This document shows positions 1-39,014 of a stretch of 39,014 bases of DNA, piece after piece; within the stretch, counting starts at the first letter, position 1, and the number at the start of each line of letters is the position of its first letter. The notes below the pieces were generated by a model. It worked only from the letters and a program-made list of their open reading frames with translations. It ran no database searches and was not told the DNA's origin. Where the stretch lies: positions 1 to 39,014 of the forward strand of contig DUMC01000056.1 in the NCBI GenBank assembly GCA_012840075.1, in the 5' to 3' direction. The DNA comes from Clostridiaceae bacterium (GTDB lineage Bacteria > Bacillota > Clostridia > Acetivibrionales > DUMC01). A program made the translations under genes and the position numbers.

Positions 1-1141
1 AAAAAAAGAAACAATGGCTCCCGATGGAAATATTTATGTATTAGCTTCAGTAGTAGAAGCTAGAAACATGATAAATTTTCCAGGATTTGGTATGAGGAAG
101 GATTGGTTAAAGAAATTAGGCTTAAACGAACCAGATACTATTGAAGACTGGTATAACATATTAAAAACTTTTAAGGAGAAAGATCCTAATGACAACGGTC
201 AAGCTGATGAAATTCCTTTTTTAGGAGGAATAAAAACACTATATTATTTTGGGGAGGCATATGGTTTGTCTATTACTGAGATAACAAAAGGTTGGGCGAT
301 AGATGAGAACGGAAAGGTTCAATATCATTGGATACATCCAAACCTTAAAGAATTTCTAATTGAAATGAATAAATGGTATAAAGATGGACTTCTTGATCCT
401 GATCTTCTTTCTCAATCAACTGATAAATATAATGCCAGAGCTATTGGTAATATTGCAGGAGCTGTTCAGCAGTACACAATGATGTTTCCTCAATGGAATG
501 CACAAATGAAAGAGAATTATCCTGAGGCTAATTGGGGAAGTGTTATTCCTCCTAAAGGACCATGGTGACATAGGTTTTTGGAAAAAGGGATGGCTACCAC
601 TAAAGATTATTTTGCTATTACAAGAGATTGTAAAAGCCCGGAAATAGCTATAAAATGGTTAGATTATGTATATGCTAGTGAAGAAGGTAAAATTTTGATG
701 GGTAATTTTGGAATTGAAGGTGTAAGCTATGATATGATTGACGGAAAGCCTGTTTTTAAAGAGGAAATTTTAAAAAGTCCTAAAGGGCCAGGATTTGAAT
801 TGTGGGCATTAGGTGTAGGTGGTTTTATACCAACAATACTCATGGAAGAAAGGATACAGCAATTATTCGGTCAATATAAGGAAGAAGTCGAATCAGTCAG
901 AAGGTCAACCCAATACTTTGTTTCACCTTTTCCGAATGTGATGTCTAGTAAAGAAGAAGCACAAGAATTAGCAAACGTTATGGCAGATATTGAGACATAT
1001 GTAGATGAAATGATAACCAAATTCATAATAGGTCAAGTTTCCATAGATAATTTTGATAAATATGTTCAGGAAGTAAAAAATATGAATATTCAAAAAGCTA
1101 TAGAAATAAAGCAGGCACAATACGATAGAGCTTCAAAATAA
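1..1141 (+). pseudogene. Extracellular solute-binding protein of a sugar-type ABC transporter, 5' partial, interrupted by an in-frame TGA
   Basis: The reading frame is open from the window edge (codons from base 2) to a TGA at 566-568. It continues in the same frame to a TAA at 1139-1141. Both halves read as one protein of the LplA-like family of lipoprotein solute-binding proteins. The first half has the TMAPDGNIYVL, RKDWLKKLG and EKDPNDNGQADEIPF stretches typical of the mid-region. The second half has the FAITRDCKSPEIAIKWLDY segment that follows the PPKGP motif in such proteins. No length is missing around the stop (PPKGPW*HRFLEKG), so a point change such as GGA to TGA is the simplest explanation. 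A sequencing error is possible. The signal peptide would lie upstream of the window. These proteins bind sugars or polysaccharide fragments outside the membrane for LplB/YtcP-type permeases; no permease is in view. Restarting at TTG 578 would give only a C-terminal fragment without a signal peptide. Confidence 0.8.
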
Positions 1142-1347
1142 CAAATTAATTTTTACTTATTTTAGCTATTATAGAATCTAAAAGAATAATAATCAAAAAG
1201 CTTTATGAAATTAAAACCTTAAAATTACAAAAATCGAATAAAGCTAAGGAAAAAAATAAATAAAATTAAAAAAAGCACAAAGAATGTCTATTAAGAACAA
1301 ATATAACCTAGCTTTTCTTTTCTAAAAGTTTTAAGTTTAAACATTGC

Positions 1348-1408
1348 AGCAGCTGTAAACCTGGAGTAATGAAGCGGTCTTCCGGTAGTACAGCTGCTTT
1401 TATTTTCA
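1348..1408 (+). terminator. Strong hairpin followed by a T-rich run; probable terminator of the solute-binding protein gene
   Basis: AGCAGCTGTA at 1348-1357 is exactly complementary to TACAGCTGCT at 1389-1398. Inside it, 1359-1366 pairs with 1379-1386 with one mismatch and one wobble. The stem is followed by TTTTATTTTC. It lies about 200 nt past the solute-binding protein gene and 280 nt before ilvD, so it could end the upstream unit. The complex interior is unusual for a simple terminator, so a small structured RNA or an ilvD leader attenuator is the alternative. No T-box core (AGGGTGG...ACCGCG) is visible. The rest of 1142-1681 is AT-rich with nothing else I can name. Confidence 0.5.
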
Positions 1409-1681
1409 TGATAATTATCATAACCTTTAAAATTGGTTAACGATTTAAACTTTTTAAAAATAACATTATAGACACTTTAATTAAATATATATTAAAATTA
1501 GATTTAACATTGAGGCAGTTTTTATAATTAACATGAATATATAAATGAAGATTAAAATAGCTTTGATTAATAGCTTTATAATTTTTATTATACAGTATAA
1601 ACATCCGGATAATTTATGTATAAAGTAGTTATTTCATTTTGAATGGAATGGGATTATTTCGTATAGAGAGGAAGTATTAAT

Positions 1682-3337
1682 ATGAGAAGTGATATAGTTA
1701 AAAAAGGAATAGAAAAAGCCCCGCATCGTTCATTGTTCAAAGCAATGGGATATACGGATGAAGAAATAAAGCGTCCGTTAATAGGTATAGCAAATTCAAA
1801 AAGCGAAATAATTCCGGGGCATATCCATCTAGATAAAATAGCGGAAGCTGTTAAAGCAGGTATAAGAATGGCAGGAGGGACTCCTGTAGAATTTGGTGTG
1901 ATAGGAGTTTGTGACGGTATAGCGATGGGGCATCTTGGCATGAAATATTCTCTTGCAACAAGGGAACTTATTGCGGATTCTTGTGAAGCTATGGCACTTG
2001 CCCACAGTTTTGACGGTATGGTATTTATACCGAATTGCGATAAAATCGTGCCGGGTATGCTTATGGCTGCTGCAAGGATAAATATTCCTTCGATAGTAAT
2101 AAGCGGTGGACCCATGCTTTCAATAAAAATTAATGATGAATATGCAGATCTTAATAGCGTGTTCGAAGCTGTTGGTGCATATAAGGTCGGAAAAATTACA
2201 GAGGAAGAACTCTTGGACTATGAAAATAACGCATGTCCGGGTTGCGGTTCATGCTCAGGGATGTTTACGGCAAATTCAATGAATTGCCTGACGGAAGTTT
2301 TAGGATTAGGATTACCGGGTAACGGGACGATTCCTGCAGTTTATGCTCACAGAATAAGACTTGCTAAGCAAGTCGGCATGAAAATCATGGAGTTGATAGA
2401 AAAGAATATAAAACCATCGGACATATTAAAACCAAAGGCTTTTGAAAATGCCCTTGCAGTAGATATGGCCTTAGGATGTTCAACAAATTCAGTACTTCAT
2501 CTGCTGGCTATAGCTAAAGAGGCCGGTATAGAGCTGGATTTGGATAAGATTAATAAAATTAGTTCCAGAGTGCCAAATATATGCAAACTTGCACCCGCCG
2601 GTAAGCATCATGTGCAGGACCTTCATGCGGCAGGTGGAATACCGGCAGTGTTAAAAGAACTTTCATCCAAAAATCTCATTGATGATAGCCTATTAACAGT
2701 CACAGGAAAAACTATAAGGGAAAATATTGAAAAAGCCAGAGTTTTGGATAGGGAAGTAATAAGATCTGTAGATGATCCATACAGCCCCACGGGTGGGATA
2801 GCAGTATTAAAAGGGAATCTTGCTCCTGAAGGAGCTGTTGTAAAACGCTCGGCCGTTGCGCCGGAAATGCTTTGCCATAAAGGGCCGGCACGGGTTTTTG
2901 ATTCGGAAGACGAAGCAATTGAAGCAATATATAACGGCAAGATTTCAAAGGGCGATGTAGTTATCATAAGGTACGAAGGTCCGAAAGGAGGACCCGGAAT
3001 GAGAGAAATGCTTGGTCCTACTTCGGCAATAGCAGGTATGGGACTTGATAAGGATGTGGCCTTGATAACTGACGGTAGATTCTCCGGTGCTACAAGAGGT
3101 GCATCAATAGGGCATGTCTCACCTGAAGCCATGGAAGGAGGACCTATTGCCTTAGTTCAAGACGGTGATATTATCAGCATCGATATACCCAATGGACAAC
3201 TTAACATGGAAGTTTCAAAAGAGGAACTTGATAATAGAAAGAAAAAATGGAAATGTCCTGAACCGAAAATAACGAAAGGATATTTGGGTAGATATTCAAG
3301 ACATGTGTCTTCAGCCAGCAAGGGGGCAGTGTTATGA
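1682..3337 (+). CDS. ilvD: Dihydroxy-acid dehydratase
   Basis: This enzyme dehydrates 2,3-dihydroxy-isovalerate or -methylvalerate to the 2-keto acids that precede valine, leucine and isoleucine. The 551-residue length is normal for the IlvD/Edd family. Visible motifs are CDGIAMGH (77-84), the PNCDK box with Cys119 and Lys121, and CPGCGSCSG (185-193), which supply iron-sulfur and Mg ligands. The first cluster position reads PGH (45-47), as in the E. coli enzyme, rather than PCN. By family knowledge this suggests the oxygen-sensitive [4Fe-4S] type, fitting an anaerobe; that is inference. The ATG is preceded by AGAGAGGAAG at a good distance. The stop overlaps the ilvB start by 4 nt (ATGA), so the two are translationally coupled. 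I could not choose a convincing promoter in the spacer upstream. Confidence 0.97.
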
Positions 3338-5001
3338 AGTTGACAGGTGCGGAAATTATAATACAATGCTTACTTGAACAGGGTGTTGATACTATATTTG
3401 GCTTTCCCGGCGGAGCAGTCTTATACATTTATGATGCGCTTTATAAAGTTCAAGATAAAATAAGGCATATATTAACCTCCCATGAACAGGGAGCGGCGCA
3501 TGCTGCTGACGGTTATGCACGTTCTACAGGAAAGGTTGGAGTGTGTCTTGCTACATCAGGACCCGGTGCAACAAATTTAGTAACAGGTATAGCTACAGCT
3601 TATATGGATTCAGTACCGATTGTTGCTATCACAGGTCAGGTAGCTACATCACTTCTTGGAAAAGACTCTTTCCAAGAAGTTGATATTACAGGAATCACCA
3701 TGCCCATTACAAAACACAATTACATTGTTAAGGATATAAACAAGTTGGCGGACGTAATGAGGGATGCCTTTTATATAGCAAAATCAGGAAGACCGGGACC
3801 GGTATTAGTTGACGTGTGCAAGGATGTGACAGCGGCCGTTGCAGAATATGAACCTAAAGCTCCTAAAGAAATTCTTCCCGTTCCTGTTGAAAGTTCGGAA
3901 GAGGAGATCAATGCGGCTGCAGAAAAAATAAAAAAAGCACAAAAACCCTTAATCTTAGCCGGAGGAGGAGTTTCCATTGCAAATGCCGTAGAGGAACTCC
4001 GTCTGTTAGCTGAAAAATTACGAATTCCGGTTACAACTACTCTTATGGGACTTGGGGCATTCCCTTCAAATCATGAATTATACACAGGTATGGTGGGAAT
4101 GCACGGAACAAGAACATCAAATATGGCAATTAACGAGTCGGATTTACTAATAGCTGTAGGAACCAGGTTTAGCGACAGGGTTGTCAGCAATGCCAGAAAA
4201 TTCGCTCCGAAGGCTGAAATCATCCACATTGATATTGATCCTGCAGAAATAAACAAAAACGTTAATGCTCATTATCCTCTTATAGGTAATATAAAGATAA
4301 TATTAAAGAAATTGATAGATTTAACCGAATCCAGGAAAGACAGCGAATGGAATGAGAAAATTTACAAGTGGAAAGCCGCATATCCTCTTAAATATCGCAA
4401 GGATAATGTTTTAAGACCTCAATATATTGTAGAGAGAATTTACGAATTGACCAAAGGTGAAGCTATAATTACAACCGAAGTCGGTCAAAATCAGTTATGG
4501 GCAGCTCAATTTTATAAATATAACAGACCAAGGCAGTTTATATCATCAGGTGGCCTAGGAACAATGGGATTTGGTCTTGGAGCGTCTATAGGTGCTCAAC
4601 TTGGTAATCCTGATAAGAAAGTGATTAATATAGCAGGAGACGGAAGCTTCAGAATGAATTGTAACGAATTGGCAACTGCGGTTGAATATAAACTGCCTAT
4701 TGTAATAGCAATTCTTAACAACAGGGCACTTGGCATGGTGAGACAATGGCAGAATTTATTCTATGATTCAAGGTACTCTTCAACTACAGTAGACAGAGGT
4801 ACTAATTTTGTAGCTTTAGCTGAAGCATATGGTGCCATGGGTATAAACGTAACAAAACCTGAAGAAGTAGATGACGCAATTACCAAGGCACTTGCTTCAA
4901 TTGACAGACCCGTGTTAATTAACTTTGAAATTGACAAAGATGAAAAAGTATTTCCAATAGTACCACCAGGAGCACCAATCAGCGAATTGATAGATGAATA
5001 A
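3334..5001 (+). CDS. ilvB: Acetolactate synthase, large (catalytic) subunit
   Basis: This ThDP-, FAD- and Mg-dependent enzyme condenses pyruvate with pyruvate or 2-ketobutyrate, the first common step of branched-chain amino acid synthesis. The 555-residue length is usual for biosynthetic large subunits. The N-terminal ThDP domain has [15 protein letters not shown] (22-36) and the activating glutamate Glu51 in [15 protein letters not shown]. The C-terminal ThDP/Mg-binding motif begins with GDGS near residue 435 and ends in ILNN. It overlaps ilvD by 4 nt. No regulatory small subunit (ilvN) or ilvC follows; the next gene is guaB after a 500-nt spacer. The small subunit must therefore be elsewhere or absent. 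A catabolic AlsS is less likely given the ilvD coupling and the biosynthetic-type sequence. Confidence 0.96.
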
Positions 5002-5011
5002 AACGAAATTA

Positions 5012-5126
5012 AGCGGAGTCAGAATTAATCAAACATGAAACGGGGTCATGCTTGAATTATCTACTTACTATAAATAATTCGAGCATGACCCCGTTATTCT
5101 TCAAGCCTGACCCTATTATTTTTCTT
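5012..5126. repeat. Long palindromic element with nested GGGTCA-CTTGAAT arms; REP/MITE-like or bidirectional terminator
   Basis: Bases 5039-5060 pair with 5074-5095 over 22 bp with only one G-T wobble, around a 13-nt loop. Each arm carries GGGGTCATGCTTGAAT. Weaker versions of the same word flank it: CGGAGTCAG near 5014 in direct orientation, and TTCAAGCCTGACCC at 5101-5114 inverted. The nested copies suggest a repeat family rather than a plain terminator. Similar words are known from palindromic repeats mobilised by REP-associated transposases, but no transposase is adjacent. A T-rich run at 5116-5127 means it could also terminate ilvB transcription. Copy number in the genome would settle which. 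Confidence 0.6.
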
Positions 5127-5137
5127 TTTAAAATTCC

Positions 5138-5166
5138 TTGACGTCAATATTCTTCTCTAGTATAAT
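5138..5166 (+). promoter_or_regulatory. SigA-type promoter upstream of guaB
   Basis: TTGACG at 5138-5143 and a perfect TATAAT at 5161-5166 are separated by 17 nt. Transcription would start near 5173, leaving a leader of about 330 nt before guaB. The leader is very AT-rich and carries two copies of ATTGTATATAAAATAT (5223-5238 and 5258-5273). I see no purine riboswitch core or other known leader element in it. Confidence 0.7.
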
Positions 5167-5494
5167 ATATCCTAATATTTTGACGGATGTATTCGAAGTG
5201 CATTTAATAATTAAGCAATGTTATTGTATATAAAATATATTGTATAATACAAGATATATTGTATATAAAATATAAGAAACTGTTTATAAGACATACTTTT
5301 TTTATTACTTAAAAATAATATTGTTAAGTTAAACCGGTATAAAAATATTTTATATAAAAGCAAATAACAGACAAAAATAATATAAAAAAATAATTAATAA
5401 AATAATTAACACAATAATTAACACATGAAAAACTAAGAAATAAGTTACTTTAGCTATTTAAGACTGAATGGAAGTTAAACTATCGAAGGGGTGA

Positions 5495-6964
<1,470 letters not shown>

Positions 6965-7029
6965 GAACGGTAAGTAAATTTTTAAGATAGCTATAATCAG
7001 GGGAGTGCTATGTAGATTTCCAAAGCGGC

Positions 7030-7079
7030 AATATAGGACTTTTGCAATGTAAGATTTTTGCAAATGTAAGATTTTTGCA
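7030..7079. repeat. Short tandem repeat, 17-nt unit
   Basis: AATGTAAGATTTTTGCA occurs twice head to tail at 7046-7062 and 7063-7079. A degenerate third copy lies at 7030-7046. It sits in the 230-nt spacer between guaB and the next gene. No function is evident. It may be replication slippage or a binding array. Confidence 0.6.
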
Positions 7080-7194
7080 TAATCCGCACATTTAATAAAT
7101 ATTATAGTTATAAAGATATCATAGCTAAAGATATCATAACTATAAAGTATAAAAGAATATAGACAGGAAAATAAATACTAGCAGGGGATAGCAC

Positions 7195-8373
7195 ATGAAT
7201 GATGTTTTATTGGTTATCACGGACAATAACCAAAGAAGTAATGATAGCAAAAATATTAAGTTATTGCCGCTTGACAAGATTTTCTATAAAAGCAAAATAA
7301 TAGATAATATTAACAATAACTTGATGGAAATCAAAGAAGACGAAAACCGAAAATCAGCACGGAGGATTTTTTTAATAAAAGTACCGGAAAAATACCTCAG
7401 TGTAAAATTTTATGGCAAAAAAGGAATAAAAAAATCATATGAAGCTAAAAAACTTATCGTAGACAAGGTTAATTTATTTTGCTATGAAGAAGGAATAGGA
7501 ATGCATTTTTATTCTAAAAGATTGACAGAACTTTACCATATTGAGTTGCAGAACAAGGTGGTTTCCGAATTAGAATCGCTTTCATATGATGATTATGTAT
7601 TTTCCAGACGCAATTACAGAAATAAACCTTACAAAAAAGGTTATAATAGATATTACTATAATTTAAATAAAGATTATTATAACTTAAATGATAGAAAAAT
7701 TTCTGCTATTTGCTACAATAATTTCGAGGGCGATCCTGCTAATTTAGGAAAGACACTTTTTCGCTCGCTAACATTGGATATAATTGACATTATTTGCAAA
7801 TATAGAAAAATTCAATTATTGCAGTCGGAAATAACCATAGTAGGCAATAAAGAAAATAAACACGATATTTTGGCAATGATGTGGAAGCTTTCCCAATTAG
7901 CAAAGTACATTACAATAATTACCAGTGATGTGAATACCGGCTGGATAGAATCCGAAGCTGAGGAAATATATAATAATACAGGATTGGCTGTAAATATATC
8001 AAATAATTATAAATCAACCCCTATTAATTCAGAAGTGTTAATAAACTACGGAAATGTTTTTGAATTAAGTGCTTATGAAGGACTTAAACGCCGTACCGTA
8101 ATAATTAACAACAGCTTGAATGATTATAGCCTGGGAAACGAAAAGATCAGGATCAGAAACCCTTTAGTTGATAAAATTGAGGTAGGCTTCCCAGTTAATT
8201 TTCCAAATGAATTAAAGACATTGACTCCTGAGCACTTTAGTACTAATCAATTAGCTGCGATTATACTCGGAAGCAAACATGGATGGTCTGAAAATAAGAT
8301 GGAACAAAGCTTTAAAGAAGAAGGATTTCACATCAAAAACCTGTCAGGTTCTAATTTAGACTTATTATCTTAA
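7195..8373 (+). CDS. Protein of unknown function, 392 aa
   Basis: I do not recognise this protein. It has no signal peptide or membrane segment and is rich in Asn, Lys and Tyr. A basic, Tyr-rich stretch lies at about 135-170 (RRNYRNKPYKKGYNRYYYN). The region from about 210 to 310 alternates predicted strands and helices (ITIVGNKENK, YITIITSDVN, VLINYGN, RTVIINNS). This resembles a Rossmann-like or receiver-like alpha/beta fold, but without a GxGxxG dinucleotide motif; that is weak inference. The C-terminus has a helical segment (STNQLAAIILGSKHGW). The ATG follows AGCAGGGGATAGC. The gene stands alone between guaB and greA, so context gives no function. Base composition resembles the neighbours, so no transfer is suggested. 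Confidence 0.8.
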   Translation: MNDVLLVITDNNQRSNDSKNIKLLPLDKIFYKSKIIDNINNNLMEIKEDENRKSARRIFLIKVPEKYLSVKFYGKKGIKKSYEAKKLIVDKVNLFCYEEGIGMHFYSKRLTELYHIELQNKVVSELESLSYDDYVFSRRNYRNKPYKKGYNRYYYNLNKDYYNLNDRKISAICYNNFEGDPANLGKTLFRSLTLDIIDIICKYRKIQLLQSEITIVGNKENKHDILAMMWKLSQLAKYITIITSDVNTGWIESEAEEIYNNTGLAVNISNNYKSTPINSEVLINYGNVFELSAYEGLKRRTVIINNSLNDYSLGNEKIRIRNPLVDKIEVGFPVNFPNELKTLTPEHFSTNQLAAIILGSKHGWSENKMEQSFKEEGFHIKNLSGSNLDLLS

Positions 8374-8423
8374 TAAAATTGGATTTAATATAATATAATA
8401 AAATTTACGCAAGGCTAAACTTA

Positions 8424-8452
8424 TTGACAATGAAAACGTTGTAATTTATAAT
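8424..8452 (+). promoter_or_regulatory. Consensus SigA-type promoter upstream of greA
   Basis: A perfect TTGACA at 8424-8429 and a perfect TATAAT at 8447-8452 are separated by 17 nt. Initiation would fall near 8459, about 260 nt ahead of greA, with a hairpin in between. This is one of the strongest promoter matches in the window. Confidence 0.8.
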
Positions 8453-8580
8453 AAACTAGATTGAAAGAAGGCTTTAAAATGTCTTAAAAAATGCTAAATA
8501 GAAGCTGTAAACGAGGTAAAAATATAAATAAAAATCTGCTCCTAAATTAAGTGCAAAATAATTCTTTAATTTATGAATCT

Positions 8581-8620
8581 ACACAAAAGCACTGGTAAAA
8601 TCAGTGCTGTTTGTGTTTAT
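8581..8620 (+). terminator. Leader hairpin between the promoter and greA; possible attenuator
   Basis: ACACAAAAGCACTG at 8581-8594 pairs with CAGTGCTGTTTGTGT at 8602-8616 with a single bulge, around a 7-nt loop. It is followed by T-rich sequence (TTTGTGTTTATT). Because it lies downstream of the consensus promoter at 8424-8452, it may stop or pause transcripts before they reach greA. It could also simply end readthrough from the gene upstream. Confidence 0.5.
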
Positions 8621-8722
8621 TAATGAATTTGCATAAAGAGAGAATAAATAAAGCTTTTATGCATATATTATCAACACAAAAAATGAAAACACAAAAATGA
8701 AATAGTAAAGGAGAGTCTTCCT

Positions 8723-9202
8723 ATGGCAACAAAAAAAGAAGTTATATTAACTTATGAGGGGTTAAAAAAACTTGAAAAAGAGCTTGAATACTTAAAAGTT
8801 ATTAAAAGAAGGGAAATTGCAGAAAGAATTAAGCAGGCTCTTTCTTTTGGCGATTTATCGGAAAATTCCGAATATGATGAAGCTAAAAATGAACAAGGGC
8901 AGGTAGAGGCAAGAATTGTTCAAATTGAAAATATTCTTAAGAATGCAAAAATAATAGATGAAGAAGATGTGGATACAGAGTCCGTTAGCCTAGGATGCAA
9001 GGTTACGGTTTTAGATATAGAAATGAATGAGGAGTTTGAATATTATATTGTCGGATCCATGGAAGCAGATCCTGCAAAATCGAAAATATCTAATGAATCT
9101 CCGGTAGGTAAAGCTTTAATTGGCAGAAAAAAAGATGAAATAGTAGATGTTGAAGTTCCTGCGGGAACTGTTCGGTTAAAAATATTAAATATTGATAAAT
9201 AA
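8723..9202 (+). CDS. greA: Transcription elongation factor GreA
   Basis: GreA enters the RNA polymerase secondary channel and stimulates cleavage of the backtracked transcript 3' end. The 159-residue protein has the two expected parts: an N-terminal antiparallel coiled coil (to about residue 75) and a C-terminal FKBP-like globular domain. The coiled-coil tip motif [15 protein letters not shown] carries the acidic pair Asp44/Glu47 used to hold Mg in the polymerase active site. The C-terminal signature [14 protein letters not shown] is also present. The ATG follows AAAGGAGAG. Here greA is followed by lysS, a common gene order in Clostridia, but a 338-nt spacer with its own promoter candidate separates them. 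Confidence 0.97.
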
Positions 9203-9267
9203 ACTCTTTTTTGTTAGAAAAATAAAACTTTTTTGTTTTGATATGAAAAACCTTCATGTAAATTTTG

Positions 9268-9296
9268 TTGAAAATTATAACTAAATTGTATATACT
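9268..9296 (+). promoter_or_regulatory. Candidate SigA-type promoter upstream of lysS
   Basis: TTGAAA at 9268-9273 and TATACT at 9291-9296 have a 17-nt spacing. It is about 245 nt ahead of lysS in a 338-nt AT-rich spacer (9203-9540). I looked for a T-box leader in this spacer and saw no specifier stem or AGGGTGG core. Nothing else in the spacer can be named. Confidence 0.5.
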
Positions 9297-9540
9297 ATAT
9301 TTAATATGCTATATTATGTAATTTAGTAATTTGATAATACCAAGTATTGTTGAAGTGTTAAATGTTAAATGAACAAGTGTTCTAACTATTTATGTTAAAT
9401 AATAAACAAGATATTATATTAATTAATAATAAACAATATTGAGTTATTAATGGAATTATTTCAATAGTCAAATTTTATGTACTAACATTTAGTTGTTTTT
9501 TTGTACAAGCTGATGCTAAAAATAAATGCTTAGGAGATGA

Positions 9541-11073
<1,533 letters not shown>

Positions 11074-11197
11074 TTGCACGGGGAAGAAATTGCAACAAAA
11101 ACTATAATAAATATTTATAAATGTTTATTATAAATGCTTCGATGAGCCAGGAATAACCTAGAACAACTTTTATATTGGTTGGAAAGGGGGAAAGTTT

Positions 11198-12079
11198 GTG
11201 CGCAAAGAAGAAGCATATAAAATTCTTGGACTGAAAGAAGGGGCACCTAGGATAGAGATCGAGAAAAAGTACGCTGTATTGTTAAGAAAGTATAAGTCAT
11301 CTGCGGGAAAACAGGAAGCTGACCAAGGAGAAGAGACTGAAGTTAACTTTGATAAGATAACGGAAGCATATAATTTGTTAATGGGCTATATAACGGAAGA
11401 AGAATTAGAAGCAAGAAAAATTCCTAAAAAACGCAATCCTTTTTTTGAGAAAATAGGGATTGACGAGGATAAGCTCAAGAATAATCTTTACTATTTCAGG
11501 TATCATATAATTGCAGGAATAGCTCTTCTTATTATAATAGCATTAAGTGTAAGAAGTTGTGTAACAAGAGTGAATCCAAACCTGAATGTAGTATTTATGG
11601 GAAATTTGTTATGCAATAATACAGAGAAATTGGAAGAAGATCTGGTAAGATTAATTCCTGGTGTTAATGCAGTAGGAATAGAAAACTTATATTTATCAGC
11701 TCAGCAAGAAAAAACGGATCCCCAAATGCAAATGGCAATGTTGCAGAAAGCGATGGTTCTGGTTGCAGCAGGAGATGTTGATATATTTATTTTAGACAAA
11801 GCAAATTTTGACAGATACGCAGTACAAGGCGCATTTATAAAACTTGATGACTTTGTAGCACAACATAATATTCCTGAAGAGAAGCATTATAAGTCAAAGG
11901 TTGAGAATGAGGATGATAAGGAATATATTTACGGAATAGACATTTTAAACAGCAAGATACTGAAAGAAGCAGATACGGTAGGACAACAACTAATAGCATC
12001 TATAAGTGTTAACGGGAAGAATTATGAAAATGCTGTTAAATTTTTAGAGCTTCTATTAGAAGAAGCGGAAGAGAAATGA
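11198..12079 (+). CDS. Membrane-anchored J-domain-like protein with an extracytoplasmic domain
   Basis: The N-terminus (about 1-70) looks like a J domain (EEAYKILGLKEGAPRIEIEKKY and ITEAYNLLMG). The HPD tripeptide that activates Hsp70 is replaced: RKYKSSAG stands where RKYHPD is expected. A single hydrophobic helix at about 103-121 (IIAGIALLIIIALSVRSCV) would put the J-like part in the cytoplasm and the C-terminal 170 residues outside. The outer part has DVDIFILDKANFDRYAVQGAFIKLDDF, a pattern like the cleft of periplasmic binding proteins; that is inference. The GTG start follows AAAGGGGG. The gene sits 124 nt after lysS and 40 nt before the SpoIIAA-like gene, so it may be transcribed with either. 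Function is not established. Confidence 0.75.
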   Translation: MRKEEAYKILGLKEGAPRIEIEKKYAVLLRKYKSSAGKQEADQGEETEVNFDKITEAYNLLMGYITEEELEARKIPKKRNPFFEKIGIDEDKLKNNLYYFRYHIIAGIALLIIIALSVRSCVTRVNPNLNVVFMGNLLCNNTEKLEEDLVRLIPGVNAVGIENLYLSAQQEKTDPQMQMAMLQKAMVLVAAGDVDIFILDKANFDRYAVQGAFIKLDDFVAQHNIPEEKHYKSKVENEDDKEYIYGIDILNSKILKEADTVGQQLIASISVNGKNYENAVKFLELLLEEAEEK

Positions 12080-12119
12080 ACAATGTACCCAATGACAAGA
12101 TAATGAAATGGTGATAAGT

Positions 12120-12437
12120 ATGAAACAAGAATTGAATATATATGAGGAAAATATGACAAATTATGTAAAAGTTGTAATATCCGGAGAAGTAGATATCTAC
12201 ACATCTACGAAATTAAAGGAAAAACTTTATGATATAATTGACAAAAATGATAAAGATTTAAAAATAGATTGCAGCCAGCTAAAGTATATAGACAGCACAG
12301 GTCTTGGGATATTTGCAGGTGCTTTTAAAAAAGCTAAGGAATTTGATAGGAAAATATACCTGACCGGGTTAAAAAGCAATATAAAAAAATTGTTCGTCAT
12401 TACCGGTCTGGATAAGTTATTTATAATTGAGGAGTGA
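12120..12437 (+). CDS. Anti-sigma factor antagonist, SpoIIAA/RsbV type (STAS domain)
   Basis: This 105-residue single STAS-domain protein belongs to the family that, when unphosphorylated, binds the anti-sigma kinase and frees the sigma factor. The phosphorylation loop is YIDSTGLGIF with Ser59 at the position of SpoIIAA Ser58. The start at 12120 is chosen because GGTGAT (12110-12115) lies at good spacing; an in-frame ATG at 12108 has no ribosome site. It is the first gene of a partner-switch cassette and is followed after 11 nt by a degenerate RsbW-like gene and then the sigma gene. It could equally be a target of the intact RsbW-like protein at 13786-14253. Confidence 0.9.
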   Translation: MKQELNIYEENMTNYVKVVISGEVDIYTSTKLKEKLYDIIDKNDKDLKIDCSQLKYIDSTGLGIFAGAFKKAKEFDRKIYLTGLKSNIKKLFVITGLDKLFIIEE

Positions 12438-12448
12438 AGTGATTAAAA

Positions 12449-12847
12449 ATGGGAACATCTGCTGATATCATAGAGTTAATGCTTCCTTTAAAAGCCGAAT
12501 ATGTTAGTATTGCAAGACTTACTGCTTCGGGTATAGCAAGTAGAATGGGATTTGATATTGAAGTAATTGAAGATATTAAAGTTGCTATATCCGAAGTGTG
12601 CAGTAAGTATGTACAAAAAGGCAGTTCCTTAGCTGAAAAATTCAAGATTATTTTTACAGTATCGGAAGATTGTCTTACCATTACATTTAATTCGGAAGAC
12701 AAATCACTAAGATGCATTTTTAATAAAGAAGATGATGAATTAGCCATATCTATTTTAAATGCATTGATGGATGAAGTGCAGCTATGTATAGATAATAATG
12801 ATGATTATTTACTTACTATGTCAAAATATCTTGAGAGGAAAATGTAG
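12449..12847 (+). CDS. RsbW-like anti-sigma protein lacking ATP-binding motifs
   Basis: Position and overall sequence fit the RsbW/SpoIIAB family (132 residues, between the antagonist and sigma genes). The N-terminal strand-helix start is present, as is EDIKVAISEVC (41-51), which aligns with the N box. The general-base Glu49 is kept, but the Asn that binds Mg-ATP is Lys53. The G1 box (DxGxG) reads NSEDKS (81-86) and the glycine-rich G2 box is absent (DDELAISI). The C-terminal LNALMDEV helix typical of RsbW is retained. I infer it may still bind sigma but cannot phosphorylate the antagonist. The start follows GAGTGAAGTG. It ends 2 nt before the sigma gene, so translation is probably coupled. 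Confidence 0.75.
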   Translation: MGTSADIIELMLPLKAEYVSIARLTASGIASRMGFDIEVIEDIKVAISEVCSKYVQKGSSLAEKFKIIFTVSEDCLTITFNSEDKSLRCIFNKEDDELAISILNALMDEVQLCIDNNDDYLLTMSKYLERKM

Positions 12848-12849
12848 TA

Positions 12850-13617
12850 ATGCAGCAAAAGGACAAGGAAGTTAAAATGAAATTAACTTCTCCGGATAAA
12901 GAAGAAGAATTATTTCGTGCTTATAAAGCAAATCCTACTATTAAGAACAGGAATATTATTGTTAACAAATATCTTTATCTTGCTGAAATCATAGCTAAGA
13001 AGTTTCTAAACAGGGGAGTAGAATATGATGACATTTTTCAAGTCGCTTCTATCGCTTTAATAAAGGCAGTGGAACGTTTTAGTCCTGATAAAGGTGTTAA
13101 ATTTGTCAGTTTTGCGACCCCTACAATAGTTGGTGAAATTAAAAGGTTTTTCCGGGATAAAGCTTCAATTATTAGGATACCCAGAAGAATATACGAAGAT
13201 TACAGGAAAGTTCACAAGGCCAAAGAATATCTGTACAACGTACTGCAGAGATCTCCGAGGGTTGATGAGATAGCGGAATACCTAAATATTAGTGAGGAAG
13301 CTGTACTTGAAATAATTGAATCAAAGAATATATTCAACATGAAATCTTTTGATCAAGCGGCTTATACTGATGATGATATAGAATTACATGAAACTATCGG
13401 TGAAGAAGACAGTTCTTTTGAAAGAATAGAAAATCATGATTTCCTGATGAGAAGCCTTGATAAGTTTAATGATATTGAAAAGGAATTCATAAAAATGAGA
13501 TACTATGAAAATATGACACAAAAAAGCATAGCTGAAGTTTTAGGTGTGTCTCAAATGTATGTATCGAGAATGGAAAAGAAAGTTCTAAGAAAATTAAAAA
13601 TGATATTGGAGAAGTAG
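12850..13617 (+). CDS. RNA polymerase sigma factor, SigB/SigF/SigG group
   Basis: This is a group 3 sigma-70 factor. It has region 2 (NIIVNKYLYLAEIIAKKF, then EYDDIFQVASIALIKAVERF and KFVSFATPTIVGEIKRFFRD), region 3 (PRVDEIAEYLNISEEAV) and region 4 with the helix-turn-helix MTQKSIAEVLGVSQMYVSRME. The 255-residue length is normal. The gene order antagonist, anti-sigma homologue, sigma matches both spoIIA and sigB cassettes. The intact SpoIIAB expected for spoIIA is missing, so I favour a SigB-like stress or alternative regulator over SigF; this is inference. The ATG at 12850 has its nearest AGAGG about 11 nt upstream. ATG 12877, after AAGGAAG, is an alternative start giving 246 residues. Confidence 0.93.
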   Translation: MQQKDKEVKMKLTSPDKEEELFRAYKANPTIKNRNIIVNKYLYLAEIIAKKFLNRGVEYDDIFQVASIALIKAVERFSPDKGVKFVSFATPTIVGEIKRFFRDKASIIRIPRRIYEDYRKVHKAKEYLYNVLQRSPRVDEIAEYLNISEEAVLEIIESKNIFNMKSFDQAAYTDDDIELHETIGEEDSSFERIENHDFLMRSLDKFNDIEKEFIKMRYYENMTQKSIAEVLGVSQMYVSRMEKKVLRKLKMILEK

Positions 13618-13664
13618 ATAAATTAAACAAATCAGTTTATGTTTTTACATAAATAAAAATGGGT

Positions 13665-13728
13665 AAATACTATTAGTTGAATGCGAAGCATAATATATTT
13701 AGTTCGCAAGTTAACTAATAGTATTTTA
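13665..13728 (+). terminator. Intrinsic terminator after the sigma gene
   Basis: AAATACTATTAGTT at 13665-13678 pairs perfectly with AACTAATAGTATTT at 13713-13726. An inner stem TGCGAA (13682-13687) pairs with TTCGCA (13703-13708). TTTT runs through the end of the right arm. It separates the sigma cassette from the next kinase-like gene, so the two are probably not one transcript unless readthrough occurs. Confidence 0.7.
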
Positions 13729-13785
13729 ACTGTGTTTTATTCTATTGATCGTTTTTATAACTTAACTATTAACATTTGAATAAGG

Positions 13786-14253
13786 ATGGATATAGCCTTG
13801 AACTGCATTGATTTACTAACAATATTTTATAAGACGATACCGAGTAGCCTTAATATAGTAGGCACTACAGTGAAAGAAATTTTAAGACATATAGAAAAAT
13901 CCTATGGCAGTGAAATTGATGAAGAGATTCTTTTTGAGTTGAGAGTCGTGTTGAATGAACTGATAGTAAATGCAATCATTCATGGTAATAAATTTGATGT
14001 TAGAAAGAAGATAAAAATTACTTCTGGTCTGACAAAAGATAAAAGAGCTTATTTTATAATTACAGACGACGGTGACGGTTATGATTATAACTACATTTTA
14101 AAAAAATGCAATGAGCTGCCGCATATGGCATGTAATGAGCACTTATCTGAGAGCGGCAGAGGAATTTTAATAGTAAAAAGCCTGTGTGAGCAAATCATTT
14201 TTAACAAAAACGGTAGCGAAGTAATGATAATAAAAAAACTGGAAAAAGATTAA
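13786..14253 (+). CDS. Anti-sigma regulatory factor, serine kinase (RsbW/SpoIIAB-like), intact
   Basis: This GHKL-type ATPase of about 150 residues has all its boxes. The N box is ELRVVLNELIVNAIIHGNK with Glu58 and Asn62. G1 is DDGDG (94-98) and G2 is ESGRGILIVKSL near 121-132. It should bind and phosphorylate a STAS antagonist and hold a sigma factor or other partner. It sits 168 nt after the sigma gene, beyond a strong hairpin. AAGGATGG overlaps the ATG at 13786, so the TTG at 13798, 8 nt after that site, may be the real start. I keep the longer form because ATG is the commoner codon. It could serve the neighbouring sigma cassette, whose own RsbW homologue is degenerate, or an unlinked switch. 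Confidence 0.88.
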   Translation: MDIALNCIDLLTIFYKTIPSSLNIVGTTVKEILRHIEKSYGSEIDEEILFELRVVLNELIVNAIIHGNKFDVRKKIKITSGLTKDKRAYFIITDDGDGYDYNYILKKCNELPHMACNEHLSESGRGILIVKSLCEQIIFNKNGSEVMIIKKLEKD

Positions 14254-14308
14254 ATATTTCCGTAAATTCTCAAAATACCAAACAAAAAGCTATTACTGTT
14301 TAATATAA

Positions 14309-14350
14309 TTAAGCGGGAACAAGCTAAGATATGTCCCCGTTTAATTATTT
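14309..14350. terminator. Hairpin between convergent genes
   Basis: Bases 14309-14321 pair with 14332-14344 over 13 positions with one wobble and one mismatch. The right arm ends in CCCCGTTTAATTATTT. It lies between the plus-strand kinase gene and the minus-strand PII-like gene and can serve as a terminator for the former. Confidence 0.6.
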
Positions 14351-14435
14351 ATGCAAAATTAACTTCTCTTAACTCCATAATTAATTCAAATTCCATACTT
14401 AATCCTATACAGAAGTATGATATGAATCATAAAAG

Positions 14436-15128
14436 TTATCCTTCATATAATCCATAAGCATTATTTACATCTTGAACAAACATAATACCATTACCGGGTT
14501 CATCTATTTTAAGCTCTTTTCTTATTGATTCAACAATAGCTTCAACTAAAGATGACTTTGAGAGAATCATAACAACTTCTTTTTCAGGTTCAATTGCCAT
14601 GGAGAATAATGTACTGGTTTCATGTATACCTGAACCCCTGGCATTGATAATAGTGCCACCTGTTGACCCGGCTTTGGTAGCAGCATCTATAACTTCTTCA
14701 GCTTTGCCTTTATCAACAACAACGAAAATTACGTTGTACATTGTATTTTTTACACCTCTATCCTCTTTAATAATTTTATTATCAAAATCACATTTTAAGT
14801 TATGAACACCAATAAGGTTTTTCACAGAAGTACTAAAAGCTATACCGTGATGTGGTTTTTCCAATTTCAGTTCCTTATTTAATTCTTCCAGGGCAACTAA
14901 TGCTTTTTGTTTTGAAGTTGCCAATAATACAATTTCTTTCCTGATATCGGACAAATCCAACAATTTAAGAATACGGCTTTGGGCAGTACCTTTGCCTAAA
15001 AATATGGTTCCGCCGCTTATTCCAACTTTTTTTGCAATCTTAATTACTTTACTGCCTTGCCCGAAATTTACAATTACACAGATCAATTCACCTTCTACTA
15101 TATCAAGGAGTGCTTGCGGTTTTTCCAT
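14436..15128 (-). CDS. PII-like signalling protein with two tandem PII domains
   Basis: The 230-residue protein contains two copies of a PII-like (GlnB-fold) domain, about residues 14-105 and 130-222. The copies share a glycine-rich loop (GISGGTIFLGKGTAQSR at 36-52 and GSTGGTIINARGSGIHE at 154-170) and a C-terminal strand (KELKLEKPHHGIAF and KELKIDEPGNGIMF). Ordinary PII proteins are about 112 residues and form trimers, so a fused pair is unusual. The canonical T-loop uridylylation tyrosine is not seen. The start overlaps the end of the upstream DUF1538 gene by 26 nt, so the two products are made together and probably interact at the membrane. PII proteins usually sense nucleotides and 2-oxoglutarate and gate transporters; what this one senses is unknown. 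Confidence 0.85.
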   Translation of the reverse strand: MEKPQALLDIVEGELICVIVNFGQGSKVIKIAKKVGISGGTIFLGKGTAQSRILKLLDLSDIRKEIVLLATSKQKALVALEELNKELKLEKPHHGIAFSTSVKNLIGVHNLKCDFDNKIIKEDRGVKNTMYNVIFVVVDKGKAEEVIDAATKAGSTGGTIINARGSGIHETSTLFSMAIEPEKEVVMILSKSSLVEAIVESIRKELKIDEPGNGIMFVQDVNNAYGLYEG

Positions 15129-16617
15129 CTACCTCTAAACCTCCTTTTTTAGTTTTTATTTTATATATAAAACCTAAGGTTTGCAATGCTATTAAAGGTG
15201 TTAAAGCAACCATTGATATTACACCAAATCCATCTATAAGGACATCGGCTCCTTCAGTTGCTTCAGCAATTCCCTGAGCAAAAGCTAAGATAAAAGTTGC
15301 TGTCATAGGGCCGGAAGCAACTCCGCCGGAATCAAAAGCTATACCTATAAAAAGACCCGGTACAAATTGCATTAATGCAATGGCTATTATATAGCCGGGT
15401 AAAAGATAATGCCACAATTTAACACCAGGCACCATAATTTTAATTATTGTCAAAGCTACCGAAAAAGCAACTCCAATTGACAGTGAAAGAAATACCGAGC
15501 CTCTTTTTACATATCCGCTGGTTATTTCTTCTATTTGATGAGTTAGCACGTGCACTGCAGGCTCTGCTAATATTGTTACCAATCCAAGAAAAAATCCTAC
15601 AAGAATGGCATAAAATTTATTTCCCATAGATGCCGCTCCATATCCGACAATACTTCCTACCTCCATAAATCCTGCATTTACAGCACTTAAGAACAAAACT
15701 AATCCAACAAAAGCATATACAATTCCTTTTAGTATCTTGCTAAGAGCTTTTTTGGACAGTTTAAAGGAGATTACCTGAAAGATTAAGAATAAAACTATGA
15801 TAGGAGAAAGAGCGAGGAGGATCTGCAAAGATACAGAAGGAATTTCATTTAAAAAAGGTGATATAATCGAAGATGATTGTGACAGCGAAAGGTTTAAGCT
15901 ACCGGTTAGGTTTTCAGGTTTTGAAACTATGCCCATAATCATAACACCTAATATAGCTCCTGCAGAGGCAATACCAACTAAACCGAAACTATCTTCTTCG
16001 GAAGACAAACTATCTTTCTTTAACTTGGTAACACCGGTATTTAAAGCTAACAAAAACGGTACAGTCATTGCACCTGTAGTTGCACCCGATGCATCAAAAG
16101 CTATTGCCAGAAATTCTGTTGGTGTAAATAATCCGAAAAAAAGTATAATGAAATAACATATGGTAAAAAATCTTCTAAGAGTTACGTTATAAACTATCCT
16201 AATCAAACCTAAAGCTACGAGAACTGCGATACCGATGGATACAACAATAATTATACCCCACATGGATATTACTTTGGACGTGACAAATTCAACTTGTCTT
16301 GCAAGTATATGTAAGTCAGGTTCAGCTATTGAAATCAAAAAACCTAAAATTAATCCACCAGCTCCTACGATCCATAACTTATTGCTCTTAATCAAAGTGG
16401 ATCCCATATGGTTACCGATAGGTGTAATAGCTAAGTCAACGCCAAATAAAAATATCGTCAAACCAATTATAACTAAAACAGCACCTATGATGAATCTGAT
16501 TAACACAGGTGTTTCAAGCGGTACTATTGTAAAATTCAGTATAAGAACTATTATGGTAATAGGAAGAACAGAAAACAAAACCTCTTTAAATTTTTCAGTA
16601 AGCAAGCTCAAGAGCAA
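15103..16617 (-). CDS. DUF1538-family integral membrane protein, internally duplicated
   Basis: This 504-residue, very hydrophobic protein has about a dozen predicted membrane helices. It consists of two related halves. IAEPDLHILARQVEFVTS (97-114) recurs as LAEPAVHVLTHQIEEITS (350-367). IAFDASGATTGAMTVPFLLAL (172-192) recurs as IAFDSGGVASGPMTATFILAF (426-446), an offset of about 254 residues. Conserved acidic, His, Gln and Gly residues within membrane segments suggest a transporter or channel, but the substrate is not known to me. It is the first gene of a two-gene unit with the double PII-like protein. The ATG is preceded on the minus strand by GAAAGGAAGTGAG. A candidate promoter lies about 120 nt upstream. 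Confidence 0.88.
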   Translation of the reverse strand: MLLSLLTEKFKEVLFSVLPITIIVLILNFTIVPLETPVLIRFIIGAVLVIIGLTIFLFGVDLAITPIGNHMGSTLIKSNKLWIVGAGGLILGFLISIAEPDLHILARQVEFVTSKVISMWGIIIVVSIGIAVLVALGLIRIVYNVTLRRFFTICYFIILFFGLFTPTEFLAIAFDASGATTGAMTVPFLLALNTGVTKLKKDSLSSEEDSFGLVGIASAGAILGVMIMGIVSKPENLTGSLNLSLSQSSSIISPFLNEIPSVSLQILLALSPIIVLFLIFQVISFKLSKKALSKILKGIVYAFVGLVLFLSAVNAGFMEVGSIVGYGAASMGNKFYAILVGFFLGLVTILAEPAVHVLTHQIEEITSGYVKRGSVFLSLSIGVAFSVALTIIKIMVPGVKLWHYLLPGYIIAIALMQFVPGLFIGIAFDSGGVASGPMTATFILAFAQGIAEATEGADVLIDGFGVISMVALTPLIALQTLGFIYKIKTKKGGLEVDGKTASTP

Positions 16618-16734
16618 CTCACTTCCTTTCTAATTACTACATTTGTAAAATTTTTTATTTGGTGTGATCATAAAAAAATTCCACGTACTTTTCTAAACTT
16701 AAAGATTTAGATTACTGCTTAAATTTATAATAAA

Positions 16735-16764
16735 AATATATCATATTATAAAGCTTATGGTCAA
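16735..16764 (-). promoter_or_regulatory. Candidate promoter for the DUF1538-PII operon
   Basis: Reading the minus strand, TTGACC (16764-16759) and TATATT (16740-16735) are separated by 18 nt. Initiation would fall about 110 nt before the DUF1538 start. The match is moderate. Confidence 0.4.
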
Positions 16765-17354
16765 ATATATTATATTTATGTTATATTAAGGATTAATATG
16801 TTCCTTAATAACACAATATGCCATTTTTGTTTTCATAAGCTAATAAGAATTACTTACATTTGCACAGTATGTATTAATGTAGGTTACCAATCTGTATATC
16901 CTTTCAATAAAAGTAAACATATAGTTTAAGCATGTAATATGTATTAAAAAGCACGCAAAACAAAAAATTTAATAATTGAATGAAATATTTATGCTAAATA
17001 ATATTTTAATAAAAATTTTAGTAAAAATATATAATATAAAAAAATATAAATTAAAAGAAAAATTAAGAAATAAATACGTATTTTAAAAAAATAGGAAAAA
17101 ATTAAAATATTAAGCAAAAATTTCACAATTTTGCCTAGGTATACAGAAAACAAGCTTATTCTTGACATTTATTGCATTAATATAGTACATTAATGTTAGT
17201 ATAGTCTATTATTAGATTATTAGCTTTTTATATTAAATTATTTTGAAAATTTTTAAGGGTCGAGGGTATTTTTTAATTAGATTTTAGCTTTAACGCAATA
17301 AAATAATAATTTGCAGAAGCCCAACTATAAAAGTGTTAAGCCGTTAATTCATAA
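16765..17354. other. AT-rich intergenic stretch between divergent operons
   Basis: This is most of the 1,056-nt gap between the minus-strand DUF1538 operon and the plus-strand opp operon. It is extremely AT-rich. I see no ORF with a ribosome site and no RNA gene. A TTGACA at 17162-17167 lacks a convincing -10 at proper spacing. I can support nothing else here. Confidence 0.6.
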
Positions 17355-17383
17355 TTGACAATTATTTTGTTTTGCCATATAAT
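17355..17383 (+). promoter_or_regulatory. Consensus SigA-type promoter of the opp operon
   Basis: Perfect TTGACA at 17355-17360 and perfect TATAAT at 17378-17383 have a 17-nt spacing. Transcription would start near 17390, giving a 285-nt leader before oppB. Confidence 0.8.
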
Positions 17384-17431
17384 AATTTGTTGTGTTAACA
17401 TTATGTATACTGGGAGTGTTTACTTGAGCTG

Positions 17432-17543
17432 ACTAAAAGCCGCTTGAGAGGTTGAATTGAAAAGTAAAGTGGTAATATGTACACTAAGTGTGTACAAAAT
17501 CACATAGAATAATAAATGAAAATATTTCCGAAGCGCTTTTAGT
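17432..17543 (+). promoter_or_regulatory. Candidate structured leader of the opp operon
   Basis: ACTAAAAGCCGCTT (17432-17445) is complementary to AAGCGCTTTTAGT (17531-17543) apart from one bulged C. This would close a domain of about 110 nt in the opp leader. Inside, TGTACAC (17478-17484) and GTGTACA (17490-17496) form a 7-bp hairpin that could also be a protein operator. I do not recognise the family and cannot fold it here. It could be a riboswitch-like element, an operator region or coincidence. Confidence 0.4.
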
Positions 17544-17673
17544 TAGTGGAAAAGGGCAATTCCAAGGTGTTACATGATGTTTATTTTTTGTTTTATGTGG
17601 TTTGCAAGGTAATAGAATAAACAAGCGCATATAAGAGTGCACAATATAAGAGTATAAACGAGGAGTGTCATAA

Positions 17674-18591
17674 ATGGGGTCTTATATAATAAAGCGAATA
17701 GCTGTGGGGATTGTGACGATATTTCTGGTTGCCACTATAACCTTCTTTTTAATGTATCTTGTTCCGGGTGGTCCGTTCCTATCTGAGAAATCTCCATCAA
17801 AACAGACAATTGAAGCTTTAGAAAGAAAATATGGATTAGATAAGCCTGTATATATACAATATCTTAATTATATGAAAGGCCTTATAAAATTTGATCTTGG
17901 TCCGTCCCTTAAAATGCGTGGACGTGAAGTGGTTGACATTATTAAGACAAGGTTTCCGATATCTGCTAAACTTGGCGGACTGGCTATGCTATTGGCAATA
18001 TGTATCGGCATACCGATGGGTATATTTTCCGCTATCAACAGAGGCAAGTGGTTTGACAACATAGTTATGGTAATTTGCACTTTTGGTATAGCTGTTCCGG
18101 GTTTTGTAGTTGCTACTGTTTTGATGTATTTTTTTGGTGTAACATTGCATATTCTGCCTACACGCGGACTGGATAGTCCCGCACATTATATTTTACCGGT
18201 AACTGCTTTAGCATTTTATCCTACGGCATATATTTCAAGACTAATGCGTTCCAGTATGCTCGATGTGTTAGGTCAAGATTACATGAGGACAGCAAAAGCA
18301 AAAGGACTTTCACAATTTAAATCTTTGTTTAAACATGCCTTAAGGAATGCAGTTCTGCCAATTATAACTTACCTGGGGCCGGCACTTGCATATATTTTAA
18401 CAGGTAGTCTGGTAGTTGAGAAAATATTTACTATACCAGGATTAGGAAGGCAATTCGTAAGTTCCATTACAGACAGAGATTATCCGCTTATAATGGGTTT
18501 GACGATATTTTTGGCTTTCTTACTAATTACTATGAATGTAATAGTAGACATTGTGTACAAGATTATCGATCCGAGGATTAAACTTAAATAA
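17674..18591 (+). CDS. oppB: Oligopeptide ABC transporter, permease subunit 1
   Basis: This 305-residue OppB/DppB-type permease forms half of the membrane channel for peptide uptake. An N-terminal helix (about 8-30) precedes a periplasmic loop with PGGPF and KYGLDKPVYIQYLNY. Five more helices follow. The cytoplasmic ATPase-docking (EAA-type) loop is RTAKAKGLSQFKSLFKHALRNAV before the last helices. The ATG follows GAGGAGTG at good spacing. It is the first gene of oppBCDFA and is followed by oppC after a short spacer. Substrate could be oligopeptides, dipeptides or nickel; family assignment alone does not decide. Confidence 0.95.
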   Translation: MGSYIIKRIAVGIVTIFLVATITFFLMYLVPGGPFLSEKSPSKQTIEALERKYGLDKPVYIQYLNYMKGLIKFDLGPSLKMRGREVVDIIKTRFPISAKLGGLAMLLAICIGIPMGIFSAINRGKWFDNIVMVICTFGIAVPGFVVATVLMYFFGVTLHILPTRGLDSPAHYILPVTALAFYPTAYISRLMRSSMLDVLGQDYMRTAKAKGLSQFKSLFKHALRNAVLPIITYLGPALAYILTGSLVVEKIFTIPGLGRQFVSSITDRDYPLIMGLTIFLAFLLITMNVIVDIVYKIIDPRIKLK

Positions 18592-18645
18592 AATATATAA
18601 AAGTATTAAACAATTAGATTGTTAGATTGGGGGATAGGCTGGAAA

Positions 18646-19716
18646 ATGGCCGAGAAAACAAAAGAGTTAACAGGAAAGAAATATCCGTTGAGTTTTCATT
18701 TGGATGTATCTGATTTTCTGCCGGCTGAAGAAAGCGAAAAACAGAGTGCCGTAGTGATGAGAGAAAGCATCAGCTTTTGGAAAGACGGACTCAGAAGACT
18801 AAGAAAGAATAAGCTTGCTATGACTTCACTGGCAGTTCTTATTATAATAATGATATTTGCTTTTATAGTACCTGAGATTTATCCGTATTCTTATGAACAG
18901 CAAATCAGAGGAAGTGAAAATCTCGGTATAATGAAATATTCAACACAAGAATTGGAACGTAAGGCAAACGGGGAATTCGTTTTTCCACATATATTAGGAA
19001 CTGACAGTCTCGGCAGGGATTATGCCGTAAGGCTGATGATGGGAAGTAGAATATCTTTGATTGTAGGTATTATTGCAAGTTTAATTATATTATTAATAGG
19101 ATCTACCTATGGAGCTGTATCCGGTTATTTTGGAGGAAAAATAGATTTAATTATGATGCGTATTGTTGATATAATATATACAGTGCCGGATATACTCATT
19201 ATAATATTACTATCCGTAACATTGAAGTTTCCACTGGAGTATTTGGCAGAAAATGTTGCGGGATTTAAATGGATAAATACAGTAGGTGTAGGTCTTATCA
19301 GTATATTCATAGTTTTTTCATTGTTATATTGGGTTGGTATGGCTCGTATTGTTCGTGGTCAAATATTATCTCTTAAGGAACAGGATTTTGTTACTGCAGC
19401 CAAAGCATTGGGTGCACCTCACAGCAGAATTATTAAAAAACATCTTTTAACTAACTGCATAAGCACATTATTTGTAACTACCACATTGCAAATACCTTCA
19501 TCAATATTTACTGAAAGTTTCCTGAGTTTTTTAGGTATGGGAGTTAATGCCCCTATGCCAAGTCTGGGTTCTTTGGCAGCAGATGCTCTAAGCGGTATTG
19601 AAACATATCCGCATAGGTTATTTTTACCAGCTGTTGCGATAAGCTTAATTATACTATCTTTCAATTTACTAGGTGACGGATTACGCGATGCCTTTGATCC
19701 TAAGCTGAAGAATTAA
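18646..19716 (+). CDS. oppC: Oligopeptide ABC transporter, permease subunit 2
   Basis: The 356-residue OppC/DppC-type permease pairs with OppB. It has a longer than usual cytoplasmic N-terminus (about 60 residues before the first helix at about 59-82). A large loop with the HILGTDSLGRDYAVRLMMGSR signature follows, then five helices and the docking loop TAAKALGAPHSRIIKKHLL. The ATG at 18646 is chosen over the TTG at 18619 because a GGGGGAT site lies just upstream of it. Its stop is 13 nt before oppD. Confidence 0.94.
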   Translation: MAEKTKELTGKKYPLSFHLDVSDFLPAEESEKQSAVVMRESISFWKDGLRRLRKNKLAMTSLAVLIIIMIFAFIVPEIYPYSYEQQIRGSENLGIMKYSTQELERKANGEFVFPHILGTDSLGRDYAVRLMMGSRISLIVGIIASLIILLIGSTYGAVSGYFGGKIDLIMMRIVDIIYTVPDILIIILLSVTLKFPLEYLAENVAGFKWINTVGVGLISIFIVFSLLYWVGMARIVRGQILSLKEQDFVTAAKALGAPHSRIIKKHLLTNCISTLFVTTTLQIPSSIFTESFLSFLGMGVNAPMPSLGSLAADALSGIETYPHRLFLPAVAISLIILSFNLLGDGLRDAFDPKLKN

Positions 19717-19729
19717 GGAGACGAATGAG

Positions 19730-20740
19730 ATGAGCAAAGTATTATTGGATATACGAAATCTAAAAGTATCATTTTTTACACCGGCCGGTGAAGTAAAAGC
19801 TGTTAATGATGTATCATTCAGTATAAATGAGGGTGACGTGCTGGGAATTGTAGGTGAAAGTGGGAGCGGTAAGTCAGTTACTGCTTATTCAATAATGGGA
19901 TTAATTCCTTTTCCGGGAAAGATCGTAGGTGGAACCATAGATTTTAACGGCCACAGGATAAATGATATGACCGAGAAAGAACTTCGTTCCATGCGAGGAA
20001 ACGAAGTAAGCATAATATTTCAAGATCCCATGACTTCATTAAACCCTGTTTATACAATCGGTAATCAGATAAAGGAAGTAATTCTTCTGCATACAAACTT
20101 AAACAGGAAGCAGGCAAATGAAAGAGCGATTGAACTTCTTAAGCTGGTAGGTATTAATGAACCTGAGAAAAGAATGAAACAATATCCTCATGAGCTGTCA
20201 GGCGGAATGCGGCAAAGAGTGATGATCGCAATTGCGTTAGCTTGCGAACCGAAACTTCTTATTGCAGATGAACCAACTACGGCGTTGGATGTAACAATAC
20301 AGGCACAAATTATGGAATTGATGACAGAGTTAAAAAATAAAATCAACATGGCAATTATTCTTATTACACATGATTTAGGAATTGTATCAAGAATGTGTGA
20401 AAAAATTATAGTTATGTATGGCGGAAAAATAATGGAGCAAGGTACCATTGATGATATATTTTATAATCCGAAGCATGAGTATACAAAAGGGTTATTAAGG
20501 AGCATACCAAAGCTTACTGCAAAAGAGCATGAAAAGCTAATTCCGATAGAAGGGACCCCGGTAGACATGCTAAATCCACCGGCAGGATGCCCATTTGCTC
20601 CGCGTTGTAAAAAATGCATGAAAATTTGTTTGAAAAAAATGCCGGAGTATACTAAAATTAGCGACACCCACTATTCAGCTTGCTGGTTGTTGCAAAAGGA
20701 AGAATATGAAAAGTCTACGGGGGTGATTAAAGGTGAGTGA
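19730..20740 (+). CDS. oppD: Oligopeptide ABC transporter, ATP-binding subunit 1
   Basis: This cytoplasmic ATPase energises peptide uptake. The Walker A motif is GESGSGKS (42-49), the Q loop is in [12 protein letters not shown], the ABC signature is LSGGMRQR and Walker B is [14 protein letters not shown]-terminal oligopeptide-family extension carries [14 protein letters not shown], whose four cysteines bind an iron-sulfur cluster in some OppD relatives. The 336-residue length is normal. It starts after AAGGAGACG and overlaps oppF by 8 nt if the GTG start of oppF is used. Confidence 0.96.
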
Positions 20741-21746
20741 TATGGCAAAAACAGAAAATATGATCAATAATAAAGGAACACATCCGTTAGTTGAAGTTAA
20801 AAATTTAAAACAATATTTTCCGATTAGTGAAGGCTTGTTTAAAAAAAGATATGTAAAAGCAGTGGATGATGTTTCATTCTACATTAATAAGGGTGAAACC
20901 CTCGGTCTTGTAGGCGAATCGGGATGTGGAAAAACTACCACAGGAAGAACAATACTAAGATTATATGAGCCTACAGGTGGAAGAATCTTTTACGACGGAC
21001 AAGATATAACCCATGTTGATATGATGTCCTACCGGAGAAAAATGCAGATTGTGTTTCAAGATCCATATGCTTCATTAAATCCCCGTATGACTATCGGCGA
21101 CATAATCGGTGAGCCTATAGATATTCATAAATTAGCAAGTTCCAAAAAAGAACGCAGGGAGAAAATAATAAGCCTTCTGGAAAAAGTCGGCCTTAATAGT
21201 GAGCATGCAAACCGGTTTCCTCATGAATTTTCGGGTGGTCAGCGTCAGCGTGTTGGTATTGCCAGAGCATTGGCTGTTGATCCTGAATTCATAGTTTGTG
21301 ATGAACCGGTATCAGCACTGGATGTTTCAATACAGGCGCAGATTATAAATATGTTTGAGGAACTGCAGGAAGAAATGGGTTTGACTTATTTATTTATTGC
21401 ACATGATTTGTCTGTTGTAAAACATATCAGCGACCGTATCGGTGTTATGTATTTGGGAAAACTTGTAGAGCTGGCGGATAGTTACGAGTTGGTGTTCCAC
21501 AGTGTCCATCCGTATACAAAATCATTAATCTCAGCAATACCGATTCCTGATCCCAATACAAGTCGTACAAGCAAACGTATTATTCTGGAGGGTGACGTTC
21601 CCAGCCCTTTAAATCCACCAAGTGGATGCCGTTTCAGAACTCGTTGCCCATATGCCGACAAGCTTTGTGCGGAAGAAGAACCTAAATTTAGGGAAGTGGG
21701 AAGTGGGCATTTTGCAGCTTGCCATCATTTGGAGAAAATAAGCTGA
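20733..21746 (+). CDS. oppF: Oligopeptide ABC transporter, ATP-binding subunit 2
   Basis: This is the second ATPase of the transporter. Walker A is GESGCGKT (61-68), the Q loop is [14 protein letters not shown], the signature is FSGGQRQR and Walker B is [12 protein letters not shown]. The C-terminal Cys-rich extension ([14 protein letters not shown]) is present. Two starts are plausible: GTG 20733 after GGGGGTG, or ATG 20742 after AGGTGAG, three codons later. With either, translation is coupled to oppD. The 337-residue length is usual. oppA follows after a 317-nt spacer containing a perfect palindrome. Confidence 0.96.
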
Positions 21747-21986
21747 GTGATATATTATATATATGAAAGCAATAAAATATAAGACAGCCTTAGCAGTGTA
21801 AAATAAATTGTTAAAATTTAAATTATTATTTTAGTATTAATTATTAATTATTATTAAATTATGAGAAAAAATAGATTATGAGAAATAATAGATTATGTAA
21901 AAAATAATAAATTTGATAACGAAAATTAGTATTACAAAAAGTATTACAGGTATAAGAAACCTTTTAGTAGAAGGGAATCCGTTAAT

Positions 21987-22020
21987 AATGTGATAACATA
22001 AAAATTTATGTTATCACATT
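21987..22020. promoter_or_regulatory. Perfect 16-bp inverted repeat just upstream of oppA
   Basis: AATGTGATAACATAAA (21987-22002) pairs with TTTATGTTATCACATT (22005-22020) with no mismatch and a 2-nt centre. It ends 43 nt before the oppA ATG and is followed by A-rich sequence, not a T-run, so a simple plus-strand terminator is unlikely. It could be an operator, or an RNA hairpin that protects the abundant oppA mRNA after processing. The rest of 21747-22063 holds only AT-rich short repeats (AATAGATTATG twice near 21870-21900). Confidence 0.65.
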
Positions 22021-22063
22021 AAAATATAGAAAAAAATAAAAATAGAAAGGAAGATAAGGAGAT

Positions 22064-23731
22064 ATGAGAAAAATTGCATTATTTTTAGTGCTGGTTCTTC
22101 TAATGGGTACGATTCTTGGAGCTTGTGGCGGAACTAAAGACACAGGTGACAAGTCTCAGGATCAAACAAAAACTACAACTGAGACTACCGATACAAAAGA
22201 AGAAACCGGTACTTCAAAAGGTACAAAAGAAATTACAGTAAATGTAGGACCTGAACCTGACACAATCGATCCTGCATTGAACTCTGCAGTTGATGGTGCT
22301 ACTTTAATAATCCATGCCTTTGAAGGATTGATGACTCTTGATAAGGATGGAATTCCTGTTGAAGCACAAGCAGAATCCTATGAAATAAGTGATGATGGTT
22401 TAACGTACACTTTCAAACTTAAAGATGGTTTAAAGTGGAGCGATGGTAAACCATTAGTAGCCGGTGATTTTGTATATGCTTGGAACAGAGCGGTAGATCC
22501 TGAGACTGCTGCAGATTATTCTTACATGTTTGATGTAATAGCAAGAACTGAGGACGGTAAATTAGACGTAACAGCTCCGGATGATAAAACTCTGGTAGTT
22601 AAACTAATTGCTAATACACCTTATTTCCTTGAATTATGTGCATTTCCAACATACTATCCGGTAAGACAGGATGTAATTGAAAAAGATCCTGAAGGTTGGA
22701 CTCTAGATCCGAAAACTTATATTGGTAACGGACCATATAAGTTGGTAGAATGGGTAAGCGATTCACACATGATTTATGAAAAGAACGAGTATTATTGGAA
22801 CAAGGATGCACTTGGTCCTGACAGAATTAAGTTCTTGTTAATGGAAGATGATAATGCTATTTTAGCTGCATTCAAGAACGAAGAAATATTGTTTGCCGAT
22901 TCAATGCCTAATGATGAGATTGATGCTTGGAGAGATAAACCTGAATTCAATCTCCAAGGACAACTTGGAACATACTATATAAGCTTTAATACTCAAAGAC
23001 CATACTTGAATAATCCAAAGATTAGACAAGCTTTAATACTTGCAGTTGATCGTGAATATATCACTACACAAATCGGTAAAGCAGGACAGGTACCTGCAGG
23101 TGCATTTGTACCGATCGGTTTATCAGATGCAGACCCATCAAAAGAATTCCGTGAAGTAGGCGGAAATTACTATGATCCGACAGCGGCAGCTTATGAGAAG
23201 AACCTTGAAGAAGCAAAGAGGCTGCTTGCAGAAGCAGGTCATCCAAACGGAGAAGGTCTTCCTACATTTGAATACCTGTACAATGAAAGCACAGGTCATA
23301 AATTAATCGGTGAAGCTCTCCAAGATATGTGGAAAAAGATTGGTGTTAACATTAAACTTGTTTCCCAAGAATGGAACACTTTCTTGAACACACGTAAGAA
23401 CGGAGAGTATGATATAGCAAGAAACGGATGGCTGGGCGACTATAACGATCCTATATCCTTCCTTGATATGTGGACAACAGACAGCGGAAACAATGATGCT
23501 CAATGGTCAAATCCGAAGTATGATGAAATTATTGCTAAAGTTAAAGCATCATCAGACAGAGAAGAACGTATGAAACTCATGCACCAAGCAGAAGATATTC
23601 TCTTTGAAGAATGGGTATTGTGCCCGATTTACTATTATGTTGATATCTATTTGAAGAACCAGAAACTCAAAGGTTTCTATTCTTCACCACTTGGATATAA
23701 GTACTTTATGTATTGCTATGTAGAAGAATAA
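22064..23731 (+). CDS. oppA: Oligopeptide-binding lipoprotein of the ABC transporter
   Basis: This family 5 extracellular solute-binding protein (SBP_bac_5) delivers peptides to OppBC. The signal peptide is 1-20 with lipobox LGAC, so Cys21 is lipidated. A Thr/Lys/Asp-rich linker (about 24-52) leads to the mature domain. Family motifs include EPDTIDPALNSA, the AEAKRLLAEAG region and the C-terminal MHQAEDILFEEWVLCPIYYY. The 555-residue length is typical. The ATG follows GAAAGGAAGATAAGGAG. It is the last gene of the operon and is followed by a terminator, the usual arrangement for high binding-protein expression. Its closest relatives bind oligopeptides; the specific ligand cannot be read from sequence. 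Confidence 0.95.
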   Translation: MRKIALFLVLVLLMGTILGACGGTKDTGDKSQDQTKTTTETTDTKEETGTSKGTKEITVNVGPEPDTIDPALNSAVDGATLIIHAFEGLMTLDKDGIPVEAQAESYEISDDGLTYTFKLKDGLKWSDGKPLVAGDFVYAWNRAVDPETAADYSYMFDVIARTEDGKLDVTAPDDKTLVVKLIANTPYFLELCAFPTYYPVRQDVIEKDPEGWTLDPKTYIGNGPYKLVEWVSDSHMIYEKNEYYWNKDALGPDRIKFLLMEDDNAILAAFKNEEILFADSMPNDEIDAWRDKPEFNLQGQLGTYYISFNTQRPYLNNPKIRQALILAVDREYITTQIGKAGQVPAGAFVPIGLSDADPSKEFREVGGNYYDPTAAAYEKNLEEAKRLLAEAGHPNGEGLPTFEYLYNESTGHKLIGEALQDMWKKIGVNIKLVSQEWNTFLNTRKNGEYDIARNGWLGDYNDPISFLDMWTTDSGNNDAQWSNPKYDEIIAKVKASSDREERMKLMHQAEDILFEEWVLCPIYYYVDIYLKNQKLKGFYSSPLGYKYFMYCYVEE

Positions 23732-23757
23732 TTTAATTTATTAAATTATTTTTAAAT

Positions 23758-23800
23758 AAGCGGGACGAGGAATAATGACACCTTGTCCCCTTTTATTTTC
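23758..23800 (+). terminator. Intrinsic terminator of the opp operon
   Basis: AAGCGGGACGAGG (23758-23770) pairs with CCTTGTCCCCTTTT (23781-23794) with two wobbles and one mismatch. TTTTATTTTC follows. It lies 27 nt after the oppA stop. Confidence 0.8.
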
Positions 23801-23956
23801 AAAGTCAATTAAATTTGAATTAATTGCTCCCATCAAGGTTAACATAATAAAGAAATACTAAATTTTTAATAAATTAATATGGGAATTTTTTCATAAACCT
23901 ATAGGGAAGTTTAAAAGAGGAAATGTTTACAAAAACGGAAAAGTGAGGACTATATA

Positions 23957-25138
23957 ATGAAGCATAAAATTATTGCTTTATGTGTATTTTTCACCCTTGC
24001 AGTAATTTCCATTACCGGATGTAACATAGATAAAATGAACATTGTGTTAAAATCAAAAGTAAATATTGAAAATGCCAAAATACATTTAAATGAAAATATT
24101 GCAAAAGAGCAAAATGCAGATGGTAATATTCTTAAAGAACAAGATATTAATGCAAATCAAGAAATTAGTAATAACCAAGAACAAAATATTGATACGAGTC
24201 AAGAACAAAATATCAATACAAATCATGAAGATGTGTCTGATTCAAATCAAGAAGAAGTATTTAAACTATACATAAAAAATGAAAATGAAATAGAATTATA
24301 CTCTGACATTGATGAAAGTTACTGTTTAATAACAAGATTCAGCAAAGAGGAATGGGGAACATGGAATATCTGGGGATGGCTCAAGGGATCCAAAACAGGT
24401 AATGAAATTTCAATTCCTGCGGAAAACACAACGGCAATGGTCGGTTCAGGCACTGATTGGGAATATGTTTTAAGAGTTTCAGCTATCAACAAGTCACCAC
24501 TTTATTTTTCCGGGGGCAATCATGGGAATGAAGAACTGGTGGATATTACTTTTATCAAATATCCCAATGAAGAAATTACCGAATTGATACCAGGACAAAT
24601 AATTGATATTAAAGATTTAAAAGTTATTGAAAATACAACCTTGCATATAAATGAGGAAGGAATAAAAAACTATGCTGACGTGAAGAGAGAATATACTTTT
24701 AGACCGGATTCCATTGAATTATCGTCAACATTTGTATTTAAAAGGGATGTATTTGTGGGAACCTCGTATGTATCAATGTTCCCAATAAAAAAAGAATATG
24801 GTAGATATTTTAAATTCGATAATATTGATTCCGTTTATCAAACTGACCCCCAAGGTAAAACAAAATCCAAGCCTGGAGAAGCTTATTACCTTGGAAAGGT
24901 TAAAGCTCTTTCTACGGTTTTTTGGGGTGATATAAATCCCGAATATAAATTCAGAGCTTGGATTAAAGATGTTGAAATGGTCAACAATTTTGAAAACGAG
25001 CTGAAAACATTCGTATGGGATTTAAATATTTATGAGAACAAATTGTATTATTCAAAATATGATATTAAGAATACTACAGTAGTAAAAGCAGGAACTGTAT
25101 GGAAGAATTTTCAGGGGTGGGAATTTATAAAGGAATAA
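23957..25138 (+). CDS. Lipoprotein of unknown function with an octapeptide-repeat linker
   Basis: A signal peptide ends in lipobox SITGC, so Cys22 should be lipidated and the protein displayed outside. A low-complexity linker at about 45-100 contains near-tandem 8-residue units (QEQNIDTS, QEQNINTN), encoded by a 24-nt direct repeat near 24176 and 24200. The rest (about 105-393) is rich in aromatic residues and predicted strands (TWNIWGWLKG, YFSGGNHGNEE, FKFDNIDSVY), suggesting a beta-sandwich. I do not recognise the family. The ATG follows GTGAGG. It stands alone, 225 nt after oppA, beyond the opp terminator. The motif SGGNHGNEE hints at a carbohydrate-related extracellular fold, but that is only a guess. 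Confidence 0.8.
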   Translation: MKHKIIALCVFFTLAVISITGCNIDKMNIVLKSKVNIENAKIHLNENIAKEQNADGNILKEQDINANQEISNNQEQNIDTSQEQNINTNHEDVSDSNQEEVFKLYIKNENEIELYSDIDESYCLITRFSKEEWGTWNIWGWLKGSKTGNEISIPAENTTAMVGSGTDWEYVLRVSAINKSPLYFSGGNHGNEELVDITFIKYPNEEITELIPGQIIDIKDLKVIENTTLHINEEGIKNYADVKREYTFRPDSIELSSTFVFKRDVFVGTSYVSMFPIKKEYGRYFKFDNIDSVYQTDPQGKTKSKPGEAYYLGKVKALSTVFWGDINPEYKFRAWIKDVEMVNNFENELKTFVWDLNIYENKLYYSKYDIKNTTVVKAGTVWKNFQGWEFIKE

Positions 25139-25259
25139 ATCGATAACCGGATCTTTGGAACTTTTTCGTCCACACAATTTTCCATATGCTTTTTTATATA
25201 ATTTTCCATATATATTGAGTTTAACGAAATATAATAAGTTTAATAAACTTGTTGTAGTA

Positions 25260-26060
25260 TTAAATATTATAGCAATGATTAAGTGGACCGCTTCCCTTTC
25301 CTAAGTTGAGCCCGGCTTTTAACGCACCTATAATATAGTTCTTTGCATGTTGGATGCTGGTTTTAATATCATATCCTAAAGCTAAATTACAAGCTATTGC
25401 CGAGGAAAGGGTACATCCGGTTCCATGGGTATTTGGATTCGATATTCTAGGTGAACGAAACCAATGGAATTCCCCGCTTTTGTAAAGTAAGTCATCTGAA
25501 GATGCTGTCATTCCAAATCCAGAGAGATGTCCGCCCTTAATAAGAACCGCTCCTTTTAACTTTAATGCGTCAGAAAGCTCTTTTGCAGCTTTTTCCATGT
25601 CATTTGCGGTCCTGATCGAAAAACCGCAAAGAACCTCAGCTTCCGGTATGTTTGGGGTAATCACATCTGCAATAGTTAGTAATTTGGTTTTCAATACTTC
25701 AATTGCATCATCATTGAGCAGTTTGCTTCCGCTTGTTGAAATCATAACCGGATCTACAACTATGTTCTTTGCTTTATAATAAGGCAATTTTTCAGATATT
25801 ACTCGAATAATATCTGCATTGGAAACCATTCCTATTTTAACTGAATCCGGCACAATATCTTCGAAAACGGCATCTATCTGCATGCCTACAAATTCGGGAG
25901 TTGCTTCTAAAACACCTGTTACTCCCATTGTGTTCTGAGCCGTGAGGGCAGTAATTACACTCATAGCATATAGCTTATGAACGGTAATTGTTTTTATATC
26001 TGCTTGTATTCCTGCTCCGCCGCTGCAGTCAGAACCTGCTATTGTTAGTACTTTTTTCAT
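25260..26060 (-). CDS. thiD: Hydroxymethylpyrimidine/phosphomethylpyrimidine kinase
   Basis: ThiD phosphorylates HMP and then HMP-P to give HMP-PP for thiamine assembly. This ribokinase-fold enzyme starts VLTIAGSDCSGGAGIQADIK, which contains the substrate-binding segment. It ends with the anion-hole and base motif NTHGTGCTLSSAIA. The length of about 266 residues is normal. The ATG at 26060 is chosen because the longer reading begins at a TTG inside the AGGGGTTGGG ribosome site. It is the last gene of the thiamine operon, 33 nt after the HAD gene. A stand-alone pyridoxal kinase role is a less likely alternative given the context. Confidence 0.95.
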   Translation of the reverse strand: MKKVLTIAGSDCSGGAGIQADIKTITVHKLYAMSVITALTAQNTMGVTGVLEATPEFVGMQIDAVFEDIVPDSVKIGMVSNADIIRVISEKLPYYKAKNIVVDPVMISTSGSKLLNDDAIEVLKTKLLTIADVITPNIPEAEVLCGFSIRTANDMEKAAKELSDALKLKGAVLIKGGHLSGFGMTASSDDLLYKSGEFHWFRSPRISNPNTHGTGCTLSSAIACNLALGYDIKTSIQHAKNYIIGALKAGLNLGKGSGPLNHCYNI

Positions 26061-26093
26061 GAATCCCAACCCCTATCTCTTTTGTTTATTATT

Positions 26094-26786
26094 TTAGTAA
26101 GAATTACCATAAACTCCTAAGTCATCTAATGTTAATTGATTAAAGTCTTCAATAAAGTAATCGCAAAGATTTTTAATTTCTTCCAAATCTTCTTGTGCCG
26201 AAAGGTCATAAACTCCCGCTACAATAAAACCTGCTTTTTTTGCTGTTTCTATTGCGTGAAGAGCATCTTCAAATACAATTGCTTCATGAATCTTAGCGCC
26301 AAGTTTTTTTAAAGCTTCAAAATATATTACCGGGCTATCCTTACCCGCTCCGACGCATTTGCAAGTAATTATAAAATCAAAATAATCCGTTAATTTCAGT
26401 CGTTTTAAGGCCGCTTCAACAAGATATTTATCTGTAGCAGTTGCGATACACATCTTAACACCTGCAGCTCTCAAATTCTCAAGAAACTTAATAATTCCCG
26501 GCTTTTCTTTAACTGTATTGAAGTATGCATGTTCCAGCATTTTATTAACCTGATCGATTATTTCACTATCGGTTTCAGTTATACCAAATTTTTTTCTGAA
26601 ATATTCGGCTGCTTGAGCCAGGCTCATGGGCTTCAAAATCTCCCTTAAATTTTGCGGCGGTTCTATGTTACGAGATTTTAAATAATCTGCTCCAAGGTTA
26701 AGCCACACCGGCATTGAATCCAGTATAGTTCCATCCAGGTCAAAAATTCCGGCTTTAAATTTGATTTCACGGGATTTAATTTTCAA
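26094..26786 (-). CDS. HAD-superfamily phosphatase in the thiamine operon
   Basis: This 230-residue HAD hydrolase of the phosphoglycolate-phosphatase/beta-phosphoglucomutase-like subfamily has a cap domain after motif I. Motif I is FDLDGTILDS (Asp16, Asp18), motif II ATATDK, and motif IV FEDALHAIETAKKAG. It overlaps thiE by 4 nt and lies between thiE and thiD, so it is cotranscribed with thiamine salvage genes. I infer that it dephosphorylates a thiamine pathway compound, for example thiamine monophosphate or HMP-P. A housekeeping sugar phosphatase recruited to the operon is possible. No thiL or thiN is in the window. Confidence 0.85.
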   Translation of the reverse strand: MKIKSREIKFKAGIFDLDGTILDSMPVWLNLGADYLKSRNIEPPQNLREILKPMSLAQAAEYFRKKFGITETDSEIIDQVNKMLEHAYFNTVKEKPGIIKFLENLRAAGVKMCIATATDKYLVEAALKRLKLTDYFDFIITCKCVGAGKDSPVIYFEALKKLGAKIHEAIVFEDALHAIETAKKAGFIVAGVYDLSAQEDLEEIKNLCDYFIEDFNQLTLDDLGVYGNSY

Positions 26787-27427
26787 GATGAGGACACCAT
26801 CCTTTTCGATAATTCAAAAAGAGTTCTCGTAGCCCTTGCAATATCAGGACTGGCAAAAATTGCAGAAACAACTGCAACTCCGCTTATACCGGTGCCCTTG
26901 AGTTCCATAATGTTTTTTTCATTAATCCCTCCAATAGCAACAACCGGAATGGAAACTCTCTGACAAATTGTCTTGAGAGTTTCAACAGATACCGTATCAG
27001 CATCAGGTTTTGTTGAAGTTGAAAAGATTGCCCCGACTCCCAAATAATCAGCACCGTCCTTTTCAGCTTTTATTGCTTGTTCAACAGTCTGAACCGAGAC
27101 GCCTAAGATTTTATTTTCTCCGATGAGCGAACGAACTTCCTTTGCCGGCATATCATCCTGACCTACGTGAACTCCGTCAGCATTGCATGCAAGGGCAATT
27201 TCTACATTATCATTGATAACAAAAGGTACTTTATATTTATCAGCTAAAACTTTAATCTCCATAGCTTCTTTTAGAAAATCATTATAGCTTAAGTCTTTTT
27301 CTCTGAGTTGTAAGAAGGTTGCTCCATTCTGCAATACTTCTTCCACTTGTTTTATAAAAGAGTTATTCCCAAGCCAACCGCGGTCTGTAACTACATATAA
27401 AATCATGGATTCTCTATCTAATTTCAA
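26783..27427 (-). CDS. thiE: Thiamine-phosphate synthase
   Basis: ThiE joins HMP-PP and thiazole phosphate to make thiamine monophosphate. The TIM-barrel protein shows FLQLREKDL, VPFVINDNVEIALA, DGVHVGQDDMPA, VGAIFSTSTKPDA and VVAIGGINEKN, all standard ThiE motifs for phosphate and pyrophosphate binding. Start choice: GGAGG (27440-27436) lies 8 nt before an in-frame TTG at 27427. An ATG at 27442 overlaps that ribosome site, so TTG is more likely. The gene overlaps the end of thiM by 14 nt and the HAD gene by 4 nt, so the three are translationally coupled. Confidence 0.95.
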   Translation of the reverse strand: MKLDRESMILYVVTDRGWLGNNSFIKQVEEVLQNGATFLQLREKDLSYNDFLKEAMEIKVLADKYKVPFVINDNVEIALACNADGVHVGQDDMPAKEVRSLIGENKILGVSVQTVEQAIKAEKDGADYLGVGAIFSTSTKPDADTVSVETLKTICQRVSIPVVAIGGINEKNIMELKGTGISGVAVVSAIFASPDIARATRTLFELSKRMVSSS

Positions 27428-28238
27428 TTTTAATTCCTCCATTTAAAGTTTTTTCATCTATTTTGCTTATATAATCTATAAGAAAAGTTCGGTAAGTTGA
27501 AGTTCCTCCGTCTACTTTCCGAAGTTTTTCAAAAGCAAGTTCTCCGGCGAGACCCATTACGGAAGAAGCAGCTGCCGCAGCATCCAATATGTTGTCAGGG
27601 TTAGCTCCGCAATAAGCTCCGATCAGTGAGGCTAACATGCAGCCTGTTCCGGTTATTCTACTCATTAAAGCATTGCCGTTGCGGATGACATAAGCTTTAT
27701 TTTTATCAGCAACAATATCGATAGCACCGGAAATAGCGATTACTGCATCGGTTCTCCTACTCAACTCCTTAGTAAAGGTTATTGCTTCCTCCAAGTTTTC
27801 CTCCGTAATAGCATCGCTTACATCGGCATCAACTCCTTTTGTTGTACCGCTTCCTTTGTAAACTGTTTTAATTTCTGAAACATTTCCTCTTATAACAGCA
27901 AATCTTATGTTTTCAAGTAATTCAAAAGTTGTTTTGGTACGTAGAGAAGAAGCGCCGGCTCCAACAGGATCAAGCACCACAGGATGGTTTAGTTCATTTG
28001 CTTTTTTACCCGCTTTTATCATCGATTTAATTGTTCTTTCGTTTAATGTACCGATATTGATAACAAGAGCATTGCATATGGATGTTATTTCTTCTACCTC
28101 ATTCTGGTCATCTGCCATTATGGGAGATGCACCACAAGCTAAAATAGTATTTGCACAGTCATTCACAGTAACATAATTGGTAATAGAATGTACCAGTGGA
28201 GATTTTTCTCTGACATTTCTTATAATTTCTTCAAACAT
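27414..28238 (-). CDS. thiM: Hydroxyethylthiazole kinase
   Basis: ThiM phosphorylates salvaged 4-methyl-5-hydroxyethylthiazole. It is a 274-residue ribokinase-fold protein with PLVHSITNYVTVNDCANTI near the N-terminus, VLDPVGAGAS in the middle and the catalytic RITGTGCMLASLIGAY near residue 195. The ATG follows AGGAGTGAG. It is the first gene of thiM-thiE-HAD-thiD, directly downstream of a TPP riboswitch and terminator hairpin. With no thiC, thiG or thiH here, the operon looks like salvage of thiazole and pyrimidine. Confidence 0.96.
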   Translation of the reverse strand: MFEEIIRNVREKSPLVHSITNYVTVNDCANTILACGASPIMADDQNEVEEITSICNALVINIGTLNERTIKSMIKAGKKANELNHPVVLDPVGAGASSLRTKTTFELLENIRFAVIRGNVSEIKTVYKGSGTTKGVDADVSDAITEENLEEAITFTKELSRRTDAVIAISGAIDIVADKNKAYVIRNGNALMSRITGTGCMLASLIGAYCGANPDNILDAAAAASSVMGLAGELAFEKLRKVDGGTSTYRTFLIDYISKIDEKTLNGGIKIEIR

Positions 28239-28315
28239 ACATTCTCACTCCTCTTACAATAATTATTAATAATCATCTGCAATAAATAATAATTAATAAT
28301 TATTTTTAAACCAAA

Positions 28316-28345
28316 AGTGGGACATGCCAACCGGCATGTCCCACT
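28316..28345 (-). terminator. Riboswitch-controlled intrinsic terminator
   Basis: AGTGGGACATGCC (28316-28328) pairs perfectly with GGCATGTCCCACT (28333-28345) around a 4-nt loop. On the minus strand it is followed by TTTTGG and T-rich sequence. It sits between the TPP aptamer and thiM, the right place for TPP-dependent transcription termination. Confidence 0.85.
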
Positions 28346-28380
28346 AAAAAATAATAAGTACAAAGCGCAATAATTTAGTG

Positions 28381-28468
28381 TGATTTCCCTACGTTGGCAT
28401 TACCCAAATCAGGTTCAAAGGGTCGAAGTTATACAACTTCCTCTCAGCCTGTTACACAAGCTCCCCTA
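28381..28468 (-). ncRNA. TPP (thi-box) riboswitch
   Basis: Read on the minus strand, the element has the conserved thi-box words in order: GGGGAGC near the 5' end, GGCTGAGAGG, then ACCCTTTGAACCTGATTTGG, GGTAATGCC and AACGTAGGGAA. These form the pyrimidine- and pyrophosphate-sensing helices. It lies between the promoter at 28507-28535 and the terminator at 28316-28345, upstream of thiM. TPP binding should favour the terminator and shut down thiM-thiE-HAD-thiD. Confidence 0.97.
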
Positions 28469-28506
28469 AAATTAAATCAATATTAAGTTTAATTTGAGTT
28501 AAACTT

Positions 28507-28535
28507 ATAGTACAATAAAAAACCAGTTCTGTCAA
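28507..28535 (-). promoter_or_regulatory. SigA-type promoter of the thiamine operon
   Basis: On the minus strand TTGACA (28535-28530) and TACTAT (28512-28507) are separated by 17 nt. The start would fall near 28500, about 30 nt before the riboswitch. Confidence 0.75.
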
Positions 28536-28780
28536 TTACTTTTTAATATGGCAGGTGTATTTAATAAATATAAAGAAATATTTAACTGAGATTAATATTT
28601 GCTGGAAGACAGAAAAACATTGGCAGTTTTAAAAAACATGTTACAATATATATTAGTAAAATAAACAATATTTAGTAAAATAAAAACTCCTAACAAAATA
28701 TATAGTTAGCAAAATGTATATAAGGCATTTAATAAAAACAAAGCAAACCATCAAAAAGATTAAAAAGGAGATGAACCGAG

Positions 28781-29503
28781 TTGTTATTGAAAGATAAAGT
28801 AGCTGTTGTAACCGGAGCCAGCAGGGGAATAGGGAGGGTTATATCCGAAAATCTGGCCAAAAGCGGAGTAAATTTGGCGATAAACAGCAGATCGGCAGAA
28901 CAACTTGAAAAAATCAAGAAAGAATTCAAAATGTATGGCATAGAAGTTTTGCCTTGTCCTGCTGACTTAGCAGAACCTGAAGAATGTGTTGGAATAATTA
29001 AAAAGGCTGCCGGATACTTCGGAGGAATCGATATTCTTATAAACAATGCAGGAATAGCCATACCTAAGCCTTTGAGCGAAACTACAATTGATGAATGGGA
29101 TCTTCATATGAAAATTAATGCAAGGGCACCTTTTATATTGAGTCGTGAAGCATTACCATACTTAATAAAATCAGAAATGGGAACAATAATTAATATATCA
29201 TCTGTGGTTGGGCGTAAAGGGTATGTAAATCAAGGAGCATATACAGCATCTAAACATGCTCTTATGGGAATGAGCAAGGTTTTGGCACAGGAGGTTTTAA
29301 AACACAATGTGAGAGTTCATGTTATTGCCCCTGGAGGTGTTGCTACTGAAATGGTAACTAAAACAAGACCTGATCTTGATGAATCTGTGTTGATAAGCCC
29401 ACAGGAAATAGCTGATGTTGTTATGTTCCTGTTAACACACAGAGGGAACGCAGTGATTGATGAGATTAACATACGGAGATTTTCCAGTACACCGTGGCAA
29501 TGA
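28781..29503 (+). CDS. Short-chain dehydrogenase/reductase (FabG-like)
   Basis: This classical SDR of 240 residues has the NAD(P)-binding TGASRGIG motif (11-18), NNAG (88-91) and the catalytic Ser140 or Ser141, Tyr154 and Lys158 in QGAYTASKHAL. Asn-Ser-Arg after beta-2 (NSRS) suggests NADP preference; that is inference. The start is a TTG 10 nt after AGGAG. An ATG at 28771 is out of frame. It is followed 43 nt later by ung, with no functional link. The C-terminus (NAVIDEINIRRFSSTPWQ) differs from genuine FabG, so a carbonyl or sorbitol-type reductase is as likely as 3-oxoacyl-ACP reductase. Confidence 0.9.
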   Translation: MLLKDKVAVVTGASRGIGRVISENLAKSGVNLAINSRSAEQLEKIKKEFKMYGIEVLPCPADLAEPEECVGIIKKAAGYFGGIDILINNAGIAIPKPLSETTIDEWDLHMKINARAPFILSREALPYLIKSEMGTIINISSVVGRKGYVNQGAYTASKHALMGMSKVLAQEVLKHNVRVHVIAPGGVATEMVTKTRPDLDESVLISPQEIADVVMFLLTHRGNAVIDEINIRRFSSTPWQ

Positions 29504-29546
29504 TACTTTTGAATGCAGGATTGAATGGAGGATTGCCGAGGAGAAT

Positions 29547-30221
29547 ATGAATAGAATCAATAATGATTGGGACGAATTGCTGAAAGAAGAGTTTAATAAA
29601 GAATACTATAAAGAATTACAGCGGTTCCTGGAAGAGGAGTATAAAACCAAGACCATATACCCTGAAAAAGATAAAATTTTTGAAGCTTTAAAACTAACAC
29701 CTTATAGCAAAGTAAAAGTAACTATTTTAGGACAGGATCCATATCATGGAGAAAACCAAGCCCATGGTTTGGCTTTTTCCGTTCCAAGAGGGGTTCCTAT
29801 TCCTCCCTCTTTGCTCAATATTTATAGAGAACTTGCCGGTGATTTAAATTGTTATATACCTAATAACGGAAACTTGGAACCTTGGGCGAAACAAGGGGTT
29901 TTACTACTTAACACCTGCTTAACGGTTGTGGCTAATATTGCAAATTCTCACAGAAATAAAGGATGGGAAATATTTACGGACACTATAATACAATTATTAA
30001 ATAAAAAAGATTCTCCTACAGTATTTATGTTATGGGGAAATAATGCCAGGGACAAAGCAAAATTTATCACAGATAAAAAACATTTAATTCTTGAAGCTGC
30101 CCATCCAAGCCCGCTATCCGCAAGCAGGGGGTTTTTTGGTTGCAGGCACTTTTCAAAAGCAAATAAATTTTTAAGGGAAAACGGGCTTGAAGAAATAAAT
30201 TGGCAGATACCAAACATATAA
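29547..30221 (+). CDS. ung: Uracil-DNA glycosylase, family 1
   Basis: Ung removes uracil from DNA to start base excision repair. All family 1 motifs are present: GQDPYHG (62-68) with catalytic Asp64, the uracil-binding LLLNTCLTV, WGNNARDK, and the DNA-intercalating loop HPSPLSASRGFFGCRHF with the catalytic His. The start at 29547 is chosen because CGAGGAGA precedes it and the 224-residue product matches the family. A longer upstream reading overlaps the SDR gene and adds an unrelated extension. Confidence 0.97.
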   Translation: MNRINNDWDELLKEEFNKEYYKELQRFLEEEYKTKTIYPEKDKIFEALKLTPYSKVKVTILGQDPYHGENQAHGLAFSVPRGVPIPPSLLNIYRELAGDLNCYIPNNGNLEPWAKQGVLLLNTCLTVVANIANSHRNKGWEIFTDTIIQLLNKKDSPTVFMLWGNNARDKAKFITDKKHLILEAAHPSPLSASRGFFGCRHFSKANKFLRENGLEEINWQIPNI

Positions 30222-30252
30222 TCTATTAGATGGATGAATCTAAAATATATGC

Positions 30253-30780
30253 CTAAATAGGCAGCTTCATACCTGTAAAATCTGCATAACCTCTTATAGT
30301 ATCAGATAAATATAGAAGGTATTTATTTATGTCTTCATCCTGTGATAAGAGAAGGAATACTTTGTATACTTTTCTTTTAAAATATTTATCAATATCTTTC
30401 GATTTGTTATATAAAAGAATAGGGCAGATGTATTTGGCTCTGGGGTCTTCCACAATGAAAAGTTTTCCTTTCTGAGAAACATAGGGAGTCAATGGATAAA
30501 CCCTGCAAGCAAGGGGTCTGTGCTTTCTGTCACAACTGCCGTTACAAATAGCAAACTTGATATTCATGTTATGAAAAATTTCATCTCTCAGATGAAGAAA
30601 TTTTTTATTACTAAGCATTATTTCTTCTCCGGGGTAAAGCTGCATACCTGATTTACTGTCTCCGGCACAACACCTTTTATTACATAATAAACCGCAGTCA
30701 ATTTTTAATGGAGTGGACTTGTCTAAAATTTTGTATGCTTTTCTATAAAGCAGCTTTTTATTCATAACTCTTCGTTTCAT
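30253..30780 (-). CDS. YkgJ-like cysteine-cluster protein
   Basis: This small protein belongs to the YkgJ / zinc- or iron-chelating cluster family. Cysteines occur as DCGLLCNKRCC near the N-terminus and as CNGSCDRKHRPLACRVYP and KYICPI later, a metal-binding arrangement typical of the family. The length is about 175 residues. In-frame starts are ATG 30780 (chosen, after GAAAGGTGAG at slightly long spacing), ATG 30765 and TTG 30804. It converges on ung with only a 31-nt gap. Its biochemical role is not established. Confidence 0.8.
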   Translation of the reverse strand: MKRRVMNKKLLYRKAYKILDKSTPLKIDCGLLCNKRCCAGDSKSGMQLYPGEEIMLSNKKFLHLRDEIFHNMNIKFAICNGSCDRKHRPLACRVYPLTPYVSQKGKLFIVEDPRAKYICPILLYNKSKDIDKYFKRKVYKVFLLLSQDEDINKYLLYLSDTIRGYADFTGMKLPI

Positions 30781-31026
30781 ACAAAAGCATTTCTCACCTT
30801 TCAACTTAATATTAATGATTAATGTTTTGGATCATTCATCTGTAGAATACAATAGCTTTAATTAACAATTCTATATTATATTTCTTTTTTATTGTTGATG
30901 CAAATTGTATTACTTAATTTTATTGATGCAATTCCTCCAATATAGTGTATAATTTTTATATAATGTATGAATATATGTATAAGCAAATGTAGCACGGATA
31001 TCCACTACATGAACGGGGGTGTTACT

Positions 31027-31656
31027 TTGGAGAAGATAATTGATCTAACCCAAATAATAGAAAATGATATGCCCGTTTATCCCGGAGATATAAGGACAAA
31101 CCTTTTTCGCACCAAATATCTGGATGTAAACGGTTATAATGATCACAGGCTTGAAATCAGCATGCATGCCGGTACTCATATAGATTCACCCATGCATTTA
31201 ATAGACAGCAAAGAATATATATATGAAGCTCCGCTGGGGTTCTTTATTGCTCGGGGGTGTATTCTGGATGTTCGGAATCAACCGGTTATTGAAATGAAAA
31301 AGGAATATGAAGAGCTGGTAGAAGATAATAGCATTGTATTGCTTCATACCGGATATGATAAGTTTTATGGAACTGAAAAATATTACCACGAGCATCCTGT
31401 GGTAGATTTGAGTCTATGTAAGTTTCTTTTGAGCAAAAAAGTAAAAATGCTTGGCATAGATATGCCATCTCCTGATAGATTTCCTTTTGAGGTTCATAAA
31501 TTTCTTTTTAAAAACAGGATATTCATACTTGAAAATTTAACGAACCTTGATAGACTTATAGGAGTTAAGGAATTTGAGATTATAGCTTTTCCCGTTAAAA
31601 TAAAAGCAGATAGTTCTATGACTAGGGCTGTTGCCAGAATATCTTTAAAATCTTGA
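31027..31656 (+). CDS. Cyclase-family metal-dependent hydrolase (kynurenine formamidase-like)
   Basis: The signature HAGTHIDSPMH (47-57), the HxGTHxDxPxH metal site of the cyclase/KynB family, is intact. The N-terminal IDLTQIIENDMPVYPGD is also typical. Members hydrolyse N-formylkynurenine, isatin or other cyclic amides. No tryptophan catabolism genes are nearby, so the substrate is unknown. The TTG start at 31027, 5 nt after GGGGGTG, gives 209 residues, the usual length. An upstream ATG at 30967 would add 20 Cys-containing residues without a ribosome site. The gene stands alone. Confidence 0.88.
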   Translation: MEKIIDLTQIIENDMPVYPGDIRTNLFRTKYLDVNGYNDHRLEISMHAGTHIDSPMHLIDSKEYIYEAPLGFFIARGCILDVRNQPVIEMKKEYEELVEDNSIVLLHTGYDKFYGTEKYYHEHPVVDLSLCKFLLSKKVKMLGIDMPSPDRFPFEVHKFLFKNRIFILENLTNLDRLIGVKEFEIIAFPVKIKADSSMTRAVARISLKS

Positions 31657-31710
31657 AAGTCTTGTTATTCCGAAGTTAGGATTTGACAAAAATAATCTTC
31701 TTTTTTCTAC

Positions 31711-31738
31711 TTGACAAATAAATAATGCGTTATATAAT
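31711..31738 (+). promoter_or_regulatory. Promoter of the csoR-copA operon
   Basis: TTGACA (31711-31716) and TATAAT (31733-31738) are both perfect, with a 16-nt spacing. Transcription should begin near 31745, just before the CsoR-like operator. Confidence 0.8.
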
Positions 31739-31750
31739 TATAATTAAAAA

Positions 31751-31776
31751 TACCCCACCCGTTATAGGGTGGGATA
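31751..31776 (+). promoter_or_regulatory. Probable CsoR operator
   Basis: TACCCCACCC (31751-31760) and GGGTGGGATA (31767-31776) form a GC-rich imperfect dyad around GTTATA, standing out in very AT-rich sequence. It resembles the CCCACCCC/GGGGTGGG dyad of the M. tuberculosis CsoR operator as I recall it. It lies immediately downstream of the expected transcription start of csoR-copA, so bound apo-CsoR would block transcription and copper would release it. As RNA it could also form a 7-bp hairpin. The remainder of the leader to 32055 is AT-rich without other features. Confidence 0.75.
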
Positions 31777-32055
31777 GATATCATTACAGTAATTAACTAA
31801 TTATAAATAAGCTAAAAACATGAGAGAAGATAATAACAAGTTTTTTGGGTAAAATATTGAATAAATTGTTAGATAAGTTATTGAAACCAAGCTTAGGTTT
31901 ATTTTATTTAAATAATTAAACTATTTTTTGATTACTGGGTTTGGATTGATTACTTAAATCTAGATCGATTGCTGAGTTAATAATTGAATTATTAATTTTA
32001 ATATTTACATTATTAATTGAACAAAATGATTAATTATAAGAATGGAGGGGGTTCC

Positions 32056-32322
32056 ATGAAATACCCTGATAAAAAGGAAGCACTTAATCTTCTAAAAACT
32101 TCCAAAGGCCAGCTTGAAGGCATAATAAAGATGATTGAAGATGATAGGTATTGTGTTGATATATCAAAGCAAATACTTTCAGTACAAGGATTATTGAGAA
32201 AAGCAAACTTATTAATTATTGACCAACATATAAGGCATTGCGTAAAGCAAGCCATTAGAGAGGGAAACGGTGATGAAAAAGTAGATGAGATTATCGAACT
32301 CATAAGTAGTTATGCAAAGTAA
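32056..32322 (+). CDS. csoR: Copper-sensing transcriptional repressor CsoR
   Basis: This 88-residue all-helical DUF156-family repressor has the Cu(I)-binding triad Cys33, His58 and Cys62 (DRYCVDI and DQHIRHCVKQ), with the x-H-x4-C spacing of true CsoR rather than RcnR or FrmR. Apo-CsoR binds the operator; Cu(I) binding releases it. The ATG at 32056 follows a strong GGAGGGGG and matches the family length. An upstream ATG at 32017 would add 13 unlikely residues. It is the first gene of a copper operon with copA, 149 nt away. Confidence 0.95.
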   Translation: MKYPDKKEALNLLKTSKGQLEGIIKMIEDDRYCVDISKQILSVQGLLRKANLLIIDQHIRHCVKQAIREGNGDEKVDEIIELISSYAK

Positions 32323-32471
32323 AATAATTCAAGAAACACAATCGTTTGGAATAAGAAGCTCCGCAGCGGCTCAACTTGTGCTCTTTTCCAAATTCTTTTT
32401 AGTAAAAATTCTTTTCCAACTACTTTATAAAAAATTGAATACATCTCAAAGCCTATGAAAGTGGTGATAAC

Positions 32472-35078
32472 ATGAATAATGAAATTACAGCAAAAAAAGC
32501 CAGTGAAAGAAATGTTGCAAAAAATATTACTAAGGATAAAATGACTAATAATGAACATGAAAAGGTAAAAACCTCAAGTGATAGTTTTATAAAAAAAGAA
32601 ACATTGATCATAACAGGGATGACTTGTTCATCATGTGCCAGGGCAATTGAGAGAAATGTAAACAAACTTGATGGTGTAATTTCGGCTAATGTCAACCTGG
32701 CCACAGAAAAACTTAATATTGAATTTGATGAAACTATAGTAGACATTCAGAAGGCAAAGGATGTCATAATAAAATCAGGATATGGAGTACAAGAGGAAAA
32801 TATCGAAACTACGCGTGAGATTATCATTCCTATTTCGGGAATGACTTGTGCAGCTTGCGCAAGAGCGGTTGAAAGAGCAATAAAAAAACTTCCGGGTATT
32901 AAAGAAGTAAGTGTGAATTTAGCTACGGAAAAAGCAAAAGTAGTGTATGATACTACGAGTACAAGGATTTCTGCAATTAAAGATGCCATATCAAAAGCCG
33001 GCTATAAAGCTCTGGAAATTGAAGCTGGAAAACAGGCTGATCATGAAAGGGAACGCAGGGAAAAGGAAACAAGAATATTACGGACAAAATTTTTATTTTC
33101 TCTTATTTTTACCGTACCGCTTTTCTATATATCAATGGGTCATATGCTAGGGTTTCCATTACCGGAATTTTTAATACCCGAGATGCATCCTGTTAATTTT
33201 TCCATAACTCAGTTAGTACTAACCATACCTGTAATTATTGCAGGTTACAAATTCTATACTGTTGGATTCGGCAGGCTGGTAAGAGGCGAACCGAATATGG
33301 ATTCGTTAATAGCGATAGGTACTAGCGCAGCTTTTATATATGGTATTTACGCTATTATTCAAATTTTGAACGGGAATACCGATTATGTAATGAATCTGTA
33401 TTTTGAATCTGCAGGAGTTATTGTAACCCTGATATTACTGGGTAAATACCTGGAGAACATTGCAAAAGGAAAGACTTCAGAAGCCATCAAAAAATTGATG
33501 GGGCTTACACCGAAGACTGCAACTGTAATTCATGACGGAAAAGAAATGACAATACCAATTGATGAAGTAGAAGTAGGGGATATAATAATAGTAAAACCCG
33601 GTGAAAAGATCCCCGTGGACGGTGTGGTCATAGAGGGGTTGACATCAGTGGATGAATCAATGCTTACCGGTGAAAGCATACCTGTAGAAAAAGGACCTGG
33701 GAGCAAAGTGGTCGGAGCAAGTATTAATAAAAACGGAATTATAAAGTTTAAAGCAACAAAAGTAGGAAAAGATACCGTGCTTGCACAGATTATAAAGCTT
33801 GTGGAAGATGCCCAGGCTTCCAAAGCACCTATCGCAAAGTTGGCAGATATTATTTCAGGATATTTTGTACCGACAGTCATAGCCATTGCAGTCATAGCAG
33901 GTGCTGCTTGGTATTTTTCAGGACAATCTGCAGTCTTTTCTTTGACGATATTCATTTCGGTTCTGGTTATAGCTTGTCCTTGTGCTCTTGGACTGGCTAC
34001 TCCAACTGCAATTATGGTAGGTACCGGAAAAGGTGCGGAGTACGGTGTCCTGATAAAGAGCGGAGAGGCACTTGAAACTGCGCATAAGATTAATACGATT
34101 GTTTTTGACAAAACAGGAACTATTACTGAAGGAAAACCTGAGGTGACAGATATAGTATTGGTTAATGAACAGTACTATGAAGAAAATACTACAGGATCAT
34201 ATAACGAGGATGAATTACTACGACTGGCTGCTTCTGCAGAAAAAGGTTCGGAGCACCCTTTAGGTGAAGCTATTGTAAATAAAGCGAAAGAAAGAAATAT
34301 AGAATTATTGGATGTTGATAGCTTTCAAGCTATACCTGGCCATGGTATAGAAGCTATTATAGAAGGTAAAAATATTCTCTTAGGAAATAAGAAGTTAATG
34401 GATGACAGAAATATAGAAATAATCCTGCAAAAAGAGTCCGATAGATTGGCGGAGGAAGGCAAAACACCAATGTATGTGGCTGTTGACAATAAACTTGTTG
34501 GAATCATAGCAGTGGCAGACGTGATGAAGTCAAGCAGCAAAAGAGCAATAGAAATGCTGCATAATATGGGTATCGAAGTAGTTATGATTACCGGTGATAA
34601 CAGAAGAACTGCTGAAGCTATCGCAAGCCAGGCGGGGATAGACAGGGTACTGGCGGAAGTACTTCCGCAGGATAAGGCTAACGAAGTAAAAAAACTCCAA
34701 GCTGAAGGCAAAAAAGTAGCCATGGTAGGGGATGGTATTAACGACGCTCCTGCTCTTGCCCAAGCTGATGTTGGTATAGCCATCGGATCAGGAACAGATG
34801 TAGCTATGGAATCGGCTGATATAGTATTAATGAGAAGTGATCTCATGGATGTAACTACTGCCATACACTTAAGCAAACGTACTATAAGGAATATCAAGGA
34901 AAATCTGTTTTGGGCTTTTGCGTATAATACAGCCGGTATACCAATAGCTGCAGGCTTACTTTTCCTGTTGGGCGGTCCTTTGCTAAATCCCATGATTGCT
35001 GCCGGAGCTATGGCTTTAAGTTCAGTGTCGGTACTGACAAATGCACTGAGACTTAAGAGGTTTGAGCCGGTTCATTAG
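32472..35078 (+). CDS. copA: Copper-exporting P1B-type ATPase
   Basis: CopA pumps Cu(I) out of the cytoplasm. A Lys/Asn-rich N-terminal extension (1-45) precedes two heavy-metal-associated domains with [10 protein letters not shown] (Cys52, Cys55) and [10 protein letters not shown] (Cys126, Cys129). The membrane copper site is CPC (502-504) in [13 protein letters not shown]. The phosphorylation motif is DKTGT (Asp546), followed by SEHPLGEAI of the nucleotide domain and [11 protein letters not shown] near 753. Eight membrane helices are expected. The 868-residue length is slightly above average because of the N-terminal extension. The ATG follows GTGGTGA. No copZ chaperone gene lies between csoR and copA. 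Confidence 0.96.
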
Positions 35079-35126
35079 CGGTATGTTACTTCATTAACAG
35101 ACGTTACAAAGAGAAGATGAGCCTAT

Positions 35127-36539
35127 ATGGATGAAAAGTATATCAACTTTGATGAGAAGCGAATGTTTATTTTTAGTGAGCTTGTAAAGAGATATTGGAA
35201 TGGAGAATTAAAAACTGAAAATGATTTGAATAAACTAGTAGTAGATATAAAAGAAAAATACGGATTCGGTGATTCACAAATACCTTTTATTCGAAATCAT
35301 ATAAGAATTGCCATGGGATTAGATCCCAAGGGGAATACTGAATTCAACCAAGAACTAAACCAGGTTAAACAATTAAAAAAAGTGCAACGACCTGTAATTG
35401 TCAAAGTTGAAGGTCCTTGTGAGCAATGTGAAGAAGCTAAGTGTGAATGCGTGCATATTGAGAAGTATGAAACTCACATGTATAAAAGAGAAAAAAGTGA
35501 CAGCAGGAATTTTTACAAAGGTCCTTTTATTGAGAAAGAAAAATGCATTAGCTGCGGAGAATGTGTTACAAGATGTGATTTCGGAGCACTGGCTGATAAG
35601 ATAGAGTTTATTCCTCTCGTTGATTTGTTAAAAAACAAAGAAGTTCCTGTTTATGCTACAGTAGCACCTGCTATAGTAGGCCAGTTTGGGGAAAAAGTCA
35701 GTATGGGGAAATTGAGAACTGCATTAAAACTCATGGGTTTCAAAGATATGATTGAAGTAGCTTTATTTGCCGATATTTTGACCATAAGAGAAGCCTTTGA
35801 ATTTAATCATCTTGTAAAAAATGAAGAGGACTTTTTCCTTACAAGCTGCTGTTGCCCCATATGGTTCAACATGATAAAGAAAAGCTATCCGGATATATAT
35901 GGGCATCTTTCACCATCAGTATCCCCTATGATTGCTTCAGGTAGGATTTTAAAAAAGTTATATAAAAACGCAAAAGTAATATTTATAGGTCCGTGTATAG
36001 CTAAAAAAGCCGAGAGCAAAGAAAAGGATCTGGCAGATGCGATAGATTTTGTGTTAAATTTCAGAGAACTTGAAGAAATATTTAAATCCCTTAAAATAAA
36101 TTTGGAAGAACTTCCGGAAGACGACAAAGATCAGGCTTCTTTAGGAGGACGGCTTTATGCTAGAACCGGAGGTGTCAGTTTTTCGGTAAAAACTGTTGTT
36201 AACAGGCTGGAACCAAAAAGAGTAATAAAGCTTAAGGCAAAAAAAGTTGACGGCGTAAATGAATGTAAAAAAATATTAGATGATTTGCGAAGCCATAAAA
36301 AGGTAGACGCCAACTTTATCGAAGGGATGGGATGCAAAGGTGGATGTGTAGGAGGTCCTCGGACCAATATTGATGTAGACAAAGCAACTAAGTTTGTAAA
36401 TGATTACGGAGAAGATTCTTTTATATTGACTCCTTTTGACAATCTAAATGTTAGGAAAATACTCGACCACCTAGGTGTGGTTTCTTTAGAGGGTGTAATT
36501 GAAAACGAAGAATTAATTAAAATGCTGTCCAGAGAATAA
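35127..36539 (+). CDS. [FeFe]-hydrogenase-like protein, group-D type
   Basis: The 470-residue protein carries the three H-cluster loops of [FeFe] hydrogenases. L1 is TSCCCPIW (239-246), L2 GPCIAKK (288-294) and L3 EGMGCKGGCVGG (399-410). Before these is a ferredoxin-type motif at Cys140, 143, 146 and 150 (CISCGECVTRC). Another Cys group, Cys98, 101, 106 and 108 (CEQCEEAKCEC), may hold a second cluster. TSCCC in L1 and the short N-terminus are typical of the poorly characterised group D in Clostridia, not of classical HydA. No partner subunits or HydEFG maturases are nearby. It lies 48 nt after copA and may be cotranscribed. Whether it makes or senses H2 is unknown. Confidence 0.88.
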   Translation: MDEKYINFDEKRMFIFSELVKRYWNGELKTENDLNKLVVDIKEKYGFGDSQIPFIRNHIRIAMGLDPKGNTEFNQELNQVKQLKKVQRPVIVKVEGPCEQCEEAKCECVHIEKYETHMYKREKSDSRNFYKGPFIEKEKCISCGECVTRCDFGALADKIEFIPLVDLLKNKEVPVYATVAPAIVGQFGEKVSMGKLRTALKLMGFKDMIEVALFADILTIREAFEFNHLVKNEEDFFLTSCCCPIWFNMIKKSYPDIYGHLSPSVSPMIASGRILKKLYKNAKVIFIGPCIAKKAESKEKDLADAIDFVLNFRELEEIFKSLKINLEELPEDDKDQASLGGRLYARTGGVSFSVKTVVNRLEPKRVIKLKAKKVDGVNECKKILDDLRSHKKVDANFIEGMGCKGGCVGGPRTNIDVDKATKFVNDYGEDSFILTPFDNLNVRKILDHLGVVSLEGVIENEELIKMLSRE

Positions 36540-36562
36540 AAAGAACATATAGTATTAAAATG

Positions 36563-36600
36563 AATTCCCCCACTTGCTTTATGAAAAGTGGGGGAATTTT
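36563..36600. terminator. Bidirectional terminator between convergent genes
   Basis: AATTCCCCCACTT (36563-36575) pairs perfectly with AAGTGGGGGAATT (36586-36598) around a 10-nt loop. TTTTGC follows on the plus strand, and A/T-rich sequence on the minus strand. It can end both the copA/hydrogenase-like unit and mtaB. Confidence 0.85.
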
Positions 36601-36610
36601 GCATACTTAT

Positions 36611-38002
36611 CTAACGGGCTGAGAGATCATATTTTTCAGGATTAATTTTTCCTGATATATCTCTATCTAACATTTCTGCTATGAAAGCTTCTTCATCATC
36701 CAGCACATTTTCAATTTGTTTTTCCATGATGTCAAGCCAAGAAATTTCTTTTTCGTTAACTATTAAATTCTTTGAATTAATTGCATTACGTAAAGTTTGA
36801 ATAGCTGCTAATCCTGCTGCTTTTGAACGTTTAAAAGGAGTATCTTCTTTAATAATTTCTTTTGAGATGTTAATTACTACATCCGGCCTCAGAACATAAG
36901 CTTGAGGGTCATATTTGCTGTCGGATTCGCAGAGAAGATCTCTTAACAGGAGTGCATTTTGCCTTCCGCTTTCTGTTGCAGTGTTCATAAGGCGGCAATC
37001 ATAAATCAACTGTTCCATTGAAACAGTGGGAGCCATTCCTCCGAGAAGCTTTATATTCTGAACGGATTCATTGCTCCACAGGTCTGCTACGCAAGCAGCA
37101 ATATTTCCTACAGGACTTAGGTGGGCACATGCACTGGATTTTCCTTCCATGGATATAGGTATACCTGTTATTGCCTTTACATATACACCTTCATAGCCAC
37201 AATCTTTATGAGGACCTTTAGCACCTTCTTCAATTGCGACAAGACTTCGTACTGCTGAAATTACTCTGACTACGGCAGAAAACACTTTAGGAATGAAGCC
37301 CCTGTCAGCAAGTACCATTGCAGTATTAGCAAAACCGCAAGCAGTATCACCTGCAGGAATTGTTCCTGTTTCATCAGCAATCATTTTGATTTCTCTCCAA
37401 AGTTTTGACATATCCCTGGCACCAAGGATTCCAAGAGCAAAAAGTGATTTGTCAATTTCACAGAACATTATTGCTTCATCATGTAAATCTTTACCACCAA
37501 TTGATTCGATGGATAATAAATCAGCTCCTGCTTTAGCACAACCTCTAAATGTTTCCATGATAGCGTCCCAATGGCTTCCGTGCCACATATGGGGAGATTG
37601 TTTATCTTCCCTTATATCGACAGGTGTTATCCTAAGAACGCTTTTTAGACCATGTTTAATTTCATATTCATACATAATATCTCTAACTACTTTTGCAATT
37701 TCAATTCCCCATTCAGGATTATATGTGGTAGGAGGCATTAGTTCTACTTCAACGACAATGCCGGAAGCAAATAGTTCTTTAGCTCGCTTACAAGCATCTT
37801 CTACTATTCCTTTATATTCTTTAATAACTTCGGGCATGGAATCTTTGGTAATCAGCATAGTTGGTAGTGTAAAATTAAGCTCAGGATATACTAAGCCTCC
37901 TCCTATTACCATTCCGTTTTTCAATGCAACAGGTGTTCTAGCTGAACCAAAAACAAACTCATTGAGGTTTTCATAAGATAATTGCTTAAATTGGTCTGCC
38001 AT
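36611..38002 (-). CDS. mtaB: Methanol:corrinoid methyltransferase MtaB
   Basis: MtaB transfers the methyl group of methanol to the cobalt of a corrinoid protein (MtaC). The 463-residue length matches the family. The zinc ligands known from M. barkeri MtaB are present: Glu166 in LSIESIGG, Cys222 in GDTACGF and Cys268 in GPHKDCGYEG. The ATG at 38002 is chosen because AAAGGTGG lies 8 nt upstream; the longer GTG-start form overlaps that site. No mtaC, mtaA, corrinoid activator or acetyl-CoA pathway gene is in the window. The gene just upstream is a transposase, so it is isolated. A relative acting on another methyl donor is possible, but the sequence reads as MtaB throughout. Confidence 0.92.
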   Translation of the reverse strand: MADQFKQLSYENLNEFVFGSARTPVALKNGMVIGGGLVYPELNFTLPTMLITKDSMPEVIKEYKGIVEDACKRAKELFASGIVVEVELMPPTTYNPEWGIEIAKVVRDIMYEYEIKHGLKSVLRITPVDIREDKQSPHMWHGSHWDAIMETFRGCAKAGADLLSIESIGGKDLHDEAIMFCEIDKSLFALGILGARDMSKLWREIKMIADETGTIPAGDTACGFANTAMVLADRGFIPKVFSAVVRVISAVRSLVAIEEGAKGPHKDCGYEGVYVKAITGIPISMEGKSSACAHLSPVGNIAACVADLWSNESVQNIKLLGGMAPTVSMEQLIYDCRLMNTATESGRQNALLLRDLLCESDSKYDPQAYVLRPDVVINISKEIIKEDTPFKRSKAAGLAAIQTLRNAINSKNLIVNEKEISWLDIMEKQIENVLDDEEAFIAEMLDRDISGKINPEKYDLSAR

Positions 38003-38179
38003 AAGAGATTCCACCTTTCATAGAGTTTATTTAATTATAAAAAAATTTAATTAATTTATATTGAACTATCTTGAAAAATTTTGTACTTGCTAATGAATTT
38101 TATAATATATATTTCTTCATATTTTTGAAGTACACCTTATGTTGATCTTAGAGTAAAATTATAGTTGGCAATATAAAAA

Positions 38180-38203
38180 GGGTCTACCCTTAAAGATAGA
38201 CCC
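38180..38203. repeat. Inverted repeat at the probable left end of the IS element
   Basis: GGGTCTA (38180-38186) and TAGACCC (38197-38203) form a dyad 58 nt before the transposase start. It may be part of the left terminal region of the ISLre2 element. The right end lies outside the window, so the true terminal repeats and target duplication cannot be checked here. Confidence 0.4.
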
Positions 38204-38260
38204 CAACATGATCATCCTGTATAATATTATTTGAGAGAATAATAAAAAAGGATGGTAGCC

Positions 38261-39014
38261 ATGTTTAATTATAGTTTATCAGGAAAAGATATTGATTTCA
38301 AGACAATAGAGAAGCTAGTATTTGAGTATGTGTGTAAATTAGGTCAAATGATAATAAAGTATTTACTTAAGTGGTGTGACAAGCAGCTTATGCTTTCTAG
38401 GGATAAAAAAGTTTATAGACATAAAGGATATAAAAAAACTTGTATAAAAACAATAATGGGACCTGTTGAGTTTAAAAGAGTGGTTTATGAACATACAGAT
38501 GAGAATGGTAATAATGAGTTTATATACCTGTTAGATGAATACCTAAATCTTGAAACAATAGGTTTCATGAGCACAAATTTAGTTGAGAAGGTAATAGGAA
38601 ATGCAACTAATGTATCATACAGAAAAACAGCTAAAAATATTACAGAAATGACAGGTCAAAGTATCAGCCATACAGCAGCTTGGAATGTCACTCAAGAATT
38701 GGGGAAACGGATTGCTGCTGAAGAAAAACAGAAGATAGAAAAGTATTACAAAGGAGAACTAAACGGCAAAAAGGAAGTAAAGGTTTTGTTTGAGGAAGCC
38801 GATGGATTGTGGATAAATATGCAAGGAAAAGATCGTCCTAAGAAGGGTAATAGCCGCAAAAGAGAGATAAAGCTGGCAGTAACCTACGAAGGCTGGGAAA
38901 AGAAAAATGAAAAGACAGCAAGATATATCTTGCATAATAAAAGAGCAGTAGCAGGTTTTATGGATGCAGAGGGTTTTAATGATTTAAGAGATGCAAACAT
39001 AGCAGAGGAATATA
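38261..39014 (+). mobile_element. ISLre2-family (UPF0236) transposase, 3' partial
   Basis: From the ATG at 38261, after AAAAAGGATGG, an open frame of 251 codons runs off the window. The N-terminus has the UPF0236 layout: a helical start, a Zn-finger-like region without many cysteines (YRHKGYKKTCIKTIMGPVEFKR), then SYRKTAKNITEMTGQSISHTA. The conserved acidic segment VLFEEADGLWINMQGKD follows, then KREIKLAVTYEGWE. The full transposase is about 450-480 residues, so roughly half is visible. No stop or frameshift is seen, so the copy may be active. Confidence 0.9.

Follow-up and report, generated by a model that had tools for sequence, protein, structure and literature searches.

A tandem PII-like protein encoded in overlap with a fused double-unit DUF1538 membrane protein in a Clostridiaceae bacterium

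Two duplicated products of an overlapping gene pair

The window analyzed here is a stretch of 39,014 nucleotides from the genome of a Clostridiaceae bacterium (GCA_012840075.1, contig DUMC01000056.1). It encodes, on the reverse strand, a fused double-unit DUF1538 membrane protein followed by a tandem PII-like protein (Table 1). The coordinates of both open reading frames and the length of their overlap proved to be exactly as first described. A Shine-Dalgarno sequence, ggagg, precedes the ATG of the PII gene and provides it with a good to strong ribosome-binding site. Such overlap or near-abutment is the rule in nearly all of the ~98 DUF1538/PII clusters that we compared. The pair is convergent with a sigma-factor gene group on the forward strand (12108-14253), which by sequence look encodes an anti-sigma-factor antagonist, an RsbW-like kinase, a SigB/SigF-type sigma factor and then a second HATPase protein; an HATPase_c_2 match covers 13786-14253 (+) in this group. 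The window also holds a TPP riboswitch at 28369-28477 (-), which scores 80 bits.

Table 1. Features of the DUF1538/PII gene pair in the window
Feature	Coordinates	Strand	Details
Tandem PII-like protein gene	14436..15128	-	230 aa; two stretches match PF00543 (50.2 bits)
Fused double-unit DUF1538 membrane protein gene	15103..16617	-	504 aa; TTG start; PF07556 431 bits, two stretches
N-terminal DUF1538 unit (D1)	15859..16617	-	PF07556 222 bits; D1 clade SH-aLRT 99; carries E99, D175
C-terminal DUF1538 unit (D2)	15106..15858	-	PF07556 221 bits; D2 clade SH-aLRT 99; carries E352, D429
N-terminal PII domain (P1)	14754..15128	-	PF00543 14.9 bits; P1 clade SH-aLRT 95; VIA Z 10.5 SbtB/PotN; T-loop motif lost
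C-terminal PII domain (P2)	14439..14750	-	PF00543 43.8 bits; VIA Z ~11 GlnB/GlnK; conserved T-loop base and B-loop
26-nt overlap of both genes	15103..15128	-	From ORF coordinates

The 504-aa membrane protein consists of two homologous halves, which align over 240 residues with 27% identity (E 6e-33). The repeated motifs on which the original prediction rested are present in both halves: AEP occurs at residues 98 and 351 (spacing 253), and IAFD occurs at residues 172 and 426 (spacing 254). The assignment to DUF1538 is likewise borne out, as the whole protein and each half taken separately score far above the PF07556 gathering score of 22.6. The AF2 model is all-helical (pLDDT 86), and its predicted helix breaks hold two pairs of conserved acidic residues, E99/D175 and E352/D429. 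In D1, E99 and D175 belong to the AEP and IAFD motifs. Among relatives, E352 and D429 of D2 are invariant, and the core motifs of DUF1538 are common to all units compared. Judged by the model and this conservation, the acidic pairs are the best candidates for cation or proton sites. Fold comparison (VIA) returned a top Z of only 5.1, which is under the trustworthy level, as is a group of EAAT1 rows near Z 4 for residues 350-487. A search of the PDB found no sequence relative of DUF1538.

The two halves of the 230-aa soluble partner are 31% identical over 96 residues (E 1e-16). The whole protein exceeds the PF00543 cut-off of 25 bits and the C-terminal half passes by itself, but the N-terminal half alone falls below it (E 0.03), so the profile check of the PII halves holds for only one of the two. 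The AF2 single-chain model has a pLDDT of 86 and a pTM of 0.80. Foldseek and VIA match it to PII proteins, with VIA Z scores of 10-11 per domain, and the predicted domains have the ferredoxin-like PII fold. P1 (mean pLDDT 86) is matched to SbtB and PotN, while P2 is closest by structure to GlnB/GlnK; in this ranking, rows within 1 Z of each other count as tied. Since the N-terminal half aligns to the C-terminal half and is predicted to adopt the PII fold, we regard it as a PII domain despite its low Pfam score. The proposed composition of the partner from two PII-like halves is thereby upheld.

A conserved and a fast-evolving PII domain

In the window protein, P2 retains a T-loop base (ARGSGIHE...IEPEKE) and a B-loop (PGNGIMF), which correspond to RGxGxHE...EPEKE and PGxGI, respectively, across this PII family. 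The EPEKE-type motif is kept in 69/72 P2 domains and in 12/13 lone PII proteins, in contrast to 9/72 P1 domains and none of the nine systems with a single DUF1538 and a single PII. Mean identity is 45% among the conserved P2 domains and 30% among the fast-evolving P1 domains. On the PII tree, P1 forms a clade, the PII proteins of single systems form another (SH-aLRT 98), and the lone PII of systems with two DUF1538 units is always nearest P2. The tree is unrooted and is compatible with both a gain and a loss of P1. Because P2 is conserved, P1 evolves fast and the lone PII proteins group with P2, the sequences point to P2 as the core regulator and to P1 as an added or dispensable twin, a fast-evolving paralogue.

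The family departs from classical PII proteins in its signatures, which we take to be the PROSITE C-terminal pattern with a G[DY]G[KR] B-loop and the T-loop uridylylation motif Y-[KR]-G-[AS]-[AE]-Y. By these patterns, neither the B-loop Lys/Arg signature (0/166) nor the uridylylation motif (0/166) occurs in any of the PII domains examined. ATP and 2-oxoglutarate sensing as in GlnB should thus not be assumed. In the PDB, the sequence that best matches the PII domains (9p1x) is a 105-aa single-domain PII protein with an aligned B-loop of GDGR, i.e., of the classical type; a literature search found no paper that names this entry. The window's genome encodes no other PF00543 protein above the cut-off, classical GlnB/GlnK included. 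Its weak second match is a 109-aa protein behind a thymidylate kinase gene (L138 2849-3178), which by place and look is presumably the c-di-AMP receptor PstA. PstA has a PII-like fold and belongs to a different subfamily from the window PII.

Several known PII systems resemble the pair in part. GlnK, like the window protein, is a PII-fold protein encoded beside a transporter, and P2 is nearest in fold to GlnB/GlnK; however, GlnK has a single domain, targets an ammonium channel (AmtB) and carries a uridylylation site in the T-loop and a Lys in the B-loop, both of which the window family lacks. SbtB, also PII-like, is the dedicated regulator of SbtA, a Na+-dependent transporter, and matches the P1 model at Z 10.5. 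It differs in being a single-domain protein, and SbtA is a bicarbonate transporter of a different membrane family. PotN, a PII-like protein of Lentilactobacillus, matches in fold to the same degree (Z 10.5), but it has one domain and is linked to an ABC-type system.

Co-retention and copy number of the two families

We evaluated the co-occurrence of the two families across a set of 299 genomes from the phylum; DUF1538 is present in 101 of them. The PII partner was sought with its own profile (A3) at E<=1e-20, a threshold fixed after the values had been seen. At this threshold, 100/101 genomes with DUF1538 have a match, compared with 0/198 genomes without it. The sole DUF1538 genome that lacks the partner (G056) carries only a decayed DUF1538 pseudogene with several stops, at 2161174-2161630 of contig 1 (L145, L147), where DUF1538 has decayed along with the loss of its partner. 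The best PII match outside the DUF1538 genomes (8e-20, in G049) is a remnant that ends after the T-loop (L149 1225-1671). In one genome (G218), both genes are intact but unlinked, on different contigs. Among 72,556 plasmid records, the identical nine carry DUF1538 and the PII partner; the Methylocystis and Chelativorans plasmids (Alphaproteobacteria) have the order DUF1538-DUF1538-PII. Because of the genome counts, the decayed exceptions and the shared plasmids, we conclude that the two families are kept and lost together. A PII-fold gene is thus stably paired with a transporter gene, as in PII-gated systems. Absence of the pair from other genomes had been set as grounds for rejecting the original prediction, and its conservation instead supports the proposed pairing of a dedicated PII-type protein with a duplicated transporter. 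As a separate observation, an RNase P RNA gene lies near the DUF1538-PII cluster in five relatives (L059, L066, L082, L087 and L094), which probably reflects shared synteny.

The complete clusters fall into a small number of types. The most frequent joins a fused DUF1538 to a tandem PII (52 clusters), followed by two DUF1538 genes with a tandem PII (14), two DUF1538 genes with one PII (13), one DUF1538 with one PII (9), two DUF1538 genes with two single PII genes (5) and a fused DUF1538 with two single PII genes (1). Two clusters have a fused DUF1538 with no adjacent PII, which in one case (G218) sits elsewhere, and two combine a tandem PII with a DUF1538 gene that is broken or split in an unusual way. 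A fused DUF1538 with an adjacent PII always has two PII domains and a single DUF1538 always has one; neither a fused DUF1538 with one PII nor a single DUF1538 with two was found among the complete clusters. The idea of matched duplications therefore fits the fused and single forms but fails for the 13 clusters in which two DUF1538 genes accompany a single PII; it describes the fused form truly without being a general law.

The DUF1538 tree resolves into three clades, D1, D2 and the units of single systems (SH-aLRT 99, 99 and 98, respectively). Because these clades are separate, D1 and D2 go back to one old duplication within our sample. On the D2 tree, the fusion of DUF1538 requires one change, the fusion of PII requires nine and the presence of two PII domains requires four. 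As the DUF1538 fusion changes only once, the matched copy number amounts to a single independent pair, without independent replication.

A possible PII-regulated cation/proton antiporter

DUF1538 is not an uncharacterized membrane family, as had been supposed: UmpA and UmpB of Halomonas zhaodongensis, encoded by two DUF1538 genes, together carry out Na+(Li+,K+)/H+ antiport (Meng et al. 2017, PMC5484666). Neither protein is active singly, and the two genes are sufficient for antiport in Escherichia coli, with no mention of a PII gene (PMC5484666). On the equivalog models for UmpA and UmpB (NF041627 and NF041628), the halves of the window protein reach 71-82 bits each, very far short of the cut-offs of 490 and 500, which makes the protein a relative of UmpAB and not an equivalog; given these scores, the function is transferred over a considerable distance. 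The window protein shares with UmpAB the Pfam family and the presence of two homologous DUF1538 units per transporter. Each two-unit system in our sample combines one D1 with one D2, on a tree built from the units of our sample alone. The differences are that UmpA and UmpB are separate genes while the window protein is one chain, and that the window gene has a PII partner, which is unmentioned for the Halomonas system (PMC5484666). By sequence, the window protein looks like an UmpA/UmpB-type pair fused into one chain, and from this distant relative we infer Na+(Li+,K+)/H+ antiport.

We favor, with a probability of roughly 0.65, the reading that the module comprises a fused UmpA/UmpB-type cation/H+ antiporter and a dedicated tandem PII regulator that docks on it as GlnK and SbtB do on their targets. 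The DUF1538 protein would be a monovalent cation/H+ antiporter whose heterodimer is made as a single chain, and the PII protein would be its cytoplasmic regulator. The PII cleft may bind a small effector, for which an adenine nucleotide is the likeliest candidate and c-di-AMP a possible one, whereupon the conserved T-loop of P2 would dock on the cytoplasmic side of the antiporter and open or shut it, on the model of GlnK on AmtB and SbtB on SbtA. P1, as a diverged paralogue, would probably serve in assembly or as a second contact. In favor of this reading stand the joint retention of the two families in genomes and on plasmids, the overlap or close spacing of their genes, the known activity of UmpAB, the position of the conserved acidic pairs, the predicted PII fold of both domains and the T-loop motif kept in P2 and lone PII proteins. 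Against it count the distance from the UmpA and UmpB models, the missing classical PII signatures and the lack of the EPEKE motif in all nine systems with a single DUF1538 and a single PII.

The possible involvement of c-di-AMP is suggested by riboswitches. In two relatives (L074 and L126), the DUF1538 genes are immediately preceded by a c-di-AMP riboswitch on the same strand, compared with ~0.07 such cases expected among 80 genomes with ~89 riboswitches (P ~0.002, a rough estimate that assumes ~1500 operons per genome). These two cases hint at a tie of the DUF1538 genes to ion or osmotic balance and to c-di-AMP. The window's genome has five c-di-AMP riboswitches; upstream of the window pair, none was found at the gathering threshold and none was credible at E 5. 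In another genome (G037), a DUF1538-PII-PII cluster is immediately followed by a c-di-AMP riboswitch on the same strand (contig 1, 607990-608162).

The c-di-AMP riboswitches of the ydaO class turn off genes for K+ uptake, upstream of which they are usually placed, so the reading of DUF1538 as an exporter fits poorly with the two upstream cases. Together with the large distance from the UmpA and UmpB models, they speak for another solute or direction of transport, such as inward movement of K+ or an osmolyte with PII as the gate, in which case UmpAB antiport would not transfer to this clade. We consider this unlikely, though the strongest of the rival readings, as the riboswitch cases number only two and the DUF1538 core motifs are shared by all units.

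Behind it ranks a second unlikely reading, in which the PII-like protein senses no ligand and serves the transporter as an obligatory structural part, a scaffold or cap. The near-perfect co-retention of the two genes, the decayed DUF1538 without PII and the truncated PII remnant without DUF1538, and the missing classical ATP-contact signature would all agree with such a role. Conversely, UmpA and UmpB gave antiport in E. coli without any PII (PMC5484666), the T-loop base and GxG B-loop that form the PII ligand cleft are strongly conserved in P2, and both genes persist unlinked in G218. A classical nitrogen-regulatory PII beside the transporter by chance is very improbable, since neither PF00543 membership nor the public annotation of relatives as "P-II family nitrogen regulator" outweighs the facts that a strong match to the PII partner never occurs without DUF1538 and that 166/166 domains lack the uridylylation and B-loop signatures.

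Returning to the regulated antiporter, we tentatively extend it to the family as a whole, at odds slightly short of even: a separate branch of PII proteins, present in at least two phyla, may be devoted to DUF1538 cation/H+ antiporters and tie ion and pH balance to a signal carried by an adenylate or c-di-AMP. Where there are two PII domains, one would sense and dock, and its twin would be structural or provide a second contact. The established roles of PII regulators are in nitrogen and carbon uptake; such a branch, if real, would add ion and pH homeostasis to these roles and suggest that many genes annotated as "P-II family nitrogen regulator" are unrelated to nitrogen. DUF1538 gains a testable partner, and the natural series of single-single, two-one, two-two and fused-fused systems allows the coevolution of regulator and transporter stoichiometry to be studied.

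Both PII-gated transporters and UmpAB are already known. Our search of the literature available without subscription found no description of the PII-DUF1538 pairing and no relevant paper on tandem PII domains; in the only paper on DUF1538 that also contains "PII", these letters belong to a sequence motif. Public annotation already places DUF1538 and PII genes side by side, without comment.
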